Part shown: positions 1 through 64,000 of the stretch, piece after piece
Layout of the letters: the number at the start of each line of letters is the position of its first letter
Numbering within the stretch: the first letter of the stretch is position 1
Assembly (NCBI GenBank): GCA_947073515.1
Contig: CAMTMC010000005.1
Span: forward strand, 27,302 to 91,301
DNA from: an uncultured bacterium
GTDB lineage: Bacteria > Bacillota > Clostridia > Oscillospirales > Oscillospiraceae
Reading direction: 5' to 3'
Length of the DNA: 64,000 nucleotides
The notes under the pieces: model-generated
Database searches by the model: none
The model's input: the letters and a program-made list of their open reading frames with translations, nothing else
What the model was told of the DNA's origin: nothing
Program-made: the position numbers and the translations under genes

Positions 1-240
1 CTGCTGGTACTCCTCCTGAGCCAGCTCCCTCATCTCCGGGTCGGACATCAGCTCCTTGGCCTGGTCCCGGGCGGACAGGGTGCGCTGGTACTGGCGGAAG
101 GCGTCCACCAGGGGCTGCAATTCCGCCTGCTCCTTGTTCAATTTGGCCACCTGTTCCGGGTCACCGTAGGTCTCCGGGGCGGCCAGCCGGGCCTCGATTT
201 GACTGTATTTCGCCTCAATGGCGGTCAGCTTGTCCAGCAT
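1..240 (-). CDS. prfA: Peptide chain release factor 1, N-terminal part (runs off the window start)
   Basis: Reverse complement from 240 reads MLDKLTAIEAKYSQIEARLAAPETYGDPEQVAKLNKEQAELQPLVDAFRQY..., typical RF1 N-terminus; not in ORF track because truncated. Confidence 0.85.
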   Translation of the reverse strand, partial: MLDKLTAIEAKYSQIEARLAAPETYGDPEQVAKLNKEQAELQPLVDAFRQYQRTLSARDQAKELMSDPEMRELAQEEYQQ

Positions 241-354
241 GGACAGCCCTCCTTATATTCTCTCTGATCCCCCTACGGGGGCTTTACCCGGCCTCGCCGA
301 TGGCCTCCGCCCTTGCCCTACATGACGAAATGATCCGGTATCCCGGGGGCCCCT

Positions 355-564
355 CTACGGCGTGTCCGTCCGGCCGGCCAGGTAGTCCAGACTCACATCA
401 AAATAGTCAGCGATATGAACCAGCCTGCTCAGTCCCGGTTCGTTTTTCCCATATTCGTACCCCTGGTAAACCCGGGGAGACACTCCCACTTTTTCCGCAA
501 CCACAATCTGAGACACTCCCCTGCTCTTTCGGAGTTGCACAAGTCGTTCAGAAAAAATTGACAA
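355..564 (-). CDS. XRE-family HTH transcriptional regulator (small, TTG start)
   Basis: MSIFSERLVQLRKSRGVSQIVVAEKVGVSPRVYQGYEYGKNEPGLSRLVHIADYFDVSLDYLAGRTDTP; canonical HTH_3 pattern. Confidence 0.85.
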   Translation of the reverse strand: MSIFSERLVQLRKSRGVSQIVVAEKVGVSPRVYQGYEYGKNEPGLSRLVHIADYFDVSLDYLAGRTDTP

Positions 565-579
565 TTATTCCACACCCTC

Positions 580-608
580 TTGACAACGGTATATTTATCG
601 TATAATAT
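580..608 (+). promoter_or_regulatory. Putative sigma-A promoter for the 658..909 gene, divergent from the XRE gene
   Basis: TTGACA at 580-585; TATAAT at 601-606 (15 nt spacer) or TAATAT at 603-608 (17 nt). Confidence 0.55.
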
Positions 609-657
609 ATTACTACGTCAAATATATCGCAACAATACTTTTTTGGGAGGTAATTTT

Positions 658-909
658 ATGGAATCCCTATTTGACGCCCTCTACTCCTTCGCCCTGGAAA
701 ACCGCTTTGACTTCTACGCCCTCCGGGACGCCGACGAGCGGCAGGAGAACGAGAAGATGGCCCGCCGGGCCAAAGAGGAGCTCATCGCCCGGGGCATGGA
801 CAACGCCGCCGGCCGCCTGGAGGACTGCCTGTCCACCCTGACGCTCCTAGACCGGCGGGCCGCTTTCGGGGCCGGGCTGTCCATGGGGCTGGAGCTGGGC
901 CGGCTGTAA
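658..909 (+). CDS. Hypothetical protein, 83 aa
   Basis: ATG at 658 preceded by GGGAGG RBS; MESLFDALYSFALENRFDFYALRDADERQENEKMARRAKEELIARG... Confidence 0.75.
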   Translation: MESLFDALYSFALENRFDFYALRDADERQENEKMARRAKEELIARGMDNAAGRLEDCLSTLTLLDRRAAFGAGLSMGLELGRL

Positions 910-1572
910 TCACCGGTCAAAGAGGAAGGACTTCACCAGGGCCAGGGGCTCCCGGACGTACATATGCAGGCGGGAGGGCAGGTGGCTGGAGGGGGCCGCC
1001 AAGGTAGAGACCTCCTCAAACCCCGCCCGCTGGGCCAGCATCCGGGCCCGGGTGAGGTGAAAGCCGTTGGAGACGATCAGCACCCCGTCCTTGCTGTCGT
1101 ACCCCGCCGACCGAAGATGCCCGGCGGTGTAGGTCATGTTCTGGTGGGTGTTGTGGGACTGGGTCTCCAGGATAATCCGCTCCTCCGCCACCCCGTTGTC
1201 CATCAGGTAGCTGGCCATGGCCTGGGCCTCGGTGGTGGGCTCGTCCGGCCCCTGGCCTCCGGAGACCACCACCGCCATGTCCGGGTGATCCTCCAGATAG
1301 TCCAGGGCCTCGTCCAACCGGTCTTTTAGGAGGATAGACGGCCCCCAGTCGTAGACCTGGCATCCCAGGATCACCATGACCTCCGGCTCGCCGTTGATTT
1401 CGTCGTGGGCGCCGGCCAGCACGGCGGCCTCCAACCCGCCGAAAACCAGCGCCCCCGCCAGCAGCAGGGCGCACAGGGCCCCCAGCCACCCGGTGAACCG
1501 CTTTCCCTTGTAGCTGGCCACCTCAATTTTGGGCCGGGAACCCGTCTTGATCTTTGTCCGTCTCTCCCTCAT
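910..1572 (-). CDS. YdcF/SanA-type DUF218 membrane protein
   Basis: N-terminal TM segment followed by VMVILGCQVYDWGPSILLKDRLDEALDYL...VVVSGGQGPDEPTTEAQAMASYL, DUF218 motifs. Confidence 0.85.
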   Translation of the reverse strand: MRERRTKIKTGSRPKIEVASYKGKRFTGWLGALCALLLAGALVFGGLEAAVLAGAHDEINGEPEVMVILGCQVYDWGPSILLKDRLDEALDYLEDHPDMAVVVSGGQGPDEPTTEAQAMASYLMDNGVAEERIILETQSHNTHQNMTYTAGHLRSAGYDSKDGVLIVSNGFHLTRARMLAQRAGFEEVSTLAAPSSHLPSRLHMYVREPLALVKSFLFDR

Positions 1573-3461
1573 CCCCGGGCCTCCTCCAGCTGGGCGGACA
1601 GCTCCTCCCAGCGGCCATAGAGCCTTAAAATTTCCTCCTCCAGGGCCTCCCGCTGTTCATACAGCTCCTGGAGCTTCAGATAGTCGGCGGCGGCCTCCTC
1701 CATCCTCTGGGTGAGGTCGTACATCTCTTCCTCCGCCTTGGCCACCGCCCGCTCGGCGGCGGCCACCTCCTTCTCCAGATTCTTGGTGCCGCCGGGGCGC
1801 TTGGGCTTCTCCTTCTTCTCCTCCCGGACGGGGGCGGCGGGGGACACCTGTTTCCGGGCCTTCATGGCCTGGAACTGGCTGTAAGTCCCCCGGAAATCGG
1901 TGATTTTCCCGCCCTCCAGCATCCAGATCCGGGTGGCGAAGCGGTCAATGAAGTACCGGTCGTGGGAGACGAAAAGCAGATTGCCCTCGTACTCCTCCAC
2001 TGCCTCCTCGATCCACTCCCGGCTCTGGATGTCCAAGTGGTTGGTGGGCTCGTCCAAAATCAACAGGTTGATTTTTGCGTCCATGAGCATACACAGCCGC
2101 AGCCGGGACTGCTCCCCGCCGGACAGGGCGGACACCGGCTTGAACACGTCCTCCCCCCGGAATTTGAAGGAGGCGAGCCGGTTCCGGGCGGTCTGGGCGG
2201 TGCAGTCCAGGTCATACAGCATGGTGTCCACCAGCGAGCGCTCCGGGTGGTCGAAGTGGATGATCTGGGGCAGGTATCCCACCCTCACGGTGGGGCCCTG
2301 GCGGATTTTCCCGCCGTCCGGCTCCTCCTCCCCCATCAGAATCTTGATGAGGGTGGATTTGCCCGTCCCGTTGTCCCCCAGCAGGGCGATGCGCTCCCCG
2401 CCGGCCACCTCCAGGTTCACGCCAGAAAACAGGGCGCGCTCCCCGAAGGACTTTTCCAGGTTTTTGATGGTGAGCACCTCGTCCCCCCGGAACTCCCGCT
2501 CCCCGAAGCGGACAGACATCTTTCGGTCCTTCCGGGGCCGGTCGGTCACCCGCATCCGCTTGATGCGCTTCTCCATAGACTGGGCCCGCTTGAAAATCTT
2601 GTCATTGCCCGAGTAGGCCCAGATCCGCAGTTGGGCAGCCGCCTTCTCCAGCTGCTCAATTTTGGCCTGCTCCTTCTCATACTGGCGCAGCTGCTCCTCA
2701 TACCGCCGCTCTTTCTCCACAGCGTAGAAGGAATAGTTGCCGGCGTAAAACTCCGCCTTGCCCTCCTTGATCTCCACCACCCGGTCCACCACCGTGTCCA
2801 GGAAGTACCGGTCGTGGGAGACGGCCAGAACGGTGCCCTTGAATTTCTCCAGGTACTCCTCCAGCCACTCGGTGGCCCGCAGGTCCAGATGGTTGGTGGG
2901 CTCGTCCAGCAGGAGGATGTCCGTGTCCTCCAAAATCAGCCGGGCCAGGTTGACCCGGGTCTTCTCCCCGCCGGAGAGCTGGTCAAAGTCCCGCTCCCGC
3001 ATATCCTGGGGGATGGACAGGCCACCGCACACCTTGTTTTTCCCGGTGTCTGTCTCATAGCCGCCCCCGGCCTGAAAGGCGGCGGACAGCTTGTCGTACC
3101 GGGCCAGCAGGGCGGCGCCGCTCTCCCCGGCGGACATCCGCTTCGTGAGGGCGGCCATCTCCTCCTCCATGTCCCGCAGGGACTGGAAGGCGGTGTCCAG
3201 CACGTCCTCCACGGTGTAGCCCGCCGGGTACACCGGGATCTGGGAGATGAGCCCCACCCGCTTGTTGGGGGCGATGGCCACCTCCCCCTCGTCGGGATGG
3301 ACCACCCCGGTGAGAATCCGCAGGAGGGTGGTCTTGCCGCAGCCGTTGGGGCCCAGCAGGCCCACCCGCTCCCCGGTGTCCACCTGGAAGGTGAGGCCGT
3401 CCAATATTTTTTTGCCGACCTCAAATTCTTTCACCAGGCCGGATACGGAAATGTCGATCAT
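1569..3461 (-). CDS. ABC-F family ATP-binding protein
   Basis: Two ABC domains (GPNGCGKTTLL, LSGGEKTR; GDNGTGKSTLI, LSGGEQSR), linker and C-terminal coiled coil; no TM domain. Confidence 0.93.
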   Translation of the reverse strand: MIDISVSGLVKEFEVGKKILDGLTFQVDTGERVGLLGPNGCGKTTLLRILTGVVHPDEGEVAIAPNKRVGLISQIPVYPAGYTVEDVLDTAFQSLRDMEEEMAALTKRMSAGESGAALLARYDKLSAAFQAGGGYETDTGKNKVCGGLSIPQDMRERDFDQLSGGEKTRVNLARLILEDTDILLLDEPTNHLDLRATEWLEEYLEKFKGTVLAVSHDRYFLDTVVDRVVEIKEGKAEFYAGNYSFYAVEKERRYEEQLRQYEKEQAKIEQLEKAAAQLRIWAYSGNDKIFKRAQSMEKRIKRMRVTDRPRKDRKMSVRFGEREFRGDEVLTIKNLEKSFGERALFSGVNLEVAGGERIALLGDNGTGKSTLIKILMGEEEPDGGKIRQGPTVRVGYLPQIIHFDHPERSLVDTMLYDLDCTAQTARNRLASFKFRGEDVFKPVSALSGGEQSRLRLCMLMDAKINLLILDEPTNHLDIQSREWIEEAVEEYEGNLLFVSHDRYFIDRFATRIWMLEGGKITDFRGTYSQFQAMKARKQVSPAAPVREEKKEKPKRPGGTKNLEKEVAAAERAVAKAEEEMYDLTQRMEEAAADYLKLQELYEQREALEEEILRLYGRWEELSAQLEEARG

Positions 3462-3539
3462 CGCTTGTCTCCAAGTTCTCTTATGTGGTATGATAGGGGA
3501 AACCGGTTCCCAACTTTTTCAATAAAGGAGGCCCGCCTT

Positions 3540-4550
3540 ATGGAGGCCATTCGCTGGAGGGACAACGCCCTCTATCTCTTAGACCAGACCCGCCTGCCCG
3601 CTGAGGAGCGCTGGCTGAAGTACACCGACTACCGCCAGGTGGCCCGGGCCATTGAGACGATGGTGGTCCGGGGCGCGCCGGCCATCGGCGTCACGGCGGG
3701 CTACGCCATGGCGCTGGCCGCCCGGGAGATCGGGGACCACCCGGATTTCCTGGACGCCATGGTAAAGGCCAAGGAGCTCCTGGCCGCCACCCGCCCAACG
3801 GCGGTGAACCTGTTCTGGGCGCTGGAGCGGATGGAGCGGTGCTGGCGAACCCATGGGGCCGGCCTGCCCCGGCTGGAGGCGGAGGCCCGGGCCATCCACC
3901 AGGAGGACATCCGGATGAACCAGGATATGGGCCGGGCGGGGGCGGAGCTGGTCCCCCAGGGGGCCCGCATCCTCACCCACTGCAACGCCGGCGCCCTGGC
4001 CACCGGGGGCTACGGCACCGCCCTGGGGGTCATCCGGGCCGCCCACAGCCAGGGCAAGGTGTCCATGGTGTACGCCGACGAGACCCGCCCCCTCCTCCAG
4101 GGGGCCAGGCTCACCGCCTATGAGCTGGCGCGGGATCAGATCCCGGTCACCCTGATCTGTGACAATATGGCGGGGGCGCTTATGGCCCAGGGGAAGGTAG
4201 ATTTGGTGGTGGTGGGCTGCGACCGCATGGCCGCCAACGGGGACTTCGCCAACAAAATCGGCACCTACTCCCTGGCGGTGCTGGCGAAACACCACGGCAT
4301 CCCCTTCTACACCGCCCTGCCCTCCTCCACCATTGACCTGTCCCTCCCCGACGGGGGACAGATCCCGGTGGAGGAGCGGGCCGGGGAGGAAATCTCCTCC
4401 TTCGCCGGCGCCCGGACCGGCCCCGGCGGCGTCCCCACCTGGAACCCCGCCTTCGACGTGACCCCTCACCAGCTGCTTACGGCGGTAATCACGGAGCGGG
4501 GCGTCCTGCGCCCCCCCTTCGCGCAAGGCCTGTCCAAATTTCTGACTTAA
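3540..4550 (+). CDS. mtnA: S-methyl-5-thioribose-1-phosphate isomerase
   Basis: MEAIRWRDNALYLLDQTRLPAEERWLKYTDYRQVARAIETMVVRGAPAIGVTAGYAMAL...; ATG at 3540 with AAAGGAG RBS; the 1962 start in the ORF track is not credible. Confidence 0.93.
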   Translation: MEAIRWRDNALYLLDQTRLPAEERWLKYTDYRQVARAIETMVVRGAPAIGVTAGYAMALAAREIGDHPDFLDAMVKAKELLAATRPTAVNLFWALERMERCWRTHGAGLPRLEAEARAIHQEDIRMNQDMGRAGAELVPQGARILTHCNAGALATGGYGTALGVIRAAHSQGKVSMVYADETRPLLQGARLTAYELARDQIPVTLICDNMAGALMAQGKVDLVVVGCDRMAANGDFANKIGTYSLAVLAKHHGIPFYTALPSSTIDLSLPDGGQIPVEERAGEEISSFAGARTGPGGVPTWNPAFDVTPHQLLTAVITERGVLRPPFAQGLSKFLT

Positions 4551-4709
4551 AACCTGTATTCACAGGCGCAAACGGCCGTCCAAGCGGGAGTTTTGCCGCC
4601 CCGTTGGGAAATTTTGAAATCCGCCCGGGATTCCGGCGATTTCCCGTCTTGCGGGCCAGACAAACTTCCTCGCTCATCCGGCATTTTCCCTTATAAATAC
4701 CGGTTCTTA
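4547..4709 (-). repeat. MITE-like dispersed repeat family 1, copy 1 (element 4550..4706, TSD TTA both sides)
   Basis: ~160 bp element homologous to 9192..9352 and 13801..13962; ends AAACCTGTATTCACAG / TACCGGTTC; TTA at 4547-4549 and 4707-4709. Confidence 0.85.
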
Positions 4710-4715
4710 GAGGAG

Positions 4716-4742
4716 GGAGCGGCGTCTCGCCGCTCCTTTTCT
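4716..4742 (+). terminator. Intrinsic terminator (mtnA, downstream of repeat copy 1)
   Basis: GGAGCGGCG TCT CGCCGCTCC TTTTCT. Confidence 0.75.
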
Positions 4743-6133
4743 CATGCCTCCGCCGTCAGCTCCAGCAGCCGGGCGGTCAGCTCCTCCAGCTTCATGCCCC
4801 GGGAGGCCTTCAGCAGAATGGTGCTGTCCGGACGGACGATCCGGGGCAGGAGCTCCATGGCCCGGGCTTGGGTGGGACAGTGATGGACTTCCGGCACCCC
4901 GGACTCCCGGGCCCCCTGGGCGATGTGCTCCGACAGGGGCCCCACCGCCACCAGACAGTCAATCTTCAGCCTGCCCAGGCACTCCCCCACACCGGTGTGG
5001 AGAGCGGGGGCAAAGGGGCCCAGCGCCAGCATATCCCCCAGGATGGCCATCTTACAGCCGCCCTGGCTGTCCGCCAGCACACTGATGGCCGCCCGCATGG
5101 ACTGGGGGTTAGCGTTATAGGTGTCGTCCAAAATGGTGATCCGGTCGCCCCGGCGCAGGATGTTCATCCGCATCCGGGTGGGGACAAAATGGCTGATCCC
5201 CTCCTGAATCTGGTCGGGGGTGAGGCCGAACCGCTCCCCCACCGCCACGGCGATGAGGGTGGGGTAGACCATGTGCTCCCCCAGGGCGGGGATCCGGGCC
5301 TCCCGGTCCATGGCCGGGGTGGTGATCCGGCAGTGGATGTGGCTCATCCCGTCCCCCCCGGTGACCTGGGCCCGGTAGTCCATCCCCTCCCCCTGGCCGC
5401 AGAAGACGGCGGGGACAGGGGCCCTCCCCCGGAGGGTGGACAGCAGGGCGTCGTCCCCGTTGAGGACCAGCAGGCCGTCCTTCTGGATGTGGGGCAGCAG
5501 CTCACACTTGGCCTTAAAAATATTCTCCCGGCTGCCCAGGCTCTCAATGTGGGCGTCACCGATGTTGGTGATGACCCCCACTTGGGGCTTGACAATCTCC
5601 CCCAGGTAGTCGATCTCCCCGAACTTGTCCATCCCCATCTCCAGCACGCAGACCTGGTGGGTGTGGTCCAGATTCAGCAGAGTGAGGGGCAGGCCCACGT
5701 CGTTGTTGAAGTTGCCCTCGGTCTTCAGGACCTTATACTTGGCCCCCAGCACGGCGGCCAGCATGTCTTTGGCGGTGGTCTTGCCCACGCTGCCCGTCAC
5801 CGCCACAAAGGGGATGGGGAACCGGGCCTTGTACCAGGCCGCCAGATCCCGGAGGGCCCGCTGGGTGGAGGCCACCTTCACGTAGTATTTCCCGGGAAGA
5901 AACCGGGGGGGCTCCAGGGCGGTGAGACAGCCCGCCGCCCCGCCCCGGAGGGCCTGGTCGATATAGGCGTGGCCGTCGAACCGCTCCCCCACCAGGGGGA
6001 TGAACAGGGCCCCGTCATGGATGTTCCGGCTGTCGGTGTCCACCTGGGACACCGGGGCGCTCAGATCGGGGAAGTCCCCCAGCAGGGCGCCGTCCACCGC
6101 CTCCAGCAGCTGGGCCAGTGTGATGGTATCCAT
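4742..6133 (-). CDS. murF: UDP-N-acetylmuramoyl-tripeptide--D-alanyl-D-alanine ligase
   Basis: VTGSVGKTTAKDMLAAVL, ILDDTYNANPQSMRAAISVL; adjacent to ddl. Confidence 0.95.
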   Translation of the reverse strand: MDTITLAQLLEAVDGALLGDFPDLSAPVSQVDTDSRNIHDGALFIPLVGERFDGHAYIDQALRGGAAGCLTALEPPRFLPGKYYVKVASTQRALRDLAAWYKARFPIPFVAVTGSVGKTTAKDMLAAVLGAKYKVLKTEGNFNNDVGLPLTLLNLDHTHQVCVLEMGMDKFGEIDYLGEIVKPQVGVITNIGDAHIESLGSRENIFKAKCELLPHIQKDGLLVLNGDDALLSTLRGRAPVPAVFCGQGEGMDYRAQVTGGDGMSHIHCRITTPAMDREARIPALGEHMVYPTLIAVAVGERFGLTPDQIQEGISHFVPTRMRMNILRRGDRITILDDTYNANPQSMRAAISVLADSQGGCKMAILGDMLALGPFAPALHTGVGECLGRLKIDCLVAVGPLSEHIAQGARESGVPEVHHCPTQARAMELLPRIVRPDSTILLKASRGMKLEELTARLLELTAEA

Positions 6134-6136
6134 CGT

Positions 6137-7186
6137 TTAAAGCCCCCCCTTCCTCGCCTCCAGAGAGGCCCGGATGATGGTCTCGCACAGGGTCGGGTAG
6201 TCAATGCCCGCCGCCGCCGCCTCCTGGGGCACCAGGCTGGTGGGGGTCATGCCGGGCAGGGTATTGATCTCCAGAAAGTACAAGGTTCCGTCCCCGGTGA
6301 CCATAAAATCCGCCCGGGCGTACACCGACAGGCCCAGGGCCTGGAACACCGCCACGGCGGCCTGGCCGGCCCGCTCCTCCCACTGAGCGGGAATCTGGGC
6401 GGGACAGACCTCCTGGGTGGCGCCGGGCTGGTACTTATTGGCGTAGTCATAAAACCCCACCTTGGGGATGATCTCAATGGAGGGCAGGGCCCGGCCCTCC
6501 AGCACGGCCACAGACAGCTCCCGGCCAGAGATATACTCCTCGATCACGGTGCGCCCCCCCAGCTTCACGCTCTCCGCCAGGGCGTTCTCCAGCTCCGCCC
6601 GGGTGTTGACGATGTACACCCCCACAGAGGAGCCGCTGGCAATGGGCTTCACCACCGCCGGAAGGGCGGCGCGCGCCACCAGTTCCGGGATCCTCTCCTC
6701 CGTCACGGTGACGGTCTCCCACCGGGGGGTCTTCACCTGGCCGGCCACCAGCCGCTTGGTCAGATCCTTATCCATGGCAATTGCGGAGGCCAGGCAGCCC
6801 GACCCGGTGTAGGGCACGCCCAGCAGATCCAGGGTGGCTTGGATACGGCCGTCCTCCCCGCAGGTGCCGTGGAGGGCTAGATAGACGATGTCCGCCCCCT
6901 GGCACAGCTCCAGCACCCCGGGGCCGATGGCCGACCTGCCGCCGGACCGCCGCCGGGCCCACAGGGCCCCCAGATCCGGGGCCTGGCGGTCCACCCGCTT
7001 AAACTCCTCGGGAATGGGGGCGGCGTACAGATCCGCCCCCTCCTCATGACCGTCCAGGCCAAAGAACAGGTCCACCAGGGCGGCCTGATGGCCCTTGTCC
7101 CGCAGGGCCTGGCACACCAGGGCCCCGGAGGACAGGGACACATTGCGCTCCGGGCTCAGTCCCCCGGCCAGCACCAGTATTTTCAT
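6137..7186 (-). CDS. ddl: D-alanine--D-alanine ligase
   Basis: MKILVLAGGLSPERNVSLSSG..., PAVVKPIASGSSVGV, LEINTLPGMTPTSLVP. Confidence 0.94.
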   Translation of the reverse strand: MKILVLAGGLSPERNVSLSSGALVCQALRDKGHQAALVDLFFGLDGHEEGADLYAAPIPEEFKRVDRQAPDLGALWARRRSGGRSAIGPGVLELCQGADIVYLALHGTCGEDGRIQATLDLLGVPYTGSGCLASAIAMDKDLTKRLVAGQVKTPRWETVTVTEERIPELVARAALPAVVKPIASGSSVGVYIVNTRAELENALAESVKLGGRTVIEEYISGRELSVAVLEGRALPSIEIIPKVGFYDYANKYQPGATQEVCPAQIPAQWEERAGQAAVAVFQALGLSVYARADFMVTGDGTLYFLEINTLPGMTPTSLVPQEAAAAGIDYPTLCETIIRASLEARKGGL

Positions 7187-7354
7187 AAAACAACACCTCA
7201 ATCATCCGTGGATGGGCGCGGGGAAAGCCAGTATTTCAACCGGAACAGGCATACAGCGGCACAGGATACCACATTATATACACTAATAGGGTATTTTAGC
7301 ACATCTATCCAGAATACTCAACCGGTGGGGGAAAAGTTTTCACGCTATTTTAAT

Positions 7355-7383
7355 TTGACAGCGCCGCCCTTTTCTTGTATCAT
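7355..7383 (+). promoter_or_regulatory. Putative sigma-A promoter for rnpB
   Basis: TTGACA 7355-7360, 17 nt spacer, TATCAT 7378-7383. Confidence 0.7.
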
Positions 7384-7390
7384 AAAATCC

Positions 7391-7751
7391 GGCAAGCAGG
7401 CTGGACAGCCGCGCGGCCGGGGCGAAAGGCCCGGCTGTGAGGAAAGTCCGGGCTCCGCAGGGCAAGGATAACGGGTAACACCCGCCGGGGGCGACCCCAG
7501 GAAAAGTGCAACAGAAATAGACTGCCCGGCTGGTCTTGGCCAGCCAGGTAAAGGTGGAAAGGTGAGGTAAGAGCTCACCCGATGGCGTGTGAAAGCGCCC
7601 ATCGCTGTAAACTCTATCCGGAGCAACGCCGTGGAGGGACATACAGGCCGGCCCGGCCGTCCCGGGGAGGCGGCTTGAGCGCGCTGGCGACAGCGCGTCG
7701 AGATAGATGGCTGTCTTAAACGACAGAACCCGGCTTACAGGCCTACTTGCC
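7391..7751 (+). ncRNA. rnpB: RNase P RNA, class A
   Basis: Conserved GAGGAAAGTCCGGGCTCCGCAGGGCA, AGTGCAACAGAAATAG and terminal ACAGAACCCGGCTTACAGGCCTACTTGCC; 5' GGCAAGCAGGC pairs with 3' GCCTACTTGCC (P1). Confidence 0.95.
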
Positions 7752-7829
7752 TCCGTCCAGACGCTGTCTGGGCGGCCACAGGGGCAAAATCCGCTGCCCC
7801 CGCCGAATGAAATGAAAGGAGTACCACGC

Positions 7830-8831
7830 ATGAAAAAATCCCAAATCGCCGCCGCGCTGGCCCTCACCAGCTGCCTGGTCATCGGCGCGGCCGCCGCGAA
7901 CATGAACAGCCAGCCCCACAATGTCACAGCTACCTTCCGGCCCGACATGACCCTCCAGTTCAACGGCACCCCCTATACCATCCGGGATACCAACGGGGAT
8001 GTAGTCTCCCCCCTGGTATACAACGGAACCACTTATCTGCCCCTGTCCTCCCTGGGCCAGATGTTGGGCGTCCAGGTGTCTTGGGATGGAGCTACCCAGA
8101 CGGTAATCATCGGAAACCAGCCTGCCAGCGGCGGCAACCAGCCTTCCGGTAGCACCTTCATTGGTGAGGCGAAGGCCAAAGAGATCGCCCTAAGCCACGC
8201 CGGGGTGGCCTCCAGCGCCGCCACCTTCCTCCAGCTCCACCTGGACTGGGAGAATGGCCGCCAGGTCTACGATGTGGAGTTCTGGTCCGGCACCACGGAA
8301 TACGATTATGAGATCGACGCCATTACCGGCGATGTGGTCTCCTTTGACCAGGACATTGAGAACTACACGATCCCCCCCGCCGGCAACTTCATCGGTGAGG
8401 AGAAAGCCAAAGAGATCGCCCTGAACCACGCCGGGGTGGCCTCCAGCGCCGCCACCTTCTCCCAGGTCCGGCTGGACTGGGAGAACGGCCGCCAGGTCTA
8501 CGATGTGGAGTTCTGGTCCGGCACCACGGAATACGACTATGAGATCGACGCCGCTACCGGCGATGTGGTCTCCTTCGACCAGGATATCGAGAACTACACT
8601 ATCCCCCCCGCCCCCACCCAGCCCTCCACCGGCAGTTATATCAGCCGGGACCAGGCCGCCCAGCTGGCCCAGAACCGGGCCCCCGGCGCCGTCCTGGTGA
8701 AGCTGGAGTTCGACATAGACGATGGCCGGGCCATCTACGAGGGGGAGCTCCGGCAGGGCCGCACCGAGTACGAATTTGAGATCGACGCCGTCACCGGCGA
8801 GTTCCTCCAGTGGTCCCAGGATCTGGATTAA
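7830..8831 (+). CDS. Secreted protein with copper-amine-oxidase-like stalk domain and three PepSY-type domains
   Basis: Signal peptide MKKSQIAAALALTSCLVIGAAAA; VYNGTTYLPLSSLGQMLGVQVSWD stalk motif; repeated FIGEAKAKEIALSHAGV...YEIDAITGDVVSFDQD. Confidence 0.85.
   Translation: MKKSQIAAALALTSCLVIGAAAANMNSQPHNVTATFRPDMTLQFNGTPYTIRDTNGDVVSPLVYNGTTYLPLSSLGQMLGVQVSWDGATQTVIIGNQPASGGNQPSGSTFIGEAKAKEIALSHAGVASSAATFLQLHLDWENGRQVYDVEFWSGTTEYDYEIDAITGDVVSFDQDIENYTIPPAGNFIGEEKAKEIALNHAGVASSAATFSQVRLDWENGRQVYDVEFWSGTTEYDYEIDAATGDVVSFDQDIENYTIPPAPTQPSTGSYISRDQAAQLAQNRAPGAVLVKLEFDIDDGRAIYEGELRQGRTEYEFEIDAVTGEFLQWSQDLD
8157..8618 (+). repeat. Intragenic tandem duplication, 231-bp period (PepSY unit)
   Basis: Two near-identical 77-codon units starting at 8157 and 8388. 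Confidence 0.85.
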
Positions 8832-8844
8832 ACACACGCTTTCC

Positions 8845-8876
8845 CGCCCCGGCCCAGGCCGGGGCGCCTCTTTTTC
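8845..8876 (+). terminator. Intrinsic terminator
   Basis: CGCCCCGGCC CA GGCCGGGGCG CCTCTTTTTC. Confidence 0.75.
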
Positions 8877-8931
8877 CCCGCTGCAAAGGCCCGGCTGTGG
8901 TATCATAGATCCCAAAAAGGAAGGGAAGCCT

Positions 8932-9192
8932 ATGAAATCCAACTCCGTTGCCCGGAAGGAGGCCGGCCTGTCCCAGGAAGATCTGGCCGCCCGTCTGAAC
9001 GTCACCCGCCAGACTATCTCCAACTGGGAGGGCAGGCTCCCCTACACAGAGATCAGCCTTTTCTGGCCCGTCACCCTCCCCATCTGGGGTATTTCCCTGA
9101 TGGCGTGCTATACTTCTGGGGATCTCCGAGGTCATCCGCCTGCTGGAGACAAAAAACCAGGGCTGACACCGTCAGCCCTGGTTTTTTCTTAG
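8932..9192 (+). pseudogene. Probable decayed XRE-family regulator fragment
   Basis: Starts MKSNSVARKEAGLSQEDLAARLNVTRQTISNWEG (clear HTH_3) then loses similarity and reads through a terminator hairpin. Confidence 0.55.
9151..9187. terminator. Bidirectional intrinsic terminator between the HTH remnant and yebC
   Basis: Perfect 17-bp stem AAAAAACCAGGGCTGAC ACC GTCAGCCCTGGTTTTTT. Confidence 0.85.
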
Positions 9193-9355
9193 AACCGGTA
9201 TTCATAAGGAACAGTGGCGGATCAGCGAGAGATTCTGTCCGGCCAGCGAAGCGGGAAATCGCCGGAATCCTGGGTAGTTTTCCAGATTTCCCAACCATGC
9301 GGGCGGCAAAACATCCGCTTAAACGGCCGTTTGGGCTTATAAATACAAATTCTTA
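9189..9355 (+). repeat. MITE-like dispersed repeat family 1, copy 2 (element 9192..9352, TSD TTA both sides)
   Basis: GAACCGGTATTCATAAG...CTTATAAATACAAATTC flanked by TTA 9189-9191 and TTA 9353-9355; second TSD is the yebC stop codon. Confidence 0.88.
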
Positions 9356-10081
9356 CTCCTGCTCCCAGTTGTGGTACACGTTCTGCACATCGTCGTTCTC
9401 CTCCAGGAGGTCGATGAGCTTTTCCATGTTCTTGATGTCCCCCTCATCGGTGAGCTTAACATAGTTCTGGGGGACCATCTGCACCCCGGCCTCCAGGAAG
9501 GTGTAGCCCTTGCCCTCCAGGGCCTCGGTGACGGAAGCGAAGGCATCGGGGTCGGTGTAGACCTCAAAGACCTCATCAGAGGCCTGCATATCGTCGGCGC
9601 CGGCGTCCAGGGCGTCCATCATGACAGTGTCCTCGTCCAGGTCCTCGGCCTCGATGACAATGACGCCCTTCCGGTCGAAGGACCAGGACACGCAGCCGGT
9701 GGCGCCCAGGCCCTTGCCGTACTTGTCCAGCAGGTGGCGGACCTCCGGGGCGGTGCGGTTGCGGTTGTCGGTGAGGGCCTCCACGATCACAGCTACGCCG
9801 TTGGGGCCGTAGCCCTCGTAGACCACGTTCTCGAAGCTGTCGGTGTTGCCCGAGCCCAGGGCCTTGTCAATGGTGCGCTTGATGTTGTCGTTGGGCATAT
9901 TGGCCGCCTTGGCCTTGGCGATAACGGTGGCCAGGCGGGAGTTATTGGCCGGGTCGCCGCTGCCGCCGGTCTTGACGGCCACAATCATTTCCCGAGCGAT
10001 CTTGGTAAAGATCTGGGAGCGCTTGGCGTCCGCCGCCCCCTTGGTCTTCTGTATGTTATGCCACTTGGAATGTCCGGACAT
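9353..10081 (-). CDS. yebC: YebC/PmpR-family regulator
   Basis: MSGHSKWHNIQKTKGAADAKRSQIFTKIAREM... Confidence 0.95.
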   Translation of the reverse strand: MSGHSKWHNIQKTKGAADAKRSQIFTKIAREMIVAVKTGGSGDPANNSRLATVIAKAKAANMPNDNIKRTIDKALGSGNTDSFENVVYEGYGPNGVAVIVEALTDNRNRTAPEVRHLLDKYGKGLGATGCVSWSFDRKGVIVIEAEDLDEDTVMMDALDAGADDMQASDEVFEVYTDPDAFASVTEALEGKGYTFLEAGVQMVPQNYVKLTDEGDIKNMEKLIDLLEENDDVQNVYHNWEQE

Positions 10082-10189
10082 GAATATCTTCCCCTTCTTG
10101 TGTAATAGGCGGAGGTATTATATCACTATTTCTCCTTGTTGGCAAGCCTATTCTCCATTTTGACCGGTTGAGACACTGGGGACAGCCCC

Positions 10190-10759
10190 TCAGCCCAGTG
10201 CCGCTGCCGCCGCCTCGATGGCGTCCTCCTCAGCCTGCATGGCCGCGAGGGTCCGGCCCATCAGCTCGTCCAGCTCCCAGCCCAGCAGCTTGGCGCCGTT
10301 CTCAATGACCTCCCGGGAACAGCCGGCGGCGAACCGCTTGTCCTTGAATTTTTTCTTCAGGGACTTCAGCTCCATGTCCTTGCAGCTCTTGGAGGGCCGC
10401 ATGAGGGCCGCCGCCCCGATCAAGCCGGTGAGCTCGTCGCAGGCGTACAGCACCTTCTCCATCTGGTGCTCCGGCTCCAGCTCGGAGCAGATGCCCCAGC
10501 CGTGGCAGGCGATGGACCGGATGGTGCCCTCGTCCACCCCCGCCTCCCGGAGCAGCTCCCGGCACTTGGTACAGTGCTCGTCGGGCCACATCTCAAAGTC
10601 GATGTCGTGGAGCAGGCCCACAATGGACCAGTGCTCCCGGTCGTGGCCCAGCTCCTGGGCGAAATATCCCATCACATGCTCCAGGGTGATAGCGTGGCGG
10701 AGGAGGAACTCCCCCTTGTTGTACTGGGCCAGCAGGTCCCAGGCCTGATCTCTTGTCAT
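10190..10759 (-). CDS. HD-domain hydrolase family protein
   Basis: LLRHAITLEHVMGYFAQELGHDREHWSIVGLLHDIDFEMWPDEH. Confidence 0.85.
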   Translation of the reverse strand: MTRDQAWDLLAQYNKGEFLLRHAITLEHVMGYFAQELGHDREHWSIVGLLHDIDFEMWPDEHCTKCRELLREAGVDEGTIRSIACHGWGICSELEPEHQMEKVLYACDELTGLIGAAALMRPSKSCKDMELKSLKKKFKDKRFAAGCSREVIENGAKLLGWELDELMGRTLAAMQAEEDAIEAAAAALG

Positions 10760-10795
10760 GGTATCTCTCTCCTATTTCTCAGATAATCCCAGCCA

Positions 10796-11629
10796 TCAGT
10801 AGGCCATAACGATGCCGCCGTCGTTGGCGTACACGGTGGTGATCCCCCCCGCCTCCACAATTAAAATGTCGGCGAACTGGCATTTGGCCTCCAGCATGGC
10901 CTTCACCTGGCGGGCCCGCTCCTGGCAGTTACAGTGGCTGATGGCCAGCACCCGGCCCTTGTGCTCCGGGTCGGAGGCGATTTTGTCCACCATTTTCTGG
11001 AGTGCCTGCTTCATGGTGAGGGCCTGGCCCAGCTTGCAGATCTCCCCCTCGGGGGTGGCGGCCATCACCAGCTTGATTTTCAGCGCCCCGGTGACCACCG
11101 CCTGGAGCTTGGTCAGACGGCCATTTTTCCGCAGGTTCTCCAGGGATTCCAGCACAAAGGAGGTCTCCATCTTGGCGATGAACTGCTCCACCTCCCGGCA
11201 CACCCGCTTAAAGGGCAGGCCGGAGGCGGCCAGCTCCCGGATTTTCAGGGCCACCAGCACCTCGCCGGAGGCGGCGGAGCAGGAGTTGAACACGTGGACG
11301 TTGACCTCCGGGGCGTCCTCCTCCATGAGCATCCGGGCCTGTTCGGCGCTGTTGTGGGAGCCGCTGAGCAGGGCGGACAGGGTGACCACATACACGTCGT
11401 CCACCCCCTGGTAGGCGTCCAGATATGCCTGGGGGGAGGGGCAGGCCGTGGAGGGGGCGTCCTCGCTCTGGCGCATGGACCACAGCAGATCCCCCTGGTC
11501 GAAGGTCTCGTCGTCCACAAAGGTGCTTCCGTTGGAGCGGATGGTCAGCGGCACTTTCAAGAATACTGGGTCCTTCAGCATGGCGGGGCTCAGATCGCAG
11601 CAGCTGTCCACTACAATTTTAAAACTCAT
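10796..11629 (-). CDS. DegV-family protein
   Basis: MSFKIVVDSCCDLSPAML...VPLTIRSNGSTFVDDETFD...TACPSPQAYLDAY; fatty-acid-binding DegV pattern. Confidence 0.92.
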   Translation of the reverse strand: MSFKIVVDSCCDLSPAMLKDPVFLKVPLTIRSNGSTFVDDETFDQGDLLWSMRQSEDAPSTACPSPQAYLDAYQGVDDVYVVTLSALLSGSHNSAEQARMLMEEDAPEVNVHVFNSCSAASGEVLVALKIRELAASGLPFKRVCREVEQFIAKMETSFVLESLENLRKNGRLTKLQAVVTGALKIKLVMAATPEGEICKLGQALTMKQALQKMVDKIASDPEHKGRVLAISHCNCQERARQVKAMLEAKCQFADILIVEAGGITTVYANDGGIVMAY

Positions 11630-11741
11630 ATGCTTCAACTCCAGATATAGTTTTTAAAATTATATTCCGCCAATTAGTGTACCATATTTTTGCCCCACTG
11701 TAAAGGGAAAACCAGGGTTTCTTAGAAAAAAGCATATGGTA

Positions 11742-11770
11742 TTGACGTCCCCCTGCCCAAGTGGTATATT
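11742..11770 (+). promoter_or_regulatory. Putative promoter for the membrane protein/PadR pair
   Basis: TTGACG 11742-11747, 17 nt, TATATT 11765-11770; inverted repeat TCTATT...AATAGA at 11781-11803 downstream. Confidence 0.5.
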
Positions 11771-11831
11771 GGTTAGGATATCTATTATCATTTTATCAAT
11801 AGATTATTTAACAGTACCAGGAGGGATATTT

Positions 11832-12647
11832 ATGGCACGGAAAACACCCATGACCCAAGAGGCGTATCTGAAAAAATTCAGCTGGGCGGCCCGGTGGCGC
11901 CTGCCTCCCCAGGAGTCAGAGGAGGCCATCGCCGACTACCGGGAGCTGCTCTTCCAGCCGGGGCGGGACAAAAACAAGCTGGTGGCGGAGCTGGGCGAGC
12001 CTGTCCAGGCGGCCCACCTGCTCACCGACGTGAAAACCTACCGCCGGTGGCTGGCGGTGTTCGCCATTCTGACCTATGGCCTCTTCCTGCTGGGCAAATG
12101 GGCCTGGATGGGCATGACTCCATTGCATATCAACGGGCTTGGGCCCTGGTGGTATCCCGTATGGACGATGGTGGCGGGGCTGGCACTGTCCCTGTACTGG
12201 TTCCGGCGGCACGGGTGGAAAAGCGGCCCCCTGCCGAAACGACTGCTTCTGGCCCTGGCGGCAGTGTTCCTGTTTGGGATCGTCACGCTGGCGTGGACCT
12301 ACTATCTTTTCGATCCGGAGATGATGGCCCGTCTGGCGGAGGCCGCCGCCGGAAACCCCACCCCGTGGCAGATCATCGCCCAGCGGGAGCTGCTGATTGA
12401 GGGCGGCATCGCCTGCGCCCTGGCCGCTCTGGTGGGGCTGGCGTTGGCCAAATGCTATGACCGCCGGTGGTTGGCGCTGTACATTCTGTGCGTCACTGTG
12501 GCGGCCATGCTGGGCTTTGTGGAGTTTCATATGATAAGCATGGACATCTCTTCCAGAGGCTGTCCGGAGATCCAGCGCTACCTGTTCGCCCGCCTTCTGC
12601 CCATGGGGGCGGTGGGGCTCATGGGGACGGGGGTGTCCCTATGCTGA
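11832..12647 (+). CDS. DUF1700-like membrane protein
   Basis: MARKTPMTQEAYLKKFSWAARWRLPPQESEEAIADYRELLFQPGRDKNKLVAELGEPVQAAHLL... then several TM segments. Confidence 0.7.
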   Translation: MARKTPMTQEAYLKKFSWAARWRLPPQESEEAIADYRELLFQPGRDKNKLVAELGEPVQAAHLLTDVKTYRRWLAVFAILTYGLFLLGKWAWMGMTPLHINGLGPWWYPVWTMVAGLALSLYWFRRHGWKSGPLPKRLLLALAAVFLFGIVTLAWTYYLFDPEMMARLAEAAAGNPTPWQIIAQRELLIEGGIACALAALVGLALAKCYDRRWLALYILCVTVAAMLGFVEFHMISMDISSRGCPEIQRYLFARLLPMGAVGLMGTGVSLC

Positions 12648-12943
12648 AAAAAGACCTGCTGGAGCTGTGTCTCCTCCAACTGCTGGCTGGGGAGGACCAG
12701 TACGGCTATGAACTCCTCCGCCGTCTCCACAGCGGCTTTCCCGACACCCAGGAGAGCGCCATCTACGCCCTGCTCCGGGGCCTGTGCAAGGCCGGCTGCA
12801 CCCAGGACTACCAGGGGGAGACCTCCAGCGGCCCGGCCCGGAAATACTACCGCCTCACCCAGGCCGGCAGTGACCGCCGCGCCGCCCTCCTGTCCCAGTG
12901 GCGGGCGCTGAAGCAAACCCTGGAGGAGCTGGGGGTAGAATAA
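12641..12943 (+). CDS. PadR-family transcriptional regulator
   Basis: MLKKDLLELCLLQLLAGEDQYGYELLRRLHSGFPDTQESAIYALLRGLCKAG...SGPARKYYRLTQAG; overlaps the upstream stop (ATGCTGA). Confidence 0.88.
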   Translation: MLKKDLLELCLLQLLAGEDQYGYELLRRLHSGFPDTQESAIYALLRGLCKAGCTQDYQGETSSGPARKYYRLTQAGSDRRAALLSQWRALKQTLEELGVE

Positions 12944-12950
12944 TCCAATA

Positions 12951-13703
12951 TTAGTCCTGGCCAAGCTCCTCTTCCAGCTCTTTCAGCAGCTTCTGATCCC
13001 CCTTGGAGGACAGGTCCAGCTTTTCATACAGGTCGGGCCGCCGCTCTCTGGTCCGGCGAATGGACATCTTCCGCCGCCACTGGTCCACCTTGGCGTGGTT
13101 GCCCGACAGCAGGATGGATGGCACCGCCCGGCCGTGCCACACCTCGGGCCGGGAGTACTGGGGGGCCTCCAGCATGCCGTTCCAGTGGCTCTCGTTCTCG
13201 TAGCAGGAGGGGTCGGACAGCACCCCGGGCACCAGGCGGCACACCGCGTCGGCCACCGCCATGGCCGGGATCTCCCCGCCGGTCATCACAAAGTCGCCGA
13301 TGGAGATCTCCTCGTCCACGCACTCGTCGATGAACCGCTGGTCAACCCCCTCGTAGTGGCCGCACACCAGGATGAGCCGGCTGTAGCCGTCCTTCAGCCG
13401 CCGGGCGTCGGCCTGGGTGAAGGTTTTCCCCGCCGGGGACATGTAGATGGTTCGCACCCGCTCCCCTGCCTCCTGGCAGATGTGCTCCCAGCACCGGTAG
13501 AGGGGGTCGGCCTGCATCACCGCCCCCCGGCCCCCGCCGTAGGGGTAGTCGTCCACCTGCTTCTGCTTGTTCACTGTGTAATCCCGGATCTGGTGGCACT
13601 CCACCCGGATATAGCCCCGCTCCTGGCCCCGGCCCAAAACCGACTCACACAGCATATCTCCCACCACATCGGGGAATAATGTCATAATGTCAATTTGATA
13701 CAT
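12951..13703 (-). CDS. trmD: tRNA (guanine-N1)-methyltransferase
   Basis: MYQIDIMTLFPDVV...YPYGGGRGAVMQADPLY...YEGVDQRFIDECVDEEISIGDFVMTGGE. Confidence 0.95.
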   Translation of the reverse strand: MYQIDIMTLFPDVVGDMLCESVLGRGQERGYIRVECHQIRDYTVNKQKQVDDYPYGGGRGAVMQADPLYRCWEHICQEAGERVRTIYMSPAGKTFTQADARRLKDGYSRLILVCGHYEGVDQRFIDECVDEEISIGDFVMTGGEIPAMAVADAVCRLVPGVLSDPSCYENESHWNGMLEAPQYSRPEVWHGRAVPSILLSGNHAKVDQWRRKMSIRRTRERRPDLYEKLDLSSKGDQKLLKELEEELGQD

Positions 13704-13797
13704 GTTCTCACCGTCCAAAATTCTGTCTTCCAGGTGTTATACGGTATTATACGGGAAATCACCGGCTTTTTCAATCCGCTTATGGGTTTCTCAGGGC

Positions 13798-13965
13798 TAA
13801 GAACCGGTATTCATAAGGGAAAATGCCGGATGAGCGAGGAAGTTTGTCTGGCCCGCAAGGCGGGAAATCGCAGGAATCCTGGGTGGATTTCAAGATTTCC
13901 CAACGAAGCGGGGCGGCAAAATTCCCGCTTAGACGGCCGTTTGAGCTTGTGAATACAGGTTCTAA
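13798..13965 (+). repeat. MITE-like dispersed repeat family 1, copy 3 (element 13801..13962, TSD TAA both sides)
   Basis: GAACCGGTATTCATAAGG...CTTGTGAATACAGGTTC flanked by TAA 13798-13800 and TAA 13963-13965. Confidence 0.88.
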
Positions 13966-14108
13966 AATATCCCTACGCTTCCCGCCCCCGGCGGGGCGGG
14001 CTCACGAAAAAGAATTGAGACATTATTAATAATTTCTACTATCTTTTTTCCCTGTTGTGTGGTATGATACCGGCGGTAAATCTTCCCACTGAAAGCGAGG
14101 TTATTGTT

Positions 14109-15461
14109 ATGTACTGTGTGAGAAATGTCACCGACGATCTGATCTGGATCGGCGGCAACGACCGCCAGCACCCCATCTTCGAGGCCGCCCACCCCGTCCC
14201 CCGGGGCGTGAGCTACAACTCCTACCTGCTGCTGGACGAGAAAACCGTCCTGTTCGATACGGTGGACCGGGCCATCCAGACCCAGTTCTTTGAAAATCTG
14301 GACCACGCCCTGGACGGCCGGAAGCTGGACTACATCTTTGTCCACCACATGGAGCCCGACCACGCCGCCACCCTGGGCGACCTGATGCTCCGGCACCCGG
14401 AGGCCCGCGTTGTCTGCAACGGCAAGGCCATCAACATGATCCGCCAGTTCCACGCCGCCGACCCCAAGAACGCCATCCTGGTGGGGGACGGGGACACCCT
14501 GTCCACCGGCCGGCACAACTTCACCTTTGTCAGCGCACCCATGGTTCACTGGCCCGAAGTGGTGGTGAGCTACGACTCCACCGATAAAATCCTGTTTTCC
14601 GCCGACGCCTTCGGCACCTTCGGCGCCCTCAACGGCATCCTCTTCGCCGACGAGGTGGACTGGGAGCGGGACTGGCTGGACGAGTACCGGCGGTACTACA
14701 CCAACATTGTGGGCAAGTACGGCCCCCAGGTGTCCGCCCTGCTGGGCAAGGCCGCCGGCCTGGACATCCAGACGGTGTGCCCCCTCCACGGCCCGGTGTG
14801 GCGCAAAGACTTCTCCAAAATCGTCGCGCGGTACGCCAAGTGGGCCGCTTATGAGCCCGAGGTACAGGGTGTGGTCATCCCCTTCGCCTCCATCTACGGC
14901 GGCACCGAGACGGCGGCCAACATCCTGGCCTGCCGCCTGGCGGAGCTGGGGGTCCCCGTCCAGATGCACGACGTGTCCGTCACCCACTACTCCTACGCGC
15001 TGGCCGACTGCTTCAAATACAGCCACATCGTCTTCGCCGCCCCCACCTACAACAACGGGCTGTTTGACCCCATGGAGCACCTGCTCCGGGATCTGGTCCA
15101 CCACAACCTGCAAAACCGGAAGGCGGCCCTGATCCAGAACGGCTCCTGGGCCCCCGCCAGCGGCAAGATCATGGCCGGGCTGCTGGAGCAGATGAAGGAT
15201 ATTGAGCTGCTGGCCCCCGTCTTTACTCTGAAGTCCACCCTGAGCCCCGGCCAGGAGAAGGAGCTGGAGGAGCTGGCCCAGGCCATCGCCGCCTCAGTGA
15301 AGGGGTCGGCCGCCCCCGCCGCCCGGGAGCAGGCGGCGAAGAAGCCCAAGGGGTTCGTCTGCAAAATCTGCGGCTTTATCTATGAGAGCGACACCCTCCC
15401 CGAAGACTATATCTGCCCCATCTGCCACCGCCCCGCCAGCGACTTCGCTCCTTTGGAGTAA
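14109..15461 (+). CDS. Flavodiiron protein with C-terminal rubredoxin-like domain (FprA-type)
   Basis: MYCVRNVTDDLIWIGGNDRQHPIFEAAHPVPRGVSYNSYLLLDEKTVLFDTVD...HHMEPDHA; flavodoxin region IPFASIYGGTETAANIL; C-term FVCKICGFIYESDTLPEDYICPICHRPASDF. Confidence 0.93.
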   Translation: MYCVRNVTDDLIWIGGNDRQHPIFEAAHPVPRGVSYNSYLLLDEKTVLFDTVDRAIQTQFFENLDHALDGRKLDYIFVHHMEPDHAATLGDLMLRHPEARVVCNGKAINMIRQFHAADPKNAILVGDGDTLSTGRHNFTFVSAPMVHWPEVVVSYDSTDKILFSADAFGTFGALNGILFADEVDWERDWLDEYRRYYTNIVGKYGPQVSALLGKAAGLDIQTVCPLHGPVWRKDFSKIVARYAKWAAYEPEVQGVVIPFASIYGGTETAANILACRLAELGVPVQMHDVSVTHYSYALADCFKYSHIVFAAPTYNNGLFDPMEHLLRDLVHHNLQNRKAALIQNGSWAPASGKIMAGLLEQMKDIELLAPVFTLKSTLSPGQEKELEELAQAIAASVKGSAAPAAREQAAKKPKGFVCKICGFIYESDTLPEDYICPICHRPASDFAPLE

Positions 15462-15523
15462 GGGACTTGCTGATAGATCCGATTTTCTGGATACCTGTAC
15501 ATCTTTAGAAAGGAGGATTTTTG

Positions 15524-15646
15524 ATGAAGTATATCTGCGATCTGTGCGGCTTTGTCTATGACGAGGCCGAGCAGGGCCCTATGCCCGACGACTACGTCTG
15601 CCCCCTGTGCGGCGTGGACAAGAGTCACTTCGAGCCGGCGGACTGA
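15524..15646 (+). CDS. Rubredoxin, 40 aa (absent from ORF track because short)
   Basis: AGGAGG RBS then [40 protein letters not shown]; two CxxC motifs. Confidence 0.93.
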
Positions 15647-15661
15647 TGACCGGAGCGCGCT

Positions 15662-15696
15662 AAAAAGCGGGAGGATCTCACGATCCTCCCGCTTTC
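15662..15696 (+). terminator. Intrinsic terminator
   Basis: AAAGCGGGAGGATC TCAC GATCCTCCCGCTTT. Confidence 0.75.
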
Positions 15697-15755
15697 GCAT
15701 AGGACAATCCCCCCCTCACATACTCTGTAGAAAACAAAATGCAGGGGGAATGGTC

Positions 15756-16028
15756 ATGGAAACTCGGATTGCGGATCTGCGGTACAAAGAGGTCATCAGC
15801 GTGGAGGACGGCAGCCGGTACGGCTACGTGGGGGATATGGAGATCGACCTGGACAGCGGCCAGGTTCGGGCCCTGGTGGTCCCCGGGCGGCGGCGGTTTT
15901 TCGGCCTGCTGGGCCGGGAGGAGGATCATTATATCCCCTGGGACGCCGTCCGCCGGTTCGGGGAGGACATCATCCTGGTGGAGGATCACCGCCCCCGGCG
16001 CTCCCCCCGCCGGGGATATCTGGAATAG
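15756..16028 (+). CDS. YlmC/YmxH-family sporulation protein (PRC-barrel)
   Basis: METRIADLRYKEVISVEDGSRYGYVGDMEIDLDSGQVRALVVPGRRRFFGLLGREEDHYIPWDAVRRFGEDIILVE. Confidence 0.88.
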   Translation: METRIADLRYKEVISVEDGSRYGYVGDMEIDLDSGQVRALVVPGRRRFFGLLGREEDHYIPWDAVRRFGEDIILVEDHRPRRSPRRGYLE

Positions 16029-16056
16029 GAGACAGCCGCCCGATGGGCGGCTGTCT

Positions 16057-19000
16057 CTACAGCTCTACAGCGGTATCGGTGGCAAAAAACCACAGCGCCT
16101 GGCGGCCCACCGGCTTCCCCAGGATGGCGGACAGGGCCAGGCTGTAGGCCGCCAGCTGGGGGCGGTACTCCTCCGCCTTGGCCCGCTCCTGGCCGGGGGC
16201 TACCCGGTCGGACTTGAAGTCTACCACGGTGATGGTCTCCCCCTCCTCAAACCAGGCGTCGATCACCCCCTGGAGCAGCACCTCCTCCCCCGCCCCATCG
16301 GGAAAATAGTTCAGGGCTGAGTCCAAAATGGAAAATTTAAACTCCCGCTGGCACCGGGGGGCGGCGGCCATGGCCCGCCCCAGGGGGCTGTCCAGAAAGG
16401 CCCGCAGCCGCTCCGGCTGGACGGCTTGGCGCTGGAGGGCGGTCAAGAACCCCTGCTCCTCCAGCCCGTCCAGCTCCGCCCCCAGCTCCTCCGGGGCGCG
16501 GCCCGGGCCCAGGGCGATGTACTCCATGGCCAGGTGGAGGGCGGTTCCCCGCTGGGCGGAGGTCAATCCCCGCTCCTCGGCGATAAAGTTGGGCCGGGTG
16601 ATGGGCTGGCCCCGCCGGGAGGGGGGCTGGGCCTCCTCCGCCGCCTCCCGGTCCAGGGTTCTGCCCTTGATCTGGGTGGCGGTGAGCTTGGAGGGCAGGT
16701 TGGCCCCGGCCAGGTGGGGGTACTTCCAGCTCAGCCGGGCGGACAGCCCCTCCACCCCGGCGTCCTCCTCCGGGGGCAGGTCTTCCAGAACCCCTTCCGG
16801 TTCCTCCGCCCGGGACAGGCCGGCGCCCTCCACCCAGCGGATATCCCACTCCGGGCCCAGATCCCGGGGGCCCAAGTCAGACAGCCCCGCCAGCTCCCGC
16901 AGGGGGGCGGCTCCCCGCCGGGTGAGGGCGTGGAGGAGCACCCACCCCCCCACGCTCTGCCGCTGCTCCAGCTCCATGGGCGCCGGGGGGACGGACAGGC
17001 TGTCCTCCAGCCGCTCCAGGGAGGAAATCCCCTCGGGGAAGGCGACGGTGAGAATCAATTTCTCCTGGGCCCGGGTCATGGCCACATAGAGCAGCCGCAG
17101 CTCCTCCGCCATCAGCTCCCGCTCCAGCTGGCGGGCCACCGCCCGCCGGGCCAGGGTGGGGTACTCCACCATCCGGCTCCGGTCCAGCCCCCGTGGGCCC
17201 ACCCCCAGCTCCGGGTGGAAGAGGACGGGCCTCATCAGGTCATCCCGGTTCAGCCGCCGGTTCAGGCCGCACACCAGCACCACCGGCTTCTCCAGCCCCT
17301 TGGACCGGTGGATGGACAGGATGGACACCCCGTCCCCCTGGGCGGCGGAGGGGCTGGAGAGCTTCCCCCCGGCGGAGCGCAGCCGTTCCAGCCGGAGAAG
17401 GAACTGGAACAGGGTGCGGCATCCGCTGTCCTCCAGCTGCCCCGCCAGGGCGTACAGGGCCAGCAAGTCTCCCTGTCGGTCCGCCCCCCCCTCCATGGCG
17501 CCGAACACCCCTAAAATGTTGGTCTTTTCGTAGATATGCCAGATGAGCTGGCGGCAGGTGCGGTCCCCCGCCCCGAAGCGCAGTTCCTCCAGCTCTGCCA
17601 GGAAATTGACACACTCCTGGTCGCCCTGTTCCCCGGCCCGGGTCAGGGCGGTGTAGAAGTCCCCGCCGCTGTCCGCCCGGAGGAGAGCCAGCTTGTCCCC
17701 GCTGAAGTTGTACACCGGCGAGCGCAGGGCGGCCAGCAGGGGCACGTCCTGGCGGGGGTTGTCCACAATCTGGAGGATGGCCAGGGCCACGCTCACCTGG
17801 GTGGTGTGGAAGAAGTCCCCGGCCCCCTCCGCCGACCAGGGGATGCCCGCCTCCCCCAGGGCCCGGATGTAGTGGTGGAGCACCGGGCCGGGGCTGCGCA
17901 GGAGAATCATCACGTCAGAGGGCCGTAGAGGCCGGAAAGCGCCCCCCTCCTCCACCATCAGCGGCTCTCGCAGGAGCTCCTTGATCCGCCGGGCGGCAAA
18001 GCGGGCCTCCAGCAGGTCCTTGCTGTCCTTCTCCCCCTCCCGATCCCCCAGGAAGGACAGGTCCAGCAGGTCCAGCTCCAGGGCGTAGGGGTCCCCCGCC
18101 TCCGCCGCCGGGAAGGATCTCCCCGGCACCAGGGCCTGGTCGGGGGTGTAGTCCAGCTCACCAAATTCCGTGGACATGATATCCCGGAACAGGTCGTTGC
18201 ACCCCTCCAGCACCTGGGGACGGGAGCGGAAGTTCCGGGACAGCGCCCGCTTCCGGGGTTTTCCAGCTTCCGCCTCCCCCCCGTCCGGGAAGCGGCGGTA
18301 TTTATCCAGGAAAATGGTGGGGTCAGCCAGGCGGAAGCGGTAGATGGACTGCTTCACGTCCCCCACCTGGAACAGCTTCCGCCCCCCCTGGGAGATGGCG
18401 GAGAAAATCTCGTTCTGCACCTGGTTGGTGTCCTGATACTCGTCTACCAGCACCTCGTCAAAGCGGTCCCCCCAGTACCGGGCCAGCTCGGAGGGCCGGC
18501 CCTGGCCGTCCGTCAGAAGTTTTACGGCGAAGTGCTCCAAATCGGAGAAGTCCAGCACCCCCCGGCGGCCCTTCTCCTGATCGTAGGCCCTCTGGAAGTC
18601 CAGCACCAGGTCCATCAGGGCCTGGACCGCCGGACGGGACAGAGATAACTCCTCCAACCCGGCGGCGGAATCCCCCTGTAAATCCTCGGCCAGCTTGTCC
18701 AGGATCTTTTTGCAGCGCAGGCGGATGGATTTCATCCGCTGGCCGTCCCGGGCGGCCCGCTCCTCCTCCATGGGGCTGATTTCCACTGTCCGCTTCTTCT
18801 TCCGCCCGGCGGCGGGGAAGGGGACGGGCAGGCGGGCCACCGCCCCGTCCCAGGTGGACTCCCCCAAAAATTCCTCCAGGCCCTCCAGGGCGGTGGTGAG
18901 GGAGGGGGCGTAGTTCACTTCCAGCAGCTCGTCGGTGCCGGCCAGGGCCAGCGCCTGGGTCAGCCGGTCCTGGCAGAACAGGGCCTGGCGGCGGGCGTCG

Positions 19001-19653
19001 GACAGCAGCAGGGCCCCCCAGGGGGTCTCCCCCAGGTCGTTGACCCCTTCCAGCGCCCACAGGGCCTTCTGTCCCTCCAGCCAGGCGGCGGGATGGGGAT
19101 GGCTCTGCACCCGGGCAAAGACGTCCACCACAATCTGGGCCAGGCGGCTGTCGTCCCGGCCGGCGGCCAAAGTGTCCACCAGCTGGGCGAAGGGGCTGTC
19201 CGGGCTCAGGTCCTCATACCGCCTGTCCAGCACCTCCTCCAGCACCTGGGCCATGAGGACATGGGCCTCCCCCTCATCGCACAGGCGGAAGTCCGGGTCC
19301 AGATCCAGCAGGTGGCCGCTCTCCCGGAGGAGGGCGGCGCAGAAAGCATGGATGGTGGAGATCTGGGCCCGGTAGACCAGGGTGGACTGCCGGCGCAGGT
19401 GGCGGTTGTTGGGGTCCAGGGCCAGCCGGTCAGACAGCTCCTGGGCGATCCGCCCCCGGAGCTCGGCGGCGGCGGCCTTGGTGTAGGTGATGACCAGGAA
19501 GCGGTCGATGTCCAGCCCCTCCCCTGTCACCCGGTCCAGCAGCCGCTCCACCAGCACCCGGGTCTTCCCCGACCCGGCCGCGGCGGACACCAGCAGTTCC
19601 CCGCCCCGGTCGTCCACGATATTCCGTTGTTCCTCTGTCAATGGAAAGGGCAT
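16057..19653 (-). CDS. addA: Helicase-exonuclease AddAB, subunit AddA
   Basis: LTEEQRNIVDDRGGELLVSAAAGSGKTRVLVERLLDRV...VDEYQDTNQVQNEIF...LSIHRSKGLEKPVV; C-terminal nuclease DFKSDRV. Confidence 0.95.
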   Translation of the reverse strand: MPFPLTEEQRNIVDDRGGELLVSAAAGSGKTRVLVERLLDRVTGEGLDIDRFLVITYTKAAAAELRGRIAQELSDRLALDPNNRHLRRQSTLVYRAQISTIHAFCAALLRESGHLLDLDPDFRLCDEGEAHVLMAQVLEEVLDRRYEDLSPDSPFAQLVDTLAAGRDDSRLAQIVVDVFARVQSHPHPAAWLEGQKALWALEGVNDLGETPWGALLLSDARRQALFCQDRLTQALALAGTDELLEVNYAPSLTTALEGLEEFLGESTWDGAVARLPVPFPAAGRKKKRTVEISPMEEERAARDGQRMKSIRLRCKKILDKLAEDLQGDSAAGLEELSLSRPAVQALMDLVLDFQRAYDQEKGRRGVLDFSDLEHFAVKLLTDGQGRPSELARYWGDRFDEVLVDEYQDTNQVQNEIFSAISQGGRKLFQVGDVKQSIYRFRLADPTIFLDKYRRFPDGGEAEAGKPRKRALSRNFRSRPQVLEGCNDLFRDIMSTEFGELDYTPDQALVPGRSFPAAEAGDPYALELDLLDLSFLGDREGEKDSKDLLEARFAARRIKELLREPLMVEEGGAFRPLRPSDVMILLRSPGPVLHHYIRALGEAGIPWSAEGAGDFFHTTQVSVALAILQIVDNPRQDVPLLAALRSPVYNFSGDKLALLRADSGGDFYTALTRAGEQGDQECVNFLAELEELRFGAGDRTCRQLIWHIYEKTNILGVFGAMEGGADRQGDLLALYALAGQLEDSGCRTLFQFLLRLERLRSAGGKLSSPSAAQGDGVSILSIHRSKGLEKPVVLVCGLNRRLNRDDLMRPVLFHPELGVGPRGLDRSRMVEYPTLARRAVARQLERELMAEELRLLYVAMTRAQEKLILTVAFPEGISSLERLEDSLSVPPAPMELEQRQSVGGWVLLHALTRRGAAPLRELAGLSDLGPRDLGPEWDIRWVEGAGLSRAEEPEGVLEDLPPEEDAGVEGLSARLSWKYPHLAGANLPSKLTATQIKGRTLDREAAEEAQPPSRRGQPITRPNFIAEERGLTSAQRGTALHLAMEYIALGPGRAPEELGAELDGLEEQGFLTALQRQAVQPERLRAFLDSPLGRAMAAAPRCQREFKFSILDSALNYFPDGAGEEVLLQGVIDAWFEEGETITVVDFKSDRVAPGQERAKAEEYRPQLAAYSLALSAILGKPVGRQALWFFATDTAVEL

Positions 19654-19690
19654 CCAAACGCCTCCTCCAGGGCCTCCTTTGGAGAGGCCC

Positions 19691-20524
19691 TTACTCTGTT
19701 AAAATACTCAGATATTTCTCAACCCGGATGCCGTTGTTCCGCTCCGCCACGTCCTGCTCCAAAAAGATCAGCCGCTCCAGCAGATCCACCGCCCGCCCCA
19801 CGCTCTGGGGAAGATCGCGGCCCTTCAGCAGCTGCCCGGTGAGCAGGGAGGTGAAAATATCCCCGGTTCCCGGGAAATGGGCCTTGATGAACCGGTAGGG
19901 CACCGTAAAATACTCCCCCGTCCCCCCGTCAAAGCCCCAGACCACATGCCGGCCTGTCTCCTCCTCCCGGCCGCTGGTGATCACCGCCGACCGGGGCCCC
20001 AGGGCCACAAGGCCGTCCAGCATCCGGCGGGCCTCGTCCTGGGTCAAGGCCTCCCGGCCGGCGTACAGTTTCGTAAGAAACCCCGCCTCTGTCAAATTGG
20101 GCACAATCACGTCCGCCGCCCCCACAAAGCGGCGCATATTGTCCACCGTATCCTGGGTGGAACCGTTGTACAGCTTGCCCCCGTCCCCCATGATGGGGTC
20201 GGTCACCACCAGCAGGCCCTCCTTCTTCTGGCTGGCGATGAAATCCCGGATGATGTCCACCTGGTCCGCCGAGGCCAAAAACCCCGTGGTGATGCAGTCA
20301 AACCGGAAGCCCATCTCCCCCCACACCTGGATGGTCTGGGCCATGTACCGGGTGGTGTCCAAAACAGCGAATTTCCCGTAGTCAAAGTTGTTTGATACCA
20401 GGGCGGTGGGCAGGTTGTAAATGCTGTGCCCCATGCTGGACAGAATGGGCAGCATCCCCGCCAGACCCATTTTGCCGCAGCCGGGCATGTCTCCGATCAT
20501 CAAAATATTCTTGTTGGCGTCCAT
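19691..20524 (-). CDS. Pyridoxamine kinase (PfkB-like pyridoxal kinase family)
   Basis: NILMIGDMPGCGKMGLAGMLPILSSMGHSIYNLPTALVSNNFDYGKF...VTDPIMGDGGKLY...GTGDIFTSLLTG. Confidence 0.88.
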   Translation of the reverse strand: MDANKNILMIGDMPGCGKMGLAGMLPILSSMGHSIYNLPTALVSNNFDYGKFAVLDTTRYMAQTIQVWGEMGFRFDCITTGFLASADQVDIIRDFIASQKKEGLLVVTDPIMGDGGKLYNGSTQDTVDNMRRFVGAADVIVPNLTEAGFLTKLYAGREALTQDEARRMLDGLVALGPRSAVITSGREEETGRHVVWGFDGGTGEYFTVPYRFIKAHFPGTGDIFTSLLTGQLLKGRDLPQSVGRAVDLLERLIFLEQDVAERNNGIRVEKYLSILTE

Positions 20525-20562
20525 TTTTTCGCTCCTTTTCTGGCTTCATGGGATGGGTTCCC

Positions 20563-23500
20563 TCATTCCGGCTGTTCCAGCCCCGCCCAGAACTCCTGGG
20601 CGCTGACCCCCGGCATCCACCGGCGGCAGTCCTCCCCCCGGCCCGGCTCGAAGTGGCAGGCGGCGGCGTAGTCACAGTAGCGGCAGGCGTTTTTCTCCGG
20701 CCCCCGCCAGAAGGGGTCGGCGGAGATATTCCCCCCCGCCAGCTCCTGACAGATGTCCTCCAGGGTCCGCTGGATGTGCCGGCCCAGCTTGCCCAGCTGC
20801 TCCGCCGTGGCCAGAGCTTCGCCGGTGATCTGCCCGGTGGTTTTGGAGACTTTCAGGGGCAAAAAGCGGTAGCCCTCCGCCCCCGGCTCCTCCATGGCGG
20901 CGAGGATCTCCGGGTCGTCCACGATCAGGCCGCTGCGGGTGAGCTCCTTGTCCACCCGCTTGCGCAGGTCGGCGTCACTTATGGCCCGGCTGCCCCGGAT
21001 CACCGCCTCCCGGGCGGGCAGGTACAGCACCCCCGCCCCCTCCACCGGCAGGCCGTACAGGGCCCGGCCCCGGTCCTCCAGGGTAAAGAGGTACAAAAGC
21101 ATCTGAAGGCCCAGGCCGTTCCAGACCTCGGTGAGGTCGAAGGTCTTCCGGCCCGTCTTGTAGTCCACCACCCGGAGGTGGAGCTTGCCGTCCTTCACAT
21201 AGCCGTCCACCCGGTCTACAAAGCCGGTGACGCTGATGGTCACCCCGCTGGCGGTCAGCTCCACCGGGGGCAGCTCCTGGCCCTTTCCGAAGCCCAGCTC
21301 AAAGGAGATGGGGCGGAATTTGGAGTGGAGCAGCTCGTCGGCCACATTGTCCACCACCGCCTGGACCGTGCCCTGGAGGCGGCGGAACAGGTACTGGAAG
21401 CGCTGGCTCTGGCCCTCCAGGCCGCCCAGCTCCTGGGCCACGTAGCGCTCCACCGCCTGGCGGACCAAATCTTTTAGACGGTTTCGTCTATCTTCACCCA
21501 AGTCCAATCCTGGGATGGTGGTCTGGGAGAACATCTCGTCCTGTAAGACGTGTTCCAGCACATAGTGGACGAAGGTGCCGTACTCCGGGGCGTCAAAGCC
21601 AGCGGGCTTTCTGGGCTCGGCCTTCAGGCCGTACCGCATGAAATAGGAGAAATGACAGGATTTATATTTGTCCATCCGGGAGGCGGACATGGCCACCCGC
21701 TGGCCGTAGAGCCGGTCCACCGCCTCCCGGGACAGGCGGCCCCGCTCCCAGGCCGCGGCCCGGTCCAGCCGGGCCACCGCTTCCCGGAAGTCCGGAAGCT
21801 CCTCCAGGGCCCGGCGGGCCGTCCGGTCCCGCCCCGCCTGCTCCAGGGCCGGGAGGGGGGCCTCTAGGCGGAAAGCGCCTTTCAGACGATCCTCCCTGGA
21901 AATGGGCAGGTTTTCAAAAATTAGACGGATTCGTCCAATCAAGAAACTGGGGCGGCGCTCCTCCCCGCCCGCCCCCTGGCCGGGCCAGGAGACCACCAGC
22001 TTCTGGCTTGGCCGGGCGCAGATCTGATAGATGGTAGTCATCTCCCGGTAGAGCAGGTCCCGCTGGGTTTGGTCCAGCTCCAGGCCGTAGGCGGCCAGGA
22101 GAGAGCGGTCGTCGTCGGACAGCAGGCCGGGTGTCGTCCCCACCTGGGGCAGGGAGGCGTCGTCCGCCCCCAGGAAGAACAGGGCTTTCACCCGGTGGCC
22201 GGTCTGGCGAGTGGTCTCCCCGGCGGTCACCCGGTCCAGGGAGACGGGGATGGTGCCCACATCGTACTGGGACAGCACCAGCCGGAACAGGGGGGCGAAC
22301 TCCTCCAGCTCCATGGGGGCCTCCCCCAGCAGGCGGGCGCACTGCTCCAGACCTCCGCACAGGATGTCCCACAGCTGGCGGTACTCCTCCGCCAGGGCGG
22401 GCTGGCCCCGGCGATCCAGTTCCTCCACCCGCTCCTCCAGGCGGTCCGGAAGGCCGATCTCCTCTAAAAATGTGTAGAGGGCCACGGCCTGGCCCCCGCC
22501 GGTGTGGACAGGATTTTTCCGCAGCACCTCCAACGGGACAAACACCTGCCGCCGGGCCCGGTCCACCCGGGCCAGCAGATCCCGGTCCTCCTGGGTCCAG
22601 TGCAGGCCGTAGCCCCGGGGATGCCATGGCCAGTCCTTCCCCTGGGTCCAGCGGCTCCCCTTGATGTCCCATTTCAGGACGTAGTTCTCCAACAGATCCC
22701 GGTCTTCCTCCGGCAAATTGGTCAGGCCGGTTTTGAGGTAGCGGAACACGTCCTCATAGCGGTAGCCGTTGGCTGTGGTCTCCAGGGCGGCGGTGACCAG
22801 GGCCAGGACGGGCTTCTCCAATATTTCCGTCATGGCGGAGGAGAACACCGGCACCCCGTACCGGCCAAAGACCGATTCCACCAGATCCCGGTAGGCCCCA
22901 TAGTCCCGGGCGGCGATGCCGATGTCCCGGAACCGCAGCCCCTCCTCCCGAACCAGGCGGAGGATACGGGCGGCGGCCCACTCCACCTCTGACCGGGGGG
23001 TGTTGGCCTGGAAGATCTCCACCGCCCCGCCGGCGGGGACGGGCCGGGGGGCGCTGTGGGAGAACAGCTCCCGCTCCAGCGCCTTCAGCGGTTCGGCCTT
23101 GCCGGGGCTGTTGGACACCAGACGCTCCACCTCACAGGGGATATACAGCCGCTCCGCCATCGCCAGCAGCTGACGGGCGGTGCGGCGGGCGGGGGAAAAG
23201 ATCCCCGTCCCCCCCTCGTCCTCCTCCAGGTGGTCACAGGTGAGGGCTACGGTCACGCTGTTGGCCTGGATCATCAGGCGCTCCAGCACCATCCGCTGCT
23301 GGGGGGTGAAGTCGGTAAAGCCGTCCAGCCAGAGGTCTTTCCCCTTGGCCCAGGGGCAGAGGGTCAATTTTTCCGCCGCCCTTGTCAGGCGATCCCGGGG
23401 ATCCAAGGCCACCTGGGCGGCGAGGGCCTGGTACTGCCCGCAGATCAGCCCCAAATCCTGGAGCTTTTCCCCCTCCGGGCCGCCGGTCTCCCGGCCCGCC

Positions 23501-23910
23501 CGAACCAGCACCTCCGGCGGGGCGCAGGAGCTTTTCAGCTCGTCCACCGTGGCCAGCAGGGACTGGAGGAAGGCGGGCCGGCGGGAGGGCCGGGCGTACA
23601 CCTTCAGCTCCGGGGCGGACTCCTGAACCGCCCGGTACATGAGCAGGAGACGGCCGCCGTTGTCCAGCTCCTCCTCCCCCAGGCCGCCGGCGGTCTGAAA
23701 TACCCGGTTGGCCAGGCGGGAGAAGGACAGGATCTCCGCGAACAGGCAGGCCTGGGGGCCTCCCACCCGGCACAGCGCCCGCTCGCTCTCATGGGACATC
23801 TGTTCCGGCACCAGCAGCACCTGGGGCCGCTCCTGGCCCGCCCGGCACAGCCGGTTCAGCACCGTGGTGGTCTTGCCCGACCCCGCACGGCCTAAAATCA
23901 GCTTGAGCAC
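20563..23910 (-). CDS. addB: Helicase-exonuclease AddAB, subunit AddB
   Basis: MLKLILGRAGSGKTTTVLNRL...VPEQMSHESERAL; C-terminal VVDYKTGRKTFDLTEVWNGLGLQMLLYL and Cys residues ACRYCDYAAACHF (Fe-S nuclease). Confidence 0.94.
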   Translation of the reverse strand: MLKLILGRAGSGKTTTVLNRLCRAGQERPQVLLVPEQMSHESERALCRVGGPQACLFAEILSFSRLANRVFQTAGGLGEEELDNGGRLLLMYRAVQESAPELKVYARPSRRPAFLQSLLATVDELKSSCAPPEVLVRAGRETGGPEGEKLQDLGLICGQYQALAAQVALDPRDRLTRAAEKLTLCPWAKGKDLWLDGFTDFTPQQRMVLERLMIQANSVTVALTCDHLEEDEGGTGIFSPARRTARQLLAMAERLYIPCEVERLVSNSPGKAEPLKALERELFSHSAPRPVPAGGAVEIFQANTPRSEVEWAAARILRLVREEGLRFRDIGIAARDYGAYRDLVESVFGRYGVPVFSSAMTEILEKPVLALVTAALETTANGYRYEDVFRYLKTGLTNLPEEDRDLLENYVLKWDIKGSRWTQGKDWPWHPRGYGLHWTQEDRDLLARVDRARRQVFVPLEVLRKNPVHTGGGQAVALYTFLEEIGLPDRLEERVEELDRRGQPALAEEYRQLWDILCGGLEQCARLLGEAPMELEEFAPLFRLVLSQYDVGTIPVSLDRVTAGETTRQTGHRVKALFFLGADDASLPQVGTTPGLLSDDDRSLLAAYGLELDQTQRDLLYREMTTIYQICARPSQKLVVSWPGQGAGGEERRPSFLIGRIRLIFENLPISREDRLKGAFRLEAPLPALEQAGRDRTARRALEELPDFREAVARLDRAAAWERGRLSREAVDRLYGQRVAMSASRMDKYKSCHFSYFMRYGLKAEPRKPAGFDAPEYGTFVHYVLEHVLQDEMFSQTTIPGLDLGEDRRNRLKDLVRQAVERYVAQELGGLEGQSQRFQYLFRRLQGTVQAVVDNVADELLHSKFRPISFELGFGKGQELPPVELTASGVTISVTGFVDRVDGYVKDGKLHLRVVDYKTGRKTFDLTEVWNGLGLQMLLYLFTLEDRGRALYGLPVEGAGVLYLPAREAVIRGSRAISDADLRKRVDKELTRSGLIVDDPEILAAMEEPGAEGYRFLPLKVSKTTGQITGEALATAEQLGKLGRHIQRTLEDICQELAGGNISADPFWRGPEKNACRYCDYAAACHFEPGRGEDCRRWMPGVSAQEFWAGLEQPE

Positions 23911-23940
23911 CCTTCTCCTCCTCCCTATGGCATCGTTCTT

Positions 23941-24783
23941 TTACTCCTCCGGCCCGGTCGGGCCGCCCCGTCCTTTCCGGGCGGCCCGGAACCCGCCCCG
24001 GCCCCCGGCGGGGAGTTCAATGGAGAAGGTGATCTTCACCAACCACACGAAAAACAGCAGCACTAGAATGGGGATCAGGCAGGCGGTCACAAGCATGACG
24101 GCCAGGGCCTCGATAAAATCGTTGACCATTCCTCCCACCTTCTCGGTAATCTGGTTGGCCGCGCCGGTGATGCCGCTGGTCACCTTGCCAATGAGGCCGT
24201 CCCAAAAGCCCCCGTCCTCCTCCAGCTCCGCCTGGCTGTCCTCCGCCTCCCCGGCGGTGTCCTTGGCCGCCTGGATGGTGGCCTGGATGCTGTCCTGGTA
24301 GGTCTGGTCAATGAGGTCGGACACCTTGACGCTGGCCGGGATGACCAGCACAATAGCGATGCCGAACACCAGCAGCTTCCGGGCCAGGAGCCGCGGCGTC
24401 TCCCAGTCCACAAAGAGGCTGAGGGCAAAGAGCAGGCAGGCGATGGGGATCAGCACGTGAAAGGCGGCGAACCCGGTGATGGTGAGCAAATACTTCTCCA
24501 GATAGATGGCGCACAGCACCACCAGAAAACCGGTACTCAAATCGGCCAGCTTCTCCGCGATGGGGGTGGCGGTGTCCCCGGGGATGAGGGTGATGGCCGC
24601 CGAGGCGGCGGTGGAGGCGGCGGTCAGCTCCAGGACGGTGGCCTGCTTCTCCTCCAGGGCGGCCAGGGTGGCGGCGTGGAACCGGGCCGAGGAGGCGAAT
24701 TTAGACAGCACAAACATAGACAGCAGCGCCATCACCAGGGCCCCGGCGGCAAACATCAGTTTTTTGCGGTCAAGCTCTCTCAT
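23941..24783 (-). CDS. Multi-pass membrane protein of unknown function
   Basis: Several TM segments (LMFAAGALVMALLSMFVLS, FAAFHVLIPIACLLFALSLFV, LLVFGIAIVLVIPAS, LAVMLVTACLIPILVLLFFVWLV). Confidence 0.7.
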   Translation of the reverse strand: MRELDRKKLMFAAGALVMALLSMFVLSKFASSARFHAATLAALEEKQATVLELTAASTAASAAITLIPGDTATPIAEKLADLSTGFLVVLCAIYLEKYLLTITGFAAFHVLIPIACLLFALSLFVDWETPRLLARKLLVFGIAIVLVIPASVKVSDLIDQTYQDSIQATIQAAKDTAGEAEDSQAELEEDGGFWDGLIGKVTSGITGAANQITEKVGGMVNDFIEALAVMLVTACLIPILVLLFFVWLVKITFSIELPAGGRGGFRAARKGRGGPTGPEE

Positions 24784-24805
24784 AGTGCCCTCTCAATCTC
24801 AAATT

Positions 24806-25336
24806 TCAGGTAAGTTCTATCCAATACCGCTGTAACATCGCCCCAGCCTCCGGCTTATACACCGTGGACTGGTACACCCCGCCGTTGGCCAGGATGGTCC
24901 TCCGGCTGCCCTCGTTGTCCGTCCGGCAGGTGATGAGCACCCGCTCCTGGCCGCTCTCCTTACAGAAGGCCAGGCAGTCGGCCAGCATCCGCTTGGCGTA
25001 CCCCTTTTTCCGCTCAGAGGGCCGCACCGAGTAGCCAATATTCCCGCCGTAGCGCTCTAAATCCTGGTTGAACTCGTGGCGCACGTGGATCAGGCCCACA
25101 ATCCTCCGGTCTGAGTCCCGGACGTAGATAAACTGGGTGGACGGCACCCAGCCCGGGGAGAGGGTCTCCCGCCGGGTCTGGCGCTGGCCGAATTCCAGCC
25201 AGTCCGCCGGGTCCGGGAACCGGTCCATCCCTCCGGCGCCGTTGATGTATCCCTCGGCCTCCAGGCTCTCTGCCCGGTAGGAGATGATCTCCTCCCGGAA
25301 GGAGGGATCGGGTCTCATCAGAGTCAAGATTTCCAT
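24806..25336 (-). CDS. GNAT-family N-acetyltransferase
   Basis: MEILTLMRPDPSFREEIISYRAE...NIGYSVRPSERKKGYAKRMLADCLAFC. Confidence 0.9.
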   Translation of the reverse strand: MEILTLMRPDPSFREEIISYRAESLEAEGYINGAGGMDRFPDPADWLEFGQRQTRRETLSPGWVPSTQFIYVRDSDRRIVGLIHVRHEFNQDLERYGGNIGYSVRPSERKKGYAKRMLADCLAFCKESGQERVLITCRTDNEGSRRTILANGGVYQSTVYKPEAGAMLQRYWIELT

Positions 25337-25424
25337 ACACGGTACCTCCCGCTTCAAAATTTACATTCGATTATAGCACACCGGGCCGGGAAAGGAAAGA
25401 GCGCCGGTAATCCGCCCCAGAAAT

Positions 25425-25454
25425 AAAAACACCCCCCGGTGAAAACCAGGGGGC
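25425..25454 (-). terminator. Intrinsic terminator downstream of guaB
   Basis: On minus strand GCCCCCTGGT TTTC ACCGGGGGGTGTTTTTA. Confidence 0.75.
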
Positions 25455-25465
25455 ATCCAACGAAA

Positions 25466-27219
<1,754 letters not shown>

Positions 27220-27260
27220 TCCAAGCCGCTCATCCCCCGATTCTAATCCAACATCCTATC

Positions 27261-28004
27261 TTAAAACGGCGTCTCCCCGAAGAACAGGGCGGACTCAAAC
27301 CGAGGCTTCCCCTCCAAATCCACCCCCCGGACAAACCGGCTGTCCCCCTGGCCGCCGGCCTGGATAGACAGCACCTCCCCGGGGCGGCACTCGGCCAGAT
27401 AGCCGATTTGCAGCTCCGCCAGGAACCTGTCCCCGGGCAGCTTCTCCATCTCCAGGGCGTCGCAGGCAAAGTCGGCGTACCGGGTGTTGTTCACGTGGCC
27501 GTTCAAGTCGCTGTCGCTGTACCGCGTGAGGCGGCGCTCCACCTCCGCCAGATCGCCGGGCTGGTGGAGCTTGGCCAGGGTCATGGTTTTGCACAGCGCC
27601 CCGCCGCCGGTACCCTCCAGCTCGGGGATGGCCCCCAGCCTCATCAGCTTGTGGCTGTCCAGGCTGGCCAGCACCCAGGCGGACACCGACTCCCCCACCG
27701 GCTGGCCGTTGGCCAGGATGTCATAGTCCCGGTACATAATGGCCCCCTTCCCGCCCCGGTGCCAGGTGCGGACGGTGACCAGGTCCTCAAAGGCCAGGGG
27801 CCGGGCCAGCCGGTACCAGGACCGGGCCAGCATCCAGAAGGCGCCGTACCGCTCAATCAGCCTCTCCCGGGAGAAGCCCCCCTCCTCCGCCGCCAGGGCG
27901 GCGGCGTTTTGCAGATGGTTCAGCAGGGCGGACGCCTTGCAGTGCCCGGCACCGTCCACATCCAGTCCGGACAGGCGGGTCTCATACTCAAAATAACTGC
28001 TCAT
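27261..28004 (-). CDS. Acyl-ACP thioesterase family protein
   Basis: MSSYFEYETRLSGLDVDGAGHCKASALLNHLQNAAALAAEEGGFSRERLIERYGAFWMLARSWYRLARPL...SDSDLNGHVNNTRYADF. Confidence 0.88.
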   Translation of the reverse strand: MSSYFEYETRLSGLDVDGAGHCKASALLNHLQNAAALAAEEGGFSRERLIERYGAFWMLARSWYRLARPLAFEDLVTVRTWHRGGKGAIMYRDYDILANGQPVGESVSAWVLASLDSHKLMRLGAIPELEGTGGGALCKTMTLAKLHQPGDLAEVERRLTRYSDSDLNGHVNNTRYADFACDALEMEKLPGDRFLAELQIGYLAECRPGEVLSIQAGGQGDSRFVRGVDLEGKPRFESALFFGETPF

Positions 28005-28615
28005 ACTTCGTCCTTTCCATGAATCTGAAGGGTTGTCTGACAGCACAGGTCGTCTAAATCCCCAGCGGTGGCGGCGGGCAGCCGCAGCCGCCCCCCGCAG
28101 TCCTGGCAGATCAGATCTACCGAGGAGAAATTCACCTGGAACGTCCAGGATTTAGAGCCGCAGGAGCAGGAGACGCCCTCCCGGGCGGCGATGTCCCGCA
28201 GCTCGGAGAGAATCTCCTCCATCAGGATCTCGTCCAGGAAGGCCCCCTGGGCGGCGGCGTCCGCCCCCAGCTTGTCCACCGCCTGTTCCAGCCGGGCGGT
28301 GGCGGCGTAGACCGGGCCCTCCTCCCCCACATAACAGCAGTCCAGGCCGGAGGCGGCGCAGGAGAAGGCCAGGGCCCGCTCCCGCACAAAGCTCCGGGAG
28401 GAGCAGGACACCGTGTGCTCCCTGCCGCAGAACAGGCAGGGTACCCGCAGCTGTACCCGGTTGGGCAGAAACTCCACCAGCAGCTCCGACTTGCCGCAGG
28501 GGCATTTGATGCGGGCGGGGGCGGCGGCCAGAGAGAACAGGTCCCGCTCCACAATCACCGACTGCATGCAGTGGGGACAGATGTAGGATAAAAAACGAGT
28601 TGTCTCTTGTACCAT
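28001..28615 (-). CDS. CpXC-domain protein
   Basis: SYICPHCMQSVIVERDLFSLAAAPARIKCPCGKSELLVEFLPNRVQLRVPCLFCGREHTVSCSS; multiple Cys motifs. Confidence 0.75.
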   Translation of the reverse strand: MVQETTRFLSYICPHCMQSVIVERDLFSLAAAPARIKCPCGKSELLVEFLPNRVQLRVPCLFCGREHTVSCSSRSFVRERALAFSCAASGLDCCYVGEEGPVYAATARLEQAVDKLGADAAAQGAFLDEILMEEILSELRDIAAREGVSCSCGSKSWTFQVNFSSVDLICQDCGGRLRLPAATAGDLDDLCCQTTLQIHGKDEV

Positions 28616-29414
28616 CACAGGATCTCCTTCTGTTCCGTGTCTTGGGCCTCCGCCCTCTCCAGCAGGGGCCGCCACTGGTCAAACTGGAAGGCCACTGTCC
28701 CGGCGCTGTGGCTGTCGCTGTTCAAGATCAAGCGGCCCCCCCTGGCCTGGAGATAGCGGATGATATCCCCGTGGGGGTACGGGGCGGAGCGCCAGCCCCG
28801 GGAGATGGCCCCGGTGTTGATCTCAAAGGGCTTTCCGGTCTCCAGCAGCTTGTCCGCCGCCTCCCGCCAGGCCGCCGTGTACCGGGGGTGGCTTAAATCC
28901 AGGTGGGGGTCGGCCTCGTGGAACTTGGTGAGCAGGTCAAAGTGGCCGATCACATCCGCCCCGGTGGCCTCCACCACCTGGCCCGTCAGGGTGAAGTAGT
29001 CCTCCGCCAGGGCGTACCAGTCGCCGCCGTACAGCCCGTCCACCCCCTGGCGCAAAATCTCCGGGCTGTCGTCCACCGGGAGGAATGCCTCCCCCTTTTT
29101 CACCAGGTGGACCGAACCGATCACGTAGTCGTACAGCCCTGCCTCCGGCCGGCCGCACCAGTAGTCCTGCTCCACCCCCAGCAAAATCTTGATCCGGCCC
29201 CGGTATTTCTCTTTCAGGCGGGATACCTCCCGCCAGTATTCCGCCGCGCCGGCCTGGGTCATGGCCCAGGGGGCGTCGAAGGGCATGGGGGCGTGGCCGG
29301 AGAAGCCGATGCCCTCCAGCCCCCGCTCCATGGCCGCCTGTACCATCTCCTCCGGGGTACTGTCCCCGTCGCAGAACGTGGTGTGGATATGCAGATCCCA
29401 TCCGCCCATTTTCA

Positions 29415-29418
<4 letters not shown>
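28615..29418 (-). CDS. PHP-domain histidinol-phosphatase family protein
   Basis: WDLHIHTTFCDGDSTPEEMVQAAMERGLEGIGFSGHAP...ILLGVEQDYWCGRPEAGLYDYVIGSVHLV. Confidence 0.9.
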
Positions 29419-30428
<1,010 letters not shown>

Positions 30429-30480
30429 GGGTAAATCTCCTTGGTTCTTAGATTGTCCGCCGTGAGCGGCCATGGCGGGC

Positions 30481-31689
30481 CTACGGCTTCTCCGTCCCCG
30501 GCTGTTCCCGGCCGATCTCCTCCCGGCACTGGGCGGTGAGGGTCACCCTCAGCAGGCCGTCCGCCACCTGGGCGGAGAACTGGGTGGACTCCACCACGCC
30601 GTCCTCCCCCACCAGCTGCCGCAGACGCTCCAGCAGGCTGGCCTCCAGCAGGTCCTGGGCGGCCTCCAGGTCCACCTGGACCGCCCGGGGGGCGTAGGCC
30701 CGGAAGGTCTCCCGCCCCAGGGACAGGGGCAGGGCGCCGCCGCCGGGCAGGGACAGCTGCCGCACTGTGGTTATTTTATCATAAAAGGGCCAGGAAATGC
30801 TAGGGGTTCCGAAAATTTCCATCCGCTGGCCAAAAAATGTCAGGGACCAGGCGGTCTTCTCCTCCCCGGTGTAGTCCTTCACCCCGGCCTCCAGGGGGAT
30901 GGCGGCATCAAGCGCGCGCCAGGTCTGGGCCCACACCCGGCCCCGGGCGTGGGTCTGGTAGTACCGGGTAGGCAGATCGCTGTACAGGGGGGGCTCCATG
31001 GTCACGGTGCCGGAGATCACCACGTCCCCCGCCGCCACCACGTCCCCCTCCTCCACGGCGGCCTCCCCCCGCTCCGCCTCCACATGGGTGACCACGCCGT
31101 CCGCCTCGGACACGATGTCATAAAAGCCGCTCTCGTCCAGCCGCTCCGGGGTCTGGATCGCCTCCCGGACGATGACCTCCAGCCGGGTGCCATGGAGGTT
31201 AATAGCCATCCAGGACAGCTCCTCCAGCTCCAGCAGGGCCTCCTGGGCCAGCTGCTTCCGGTCCAGGCTGGGGCCGTACACCCCCGGCCTCGCTCCCAGC
31301 CGCCGCAGCTGGCTGAGGATCACCCCGTCGGGGACCCGCTCGTTGCCGGTTACCTCGATCACCAGCACAAACCGGGACAGCAGGCCCACGGCGCACAGGG
31401 CCAGGGCCAGCCCCGCCAGAAAAGCGTACCGGGTGCGGAAGCGCCCCAGGAAATCAGGCAGGCCCCGGCTGGCCTCCCGGCTCACCTCACAGCCGATCCG
31501 GGCGGCCAGCTCTTCCAGCCGGGCCAGGGTACGCCGCCGGGTGGTCATGCGGACGGTGTGGCTGTCCAGCCACTCCAGGGCCCAGAAGTCGATGTTCTCC
31601 TGGGCGCACAGGTTCATCAGCCGCTCGGGAAAGGGCCCCGTGATACACAGGATCACCATCCCCCGGAGCAAATTCATCAGCCGCTTCAT
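30481..31689 (-). CDS. yqfD: Sporulation protein YqfD
   Basis: LMNLLRGMVILCITGPFPERLMNLCAQENIDFWALEWLDSHTVRMTT...; single TM; position next to yqfC and phoH. Confidence 0.9.
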   Translation of the reverse strand: MKRLMNLLRGMVILCITGPFPERLMNLCAQENIDFWALEWLDSHTVRMTTRRRTLARLEELAARIGCEVSREASRGLPDFLGRFRTRYAFLAGLALALCAVGLLSRFVLVIEVTGNERVPDGVILSQLRRLGARPGVYGPSLDRKQLAQEALLELEELSWMAINLHGTRLEVIVREAIQTPERLDESGFYDIVSEADGVVTHVEAERGEAAVEEGDVVAAGDVVISGTVTMEPPLYSDLPTRYYQTHARGRVWAQTWRALDAAIPLEAGVKDYTGEEKTAWSLTFFGQRMEIFGTPSISWPFYDKITTVRQLSLPGGGALPLSLGRETFRAYAPRAVQVDLEAAQDLLEASLLERLRQLVGEDGVVESTQFSAQVADGLLRVTLTAQCREEIGREQPGTEKP

Positions 31690-31698
31690 GTTCCCCTC

Positions 31699-31980
31699 CT
31701 AAGCCAGGGTGATCTGGTGGATCTTCCCGGTAATCAGCAGCTCCAGGCCGGTCATGGTCCGCAGCTCCAGGTCCTCGCCGGAAATTTTCACCAGAAAGAC
31801 CCCGCCGCTCACGTGGATCTCCTCGCTGCCATAGGCCAGGATGCCCTTGTGGTTCTCCATGCGCAGCTCGCCGTCCCCCACAAGCTCCAGCTTGGGCAGG
31901 CCGGCCAGGGCGTCGGCGGGCAGATCCAGGACCTGGGCGGCCCGCTCCAACAGGCCGGGGCGCCGGGGTTTCCGCTCCAT
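31699..31980 (-). CDS. yqfC: Sporulation protein YqfC (YabP/YqfC family)
   Basis: LPKLELVGDGELRMENHKGILAYGSEEIHVSGGVFLVKISGEDLELRTMTGLELLITGKIHQITL. Confidence 0.88.
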   Translation of the reverse strand: MERKPRRPGLLERAAQVLDLPADALAGLPKLELVGDGELRMENHKGILAYGSEEIHVSGGVFLVKISGEDLELRTMTGLELLITGKIHQITLA

Positions 31981-32054
31981 AAAAATCACCTCTCCCCTAT
32001 CTGTATGACAGGGAGAGGTGAAACTTGAGTCTTTCTTCGCCGGGCCCGGCCCGT

Positions 32055-32711
32055 TCAGCCGTTCTTGGCGAAATAGTCGCAGAAGGGCCGCAGCGCGCAT
32101 CTCTGGCACTGGGGGCGGCGGGCGACGCACACCGCCCGGCCATGGAGGACCATCCGGTGGCAGAAGTCGTTGGACTCCTCCGGGGGGAGGATCTCCCGCA
32201 GCTGGGCCTCCACCTTGGCCGGATCCTTGGTGCCGTCGGTGAGGCCCAGCAGCCCGGTGATCCGGATACAGTGGGTGTCCGCCACCACCACGCCCGGGGT
32301 CCGGTACACGTCCCCCAGGATCAGGTTGGCGGTCTTGCGGCCCACGCCGGGGAGCCTCAGCAGGTCCTCCATGGTGTCGGGCACCCGGCCGCCGTACTCC
32401 TCCAGCAGCGTCTGGGAGGCCAGCACAATGTCCTTCGCCTTGGCCCGGAAGAAGCCGGTGGAGTGGATGTACCCCTCTACCTCGGATACGTCGGCCCGGG
32501 CCAGGGACTCCAGGGTGGGAAACCGGGCGAAGAGGGCGGGGGTCACCTTGTTCACCCGCTCGTCAGTACACTGGGCGGCCAGGCGGACGGAGAACAGCAG
32601 CTCGTAGTCCTTCTCATACTCCAGGGAGCACAGGCTGTCCGGATAGAGGACCTTCAGCTCCTGAATGATCCCGTCCACCTGGGCGGCGGATTTTTTTACT
32701 CTCTTTTTCAT
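32055..32711 (-). CDS. nth: Endonuclease III
   Basis: DYELLFSVRLAAQCTDERVNKVTPALF...LPGVGRKTANLILGDVY...VADTHCIRI; 4Fe-4S loop CVARRPQCQRCALRPFC. Confidence 0.95.
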   Translation of the reverse strand: MKKRVKKSAAQVDGIIQELKVLYPDSLCSLEYEKDYELLFSVRLAAQCTDERVNKVTPALFARFPTLESLARADVSEVEGYIHSTGFFRAKAKDIVLASQTLLEEYGGRVPDTMEDLLRLPGVGRKTANLILGDVYRTPGVVVADTHCIRITGLLGLTDGTKDPAKVEAQLREILPPEESNDFCHRMVLHGRAVCVARRPQCQRCALRPFCDYFAKNG

Positions 32712-33024
32712 GGGTATATCTCCTTCATTTGGATTGCCTCCGGCGCTACAGCAGCTGTCCGCTGTGTTCACGATCATATAACGTTTTGTATACCGCAAAA
32801 AACGCGTATTTTTTCCACAGAATTTCATGCAGAAAAACCATTGTATTCTCCAGTACGGCGTGATAGAATTAAATTCCTTGAGCCTTGAGAAAATGGCAGG
32901 GCAGCTGCCCTGTTGTGTATGAAAGGGGTGCCCCAGTTGAATAGCAGTAGCGAGAATCCGCCATCGCAGCATATCCCCAGCAGGATACATCCGCTGCCTC
33001 TCCCTAGTAAAGGGGGTCGGCACA

Positions 33025-33369
33025 ATGCCAAGTGGGATCAGTTCATTGACATCGCTGGGGGCAGTCCCAGCAACCATTATTATCCTGACTATTGTCACAG
33101 GGCACTATCTATATAAGATAACAAAGCTCATCTTGTCCCACCGGAATCACCGTCTGGAACTGGAAAATCAGCGTCAGATCGCTGAGAAGCTCATTGAACG
33201 CCGCGGCACCTATTACTCCGGCAAGGAGGATATGTGGATGCACGTCCCGCCTCCCGACTCCCAGCAGTCCCCCGCCGCCTCCCATCCCCCGGCCGGAGCT
33301 CAGCCGTCCCGCAATGTGATCCCTTTCCATGACATCCGTGACAAGAGCACCAAAACCATCGAAAAATAG
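33025..33369 (+). CDS. Hypothetical single-TM protein
   Basis: MPSGISSLTSLGAVPATIIILTIVTGHYLYKITKLILSHRNHRLELENQRQIAEKLIERRG...; start uncertain. Confidence 0.5.
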   Translation: MPSGISSLTSLGAVPATIIILTIVTGHYLYKITKLILSHRNHRLELENQRQIAEKLIERRGTYYSGKEDMWMHVPPPDSQQSPAASHPPAGAQPSRNVIPFHDIRDKSTKTIEK

Positions 33370-33408
33370 GGATTGGCAGCCCTATTTGTATCCTGTATCA
33401 ATTTGATA

Positions 33409-33467
33409 GGGAGTGTCCCAAACAGAGGGTTTTATCCCGTGAAAAAATCTTCGATACGGACACTCCC
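33409..33467 (-). repeat. Small inverted-repeat element family 2, copy A (59 bp)
   Basis: GGGAGTGTCC...GGACACTCCC; reverse complement aligns to 55999..56088 lacking the internal hairpin. Confidence 0.75.
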
Positions 33468-33475
33468 ATCTCTAT

Positions 33476-33516
33476 GAAACGAAAGAGCGGCGGCACGCCC
33501 GCTCTTTCGTTTTTTT
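33476..33516. terminator. Bidirectional intrinsic terminator
   Basis: AAACGAAAGAGCGG CGGCACG CCCGCTCTTTCGTTTTTTT. Confidence 0.8.
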
Positions 33517-34804
33517 AGCCCGTCCGGTCGTCCTGGTACAGCGTGTCGCTGAGCTTCTCTTTATACCGGCTCTTAAACGTGTACATGCCCCGGTCGGCCT
33601 GCTTGATGTAGTCCTCCAGCTCCCCGCCGCCGTCCCCGGGCACCAATACAGAGGAGTAACTGAAGCCCATGGGGTACGGGGCGCTCCGGTCCTCCCGGAG
33701 CATCTCCCGCAGCTGGGCCAGGCGGCTGTCCTGCTCCTCCGGGGAGGTCTCCGCCTGGAGCAGGAAAAACTCGTCCCCGCCCACCCGGCAGACCTGGCAG
33801 CGCAGGCTTTTCAGCGCGCTCGCTACCTGATTCAGATACTGGTCGCCCATCTCGTGGCCGAAGGTGTCGTTGCAGTATTTTAAGTAGTCCACATCCACAA
33901 AGGAGAGGACAAAGCTCTTTCCCGCCGCCAGCCACTCCTCCATCAGATCCATGCCGTACCGCCGGTTGTTTAGGCCGGTGAGGGGGTCGATGTAGGCCAT
34001 CTTGTACATCATATTCTCTTTCCGCCGGCGCTCTGTCTCGTCTACCACGATATGGACCGCCGCCTGCTCCTCCCACCAGCTGTCCATGGACTGGGCGTCA
34101 TCCCCCTTCCACCAGGAGATAGGGAAAGACTCCACCCCGTAGAATTCCGTACTGCCGTCGGCACGGGTCAGGGATGCCTCCCAGTCCTCCGCCTTTCCGC
34201 TGGCCTGCCCCATCCGTTCCACAAACAGCCTTTGCAGGTCCTGTCCTGCGTGGGGGTCCGCCCGCAGATACCACTGGGCGGACTGGTTGAGGAAGACCGG
34301 CTTGCCCGTCCGCTGGGACAGGACAAAGATCATGTTGTGGGTGTATTTGGTCAGGGCAGTAACCAGCTCCAGGTTCTGGGCCAGCTCCATATTTTTGTGC
34401 TCCACCTTCTCTTTCTCCGCAATGAGGCCCTCCTGGCGCTCCTTCAGCTGCCGGGTCATGGTGTTAAAGGCTTGGGAGAAATCCCCCATAAAGTCCACCT
34501 TCTGGCTGTAATCCCCCTTGGCCACCTGCTGGGTCTGCCAGGCCAGATGGCGCAGGGAGCCCTGGAGCTCCTTTACCGGGGCTGCGATCATGTTGTCCAC
34601 GCTAGGGGGCGTGCTGGCCAGATCCCCCCGGGCCAGCCCCCGGGCGAAGTCCCGGTTCTCCTGGATCCAGCCGGCCAGCAGCCGCATCCCCTGGCCCAGC
34701 TTTTGAAAGTCAGCGGGCAGAGCGTCCAGATCCAGCTCGGCCCGGTCGGGATAATATAAAATATCTCGCAAATAGGCGAACAGCTTCTGAGCCGTCTGAT
34801 CCAC
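33515..34804 (-). CDS. GGDEF-domain protein (putative diguanylate cyclase) with HAMP-like/coiled-coil and PAS-like region
   Basis: DPLTGLNNRRYGMDLMEEWL...CRVGGDEFFLLQAE; probable GTG start at 34804 (VDQTAQKLFAYL). Confidence 0.88.
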   Translation of the reverse strand: MDQTAQKLFAYLRDILYYPDRAELDLDALPADFQKLGQGMRLLAGWIQENRDFARGLARGDLASTPPSVDNMIAAPVKELQGSLRHLAWQTQQVAKGDYSQKVDFMGDFSQAFNTMTRQLKERQEGLIAEKEKVEHKNMELAQNLELVTALTKYTHNMIFVLSQRTGKPVFLNQSAQWYLRADPHAGQDLQRLFVERMGQASGKAEDWEASLTRADGSTEFYGVESFPISWWKGDDAQSMDSWWEEQAAVHIVVDETERRRKENMMYKMAYIDPLTGLNNRRYGMDLMEEWLAAGKSFVLSFVDVDYLKYCNDTFGHEMGDQYLNQVASALKSLRCQVCRVGGDEFFLLQAETSPEEQDSRLAQLREMLREDRSAPYPMGFSYSSVLVPGDGGGELEDYIKQADRGMYTFKSRYKEKLSDTLYQDDRTG

Positions 34805-34818
34805 CTTCGCTCCCCTCC

Positions 34819-35385
34819 TCAGGTATGGGCGCTGTCCCCCGCGCTGCACTGGAACCGGCACACCCGGTCGCCGGAGGCCCAGCAGTCGATCTCACGCACC
34901 TGGAACTTCTTATCCGTGTAGGCCTCTAACACGCCGGCCAGGAAGCCCTCGTCGTAGCTGCACACCACCTCGTTGGTGGGGGGCAGGCCGCTGCAGTCCA
35001 AGTCCTGGGCCACAGTGAGCACGATACTCCCGGCGTCCTCGTCGATGCTCTCCACCCGCAGCACGCCTACCTTCAGTTCCCGCAGCTTCTCCTGGAGCTG
35101 GGCCACAAAGGCGTCCAGCGGCAGGGACAGGTCCAGGACATTCCTGGCCAGCTCGCCGCCCGCCAGATGCCCCGCCTTACGGTAGAGCTCGTTGGCCCGC
35201 TCCGGGCCGTACTCCTCCGCCAGCACGTGGTTCATGGAGTACTGGAGCAGCCGGTACACCAGCACCGGCACCTCCTCCCCCAGGTCGCCCCGGCCCTCCT
35301 TGATGTCTCCCAGCCGGTCCCAGGAGAAACTATGGTGGAGGCCAGCCCCGGTGTCAAAGGCCTCATCAAAAAAAATATTTGGCAT
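34819..35385 (-). CDS. V4R (4-vinyl reductase) domain protein
   Basis: MPNIFFDEAFDTGAGLHHSFSWDRLGDIKEGRG...CSYDEGFLAGVLEAYTDKKFQVREIDCWASGDRVCRFQ. Confidence 0.85.
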   Translation of the reverse strand: MPNIFFDEAFDTGAGLHHSFSWDRLGDIKEGRGDLGEEVPVLVYRLLQYSMNHVLAEEYGPERANELYRKAGHLAGGELARNVLDLSLPLDAFVAQLQEKLRELKVGVLRVESIDEDAGSIVLTVAQDLDCSGLPPTNEVVCSYDEGFLAGVLEAYTDKKFQVREIDCWASGDRVCRFQCSAGDSAHT

Positions 35386-35618
35386 GGTATCCCTCTCTTA
35401 GTCACTGTAGTACAGTGTATTTAATAATTATAATTCTTATTATAGATCCTTTGTCACAAAAAGTAAACTGTTTTTTTCCTGATCGGCCAGCCCGTCGGAT
35501 TGATCCCAACATATTACCAAAAATAATAGCCTGTTCCAAAAATTTTCCGGCACAATCGACAATCACAATCCAGCACAACAAAACAGGAGGCAGTGTCCCC
35601 CCACTGCCTCCTACTTCT

Positions 35619-37103
35619 TTAATTCAGTTTCTCCAGCCCCAGCCTCAGCCGGCGCAGGGTCTCGTCCTTGCCCAGAATCCAGCAGATCTCCACCGCCCCG
35701 CCGGGGGTGACCGCCTTGCCGGCGGCGGCGATCCGCACCGGCCACATGAGGGTGGCGTTTTTCACCTGCATCCCCTCGGCCAGGCCGGTCAGGGTCTCAT
35801 GGATGTTCTCCTGGCTCCAGGTGTGGACCGCCCCCAGCACCACAACGGCGGCGGAAAGCATCTCTTTGGCCACCTCGGGGGTGCACTTGGACTTCTTGTT
35901 TGTGAACAGCTCGGCGCTGTACTCAGGCAGGGCGTCAAAGAAATCCACCTTCTCCGGGATCTCGGTGAGCTTCTCGCACCGGGCCTGGAGCAGCTCGGCG
36001 ATCTTCTCCACCGGGAGCTCCCCGTTCCGCACAGTCTGGCGGATATAGGGCTCCGCCGCCCGGGCGAAGTCCTCCGGGGACATGGAGCGCAGGTACAGGG
36101 CGTTGAAGTGGGTCAGCTTGTCCAGGTCAAAGATGGCGGGAGACTTGGACATGCCCTCCAGGTCAAAGGCCCGGGCCAGCTCCTCCAGGGAGAAGACCTC
36201 CCGCTCGGCGATGTCCCCCCGGGGGGACCAGCCCAGCAGCGCCACGTAGTTGAGGATGGCCTCCGTGAGGAAGCCCTGGTCCTTCAAATCCTCGTAGGAG
36301 GGGTCGCCGTGGCGCTTGGACATCTTATTCTGCCCGTCCCGCATCACGGGGGAACAGTGGACATAGGTGGGGATCTCCCAGCCAAAGCCCTGGTACAACA
36401 GGTTATACTTGGGGGCGGAGGACAGGTACTCGCTGCCCCGGACCACGTGGGTGATCCCCATCAGGTGGTCGTCGATGACATTAGCGAAGTTGTAGGTAGG
36501 CATGCCGTCCCGCTTGATGAGCACCTGGTCGTCCAGGGTCTTGTTCTCCACAGTGATGTCTCCGAAAATGGCGTCGTGGAAGGTGGTAGTCCCCTCCCGG
36601 GGGATTTTTTGGCGGATCACATAGGGCTCCCCGGCGTCTACCCGGGCCTGGGCCTGGGCCGGGGACAGCTCCCGGCAGGGGTCGGCGGCCTTTTGGAAGG
36701 CGCCCTCCTCCTCCCCCTCCGCCTTCTCGCAGAAGCAGTAGTAGGCGTGGCCCCGCTCCACCAGCAGGCGGGCATACTTACCGTACGTGTCCCGGCGCTC
36801 CGACTGGATATAGGGGGCCACGGGGCCGCCTACATCGGGGCCCTCGTCGTGATCCAGCTTACACTCGGCCAGGGTCTTGTAGATCACATCGGTGGCCCCC
36901 TCCACCAGGCGGCCCTGGTCGGTGTCCTCGATGCGCAGGATAAACGTCCCCCCGGCGTTCCGGGCGATGAGCCAGGTGTACAGGGCGGTGCGCAGATTGC
37001 CCACGTGCATATAGCCGGTGGGGCTGGGGGCAAAGCGGGTACGGACCTTCCCTTTTGGGATTTTGGCCTCCATCTCCTCGAAATACTTCATATCCAAAGA
37101 CAT
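35619..37103 (-). CDS. gltX: Glutamate--tRNA ligase
   Basis: VRTRFAPSPTGYMHVGNLRTALYTWLIAR...KMSKRHGDPSY. Confidence 0.95.
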   Translation of the reverse strand: MSLDMKYFEEMEAKIPKGKVRTRFAPSPTGYMHVGNLRTALYTWLIARNAGGTFILRIEDTDQGRLVEGATDVIYKTLAECKLDHDEGPDVGGPVAPYIQSERRDTYGKYARLLVERGHAYYCFCEKAEGEEEGAFQKAADPCRELSPAQAQARVDAGEPYVIRQKIPREGTTTFHDAIFGDITVENKTLDDQVLIKRDGMPTYNFANVIDDHLMGITHVVRGSEYLSSAPKYNLLYQGFGWEIPTYVHCSPVMRDGQNKMSKRHGDPSYEDLKDQGFLTEAILNYVALLGWSPRGDIAEREVFSLEELARAFDLEGMSKSPAIFDLDKLTHFNALYLRSMSPEDFARAAEPYIRQTVRNGELPVEKIAELLQARCEKLTEIPEKVDFFDALPEYSAELFTNKKSKCTPEVAKEMLSAAVVVLGAVHTWSQENIHETLTGLAEGMQVKNATLMWPVRIAAAGKAVTPGGAVEICWILGKDETLRRLRLGLEKLN

Positions 37104-37339
37104 TGTCATTTCCTCCCGTTTCAGGGCCGTATTCACAGCCGGCGAACACCGGATGAAACATACAGGCTCAAAGTTGTGTTGTGGGCTATTATATGGGATT
37201 TTTAGGATTTTGGCAAGAGAATTATTTCCTCAGAGGCGGCGGCCGCAAAATTTACGTTCTGTTCATTGCTTTTTTACACAAATCGGTTTATGATAAATGT
37301 ATCCCCCATCAAATTTCACAATTAAAGGAGCGTATATAT

Positions 37340-39031
37340 TTGAACAAACAAACACCCAAGGCCCGCGGGCCTGCTGGCCGGTTCAGCCGGCTGCTCATCA
37401 GCCTGGCCATCACGGCCACAGTGGGCTTTCTGTACTTCTACGTCTCCCTCCCCGCCCTTAACTTCCAGTCCAGCGACTTCTACAGCTTCCTGGGGCTGTT
37501 GTGCGTGGTATACATTGTGTCCGTCTTCCTGCTGTCCGCCCAACCTGCGGACAATGTGGTCCGCACCCCCAAGGAGAAGGTGGCGGAGTGGCTGAAATTC
37601 ATCAGGCGGAGCTGCCTGCCGGTGGGGGTCCTCTTCGCCGCCGTGGTGCTGGTGGCCATTGTGGGCCAGATCATCTCCATGCCCGTCTTCCGGGCCGCCG
37701 CCTACCGGGAGCTGCTGGCGGTGGAGCCCGGGGAGTTCGCCCAGGACATCAGCCAGATCTCCTTTGACAAGATCCCCACCCTGGACCGGGACTCCGCCGA
37801 GTATCTGGGCGACCGGCAGATGGGCACCCTCAGCGACATGGTCAGCCAGTTTGAGTACTCCAACGACTCCACCCAGATCAATTACCAGGGCCGGCCCGTC
37901 CGGGTGGCCCCCATCGCCTACGCCGACCTGTTCAAGTGGTTCACCAACCGGGGCAACGGCCTGCCCGCCTACGTGGTGGTGGACATGGTCACCCAGGAGG
38001 CCACCGTCACCCGCCTGTCCGAGGGGATGAAGTACTCCTTCTCCGAGCCCCTGAACCGAAACATCATCCGCCACCTGCGCTTCCAGTACCCCACCTATAT
38101 GTTCGACACCCCCCAGTTCGAGATCGACGAGCAGGGCCAGCCCTGGTGGGTGGCCCCCCGGGTAGTCAAGACCATCGGCCTGTTCGGCGGCACCGACATC
38201 CGGGGCGCCGTGCTGTGCGACGCCATCACCGGGGAGAGCGCCTATTACGACATTGCCGACGTGCCCAACTGGGTGGACAACGTGTACACCCCCCAGCTCA
38301 TTATGGAGCAGTACAACTACTACGGCACTCTGGTCAACGGCTTCATCAACTCCATCCTGGGCCAGAAGGACGTAACCCAGGTCACCAGCGGTTACAACTA
38401 TATCGCCCTGAACGACGACGTGTATGTCTACACCGGCGTCACCTCCGCCAACGCCGACCAGTCCAACCTGGGCTTCCTGCTGTCCAACCAGCGCACCAAG
38501 GAGACCAAGTACTACGAGGCCCCCGGCGCCACCGAGGCGGTGGCCCAGGCCTCCGCCATGGGCGAGGTCCAGGACCTGGGCTATCTGGCCACCTTCCCCC
38601 TGCTGCTGAACACCGCCGGGGAGCCCACCTACTTCATCCCCCTGAAAGACGCCGCCAACCTGGTCAAGAGCTACGCCATGGTCAACGTGGCCCGGTATGA
38701 CATTGTGGCGGTGGCCAGCACCGTCTCCCAGTGCGAACAGGCCTACACCCGGGAGCTCACCGAACGGGGTATCGCCCAGACCGAGGAGCTGCCCCAGACC
38801 CAGGCCAGCGGCCGGGTGGCGGAGATCCGCTCCGCCGTGCTGGAGGGCAACACCTACTTCTTCCTCCGGCTGGAGGGCGAACAGGTCTTCTACTCCCTCT
38901 CCGCCGCCCAGAACCGGGATGTGGTCACCCTCAACCCGGGCGACCGGGTCACCATCGACCACGCCATCCCCGCCGAGGGCAGCGCCAGCTCCATCCTGGA
39001 CGGCTACACCCTCACCATTACCGGCCGCTGA
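37340..39031 (+). CDS. Large membrane-anchored protein of unknown function (~563 aa, TTG start)
   Basis: AAAGGAG RBS then TTG at 37340; several N-terminal TM segments, long extracytoplasmic domain, C-terminal OB/SH3-like segment. Confidence 0.75.
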   Translation: MNKQTPKARGPAGRFSRLLISLAITATVGFLYFYVSLPALNFQSSDFYSFLGLLCVVYIVSVFLLSAQPADNVVRTPKEKVAEWLKFIRRSCLPVGVLFAAVVLVAIVGQIISMPVFRAAAYRELLAVEPGEFAQDISQISFDKIPTLDRDSAEYLGDRQMGTLSDMVSQFEYSNDSTQINYQGRPVRVAPIAYADLFKWFTNRGNGLPAYVVVDMVTQEATVTRLSEGMKYSFSEPLNRNIIRHLRFQYPTYMFDTPQFEIDEQGQPWWVAPRVVKTIGLFGGTDIRGAVLCDAITGESAYYDIADVPNWVDNVYTPQLIMEQYNYYGTLVNGFINSILGQKDVTQVTSGYNYIALNDDVYVYTGVTSANADQSNLGFLLSNQRTKETKYYEAPGATEAVAQASAMGEVQDLGYLATFPLLLNTAGEPTYFIPLKDAANLVKSYAMVNVARYDIVAVASTVSQCEQAYTRELTERGIAQTEELPQTQASGRVAEIRSAVLEGNTYFFLRLEGEQVFYSLSAAQNRDVVTLNPGDRVTIDHAIPAEGSASSILDGYTLTITGR

Positions 39032-39056
39032 GGGCTGGAACCTGTATCAGACACAG

Positions 39057-39090
39057 CGAAGCCACTGGCCAGGCCAGTGGCTTCGTTATT
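39057..39090 (+). terminator. Intrinsic terminator
   Basis: CGAAGCCACTGGCC A GGCCAGTGGCTTCG TTATT. Confidence 0.75.
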
Positions 39091-39202
39091 TCCAGACCGC
39101 CCCCTCACTCCGCCGGCCTGGAATTTTCCATATTTTCCCTGGGCATCTTAACTTTCTCCCGCTAAATGACGATAAAACAAATACAGAAAGGAGAACCAGC
39201 CC

Positions 39203-39781
39203 ATGAAAATTCGAGACGCCAAGCAGATCTATGGGGCACAGCTGGACGCTTTGCAGGAAAGAAAGCGGACCCTGTCCAAGTTGTTGAAAGAACAGGAAAC
39301 CGGCGCTCCTGGGGCCCCGGCCTTTGACCGGGTGGAGCTCTCCAAAGAACTATCCCAGGTCAACGCCCAATATGAGTCCACCCGGGGCGTGATGGAGGGG
39401 ATTCTGGCCCGGGAACAAACCATCCACAACAGCGAGGTGGCCAAGCAGCAGAACGAAGCCCTGGCCGAGGCCGCGGAAGAGACCATCAAAATGATGGAGG
39501 TTTTCCGGCGGATCTCCTCCGGCGCAAAGGTTCCGCCCGAGGACGAGCGGAAGCTGATGGAGTACAACCACGAGATGTATATGGCCGCCAAGGCCGCCGC
39601 CATACTGGCCCAGCGGAACGACAAGGAATACGACTCCTTATGGGAGGACGAGGAGGAGAACGCCGGTGAAACCCCGGATGCCCGGGAGATCGCGGAAAAT
39701 TCCGAGATCTCTGTTTCCGCCCCCAAGGCCGTGGCCGATTCAGCCACCGCCGACCTCCCCTCCGCCCCGGCGGAGCCGTGA
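39203..39781 (+). CDS. Hypothetical coiled-coil protein
   Basis: MKIRDAKQIYGAQLDALQERKRTLSKLLKEQETGAPGAPAFDRVELSKELSQVNAQYESTRGVMEG...; RBS AAAGGAG. Confidence 0.75.
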   Translation: MKIRDAKQIYGAQLDALQERKRTLSKLLKEQETGAPGAPAFDRVELSKELSQVNAQYESTRGVMEGILAREQTIHNSEVAKQQNEALAEAAEETIKMMEVFRRISSGAKVPPEDERKLMEYNHEMYMAAKAAAILAQRNDKEYDSLWEDEEENAGETPDAREIAENSEISVSAPKAVADSATADLPSAPAEP

Positions 39782-39786
39782 GGAGC

Positions 39787-39822
39787 AATCAGGGAGGACA
39801 CGACAGCGTGTCCTCCCTGATT
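39787..39822. terminator. Perfect 16-bp hairpin after the 39203 gene, likely terminator
   Basis: AATCAGGGAGGACACG ACAG CGTGTCCTCCCTGATT; lacks long U tract. Confidence 0.6.
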
Positions 39823-39867
39823 CGTAGTAAGCGGTGAAAACAATTTATCTTCCAGCTTGCGGCCACG

Positions 39868-39948
39868 ACCAAGTCAAAGCTCAATTTGACATCTGGCGAT
39901 TTTGACCGGGTTTGCGCTCAAAACCAAATCGAAGCCCAATTCGGCACC
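39868..39948. repeat. Pair of diverged 26-bp hairpin repeats (39868-39893, 39923-39948)
   Basis: ACCAAGTCAAAGCTCAATTTGACATC vs ACCAAATCGAAGCCCAATTCGGCACC: 20/26 identical, all six differences are transitions. Confidence 0.6.
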
Positions 39949-40208
39949 CACAAGGGGTACGCCAATCCGTAAGGCGGCAGAGCCACCGGCGGCTGTGCGT
40001 CAGATCTGATTTGGAGAGGCGGAACAAAGGAGTAGATGGCGGTTTTCATAAAAAATGATCGGAGCAATGCAGCCTTTCACCCCACATCCCCCATCTCCTC
40101 TCAGCCCCGAGTCCAGCGAAGCGAATCGGGGCCGAAGGCGAAAAAATTCCCACCAGAGTACAGCTTTCGGCAAAGCCGGAAACGGGACGGTGATGGGAAT
40201 TTCTTTAC

Positions 40209-40293
40209 TGGTACGGGCATGGGGACTTGAACCCCAACGCATCGCTGCATGAGAACCTAAATCTCACATGTCTACCAATTCCATCATGCCCGC
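40209..40293 (-). tRNA. tRNA-Leu (anticodon UAG), CCA encoded
   Basis: Minus strand GCGGGCATGATGGAATTGGTAGACATGTGAGATTTAGGTTCTCATGCAGCGATGCGTTGGGGTTCAAGTCCCCATGCCCGTACCA; loop TTTAGGT. Confidence 0.95.
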
Positions 40294-40425
40294 GTATCAC
40301 TCTGCCATCATACACAATCACGGGCCAAAAGTCAACCGGGGGAGGCGCTGAAAGATTCATTTTCCTGTTTCACCCGTTAGCCGTAAGAAAACCAGGGATA
40401 AAAACGCCCTGCCCGGTCCCATCCC

Positions 40426-41121
40426 CTATTTTCTGAAGCTCCCGCCGTGATAGCAGATATATCGGCGGCATTGATACAGGACAATCATTTCCAAAGACCG
40501 CCGCGCTTGCGCTGGATCAAGACAATATTCTGGGTTTGCGACCACCAGTTTCTTCCCCTCAATCACCGCCGCGTCACCAGTGATCATATACGAATGATCC
40601 AGCGCCCGAATGGATATATGTCCCGGCGTATGTCCAGGCGAGCTGATGACCTCACAGCCTCCACCCCAATCAAACTGCGTTTGAGGGAAAAGCGGCTCAT
40701 CAATCCGTACAGATCTCAGACGCCTGTACCGGCCGCAAAACTGCTCTCCAAACGCCTTTTGGTCATCTGGCAGCTTGTCCTGAAGGGCTTCACCCTGTTG
40801 AAGCCGGAGATTTTTAAGTTCTCCAGAAATGTACGGGGCTTCGATATCGGAAGCGCTGATTTTGATGGCTGGATATGCCTCCTTCAGTTCAGCGGCAGCC
40901 CCCATATGGTCATCATCCTGATGGGTCAAGACCAATCTTGTTAAAGCACTTGGCTGGATATTATGCGCATAAAGCTGTTCTACCAGCATATCCAGCGAGC
41001 CAGGATACCCGCAATCCACCAGGACAGTCTCCTTTTTCCCGAACAGTACCACCGGAAAAAGAGTTTGCTCCATATCTCCAGACTGATAGCACAGATTTAA
41101 TATTTCGTACGCTCTGTCCAT
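40426..41121 (-). CDS. Metallo-beta-lactamase-fold hydrolase
   Basis: LVLTHQDDDHMGAAAELKEAYP...SSPGHTPGHISIRALDHSYMITGDAAV. Confidence 0.88.
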   Translation of the reverse strand: MDRAYEILNLCYQSGDMEQTLFPVVLFGKKETVLVDCGYPGSLDMLVEQLYAHNIQPSALTRLVLTHQDDDHMGAAAELKEAYPAIKISASDIEAPYISGELKNLRLQQGEALQDKLPDDQKAFGEQFCGRYRRLRSVRIDEPLFPQTQFDWGGGCEVISSPGHTPGHISIRALDHSYMITGDAAVIEGKKLVVANPEYCLDPAQARRSLEMIVLYQCRRYICYHGGSFRK

Positions 41122-41212
41122 CCGCAACTCCTTATAGAATTTTGATTGATTGTTTTGGTGCTGTTGCGGCAAAACCCACAGTCCCATCTCCGCTTGGGAA
41201 GGCTTCTATCCC

Positions 41213-41623
41213 TTATCCCTCCATGCTCTGGGCCAGGGCCTCCACCGCCCGGGCCACATAGCCCGCCAGCGGCAGCTCCTCCACCCCGGCCACCATGACC
41301 CCGCAGCTGTTCATGGGCACCAGGAACTTCTTCCCCCGGCAGCCGCCCACCGCCTGGGCCATGGCCGGGGTCACCTCTCCCAGGATGGCGTCAGCCACCA
41401 CGATCCCCACCGGGCCCAGCACCCCGTCGGCATCCGCCACCCCCCGGACCACCGGGTTTTCCCCCGTGGCCCCGAAGTCGGCCCCGGCCTTCAGCATGGT
41501 GGCTGTGGCGGTGGCGTTGGTGCCCAGGGCGTACACCCGGGCCTGGGGGAGCCGGGCCTTGACCCCCTCCACCAGCAGCTTGCCCAGGCGGCCCCCCTGG
41601 CCGTCGATTACCACAATTTTCAT
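41213..41623 (-). CDS. DUF3842-like protein
   Basis: MKIVVIDGQGGRLGKLLVEGVKARLPQARVYALGTNATATATMLKAGADFGATGENPVV. Confidence 0.8.
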   Translation of the reverse strand: MKIVVIDGQGGRLGKLLVEGVKARLPQARVYALGTNATATATMLKAGADFGATGENPVVRGVADADGVLGPVGIVVADAILGEVTPAMAQAVGGCRGKKFLVPMNSCGVMVAGVEELPLAGYVARAVEALAQSMEG

Positions 41624-41683
41624 CCCAATCCATCCTTCCGCCCCGGCCTTCCGAACCTGGCCGGGGCTGTTGTTCTCCGTCCC

Positions 41684-42535
41684 TCAGCGGGACAGATAGT
41701 CCCGCAGCTCCTCCATCCGGTCCGCCGCCATCTGGTAGCCGGCCCCCCAGAGCAGGCGCAGCTTCTCCACGTCCCGCTCCGTCCGGGATACCCCAAGGGT
41801 GGAGTCCGGGGCGAAGACAAAAACCTTCCCCTCCCGCTCCAGCCGGAGCAGCTCGTCACGCTCCCGGTTATACACCTCCGCCCGGCGCTCCACCAGCTGG
41901 AGAAAGGCCGGGTAGTCCCGGTATTTCCTCCGGAGCAGCCCCTTGGGCTTATCCGGCTTTCGCACATAGCCCCTGGGCCGGGTGAGGACCACCACCACCC
42001 GGTCACACCCCTGGTCCAGCGCCCGCCGCCAGGGGATGGCGTCGGCCATGCCCCCGTCCAAATAGGGCTGGCCGTCGATCTCATAGATGGGGAACAGCAG
42101 GGGCATGGCGCAGCTGGCCTGGATCACTTTGGAGCGGCGGTCCCTCCGGGGGACAGGCAGGTAGTCCGCCCGGCCGGTGTTCAGGTTGGTCACCACCGCC
42201 TCCACCTGACCGGGGAAGGCGGCGAAGGTATCATAATCAAAGGGTACCAGCTCATTGGGGATGGTATCGTACACAAACCGCAGGCCGAAGTAGCTTCGGT
42301 TTTTCTTGTCCGCCAGGTTGCCCATCCCCATATAGCGCCTGTCGTTGGCGTAGCGGGTGACCACCTCCAGGTTCCTCCCTGGCTGCCGGGACACGTAGCT
42401 CACCCCGTAGGCGATGCCCGCCGACACGCCGGCCACATAGTCGGCCATAATATCCCCCTTCAGCAGGCCGTCACACACCCCGCTGGAAAAAATCGCCCTG
42501 AGGGCCCCGCCCTCCAGCACCAATCCTGTTTTCAT
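41684..42535 (-). CDS. Patatin-like phospholipase family protein
   Basis: MKTGLVLEGGALRAIFSSGVCDGLL...YVAGVSAGIAYGVSYVS (GxSxG), YLDGGMADAIP (DGG/A). Confidence 0.92.
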   Translation of the reverse strand: MKTGLVLEGGALRAIFSSGVCDGLLKGDIMADYVAGVSAGIAYGVSYVSRQPGRNLEVVTRYANDRRYMGMGNLADKKNRSYFGLRFVYDTIPNELVPFDYDTFAAFPGQVEAVVTNLNTGRADYLPVPRRDRRSKVIQASCAMPLLFPIYEIDGQPYLDGGMADAIPWRRALDQGCDRVVVVLTRPRGYVRKPDKPKGLLRRKYRDYPAFLQLVERRAEVYNRERDELLRLEREGKVFVFAPDSTLGVSRTERDVEKLRLLWGAGYQMAADRMEELRDYLSR

Positions 42536-42632
42536 AGTACCTCCCACCGCCCCGGCGGCGCGTCTGTTTTTCTTATTATACCCCCTCTCCCGGATTTTTG
42601 CAAATCCAGGTGGGGCGGGACCGGCAATTTTC

Positions 42633-42661
42633 TTGACACTCCCCGCCCCTGGGGGTACAAT
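42633..42661 (+). promoter_or_regulatory. Sigma-A promoter of the xpaC/telA cluster
   Basis: TTGACA 42633-42638, 17 nt spacer, TACAAT 42656-42661. Confidence 0.75.
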
Positions 42662-42691
42662 AAGCTAAAGTATAATCTGGAGGTTCCCAAT

Positions 42692-43402
42692 ATGGCTGTC
42701 CACAAAAAGGTTTCCGTCCTGCCCATCTACCTGGTGGGGCTGTGCTGGCTGGTGTACGCCCTGCTGTTCCCCTTGAGATCCATCCCCCACTACGTCCTGT
42801 GCGCTGTTTTGTCCCTGGTGGTCTTTGTGACAGGCAAGGCCATCTTCCCCGACAAGGTCTACCAGACCCCCGCCACCCCGGAGGAGAAGGCCAAGGAGGC
42901 TAAACAGGAGGCGGCCAAGCCCAAGGAGGAGGAAAACCCCCAGGTGGCCGCTCTGAGGAAGGAGCGGGACCGGGCCATCTCCGAGCTGCGCCGCCTGAAC
43001 GACGCCATCCCCGACGAGAAGATCTCCGCCCAGATCGACCACCTGGAGGAGGTCACCGGGAAAATTATCTACCATGTGATGCTCAACCCGGAGAAAAAGC
43101 CCCAGATCTCCCGGTTCCTGGACTACTTCCTGCCCACCACCATCAAACTGCTCAACGCTTACGACCGGATGGACTCCGCTGGTATCTCTGGCAGCAATAT
43201 CGACGCCACCAAGCAAAAGGTGGAGAAGATGCTGGATACCCTGTGCGCCGCCTTTGACAAGCAGCTGGACGCCCTCTTTGGGGACGAGGCCCTGGATATC
43301 TCCACCGACATCACTGTCATGGAGAACCTGCTGGCCCAGGAGGGGCTGTCCGGCCCCTCCGCCCCCACCAGCGGGGAGGACGGCATCAACCTGGAACTGT
43401 AA
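42692..43402 (+). CDS. XpaC-like (5-bromo-4-chloroindolyl phosphate hydrolysis) family protein
   Basis: Two N-terminal TM segments then coiled region IDHLEEVTGKIIYHVMLNPEKKPQISRFLDYFLPTTIKLLNAYDRMDSAGISGSNID. Confidence 0.85.
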   Translation: MAVHKKVSVLPIYLVGLCWLVYALLFPLRSIPHYVLCAVLSLVVFVTGKAIFPDKVYQTPATPEEKAKEAKQEAAKPKEEENPQVAALRKERDRAISELRRLNDAIPDEKISAQIDHLEEVTGKIIYHVMLNPEKKPQISRFLDYFLPTTIKLLNAYDRMDSAGISGSNIDATKQKVEKMLDTLCAAFDKQLDALFGDEALDISTDITVMENLLAQEGLSGPSAPTSGEDGINLEL

Positions 43403-43414
43403 GAACGGAGGACC

Positions 43415-43858
43415 ATGATGAGGAAAAAGAACGCCCCTCCATGGCTGCGCTGGGTCTATCTAGCTATGACTGTTTTCTTCCCCTTCGCGTCCTGGATGGA
43501 TTTCCGGCAGTACCAGCACTACCAATCCCTCAGCCTGTTCAGCGCCGGGGAGTGGGAGGAGATCCTAAACAGCCTTCACTTCCACTGGGCGATCCAGGCC
43601 CTTCTAACCGCCTGCCTGCTCTACCTCTTTTTCACCTTGACCCGGAACCAAAACCGCGTCCTCGGGCACAGCCTTGGTGACAGCGTCTTCTCCACTGTGC
43701 TGCTCCTCTTCTGGGCCTGTCTGCCCCTGCTCATCTCTGTCCAGGGCAACGCGCAGGTACTGTGGGGGATTACGCTGGCCGCTCTCGTGGTTATCGCTGG
43801 GTACGGCTGGATCAAATTTATGAAAAACAAACGACTGGAGGAAACTGAACATGAGTGA
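43415..43858 (+). CDS. Small multi-TM membrane protein
   Basis: LRWVYLAMTVFFPFASWMDF...; overlaps telA start by 8 nt. Confidence 0.65.
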   Translation: MMRKKNAPPWLRWVYLAMTVFFPFASWMDFRQYQHYQSLSLFSAGEWEEILNSLHFHWAIQALLTACLLYLFFTLTRNQNRVLGHSLGDSVFSTVLLLFWACLPLLISVQGNAQVLWGITLAALVVIAGYGWIKFMKNKRLEETEHE

Positions 43859-45038
43859 CGAACAGAATTTTACCCCGGAGCTGACCCTGGACACCGCCGC
43901 CGCGCAGGCGGTGGAGGCCCCGGCCCTGACCCTGGAGCCCTCCGCCCCCGCCACCCCGGCGGTGGACGAGTCCGTCCAGGCCGCCCGGGACGCCAACGCC
44001 GTCAAGCTGGACGAGTCCATGCTGTCCGAGGCGGAGCGGAAGATGGTGGCGGAGTTTTCGGAAAAGATCGACGTCACCGACTCCAGCCTGGTGCTGAACT
44101 ACGGCGCCGCCGCCCAGAAGAACGTGGCCGCCTTCTCTGAGAGCGCCCTGTCCAACGTGAAGACCAAGGACCTGGGCCAGGTGGGCGAGGCCCTGGGCAA
44201 TTTGGTTGTCGAGCTCAAGGGCTTTGGCGAGGAAGAGGAGAAAAAGGGGCTCTTCGGCATGTTCAAAAAGGCGGGCAATAAGCTGGAGTCCATGAAGGCC
44301 CAATACGCCAAGGCGGAGACCAACGTGGACAAGATCGTCAAGGTGCTGGAGAACCACCAGGTTGTGCTGATGAAGGACATCGCCATGTTCGACCAGATGT
44401 ATGACCTGAATACCAAGTACTACAAGGAACTGACCATGTATATCCTGGCCGGCAAGAAGCGGCTGGAGTATCTGCGTACCCACGACCTGGCCGACCTGAA
44501 GAAGAAGGCGGAGGCCACCGGCGCCCAGGAGGACGCCCAGGCCTACAACGACCTGTCCAACCTGTGCGGCCGCTTTGAAAAGAAGCTCCACGACCTGGAG
44601 CTCACCCGGATGATCTCCATCCAGATGGGCCCCCAGACCCGCCTGCTCCAGAACAACGACGCCCTGATGCTGGAAAAGATCCAGTCCTCTCTGGTGAACA
44701 CCATCCCCCTGTGGAAGAGCCAGATGGTGCTGGCCCTGGGGCTGGAGCACGGCCGCCAGGCCACCCAGGCCCAGTCCGCCGTCACCGACATGACCAACCA
44801 GCTGCTCCAGAAGAACGCCGACCTGCTGAAGATGGGCACCATCGAGACAGCCAAGGAGGCGGAGCGCAGCGTGGTGGACATCCAGACCCTCCAGCACACC
44901 AACCAGCAGCTCATCTCTACCCTGGACGAGGTCATGCGTATCCAGCAGGAGGGCAGCCAGAAGCGCAGGGAGGCGGAGGCCGAGCTGGGCCGCATTGAGG
45001 GCGAGCTGAAGCAGAAGCTGCTGGAGCTGCGGGGCTGA
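43851..45038 (+). CDS. Toxic anion resistance (TelA) family protein
   Basis: Characteristic TelA core: LGNLVVELKGFGEEEEKKGLFGMFKKAGNKLESMKAQYAKAETNVDKIVKVLENHQVVLMKDIAMFDQMYDLN. Confidence 0.92.
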   Translation: MSDEQNFTPELTLDTAAAQAVEAPALTLEPSAPATPAVDESVQAARDANAVKLDESMLSEAERKMVAEFSEKIDVTDSSLVLNYGAAAQKNVAAFSESALSNVKTKDLGQVGEALGNLVVELKGFGEEEEKKGLFGMFKKAGNKLESMKAQYAKAETNVDKIVKVLENHQVVLMKDIAMFDQMYDLNTKYYKELTMYILAGKKRLEYLRTHDLADLKKKAEATGAQEDAQAYNDLSNLCGRFEKKLHDLELTRMISIQMGPQTRLLQNNDALMLEKIQSSLVNTIPLWKSQMVLALGLEHGRQATQAQSAVTDMTNQLLQKNADLLKMGTIETAKEAERSVVDIQTLQHTNQQLISTLDEVMRIQQEGSQKRREAEAELGRIEGELKQKLLELRG

Positions 45039-45152
45039 TCCCTCTCCCTCCTACACCATTCCACAGCCCGTCGGCCAATAATGCGGGCAGGACGGCCCAG
45101 CCTCTGACAGGGCCGCCTACCGTTCCGGCGGGCCCCGCGCAAGGAGAATATC

Positions 45153-46211
45153 ATGAAATTTTTTCAAAAAACCTGGGTCGCCTGGCTCATCACCGCCACT
45201 ATGATTGCGGGGGCAGTCCTCATCGGCCTGAACCGGGAGCCCGGCCCCGCCTCCGCCGCCCCCAAGGACCTGGGGCTGGACGGCAACCTGTCCACTGGCG
45301 GCTACGAGCGGTGGGTCTGGGACGAGGCGGGGACGCTGTCCTCCTCGGTGGAGGAGCGTATCTGCCTGTATAACGCTAACTGGGACCGGCGGTATGAGAG
45401 CATCATCGCCGTAGCGGTTGTCAAGAGCGCCGGCGGCGATATCCAGGACTACGCCTACAGCCTGGGCACTGAGATCGAGCTGGGCGGCGCCGACGGCATC
45501 CTGGTCATCGACACCGCCGCCCGGGACGCCTTTCTGGCTGTGGGCCCCGACTACCCCATGAGCGACAGCCAGGTGAGCGGCTACCTCTCTAGCAGCCTGT
45601 ACGACGCCGTGAAGGCCGGTAAATACGGCGACGGCATCCTGGAGCTGTTTGAGGACATCAACCAGTTCTATGTGGACAACTACGGCCTGGGCTACCTGGA
45701 CAGCGCCAGCTCCCACAGCGGCTACCGGGCCGCCTCCCCTCTGGTCGGGCTGGTGGTATTCCTGGTCATCCTGATCCTGGTTTTCTCCCTCATCGACAGC
45801 ATGCGGTACCAGACCTATCGAACCCGGTACTACGGGGTGGTCAATCCCCCGGTGATCTTCCGGCCCATCCTGTTCTGGCACGGGCCGGGCTCCCGGTGGT
45901 ACCGCCGGAACTGGCGCCGGCCTCCCCCGCCGCCTCCCCCTCCCCCAAGAGGGCCCAGAGGCCCGGGGCCTGGCGGAGGGTTCAGCGGCTTCTCCGGTCC
46001 CTCGGGCGGCCCCCGTGGCGGCGGCTCTTTCTCCTCCGGCCCCCGGGGCGGTGGCTTCTCCAGCGGGAGAGGCGGCGGCTTCTCCTCCGGCCCTAGAGGG
46101 GGCGGCTTTGGAGGCTTCGGCGGCAGCGGCCGGGGCGGAGGCTTCTCCGGCGGCTCTCGGGGGGGCGGCTTTGGAGGAGGCTCCCGGGGCGGAGGCTTTG
46201 GACGCCGGTAA
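45153..46211 (+). CDS. TPM-domain membrane protein with Gly-rich tail
   Basis: WVWDEAGTLSSSVEERICLYNANWDRRYESIIAVAVVKSAGGDIQDYAYSLGTEIELGGADGILVID; C-terminal GGGFGG repeats. Confidence 0.85.
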   Translation: MKFFQKTWVAWLITATMIAGAVLIGLNREPGPASAAPKDLGLDGNLSTGGYERWVWDEAGTLSSSVEERICLYNANWDRRYESIIAVAVVKSAGGDIQDYAYSLGTEIELGGADGILVIDTAARDAFLAVGPDYPMSDSQVSGYLSSSLYDAVKAGKYGDGILELFEDINQFYVDNYGLGYLDSASSHSGYRAASPLVGLVVFLVILILVFSLIDSMRYQTYRTRYYGVVNPPVIFRPILFWHGPGSRWYRRNWRRPPPPPPPPPRGPRGPGPGGGFSGFSGPSGGPRGGGSFSSGPRGGGFSSGRGGGFSSGPRGGGFGGFGGSGRGGGFSGGSRGGGFGGGSRGGGFGRR

Positions 46212-46221
46212 CCGAAAATCA

Positions 46222-46256
46222 CAAGCGCCTGGGTCATCCCCAGGCGCTTCTTTTTC
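46222..46256 (+). terminator. Intrinsic terminator
   Basis: CAAGCGCCTGGG TCAT CCCCAGGCGCTTCTTTTTCT. Confidence 0.8.
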
Positions 46257-46332
46257 TCCCCGGGTAAATTTGGACATACCTCCCCCCGGCCCCGCATAGG
46301 ATGGAACAACAAACGATAGGGGTGTTGTTTCC

Positions 46333-46953
46333 ATGCAAATCGACCGCAGTGAAAACAGAATTGTTCTCCGGGGGCGGCTGGCCGCCTCCCCCGCTCCCTC
46401 CCACAGCAACCACGGGGTATCCTACCTCCTCCTTCCCCTGACCGTACGCCGGCTGTCCGGGGTGGAGGACCGGCTCAATGTGGTGGCGTCGGAGGACCAG
46501 CTGGAGGGGCTGTCCCTCTCCCCCGGCGACCCGCTCACCGTCCGGGGGGAAGTGCGGACCTTCAACAACCGCAGCGGCGTGGGCAGCCGCCTGATCATCA
46601 GCGTCTTCGCCCGGGATCTTTACCAGGAGGAGGGGGAGGACGAAAACCGCCTGGAGCTGTCCGGCACCCTGTGCAAGCCCCCCTCCCTCCGGGCCACCCC
46701 TCTGGGCCGCACCATCTGCGACATGATTTTGGCCGTCAACCGCCGGTACGGCCGGGCGGATTACCTGCCCTGCATCGCCTGGGGCAGCCTGGCCCACCGG
46801 TGCGGGGGGATGTCGGTGGGGGACTCCATCGCCCTGGAGGGCCGGCTCCAGAGCCGGCTGTACACCAAGGAGCTGGACGGCCAGCTCCAGGAGCGCACCG
46901 CCTTTGAGGTATCCATCATGTCGCTGGCGGATGACGGGGCATACATCGAATAA
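46333..46953 (+). CDS. SSB-like protein with two OB-fold segments
   Basis: NRIVLRGRLAASPAPSHSNHGVSYLLLPLTVRRLSG... and second unit NRLELSGTLCKPPSLRATPLGRTICDMILAVNRRYGRADYLPCIAWGSLA. Confidence 0.82.
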   Translation: MQIDRSENRIVLRGRLAASPAPSHSNHGVSYLLLPLTVRRLSGVEDRLNVVASEDQLEGLSLSPGDPLTVRGEVRTFNNRSGVGSRLIISVFARDLYQEEGEDENRLELSGTLCKPPSLRATPLGRTICDMILAVNRRYGRADYLPCIAWGSLAHRCGGMSVGDSIALEGRLQSRLYTKELDGQLQERTAFEVSIMSLADDGAYIE

Positions 46954-47028
46954 TGGAATTTTTCTCCCCGCATATTTTGGCTGGAACAGAAAAAAATAGG
47001 GGTACATCCATCAATAAGGAGGTATCCC

Positions 47029-48342
47029 ATGAACCGTGAATTTTCCTTCCGCCGGGCCCTGGCCCCGGTTCTGGCGCTGGCGGTACTCTGCTCCCTGGCA
47101 GTCCCCGCCTCCGCCTTCTTCTGGGAGAAGAAGGACAGCAATCCCCAGGTAGCCCCCTTCTCCAAAAATGGCCTAATCGGGGCCGCCATCCCCTTCTCTC
47201 CCGAGGACTTCACCGTCACCGGCGGGAAGCAGGAGGATCTGGCGGGCATCACCATCAACTCCCTGCCCGCCCCCGGGGCGGGCACCCTGCTGATGGGCGG
47301 CCAGCCGCTGGAGGCCGGGGCGTCGGTGGACGCCACCGCCCTGTCCGGCCTGTCTTTCCAGATCGCCCAGGCCCCCACGGTGACCACCGCCGTGTTCCAG
47401 TTCACCCCCGCCTTCTCCAGCGGGAAAACCGGGGAGGCGTCCACTGTGACCCTCTATCTCCTCACCCAGGAGAACCAGCCCCCGGTGGCCCGGAACATGG
47501 AACTGAGCACCTATAAAAACGTGGCCATCACCGGCTACTTCGACGCCGTGGACGGCGAGGGGGACCTGCTCACCTTCCAGCTCACCTCCACCCCCGCCCG
47601 GGGGGCTGTGGAGGTGGCGGAGGACGGCTCCAGCCAGTTCGTCTATACCCCCTATGAGAACAAGACCGGCTCCGACTCCTTCACTTATGTGGCCATTGAC
47701 CCGGCGGGCAATACCTCCCCGGAGGCCCGGGTGACCCTGCGGATCGACAAGCCTGACACCAAAGTCACCTACGCCGACCTGGAGGGCCACCCCGCCCACA
47801 AGTCCGCCATCCGCCTGGCGGAGGAGGGGGTGTACGTGGGCCGGTATCTGGACGGCCGGTATTTCTTTGACCCGGACCAGAGCGTCAGCCGGGCCCAGTT
47901 CCTCACCATGGCCATGTCGGTCACCGGCCTGGAGGAGCTGGAGGGGATCACCCTCACCGGCTTCTCTGACGACAGCGCCATCCCCACCTGGGCCAAGGGC
48001 CCCGTGTCCGCCGCTTTGAAGGCGGGGGCTATCCAGGGGGGCCGGGATGAGAGCGGCGCCCCTGTCTTCGGGGCGGAGCAGCACATCACCCGGGCGGAGG
48101 CCACAGTGATGCTCAACAACCTGCTGGGCGTCTCCGACGTGCCGGTAGAGGTCTTCTCCGCCGGCCAGGGCCACTGGGCCGCCCAGGCCGCCGCCAACCT
48201 GGCCGCCTCCGGGGTTATCCAGACCGGACGAGGCGGGGCAGCGGAGCTGTCCGGCCAGCTCACGCTGGCGGAGGCCGCCCAGATGCTGGACGGCGCCCTG
48301 GAGGTGATGTCCGCCAGGGAGAGCGGCTGGCTGCCCTGGTAA
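47029..48342 (+). CDS. Secreted protein with cadherin/Ig-like domain and SLH domains
   Basis: Signal peptide; ENQPPVARNMELSTYKNVAITGYFDAVDGEGDLLTFQLTSTPARG...; YFFDPDQSVSRAQFLTMAMSVTGL SLH motif. Confidence 0.85.
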   Translation: MNREFSFRRALAPVLALAVLCSLAVPASAFFWEKKDSNPQVAPFSKNGLIGAAIPFSPEDFTVTGGKQEDLAGITINSLPAPGAGTLLMGGQPLEAGASVDATALSGLSFQIAQAPTVTTAVFQFTPAFSSGKTGEASTVTLYLLTQENQPPVARNMELSTYKNVAITGYFDAVDGEGDLLTFQLTSTPARGAVEVAEDGSSQFVYTPYENKTGSDSFTYVAIDPAGNTSPEARVTLRIDKPDTKVTYADLEGHPAHKSAIRLAEEGVYVGRYLDGRYFFDPDQSVSRAQFLTMAMSVTGLEELEGITLTGFSDDSAIPTWAKGPVSAALKAGAIQGGRDESGAPVFGAEQHITRAEATVMLNNLLGVSDVPVEVFSAGQGHWAAQAAANLAASGVIQTGRGGAAELSGQLTLAEAAQMLDGALEVMSARESGWLPW

Positions 48343-48351
48343 CCCAAAAAA

Positions 48352-48379
48352 CACCCCTGGAGCTCCGCTCCAGGGGTGC
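48352..48379. terminator. Hairpin between convergent genes
   Basis: CACCCCTGGAG CTCCG CTCCAGGGGTG. Confidence 0.6.
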
Positions 48380-48411
48380 TTCTGATGTACCGCCCTTTTG
48401 AAGATCAGGCG

Positions 48412-48933
48412 TCAGTCCTCGTCCGCCGCCGCGTTGTACATGGGGCGGCCGCCCCCGCTGGGGGCCTGGCCGGCCACGCCGGCGGCGGCCCGGAACCGGG
48501 CCCGGGACTTCTTAATCTCGTCGTACGCCTCCGCCACGGCCTCTTCGGTGCGGCGCAGGGCGTCCTCACAGTAGCTGTTGGCCGAGCGCTTCAGCTCCCG
48601 GCTGCGCTCCTCCGCCTGCTGGACCATCTCGTTGGCCCGCTGGCGGGCCTGGAGGGAGATGGACTCCTCCGCCAGCAGCTGGCGGGCCCGCTCCTCAGCG
48701 GATTTGAGGATGGACTCCGCCTTCCGCTTGGACTCGGCCTCCAGCTCCGCCCGGCGGGCCATCATCTTCCGGGCCTCAGTCAGCTCCATGGGAAACTGGC
48801 TCTTGATGTCGTCAATCAGATCCAGCGCCCGGTCCCGATCCAGCATACACTTGTCGCTGGACAGCGGGACATTTTTCGCCTCGTCGATCATCTCAAAGAG
48901 CATATCCAGCAGTTCTTCTACACCAGTCGCCAT
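48412..48933 (-). CDS. DivIVA-like/coiled-coil protein
   Basis: MATGVEELLDMLFEMIDEAKNVPLSSDKCMLDRDRALDLIDDIKSQFPMELTEARKMMARRAELEAESKRKAESILKSAEERA. Confidence 0.75.
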   Translation of the reverse strand: MATGVEELLDMLFEMIDEAKNVPLSSDKCMLDRDRALDLIDDIKSQFPMELTEARKMMARRAELEAESKRKAESILKSAEERARQLLAEESISLQARQRANEMVQQAEERSRELKRSANSYCEDALRRTEEAVAEAYDEIKKSRARFRAAAGVAGQAPSGGGRPMYNAAADED

Positions 48934-48935
48934 AT

Positions 48936-49433
48936 TCACCCATCCTTTCTTTCCAGTTCTCTCATCCGCCGCTCCACGTCGGCGATGATCTCCCGGGGGA
49001 CAAACTCCCCCAGGCAGGCGCCGTACCGGGCCATCTCCTTGACGATGGTGGAGCTGAGATAAGTATACTTCTCGCTGGAGGCCAGGAACATGGTCTCCAG
49101 CTCCGGGTTCAGCTTGCGGTTGATCACCGCCATCTGGACCTCCTGCTCATAGTCGGACACCGCCCGCAGGCCCTTCACCACCACGTTGGCCCCCCGCTCC
49201 TTGGCGTAGGCCGCCAGCAGGCCGCTGGAGAAGTCCACCTCCACATTGGGAAACCGCTTCACCGACCGGCGCAGCAGCTCCACCCGCTCCGGCGGGGTGA
49301 ACATCCCGGTCTTGTTGGAGTTGACCATGACGCACACGATCAGCTTGTCAAAGCACCGGGCGGCCCGCTTAATGATATTCAGATGTCCCAGGGTCACCGG
49401 GTCAAAGCTGCCCGGGTAGATGGCCACGCTCAT
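48936..49433 (-). CDS. coaD: Phosphopantetheine adenylyltransferase
   Basis: MSVAIYPGSFDPVTLGHLNIIKRAARCFDKLIV. Confidence 0.96.
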   Translation of the reverse strand: MSVAIYPGSFDPVTLGHLNIIKRAARCFDKLIVCVMVNSNKTGMFTPPERVELLRRSVKRFPNVEVDFSSGLLAAYAKERGANVVVKGLRAVSDYEQEVQMAVINRKLNPELETMFLASSEKYTYLSSTIVKEMARYGACLGEFVPREIIADVERRMRELERKDG

Positions 49434-49435
49434 TT

Positions 49436-49987
49436 TTACACGCTCCCAGCCCGGCGGCAGACGGTCAGCTTGACCTGCCCGTACCGATACTCTCTCCCCG
49501 CCTCATAGGGGGGCGTCAGCGGGGACAGGACCCAGTCCGGCCCACTTTCACAGACTATTATACCATGTTCCCGGAGAATGTCAAACCGTGCCAGGGCCTC
49601 CACACTTTTTTCCAGCAGGCCGCTGGCGTAGGGGGGGTCTAAAAAGACCACGTCGAACTTCTCCCGGCAGGAGGCCAGGAAGGACAGGGCGTCCCCCTGT
49701 ACCACCTGGGACAGCTCAGAGAAGCCGCACAGCTTCAGGTTCTCCCGCACCAGGGCGGCGGCCTCCCGCCGCTGGTCCACAAAGACACAGTGGGCGCTCC
49801 CCCGGGACAGGGCCTCGATCCCCAGCTGGCCGGTGCCGGCGAACAGGTCCAGCACCCGGCGGCCCTCCAGCTCAAACTGGACGATGTTGAACAGGGATTC
49901 CTTCACCTTGTCGGTGGTAGGGCGGGTGTCCATGCCCTGGGGCTCCTTCAGCTTGCGGCCCCGTGCAGAACCTGAGATAATGCGCAT
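49436..49987 (-). CDS. rsmD: 16S rRNA (guanine966-N2)-methyltransferase
   Basis: MRIISGSARGRKLKEPQGMDTRPTTDKVKESLFNIVQ...VFLDPPYASG. Confidence 0.95.
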   Translation of the reverse strand: MRIISGSARGRKLKEPQGMDTRPTTDKVKESLFNIVQFELEGRRVLDLFAGTGQLGIEALSRGSAHCVFVDQRREAAALVRENLKLCGFSELSQVVQGDALSFLASCREKFDVVFLDPPYASGLLEKSVEALARFDILREHGIIVCESGPDWVLSPLTPPYEAGREYRYGQVKLTVCRRAGSV

Positions 49988-50014
49988 ATTGACCTTCCTT
50001 TCCTGTGGAACGGA

Positions 50015-50437
50015 TTAAAACCACATTGCCGCCCCATCCCGAAATTGCGGGACCGGCCCGTTTCGGTATGGGTCATAGCGGTCCTCATTGCATCCAAACT
50101 CCTTCAAAGCACAAATCCTTCCCTCCTGATCCCATTGGACCAGCGACATGCCTTCAAAGGCCTCCACCGTTCCGCCATTCACGGTGTTTTTAAAATACCA
50201 CTCTACCACCGTCTGGCTGTCCGTGTGGAAAAACTGCTTAATATCCCATTGAAGCACCCTTCCTCGGGTGTTCCACTCCGCGAACCAGTGCTGGATGGCC
50301 TTTGCGCCACGGTACTCCGGGCCCCAGCTCTCCGTGTAGACGGCATCAGCGGAAAAAATATCTAAAATGCCCAAATCGGCTGCTTTCAGCCACATATCAA
50401 ACCAAAGCCGAATGATCTGTTCTCTCTTTTCTGTCAT
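50015..50437 (-). CDS. SnoaL/NTF2-like family protein
   Basis: IIRLWFDMWLKAADLGILDIFSADAVYTESWGPEYRGAKAIQHWFAEWNTRGRVLQWDIKQF. Confidence 0.8.
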   Translation of the reverse strand: MTEKREQIIRLWFDMWLKAADLGILDIFSADAVYTESWGPEYRGAKAIQHWFAEWNTRGRVLQWDIKQFFHTDSQTVVEWYFKNTVNGGTVEAFEGMSLVQWDQEGRICALKEFGCNEDRYDPYRNGPVPQFRDGAAMWF

Positions 50438-50444
50438 TTTTCGC

Positions 50445-52265
50445 TCACTCTCCCCCATGAAAGTAATCATACACCGCTTGGGCCGTATTTTTGGGTACCA
50501 CCTCCTGGAGCTGCTCCAGGGAAGCGGCCTTGATGGCCTTGACGGTCTTGAACTGTTTCAGCAGCTGGGTACGGCGAACCTCCCCCACACCGGGGATTTT
50601 GTCCAGGGTAGAGGTTTTCACGTGCCCCGCCTGGAGCTGCCGGTGGTAATCGATGGCGAAGCGGTGGGTCTCCTCCTGGATCTGCCCGATGAGGGCAAAC
50701 ACCGCCGGGATGGCCTGGATGCCGATCTCCCGGCCGTCGGGATGGACCAGGGCCCGGGTGCGGTGCCGGTCGTCCTTCACCATGCCGTAGGCGGGGATGT
50801 CCAGGTTCAGGGTCTCCAGCACCCGCCTGGCCACCTTCACATGCTCGTGGCCGCCGTCAATCAGCAGCAGGTCGGGCCTGTCGGAGAACTTCTCGTCCCC
50901 GTCCAGATACCGCCGGAACCGCCGGGTGAGCACCTGCTCCATGGAGGCGTAGTCATCCGGGCCGTCCATGTCCTTCAGCTTAAAGCGGCGGTAGTCCCGC
51001 TTCAGGGGTTTCCCGTCCACGTAGACCACCATGGAGGCCACGATATCGCTGGCCCCCTGGTTGGAGATGTCGTAGGACTCCATCCGCCTGGGCGGGGCGT
51101 CCAGGGCCAGCATCCTGCCCAGGGCCTCCAGCAGCTTGTTCTGCCGCTCCTCCCGGGTGGTGGCCCGGATGACCTCCTCCTGGGCGTTCTGGTTGGCCAG
51201 GCGGATCAGATCCATCTTGGCCCCCCGCTGGGGGGTGAGAAGCTCCACCCGGTAGCCCACCTGCTCTGACAGCAGGCGGGTGAGGGGCACCTGGTCAGCC
51301 AGCTCGCAGGGGAGCAAAATATGCTTGGGCAGGCGGGTCCGGCCCACATAGTATTCCCGGATGAGGGAGGAAAACACGCTCTCCTCGTCCTCCTCCATGG
51401 GGGTGTCCAGCAAATCGAAGTCTTTGGCGGCCAGCTCGCCGTCCATGTAGTGGAGTACCACAAAGCAGCTCTTGGCCGTCCCCCGGAAAAAACCGGTGAC
51501 ATCGGTGTCCGCCAGGGAGCCGGCGATGACCTTCTGCCGCTTGCCCAGCAGCTCAATGGCCCGCAGCCGGTCCCGCAGCTCCGCCGCCCGTTCGAAGCGA
51601 AGCTCCTCCGCGGCCTGTTCCATCTCCCGGGTGAGGTCGCCCCGCACCTCCTGGAAACGGCCCTCCAGCAGGGACACCGCCTGGCTGATGGCCTGGGCGT
51701 GCTGTTCCTGGAGCTCGTCCCCCCGGCAGTAGCCGTCGCACTTGCCCATGTGGAAGTTGAGGCAGGGCCGCTCCTTGCCGATATCCCGGGGGAACTTCTT
51801 GCCGCAGGAGGGCAGCCGCAGGGCGGAGCGCAGGGCCTCAATGATCCCCTGGGTGTTGTGGCGGCTGGCGTAGGGGCCGAAATACCGGGCGCCGTCCTCC
51901 GCCGCCTTGGTAGCCAGGGAGAACTTGGGGTAGGCCTCGTTGGACAGCCTGATATAGGGGTAGCCCTTGCTGTCCTTCAGAAGGATGTTGTACCGGGGCT
52001 GATGGCGCTTGATGAGGGAGCACTCCAGCACCAGGGCCTCAAACTCGCTGTCGGCGATGATCACGTCGAAGTGATGGATCTGAGCCACCATGTTCCGGGT
52101 CTTCTCCGTATGGGAGGCCAGGTTGGCGAAGTATTGGCTCACCCGGTTTTTCAGGGCCTTGGCCTTGCCCACATAGATGACGGTGTTCTTCTCATCCTGC
52201 ATGATGTAGACACCGGGCTTCAGCGGCAGATTATGGGCCTTTTCTTTCAATTCATCGAAGGTCAC
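50445..52265 (-). CDS. uvrC: Excinuclease ABC subunit C
   Basis: LPLKPGVYIMQDEKNTVIYVGKAKALKNRVSQYF...; C-terminal HhH. Confidence 0.96.
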   Translation of the reverse strand: MTFDELKEKAHNLPLKPGVYIMQDEKNTVIYVGKAKALKNRVSQYFANLASHTEKTRNMVAQIHHFDVIIADSEFEALVLECSLIKRHQPRYNILLKDSKGYPYIRLSNEAYPKFSLATKAAEDGARYFGPYASRHNTQGIIEALRSALRLPSCGKKFPRDIGKERPCLNFHMGKCDGYCRGDELQEQHAQAISQAVSLLEGRFQEVRGDLTREMEQAAEELRFERAAELRDRLRAIELLGKRQKVIAGSLADTDVTGFFRGTAKSCFVVLHYMDGELAAKDFDLLDTPMEEDEESVFSSLIREYYVGRTRLPKHILLPCELADQVPLTRLLSEQVGYRVELLTPQRGAKMDLIRLANQNAQEEVIRATTREERQNKLLEALGRMLALDAPPRRMESYDISNQGASDIVASMVVYVDGKPLKRDYRRFKLKDMDGPDDYASMEQVLTRRFRRYLDGDEKFSDRPDLLLIDGGHEHVKVARRVLETLNLDIPAYGMVKDDRHRTRALVHPDGREIGIQAIPAVFALIGQIQEETHRFAIDYHRQLQAGHVKTSTLDKIPGVGEVRRTQLLKQFKTVKAIKAASLEQLQEVVPKNTAQAVYDYFHGGE

Positions 52266-52295
52266 GGCACACCGCCTCCTGTCTTTGCGGATGGC

Positions 52296-52325
52296 AAAAA
52301 AGACGCCGCAAAGCGGCGCCTTTTT
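52296..52325 (-). terminator. Intrinsic terminator downstream of HPr
   Basis: Minus strand GGCGCCGC TTT GCGGCGTC TTTTTT. Confidence 0.7.
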
Positions 52326-52340
52326 ATCAGCTTGGGGAGA

Positions 52341-52604
52341 TTACTCGGAAAAGTCAGACGAGATCATCTTGGCCAGGGCCTCAACGGCCTCTTTCTCGTC
52401 GGGTCCGTCAGCGATCAGCTTAATGGGGGTGCCTTTCACAATACCCAGGGAAAGAACACCAAGAAGGCTCTTGGCGTTTACCTTGCGCTCCTCCTTCTCA
52501 ACCCAGATGGCGCTTTTAAACTCGTTGGCCTTCTGGATGAAGAAAGTAGCCGGCCTGGCGTGCAGACCAACCTGGTTATTGACGACTGCTTCCTGACTAT
52601 ACAT
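52341..52604 (-). CDS. HPr-family phosphocarrier
   Basis: NNQVGLHARPATFFIQKANEF (His15 motif) and NAKSLLGVLSLGI (Ser46 motif). Confidence 0.93.
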   Translation of the reverse strand: MYSQEAVVNNQVGLHARPATFFIQKANEFKSAIWVEKEERKVNAKSLLGVLSLGIVKGTPIKLIADGPDEKEAVEALAKMISSDFSE

Positions 52605-52768
52605 ATCGCATACCTCCGCCCTCGTCATTAGGATTTGATATTAGCATACCAGATTTATCCCTCTCCCGTCAATGTTAAATTTCACAAATATTACAGGTCT
52701 TTTGACCAAACTTTGCAGGCGATATTTTTCCTGGCCTGCTACTTTATCTAAAAGTCAGGGCAAAACCG

Positions 52769-53038
52769 CTATTTCGGGAGTTTTCCCCGCTTTGCGGCCT
52801 GGGCCTCCCCCTCCCAGGAGGGCCAGGCGCTCTCCCCCAGAAAGTAGTCCGCTGACACCCGGTACAGCCGGCACAACGCCACCAGATGGCGCAGGGGCAG
52901 CTCGTTGGCGCCCCGCTCATAACGGGCGTACATGGTCTGGGAGGTTCCGAGATAACTCGCCACCTCCTTCTGGGTCAAGTCCGCGTCCTCTCTCAGGTCA
53001 CGCATCCGTTTGATATAGGCCGGTCTCACGCTGTTCAC
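52769..53038 (-). CDS. XRE-family HTH regulator
   Basis: MRDLREDADLTQKEVASYLGTSQTMYARYERGANELPLRHLVALCRLYRVSADYFLG. Confidence 0.9.
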   Translation of the reverse strand: MNSVRPAYIKRMRDLREDADLTQKEVASYLGTSQTMYARYERGANELPLRHLVALCRLYRVSADYFLGESAWPSWEGEAQAAKRGKLPK

Positions 53039-53081
53039 CCCGTTTGACGGTTGGTGTCACCACGTTATCATAGGCCAGATA

Positions 53082-53117
53082 TTTACTATTGACTTTAGTA
53101 AATAAGTTTACTATAAT
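53082..53117 (+). promoter_or_regulatory. Promoter with overlapping three-half-site operator upstream of 53188
   Basis: TTGACT 53089-53094, 17 nt, TATAAT 53112-53117; half-sites TTTACTA 53082-53088, TAGTAAA 53096-53102, TTTACTA 53107-53113. Confidence 0.75.
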
Positions 53118-53187
53118 ATTGTACAAGACAACACACAGCCTGCCGACGGCAAAATTTTGTGCCGTATTGTGAAAGAGGGGGGATTTT

Positions 53188-53427
53188 ATGGACGCCGAGT
53201 CTCAATGCCTATTGGAGGTTCTTGCCTGTCAAGCCCAGTGCCTCAATCTGTCTGATCTGCGTCTCCCCGGCATCCTGCCCCGGCTTCTGACCCTGCTGGA
53301 GGGGGTTCAGCCCGGGGATTTTCCTTTGGGTGAGTGGAACGGGGCGGTAGGCTATCTGCTACGAAAACCCCTCTACTTTCCCACTGGGGAGGCGGCCCGG
53401 CAGTATCTTCTCCACCACCTTACATAA
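53188..53427 (+). CDS. Hypothetical protein, 79 aa, divergent from the XRE gene
   Basis: GAGGGGGG RBS then ATG; MDAESQCLLEVLACQAQCLNLSDLRLPGILPRLLTLLEGVQPGDFPLGEWNGAVGYLLRK. Confidence 0.7.
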   Translation: MDAESQCLLEVLACQAQCLNLSDLRLPGILPRLLTLLEGVQPGDFPLGEWNGAVGYLLRKPLYFPTGEAARQYLLHHLT

Positions 53428-53436
53428 ATATAAAAG

Positions 53437-53476
53437 GCCCGCGTACGCGCTAGAAAACGCGTACGCGGGTTTTTAC
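53437..53476 (+). terminator. Intrinsic terminator
   Basis: CCCGCGTACGCG CTAGAAAA CGCGTACGCGGG TTTTT. Confidence 0.85.
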
Positions 53477-53515
53477 GTTTCCTGGGGTCGGGGGTTTAGG
53501 GGCGCACGCTGGCAA

Positions 53516-55885
53516 TCATTTCAACTCCGCCACCGTGACGCCGTCCTCACCCTCGCCGTAGCGGCCGGGGCGGAAGGACTTGACATAGCGGCTGCGCTTG
53601 CAGTAGGCCCGCACGGCGCTGCGCACGGCGCCGGTGCCCTTGCCATGGATGATGGTCACCGTCTCCAGCTTGCCCATCATGGCGGTGTCAAGAAACCCCT
53701 CCAGGGCGGCGATGGCCTCGTCGGTCATCATCCCCCGCAGGTCGATCTGGCTGGGGACGGCGGCGGCGCGGAGGGTTCTCTCCGCCCGGGTGATGATCTT
53801 CCGGGCCTCCTTCTGGGCCCGGGTCTCCCCCTCCACCACCCGGACCTCCTCCTGCTTGGCGGAAATTTTCAGGATCCCCGCCTGGAGCTGGAGGGAGCCG
53901 TCCTTGTTCACAGACAGGACAGTGGCCTTGGTGCCCATGGACACCAGCTCCACCGTGTCCCCCGGGGCGGCGGGCCGGATGGGGGGCGGGGCCTCCACCT
54001 CCTGGATAGAGCCGCCGATGTTCCGCTCCGCCTCGTTGAGCAGCCGCCGGGCCTCCGCCCGGCTGTCGTTCACCTGCTGCCAGTCCAGCTGATCCTGGCG
54101 CTTTTTCATCTCCTTCAGCTCCTGGATAGCCAGGTCGCTGGCCGCCCGGGCCTCCTCGATGATGGCCCGGGCCTCGGCGTTGGCCTTTTCCACCACTTTG
54201 GCCCGCTCGGCCTCCAGCTTTTCCCGGTACTCCCGGGCCTTCTCCGCCGACTGCTCCATATCCAGCTTCAGGCGGCGGGCCTCCGCCCGCTCCTTCTCCA
54301 TCTCCTGGCGCTGCTGGTCCAGCTTGGTGAGCACGTCCTCAAAGCGGACGTTCTCCGCGTCCAGCCGGGCGGCGGCCTTTTCGATGATATACTCGGGCAA
54401 TCCCAGCCGGCGGGAGATGGCGAAGGCGTTGGATTTTCCCGGGATGCCCAAAATCAGCCGGTAGGTGGGGGCCAGAGTGTCCACGTTGAACTCACAGGAG
54501 GCGTTCTCCACCCCGGCGGTGGTCATGGCGTACACCTTCAGCTCGGCGTAGTGGGTGGTGGCGGCCACCTGGGCCCCCAGGCCCCGGGCGGACTCGATCA
54601 CGGCGGCGGCCAGGGCGGCCCCCTCCACCGGGTCGGTGCCCGCACCCAGCTCGTCAAAGAGGATGAGGGTGTCCCGGTCGGCCTCCTCCAAAATGCCCAC
54701 GATGTTCACCATGTGGGAGGAGAAGGTGGACAGGGACTGGGCGATGGACTGCTCGTCGCCGATGTCGGCCAGCACCCGCTCGTACACCCGGACGGTGGAG
54801 TCGTCCTTGGCGGGGATGTGGAGGCCGCACTGGGCCATGAGGGTAATCAGGCCGATGGTCTTTAAGGTCACCGTTTTGCCGCCGGTGTTGGGCCCGGTGA
54901 TGACCAGGGTGTCAAACCGCTCCCCCAGCTCCAGATCGTTAGACACCGCCTTTTTGGGATCCAGGAGGGGGTGCCTGGCCCCCCGGAGCCGCAGATACTT
55001 CTGGGACAGCCTGGGCTGGGTACACTCCAGCTTCAACGACAGCTTGGCCCGGGCGAAGATGGAGTCCAGCCAGACCAGCAGCTGGTAGTCCTCCAGAATG
55101 TCCTCCTTGTGGGCGGCGCACTGGGCGGACAGCTCGGCCAGGATGCGCTCGATCTCCTTCTTCTCCTTGGCCAGCAGCTCCCGCAGCTCGTTGTTGGCCT
55201 TCACCACCCCCATGGGCTCGATGAAGAAGGTGGAGCCGGAGGAGGACACGTCGTGGACCAGGCCGGGGATGGCGTTCTTGTGCTCGCTCTTCACCGGCAC
55301 CACGTACCGGTCGGAGCGGATGGTGATGATGGACTCCTGGAGGTACTTGGACTGGTTGGAGGAGATTAATTTCTGCAAAATATCCCGGACCTTGGACTCG
55401 GTGGCCCGCATATGCCGACGGATGGAGGCCAGCTCCGGGCTGGCGGAGTCAGCCAGCTCATCCTCCCCCACAATGGAGTTGATGATGGTGTCCTCCAGAA
55501 AGCGGTTGGGGGTGAGGGCGTGGAACAGGTGGGAGATGGGGCTCTTCTCCTCCCCCGCCCCATACTCCCCGGTGGTGCGGGCGCACCGGAGGACGGCGGC
55601 CACCTCCAGCAGTTCCCGGGTGTTCAGGGAGCCACCCATGTCCGCCCGCTGGAGGCTGGGCCCCACCGGCCGGATCCCACCGAAGGCCGGGGAGCCCCGG
55701 AGGACAATCAGATTCACGGCGGCGGTGGTCTCCTCCTGGGCCCGCTGGACGTCGTCCAAGTCGGACATGGGCCGCAGGGCCAGGGCCCGCTCCCGCCCCT
55801 CGTCGGTGGCGGCGCAAGCGGCCAGCAGCTCCAGCACCCGGGGCAGCTCCAGAGTGGCCATGGATTTTTCAAACAGTTCGCTCAT
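53516..55885 (-). CDS. mutS2: Endonuclease MutS2 (C-terminal Smr domain)
   Basis: LVITGPNTGGKTVTLKTIGLITLMAQCGLHIPAKDDSTV...LFDELGAGTDPVEGAALAAAVIE; Smr IDLRGMMTDEAIAALEGFLD..IIHGKGTGAVR. Confidence 0.96.
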   Translation of the reverse strand: MSELFEKSMATLELPRVLELLAACAATDEGRERALALRPMSDLDDVQRAQEETTAAVNLIVLRGSPAFGGIRPVGPSLQRADMGGSLNTRELLEVAAVLRCARTTGEYGAGEEKSPISHLFHALTPNRFLEDTIINSIVGEDELADSASPELASIRRHMRATESKVRDILQKLISSNQSKYLQESIITIRSDRYVVPVKSEHKNAIPGLVHDVSSSGSTFFIEPMGVVKANNELRELLAKEKKEIERILAELSAQCAAHKEDILEDYQLLVWLDSIFARAKLSLKLECTQPRLSQKYLRLRGARHPLLDPKKAVSNDLELGERFDTLVITGPNTGGKTVTLKTIGLITLMAQCGLHIPAKDDSTVRVYERVLADIGDEQSIAQSLSTFSSHMVNIVGILEEADRDTLILFDELGAGTDPVEGAALAAAVIESARGLGAQVAATTHYAELKVYAMTTAGVENASCEFNVDTLAPTYRLILGIPGKSNAFAISRRLGLPEYIIEKAAARLDAENVRFEDVLTKLDQQRQEMEKERAEARRLKLDMEQSAEKAREYREKLEAERAKVVEKANAEARAIIEEARAASDLAIQELKEMKKRQDQLDWQQVNDSRAEARRLLNEAERNIGGSIQEVEAPPPIRPAAPGDTVELVSMGTKATVLSVNKDGSLQLQAGILKISAKQEEVRVVEGETRAQKEARKIITRAERTLRAAAVPSQIDLRGMMTDEAIAALEGFLDTAMMGKLETVTIIHGKGTGAVRSAVRAYCKRSRYVKSFRPGRYGEGEDGVTVAELK

Positions 55886-55990
55886 AGTTCATACTCCAAA
55901 ATAGAAGATTTCATTTTATTATATCCTTTTCAGGGGACTTCGTCAATGGAGGTTCCGGGGGCTAAGCTTTAAAAAGCGCCGCTCGATATT

Positions 55991-56096
55991 TTTCACCAGG
56001 GAGTGTCCGCTAATGAAGATTTATTCCGGGGTTTCCCCCGCCTCCGGCGGGGGAAATCAGATAAAAGCTCTTCGGTTTGGACACTCCCTTTCACCA
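55991..56096 (+). repeat. Small inverted-repeat element family 2, copy B (element 55999..56088) with 8-bp TSD
   Basis: GGGAGTGTCC...GGACACTCCC; internal perfect hairpin TTTCCCCCGCC TCC GGCGGGGGAAA; TTTCACCA at 55991-55998 and 56089-56096. Confidence 0.88.
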
Positions 56097-56166
56097 CAGC
56101 AGCTTGCTATAGCAACAAACCTGTGTTATAGTTAATGTTAAACACGAATTTGAGAAGGTGCGGAAT

Positions 56167-56346
56167 ATGAAATATATCGGTGCATTTTTGCTATTTTCTA
56201 TTGCTATAATTTTTTTGTGGATGGGATATATAATTTCGTCTGTTTTTGATCCGCTAAGATGGCCTGTTTTCATAATAGTCTGTCTGGTTTTGGGTGAAAT
56301 TTACTATCGTATTTCTAAATGGATGCGTTTATACTGCCAAAAATAA
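56167..56346 (+). CDS. Small AT-rich membrane peptide, 59 aa
   Basis: MKYIGAFLLFSIAIIFLWMGYIISSVFDPLRWPVFIIVCLVLGEIYYRISKWMRLYCQK, two TM segments; no homology recognised. Confidence 0.5.
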   Translation: MKYIGAFLLFSIAIIFLWMGYIISSVFDPLRWPVFIIVCLVLGEIYYRISKWMRLYCQK

Positions 56347-56383
56347 CTTCCAGTTTGTCAGGCGGTTATCTCCCCCCAAAAAA

Positions 56384-56420
56384 GCGGGGCCGGGCGCGGA
56401 TTTTTTCCGCGCCCGGCCCT
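56384..56420 (-). terminator. Intrinsic terminator of rpiB
   Basis: Stem GGGCCGGGCGCGG / CCGCGCCCGGCCC, T tract on minus strand. Confidence 0.8.
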
Positions 56421-56438
56421 TGTGATTACTCCGGAGGA

Positions 56439-56903
56439 CTACTCCTCCGCCACGGCCAGCTTGCCAGTGTCCTGGATCTCCATAATCATGTCCACCCGGG
56501 TCTGGTGGCGGCCCCCCTCGAAGGCGGCGTTTAACCACTCGTCCACGATCATCTTGGCGGTCTCGATGCCCACTACCCGGGCGCCGAAGGCCAGCATATT
56601 GGTGTTATTGTGCTGCTTGGACAGCTTGGCGGAGTAGGGCTCGCTGCATACACAGCACCGGATGCCGTCCACCTTGTTGGCCGCCAGGGAGATGCCCACC
56701 CCGGTGCCGCAGATGATGATCCCGCCGTCCACCTCCCCGGACGCCACCAGCTTGGCCGCCTTGTAGCCGCTGATGGGGTAGTGGAAGCTGTCCGGGCTGT
56801 TGGTGCCCACGTCCACCAGCTCGATCCCTTTCGATTCCAGATGGGCGGCGATCTCCTTCTTCATCTCCAGGGCGGCGTGGTCGTTGCCAATCGCAAGTTT
56901 CAT
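56439..56903 (-). CDS. rpiB: Ribose 5-phosphate isomerase B
   Basis: MKLAIGNDHAALEMKKEIAAHLESKGIELVDVGT...IICGTGVGISLAANKVDGIRCCVCSEPYSAKLSKQHNNTNMLAFGARVVG. Confidence 0.95.
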   Translation of the reverse strand: MKLAIGNDHAALEMKKEIAAHLESKGIELVDVGTNSPDSFHYPISGYKAAKLVASGEVDGGIIICGTGVGISLAANKVDGIRCCVCSEPYSAKLSKQHNNTNMLAFGARVVGIETAKMIVDEWLNAAFEGGRHQTRVDMIMEIQDTGKLAVAEE

Positions 56904-56975
56904 CCTGTATCCCTCCAGTTTTATGGTAATCCCAGTGTAACACAAATTTCGTGTCTTGTCACCAGAAACCGCCTG

Positions 56976-57779
56976 TCAGGACAGCAGCATCCGGTCGTTG
57001 TCCAGATCCTTCCCCACCCCGGCCTTGAAACGGGCCAACAGGTCAGAGACGGTCATATTGGCCCGCTCCTCCCCCTGGACATCCAGGATGATCCGGCCGC
57101 CGTCCATCATCAGGGTGCGGCTGCCCAGGCTCAGGGCCTGCCGCATATTGTGGGTGACCATCAGGGTGGTGATACCGTGCTCCGCTACCACCTCCCGGGT
57201 GATCCTCAGCACCTTGTCCGCCGTCCCCGGGTCTAAGGCGGCGGTGTGCTCGTCCAGCAGAAGCAGTTTTGGGGGCACCATGGTCGCCATCAGAAGGGTG
57301 AGGGCCTGGCGCTGCCCGCCGGACAGCAGCCCCACCGGCTGGCCCATCCGATCCTCCAGCCCCATGTCCAGCTTGGCCAGCTGGGCCCGGAAGAACGCCC
57401 GGTCTGACTTGGTGATCCGGCTGAAAAAGGCGTGCTTCCGGGTGGTAGTGCGGAGATAGGCTAGGGCCAGGTTCTCCTCAATGGTCATATGGGGGGCGGT
57501 GCCCCGCATGGGATCCTGGAACAGCCGGCCCATCTCCCGGCTGCGGCGGTACTCCGGCCGGAAGGTGATGTCCTCCCCGGCCAGGGAGATGGAGCCCTGG
57601 TCCACGTAAAACGTCCCGGTGATGGCGTTGAACAGGGTGGACTTGCCCGCCCCGTTGGAGCCCACGATGGTGAGAAAATCCCCGGGGGCCAGATGGAGGG
57701 ACAGCCCGTCCAGGGCTTTCTTCTTATTGGCGGTGCCGGGGTTGAAGGTCTTGGAGATTCCATTCAGTCTCAGCATCAA
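56976..57779 (-). CDS. ABC importer ATP-binding protein (trpXYZ-like)
   Basis: VGSNGAGKSTLFNAITG, LLSGGQRQALTLLMA, LLLDEHTAALDP. Confidence 0.92.
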   Translation of the reverse strand: MMLRLNGISKTFNPGTANKKKALDGLSLHLAPGDFLTIVGSNGAGKSTLFNAITGTFYVDQGSISLAGEDITFRPEYRRSREMGRLFQDPMRGTAPHMTIEENLALAYLRTTTRKHAFFSRITKSDRAFFRAQLAKLDMGLEDRMGQPVGLLSGGQRQALTLLMATMVPPKLLLLDEHTAALDPGTADKVLRITREVVAEHGITTLMVTHNMRQALSLGSRTLMMDGGRIILDVQGEERANMTVSDLLARFKAGVGKDLDNDRMLLS

Positions 57780-58688
57780 TTACGCCCCCTTTCCCGCTCT
57801 GGCGGAGGATTTCCGCCGCTGGAAGGCCAGCCAGTCCTTGATGGACGGGGCGGCGATGGCCAGGCCCACCACCACGGCGGTGACCAGCTTCATGGCCTCC
57901 ATGGGGAACACCTTGGAACTGAGGGCCAGGGCGTAGATCAGCCGGTAGATCACGCTCCCAGCGAACACTGACAGGGCGCCCCGGAGCACGGAGCCCTTGC
58001 CCAGCACAGTCTCCCCGATGATAAGGCAGGCCAGGCCGATGACCACCATGCCGGTGCCGATGTTCACGTTGGCGCTGCGCTGGGACTGGCCCACCAGGGC
58101 CCCGGACAGGCCGGTGAGGGCGTTGGCCACACACAGGCCCACGGTGATGGTGAAGGTGGGGTTGATGGAGGAGGCCCGGACCATGTCCCGGTTGTCGCCG
58201 GTGGCCCGGATGGACAGGCCCAGCCGGGTGCCCAGGAAGGCCACCAACAGCAGGGCCGCTCCCACCGTCAGGACGGCGGCCAGAAACACCTCTCCCCAGC
58301 CGCCCCCCAGGATATAATCCCGGAAAAACTGGAAAATAGTGGCCTGCCGCAGGAGGCTGACGTTGGACTTCCAGCCCATGACCATCAGGTTGACGGTGTA
58401 CAGGCCGGTGTTGGTGACAATACCGGCCAGAATGGCGGGCACACCCAGCCGGGTCTGGAGGAAGGCGGTGACAAAGCCGGCGGCGGCGCAGGCGATCATA
58501 GCGGCGGGGATGGCCAGAACCGGGTGCCCCGCCCCGCATACCACCACTGAGACGGCGGCCCCCAGGGTAAAGGCCCCGTCGGTCGTCAGGTCGGCGATAT
58601 CCAAAATCCGGTAGCTGAGGAACAGGGCCAGGGCCACGGGGGCGTAGAGGAAGCCCAGCTCCAAGGCGGTCTGAACAATATAGAACAT
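57780..58688 (-). CDS. ABC importer permease (trpXYZ-like)
   Basis: LGFLYAPVALALFLSYRILDIADLTTDGAFTLGAAVSVVV; multiple TM. Confidence 0.92.
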   Translation of the reverse strand: MFYIVQTALELGFLYAPVALALFLSYRILDIADLTTDGAFTLGAAVSVVVCGAGHPVLAIPAAMIACAAAGFVTAFLQTRLGVPAILAGIVTNTGLYTVNLMVMGWKSNVSLLRQATIFQFFRDYILGGGWGEVFLAAVLTVGAALLLVAFLGTRLGLSIRATGDNRDMVRASSINPTFTITVGLCVANALTGLSGALVGQSQRSANVNIGTGMVVIGLACLIIGETVLGKGSVLRGALSVFAGSVIYRLIYALALSSKVFPMEAMKLVTAVVVGLAIAAPSIKDWLAFQRRKSSARAGKGA

Positions 58689-58745
58689 TCCTATCTTCCT
58701 TTCAGGGGGAGACCCCCGGCCTTCCCGGGGGCTCCCTGGCTGGGA

Positions 58746-59789
58746 TCAGTCCACGGTGGTAATGACCTCCACCACCTGGCCCATGTCCTGGAACAGGGCG
58801 TAGTCGATGCCCAGGCCGGCGGCGGTCTCGGTGTTCACGGTGATGATGCCGCCGTCGGACAGGTAGTAGTCCTCCTTACCGGCGATGCCGTTCAGTAGCA
58901 CGTCATAGGCCAGGTCGGCGGTCTCGGTGCCCAGCTGGGTGTAGTTCACGCCGCAGGTGGCGAAGGCGCCGTTGCGGACGAAGGAGTCGGCCCCGGTGTA
59001 GTGGGGGATGCCGGAGATCATCAGATCCTCGTAGATGGCCAGCTCAGCGGACATGATGATATTGTCGGTGGGGGTAAAGATGGCCTCCACCCCCATGGTG
59101 TTCAGGGAGCGGGCGGCGGAGATAACCTCGTCGGGGGTGTTAGCGGTGGCCTCCTCATAGCGTATCCCCTTCTCCTCCAGATAGGCCTTGGCGTCGGCGA
59201 TGGGCTTGTAGGAGTTGGGCTCGGACAGGGAGTACAGCAGGCCCACCCGCTCAATGTCCGGGTTCTGGGCCAGCATCATGTCCAGGATGAAGGGGGTGTT
59301 CAGGGCGTCGCAGGTGCCGGTGACGTAGTCGATGCCCAGCAGGTCGGCCTGCTCCGGGTCACTGACTGCGGCGTAGACCACGGGGATCCCGGTCCCCTCG
59401 GCGGCCACCGCCATCAGCTGGGCGGCGGTGGAGGCGATGGGGATGATGACGCTCACCTCATCAGCGACCACCTGGGCGCCGATCTGGGTCAGCACGCTCT
59501 CGTCCCCCTGGCCGGAATAGATCTCGTACTCAATGGCCTCCCCGCCGGCGGCGATCTCGTCCAGGCGGGCGGCCACAGCGGCGGCGATCTCGTCCAGGGA
59601 GGGGTGGTCCATCTGCTTGACGATGGCCACCTTGAATCCCGTATCCTCGGTGGCGGAACCGGAACCGGCGGGGGCCGGCTGGCCGGAGCTTCCACTTCCG
59701 CCGCCGGTCTTCTCGCCGCAGGCGGCCAGGGACAGGAGCACGGTCAGGGACAGGGCGGCGGCCAGGAACTTTTTCATGTTGTTTTTCAT
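58746..59789 (-). CDS. ABC importer substrate-binding lipoprotein (trpXYZ-like)
   Basis: Lipobox LLSLAACG; VAIVKQMDHPSLDEIAAAVAARLDEIAAGGEAIEYEIYSGQGDESVLTQIGAQVVADEVSVIIPIASTAAQ. Confidence 0.9.
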   Translation of the reverse strand: MKNNMKKFLAAALSLTVLLSLAACGEKTGGGSGSSGQPAPAGSGSATEDTGFKVAIVKQMDHPSLDEIAAAVAARLDEIAAGGEAIEYEIYSGQGDESVLTQIGAQVVADEVSVIIPIASTAAQLMAVAAEGTGIPVVYAAVSDPEQADLLGIDYVTGTCDALNTPFILDMMLAQNPDIERVGLLYSLSEPNSYKPIADAKAYLEEKGIRYEEATANTPDEVISAARSLNTMGVEAIFTPTDNIIMSAELAIYEDLMISGIPHYTGADSFVRNGAFATCGVNYTQLGTETADLAYDVLLNGIAGKEDYYLSDGGIITVNTETAAGLGIDYALFQDMGQVVEVITTVD

Positions 59790-59884
59790 AGGATTTACCT
59801 CCATTTTGCCCGGTTTGGGCCAATATTTTCTTGGGTGGGTGATGGAGGGGCCGGTGCCGGCGGCCTTGATTTGGAGTTTCTTCC

Positions 59885-60160
59885 GGGAATAAAAAAACAG
59901 CCCCCTGTCCCACATGGGACAAGAGCTGCACTCCTGCGATACCACCCAAATTGATGTGAACACACATCCGCTCGCCTCACGCGCCATCACGCGTGCCCGA
60001 TGGATAACGGGTGGGTCCCCGTCGGCATCTACTGGGCCGGAGCCGTTCAAGCCGCCCTCGAAAGTCCATTCACCTGGCCACGCCCCGCCCCGATCTCACC
60101 ACCCGGGACTCTCTGAGGGATTGCTAAACCGGCTACTACTCTTTCTCAAAGGTTTGCTCT
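59885..60160 (-). promoter_or_regulatory. T-box leader, TGG specifier (tryptophan-type)
   Basis: Minus strand: GAGTAGTAGCCGG, AGAGAGTCCCGGGTGGTGAGATC, specifier GAA-TGG-ACTTTCGAGGG (60066-60068), AGTAGATGCCGACGGG, T-box GGGTGGTATCGC (59936-59947), terminator CAGCTCTTGTCCCATGTGGGACAGGGGGCTGTTTTTTT. Confidence 0.88.
59891..59928 (-). terminator. T-box regulated intrinsic terminator
   Basis: CAGC..TTGTCCCA TG TGGGACA..GGCTG TTTTTTT. Confidence 0.85.
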
Positions 60161-60177
60161 GTTTGATTGTTGTGGTT

Positions 60178-60206
60178 ATTATAGCGGCCCCTCCCCCGTT
60201 TGTCAA
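60178..60206 (-). promoter_or_regulatory. Full-consensus sigma-A promoter for the T-box operon
   Basis: Minus strand TTGACA (60201-60206), 17 nt spacer, TATAAT (60178-60183). Confidence 0.85.
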
Positions 60207-60267
60207 CCCCTATTTTTTAATTGGGTAAAGAAAAAATGGGAGGCGTGCTTTTCACGCCCCCGTTGGA

Positions 60268-60858
60268 TCAGTCCTGGCTCAGGGCCGCGGAGCTGGCTTT
60301 CAGATAAGACTGCATATGGACAAAGGCCACAATCGCCACTACCAGATTGACAATGGCCAGCACACCCGCCAGAACAAAGATGGCGGCGGAACAGAACGTA
60401 AATACCACACCGGCCACAGCGGTACCCAGCGCCCACTGCCAGGCCTTGCCGCCCTTCTCCTGCTCCTCAAAACACTTGCGCTCACTCAAGAAGAACTGGG
60501 TGCCCTCAATGAGGAAGTAAGTCTGGGCCAGGGAACAGCCCGTCTGCGCCAGCCCCATCACGGTAGCGAAGATGGAGTCGCCCCGGGCCAGCAGGCTAAG
60601 TACAATCCCGATGGCACACAGGATCAGGGCCTTCATGAAGTGGCTATGCTCGTTGCGCATGTCCACCAGACCTACCAGGGACATAAGACCCCCTATCAGC
60701 ACCGCAATCGCCAGCCCAACCGTCACCACGACAGCCAGAGGTCCTAAGATCGGTAGAAGAAAAACAGACAGCACCAGGCAAATTGAAGAGGCAATGACAA
60801 CAACGTTGGCCTTATAGATCAGGTCCAGGCCTTTACTGACTCTTTTCGGATCGCCCAT
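60268..60858 (-). CDS. Multi-pass membrane protein of unknown function
   Basis: LIYKANVVVIASSICLVLSVFLLPILGPLAVVVTVGLAIAVLIGGLMSLVGLVDM... Confidence 0.75.
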   Translation of the reverse strand: MGDPKRVSKGLDLIYKANVVVIASSICLVLSVFLLPILGPLAVVVTVGLAIAVLIGGLMSLVGLVDMRNEHSHFMKALILCAIGIVLSLLARGDSIFATVMGLAQTGCSLAQTYFLIEGTQFFLSERKCFEEQEKGGKAWQWALGTAVAGVVFTFCSAAIFVLAGVLAIVNLVVAIVAFVHMQSYLKASSAALSQD

Positions 60859-60887
60859 CACAATTTCCTCCTCTGTGTTTGTAAAAA

Positions 60888-60914
60888 AAGGACGGGCCGG
60901 GGCCCGTCCTTTTG
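60888..60914 (-). terminator. Intrinsic terminator of tuf
   Basis: AAGGACGGGCC GG GGCCCGTCCTT with T tract on minus strand. Confidence 0.8.
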
Positions 60915-60924
60915 GATGAGAAAA

Positions 60925-62127
60925 TTACTCGTTGATGTCGATAACCACGCCGGAACCCACGGTGCGGCCGCCCTCACGGATGGCGAAACGCAGGCCGTTC
61001 TCAATGGCGATGGGGGTGATCAGCTCCACGTCCATGTCCACGTTGTCGCCGGGCATGCACATCTCGGTGCCCTCGGGCAGGGTGATGATGCCGGTCACGT
61101 CGGTGGTACGGAAGTAGAACTGGGGACGGTAGTTGTTGAAGAAGGGGGTGTGACGGCCGCCCTCATCCTTGTTCAGGACGTAAACCTGGCCCTTGAACTT
61201 GGTGTGGGGGTGGATGGAGCCGGGCTTGCACAGGACCTGGCCACGCTCGATGTCGGTCTTGGCCACGCCACGCAGCAGGCAACCGGCGTTGTCACCAGCC
61301 TCGATGAAGTCCAGGGTCTTGCGGAACATCTCCATGGAGGTGACGACGGTGCTCTTCTTCTCCTCGGTCAGACCAACGATCTCAACGGTCTCGCCGGCCT
61401 TCAGCTGGCCACGCTCCACACGGCCGGTGGCCACGGTGCCACGGCCGGAGATGGTGAACACGTCCTCGACGGGCATCAGGAAGGGCATGTCGGCCTTGCG
61501 GTCAGGAGTGGGGATATAGCTGTCAACAGCGTCCATCAGCTCCTTGATGCAGGCGAAGTCGGGGTCGTCCACATTGCCGGACTCGTTGGTCAGGGCGTTC
61601 AGGGCGGAACCCTTGATGATGGGGATCTCGTCGCCGGGGAACTCACGCTCGGACAGGGTCTCACGGACCTCCATCTCCACCAGCTCCAGCAGCTCCTCGT
61701 CGTCCACCTGGTCGCACTTGTTCAGGAACACGACCATGGCGGGCACGCCCACCTGGCGGGCCAGCAGGATGTGCTCCTTGGTCTGGGCCATGGGGCCGTC
61801 GGTGGCGGCGATGACCAGGATGGCGCCATCCATCTGAGCGGCGCCGGTGATCATGTTCTTGATATAGTCGGCGTGGCCCGGGCAGTCCACGTGGGCATAG
61901 TGCCGGGCGTCGGTCTCATACTCCACGTGGGCGGTGTTGATGGTAATGCCGCGCTCGCGCTCCTCGGGAGCCTTATCGATGCTGGAGTAATCGGTGTAAT
62001 CCGCCTTGCCCTGGAAGGACAGGTACTTGGTGATGGCGGCGGTCAGAGTGGTCTTGCCGTGGTCAACGTGGCCGATGGTGCCGATGTTGACGTGGGGCTT
62101 GCTTCTTTCAAATTTCTGCTTGGCCAT
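60925..62127 (-). CDS. tuf: Elongation factor Tu
   Basis: [37 protein letters not shown]. Confidence 0.98.
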
Positions 62128-62265
62128 TTGGAAAATCCTCCTTAAACGGTTAAAGAATTGGATGGGATCAGCATGAAAACTCAATATGCTGATATTTTAC
62201 AACAAGTCCGACGAAAAAGCAATCCTAAAAACGGACTTCACAGGGAATATTTTGGGTATTGCCCC

Positions 62266-64000
62266 TTACCGCATCGCCCGGCCGCCCATGCGCTGGTCGA
62301 TGATCTTTTCCCGGATGCTCTTGGGAATCTCCAGGTAGCTGTGGGGCTCCATGGTGTACTGGCCGCGGCCCTGGGTGCGGGAGCGCAGGTCGGTGGCGTA
62401 GCCGAACATCTCCCCCAGGGGCACCAGCGCGTCCACCTGGACGGCGCCGGGGCGGTTCTCCTGGCCCTGGATCTGTCCGCGGCGGCTGTTCAGATCGCCG
62501 ATAACGTTGCCCAGGTACTCATCGGGCACAATGACGCTGACCTTCATAATGGGCTCCATGAGGGTGGGATCCGCCTTCTGGCAGGCCTCCTTGAAGGCCA
62601 TGGAGCCGGCGATCTTGAAGGCCATCTCGGAGGAGTCCACCTCGTGGTAGGAGCCGTCGTACAGGGTGACCTTCACATCCACCACCGGATATCCGGCCAG
62701 CACGCCGGAGAGCATGGCTCCCTGGATGCCGGCGTCCACGGCGGGGATATACTCCTTGGGCACCACGCCGCCCACAACCTCGTTGACGAACTCGTAGCCC
62801 TTGCCGGACTCGTTGGGCTCCACGCGGATCTTGACGTGGCCGTACTGGCCCTTACCGCCGGACTGGCGGGCGTACTTGGTATCCTGCTGGACGCTCTTCT
62901 TGATGGTCTCCTTATAGGCGACCTGGGGTGCGCCCACGTTGGCCTCCACCTTGTACTCCCGGAGCAGGCGGTCCACGATAATCTCCAGATGGAGCTCGCC
63001 CATACCGGCGATGATGGTCTGCCCGGTCTCCTCGTCGGTGTAGGTCTTGAAGGTGGGGTCCTCCTCCGCCAGCTTCATCAGGGCGACGCCCATCTTCTCC
63101 TGGCCGGCCTTGGTCTTGGGCTCGATGGCCACGCGGATGACGGGCTCGGGGAACTCCATGGACTCCAGAATAACGGGGGCCTTCTCATCGCAGAGGGTGT
63201 CGCCGGTGGTGGTATTCTTCAGACCGATGACGCCGGCGATGTCGCCGGAGTAGATGGTCTCGATGTCCTCCCGGTGGTTGGCGTGCATCTGGAGAATGCG
63301 GCCGATCCGCTCCTTCTTTCCCTTGGTGCAGTTGAGCACAGAGGTACCGGTGCTCAAGGTGCCGGAATACACCCGCACGAAGCTCAGGCGGCCCACATAG
63401 GGGTCGGTCATGATCTTGAAGGCCAGGGCGGAGAAGGGGGCGCTGTCGTCGGAGGGGCGCTCCTCCTCCGCGTCGGTCTTGGGGTTGACGCCCTTGATGG
63501 CCGGCACGTCCAGCGGGGAGGGCATATAATCCACGATGGCGTCCAGCAGGCGCTGGATGCCCCGGTTGCGGTAGGAGGTCCCGCAGGTGACAGGAACCAT
63601 CTCCACCGCGCAGGTCGCCTGCCGGATGGCCTTGCGGATGCGGTCGGTGGGGACCTCCTGGCCCTCCAGGTACATCTCCATAATTTCATCATCGAACATG
63701 GACACGGCGTCCAGCAGCTTCTCGCGGTACTCGTCGGCCAGCCCGGCCATATCTGCGGGGATCTCCTCCTCGCTGATGTCCTTGCCCAGGTCGTCGTGGT
63801 AGATAAAGGCCTTCATCTCCACCAGGTCGATGATCCCCTGGAAGTCGGCCTCCTTGCCGATGGGGAGCTGAATGGGCACCGCGTTGCACTTGAGCCGCTC
63901 ATCGATCATGCGCAGCACGTTGAAGAAGTCCGCGCCCATGATGTCCATCTTGTTGACGTAGATCATGCGGGGGACCTTGTAGTGGTCCGCCTGTCTCCAG
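62266..64000 (-). CDS. fusA: Elongation factor G, C-terminal part (runs off the window end)
   Basis: [37 protein letters not shown]...; frame open to 64000 ([19 protein letters not shown]). Confidence 0.97.

Follow-up and report, generated by a model that had tools for sequence, protein, structure and literature searches.

In the window, i.e. the whole analysed stretch of 64,000 nucleotides, a spacer of 373 nt lies between a 192-aa gene and a tRNA-Leu gene. ARAGORN places the tRNA-Leu on the minus strand (40293-40209), so that the spacer is located downstream of the tRNA. No convincing ORF fills the spacer, in line with the sequence-only reading, which had found no credible ORF there and had proposed 'a structured RNA or a dispersed structured repeat'; the sequences that it named were all recovered at the positions given. 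Judged by comparison with related loci, the spacer is not random sequence but a patchwork of degraded copies of one structured repeat that is dispersed (Table 1). The intact unit of this repeat is ~110 nt long and comprises a hairpin, P1, followed by AGAGGAGGAGC and then by a second domain, the closing helix of which ends in GCGACGACGA.

Table 1. Features of the spacer and the adjoining tRNA gene (window coordinates 39826-40293).
Feature	Position	Strand	Basis and remarks
Copy A, truncated to 5' flank plus P1 left arm	39826-39893	+	Aligned locally to a clean tRNA-Lys-adjacent copy (L010) of the own genome
Copy B, 5' flank plus P1 left arm	39898-39938	+	CCAAATCGAAGCCCA at 39924-39938; second of the two 26-bp repeats
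Second dispersed repeat, core of ~58 nt	39939-40007		Inserted into copy B's P1 loop, running opposite to P1
Copy B, right arm of P1 (GATTTGG), AGAGGCGGAACA and P2 region	40008-40072	+	3' end lost; aligned to the clean copy L010
Third P1-like hairpin, conserved loop CCAGCGAAGCG	40105-40131	+	Weak; 19.4 bits against model R1; fold z -1.3 (+), -2.8 (-)
Probable tRNA-Leu terminator, long stem and T-run on the tRNA strand	40136-40208 (hairpin 40141-40205)	-	Fold; position directly 3' of the tRNA
tRNA-Leu	40209-40293	-	ARAGORN; Rfam RF00005

The two 26-bp repeats to which the sequence-only reading had drawn attention (39868-39893 and 39923-39948, with six differences, every one a transition) represent the left arms of a tandem pair of damaged copies, the first repeat being the end of copy A. 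In the alignment to a clean copy, A is covered at 39826-39883 and B at 39898-39938 and 40008-40068, and both break off at the identical loop point, GCCCA. Copy B is matched by a covariance model over 39924-40031 (E 4e-4, 188 kb scanned), and the segment 40005-40070 matches contig C9 of the own genome (E 5e-7). Its P1 loop holds an insert of ~69 nt of another repeat, the family of which is present in 24 of the 61 genus genomes; a related sequence occupies a P1 loop in another species, in the opposite orientation (L056, 864-975). In intact copies the left arm pairs with the right arm GGGTTCGATTTGG, a remnant of which is found in the window past the inserted sequence (40008-40014). The CGAA..TTCG motif reported for the second repeat is therefore present as sequence but is not a true stem, and the compensatory change from A-T to G-C that had been read within the 26-mer loses its meaning, because the real partner of the arm lies elsewhere; in the true P1 stem compensation is abundant across the family. 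The CCCCGA..TCGGGG inverted repeat was located as well (the third hairpin of Table 1) and is possibly the remnant of a third copy. In orientation copy B agrees with the copies that abut tRNA genes, but its 3' end is gone, and both window copies are probably inert remnants without an intact 3' end. This broken state had been overlooked, as had the mobility of the repeat and the part of the spacer that belongs to the tRNA-Leu terminator.

The latter part contains the AAATTCCCACC..GGTGATGGGAATTT stem, which is real: on the minus strand the outer hairpin (40141-40205) folds at -29.2 kcal/mol (z -5.9) and carries T6 at the stem end. It thus presents a stable stem followed by a T-run 3' of the gene, and on this predicted fold it is the probable intrinsic terminator of tRNA-Leu; a simple terminator scan left it unflagged because a loop limit of 8 was used. 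Compared with shuffled sequences, the entire 373-nt spacer gives z -1.4 (+) and -2.2 (-), the minus value including the terminator, and outside the terminator the spacer folds only slightly better than shuffled sequence. At 39787-39822, 3' of the 192-aa gene, a perfect 16-bp inverted repeat (AATCAGGGAGGACACG/CGTGTCCTCCCTGATT; z -9.3) is found in which a clear T-run is absent, and on this separate hairpin fall weak Rfam matches to microRNA models (39782-39827), far below the gathering scores. Similar GACACGA..CGTGTC hairpins close genes near other copies (L010, L011). Elsewhere in the window Rfam recognises RNase P RNA class A (7393-7753) and a T-box leader (59912-60158).

Relatives of a neighbouring protein place the host in the Oscillospiraceae. 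Within the own genome the spacer has matches at other sites, and a search with a cleaned-up copy recovered more, so the repeat is not single-copy; the copies lie next to tRNA-Ser, tRNA-Lys, tRNA-Leu and tRNA-Thr, just before tmRNA (recognised by its sequence; ARAGORN made no tmRNA call at that locus) and between protein genes. The covariance model of P1 that was built from seven of these copies matches 56 of the 61 genus genomes, with 0 to ~40 copies per genome and a frequent tandem arrangement at a spacing of 118-156 nt. Across the order it is positive in 22 of 197 genomes, mostly with few copies, and by these matches the element appears mainly confined to one genus and rare elsewhere in the order. 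Recurrence in genome and genus, together with covariation in both domains (see below), bears out the suggestion of a structured RNA or dispersed structured repeat. Rfam holds no family that covers the element, either in the window or in the clean copies, i.e. no described family was hit, and a literature search by topic and sequence words, with many journals outside its coverage, did not retrieve a description of it. For the counts given below, a scan for P1 plus tail yielded 154 candidate copies, of which 147 passed a loop filter and 130 had a recognisable 3' end; they derive from a ranked list, represent mainly the better-scoring matches of a few genomes and are not all independent. Among the arrangements encountered are three tandem copies, 138 nt apart, directly 5' of the tmRNA gene (L076, genome G010), and an enlarged composite of ~330 nt around the core in genome G006, of which the nine sampled copies (L077-L082, L239-L241) are closely similar.

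Three further ideas were pursued and abandoned. The spacer is not conserved at its own position: relatives of the neighbouring 192-aa gene exist, none with the tRNA or the spacer alongside. A coding role was dismissed since some copies lack the SD-ATG that is apparent in others, and no reading frame is maintained. As regards plasmids and phages, each record collection yielded a single partial match, and IMG/VR a single contig.

The consensus of the intact copies reads, in order, P1 CCAAATCGAAGCCCAGCGMAGCGGGTTCGATTTGG, AGAGGAGGAGC, the P2 hairpin and the 3' end TTTGCGACGACGA. P1 is a bulged hairpin of 35 nt, of which almost all inner stem positions vary with compensation and of which the loop is nearly constant; in one copy (L018) a part of P1 has been replaced. 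The second domain is closed by the pairing of GAGGAGGAGC with the 3'-terminal GCGACGACGA, in which (GA)G(GA)G(GA)GC stands against GC(GA)C(GA)C(GA), i.e. tandem G.A pairs between G-C pairs, and variants swap the three positions for full Watson-Crick sets (GGA/TCC, GGC/GCC, GAC/GTC, GCC/GGC, GAA/TTC). In three sequence groups 95-97% of the cells are standard pairs, and double-sided changes occur in 20-25 pairs versus means of 9-14 in column shuffles, which leave relatedness uncontrolled. The comparison thus argues for strong compensatory change and a conserved fold in both domains.

In 33 of the 130 copies, at tRNA genes of ten isotypes, the element is antisense to a tRNA gene, and a distance of 0-3 nt separates its 3' end from the CCA end. 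A run of A's in the element strand, which reads on the tRNA strand as a T-run 3' of the hairpin, is present in 34 of 36 tRNA-type copies versus 8 of the 94 others. At the orthologous tRNA-Leu the element is found at or near CCA in four genomes (G083, G020, G061, G028), and in five (G072, G075, G074, G013, G021) unrelated sequences or terminators are found instead. By their sequence the tRNA-type copies appear to supply a terminator-like combination of hairpin and T-run, and the tRNA-abutting pattern could in part reflect selection for terminators at tRNA ends.

The flanks of the copies provide the evidence on movement. Only 22 of the 131 copies still carry a target duplication, i.e. a direct repeat of which the downstream unit begins 100-116 nt beyond the P1 start; as controls, any other 17-nt bin contained at most two copies and mismatched flank pairs gave 2 of 262. 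At the duplication loci the downstream duplicate begins at the 3' end of the element (+104 to +112), and the gap between the upstream duplicate and P1 is 0-87 nt in most gene-tail cases and larger where a second element lies in between; from this constant start and variable gap it follows that, of the two junctions, only the one at the 3' end is fixed. In the examples inspected, the duplications vary in length from 28 to 196 nt and consist mostly of gene 3' tails. The 21 listed loci are mixed: they include gene 3' tails or other protein-gene sequence (among them smc and triosephosphate-isomerase-like tails, L234, L248, L249; gene names as read from the sequence, not from annotation), a gene 5' region (L252), tRNA paralogues or fragments (L200, L212, L221) and an element-derived repeat (L250).

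The spacer between smc and a RAYT gene is an example of such a site. In genomes G011, G027, G026 and G086 it contains the element and then, once more, the final 64-72 nt of smc, and in G020 and G019 the RAYT gene follows directly after smc, with neither element nor duplication. We read these as a filled and an empty site, the four filled sites being orthologous and counting as one or few events. Assembly artefacts are an unlikely source of the duplications, because the duplicate copies differ by 3-20% and one of them lies in a single-contig genome. These footprints indicate that the repeat is mobile. At the smc, tpiA-like and L208 sites P1 is preceded by 12-19 nt that are the intact target site in reverse complement, and inverted target-site copies of this length were noted just upstream of P1 at L156, L157, L160, L208, L234, L248 and L249; a rule by which the 5' flank is complementary to the 3' flank was nevertheless rejected, as the pattern is not general across copies.

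The region thus very probably consists of two decayed tandem copies, one of them interrupted by a repeat, of a ~110-nt non-coding mobile element with a fixed 3' junction and long target duplications. As for the way in which such an element might move, a folded single strand (RNA or ssDNA) would offer a defined 3' end to a target end, where it would be joined or copied in (by target-primed copying or by a RAYT-type nuclease), and a template switch or a wide stagger would produce the duplication. Insertions in gene tails would be tolerated, as the duplicated tail makes the gene whole again.

Several known systems come close to this description. Eukaryotic SINEs and LINEs are moved by target-primed reverse transcription and show a fixed 3' end, a ragged 5' end and variable target duplications. 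The element resembles them in each of these respects and in being a structured non-coding unit, whereas it differs from them in having a bacterial host and in lacking an A-tail. We infer that a target-primed RNA route fits the footprint. A bacterial SINE-like retroelement, i.e. a structured RNA on which a reverse transcriptase supplied in trans starts copying at the exact 3' end, primed by a nick in the target, is a possible but rather doubtful reading: it would account for the precise 3' junction, the variable 5' junction and the long variable duplications, and the RNA-like conserved fold with its tandem G.A motifs and the partly replaced P1 of L018 are consistent with it, but DNA too can form tandem G.A motifs and hairpins. 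Its fullest form, in which a trans-acting reverse transcriptase would copy a 110-nt structured RNA without a gene of its own into gene tails and tRNA 3' ends that have been nicked, and would leave long duplications of the target, we consider unlikely as it stands. MITEs, ERIC, NEMIS and RU elements share with the element the non-coding character, the size of ~100 bp and the intergenic dispersal; unlike MITEs, it lacks terminal inverted repeats (the ends are CCAAA.. and ..GACGA), and its duplications are variable (28-196 nt) where those of MITEs are short, of fixed length and a few bases only.

REPs and REPINs are defined by a palindrome of 20-50 nt after a conserved tetranucleotide, usually GTAG, and by a RAYT gene flanked by two inverted copies (PMC8266576, PMC2817692, PMC3116915). 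The element, with its 0 to ~40 copies per genome, is likewise a family of small, dispersed extragenic hairpins with conserved bulges, has a cognate-type RAYT in many genomes and shows tandem and mosaic arrangements as in BIMEs. It could be moved as ssDNA by RAYT (Y1 HUH), the enzyme binding the hairpin and cutting at the 3' end, which the neighbouring GAGGAGGAGC would select as a guide by base pairing; this reading, too, we regard as possible but rather doubtful. RAYT genes occur in 34 of 64 genus genomes; the median number of copies per genome is 12 with RAYT versus 5 without (P 0.007, uncorrected for phylogeny and genome quality), zero-copy genomes are absent among those with RAYT versus 5 of 28 among those without, four genomes have a copy immediately 5' of RAYT in the orientation of the gene, and a bulge-conserving hairpin next to a guide-like strand would suit the Y1 logic. 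These four adjacent cases, however, represent one orthologous smc site, and no RAYT was found in two of the genomes rich in copies (G006, ~40; G028, ~27). There is no conserved GTAG-type head, the conserved AGAGGAGGAGC being situated 3' of P1, and no inverted pair around RAYT: five of 30 RAYT loci have confident copies within ~1.5 kb, all upstream on the RAYT strand. The 110-nt unit, the second domain closed at the 3' end and the exact abutment to tRNA CCA ends are also unlike REPs, and a bias for the lagging-strand template, expected of IS608-like movement, is not seen (16 vs 19, P 0.74). Finally, IS200/IS605-type transposition does not produce large target duplications (PMC2817692), in contrast to the long ones observed here. 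The element thus falls outside the REP and MITE definitions that were tested.

That the element is a mere terminator module or REP-like repeat, spread by recombination and kept for ending the transcription of tRNA and other genes, seems quite improbable. Like intrinsic terminators, the tRNA-type copies (34 of 36) set a hairpin and T-run right after CCA, as read on the tRNA strand; the T-run is nonetheless limited to one subset, with 86 of the 94 other copies lacking it and keeping the core fold, and homologous spread leaves the duplications anchored at the 3' end unexplained. Scarcely credible is a single-copy local curiosity, made up of a terminator hairpin and chance inverted repeats: the full spacer does fold just slightly better than shuffles, but copies are present elsewhere in the genome and genus, and both window copies align to a clean one.

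Small mobile repeats are common in bacteria, and their movement is poorly understood. The present family, from gut bacteria with many sequenced species, retains clear insertion footprints (a fixed 3' end, long duplications and element-free sites), so that in this well-sequenced group the mode of movement is testable. It would also represent a mobile repeat that has repeatedly been turned into tRNA terminators.
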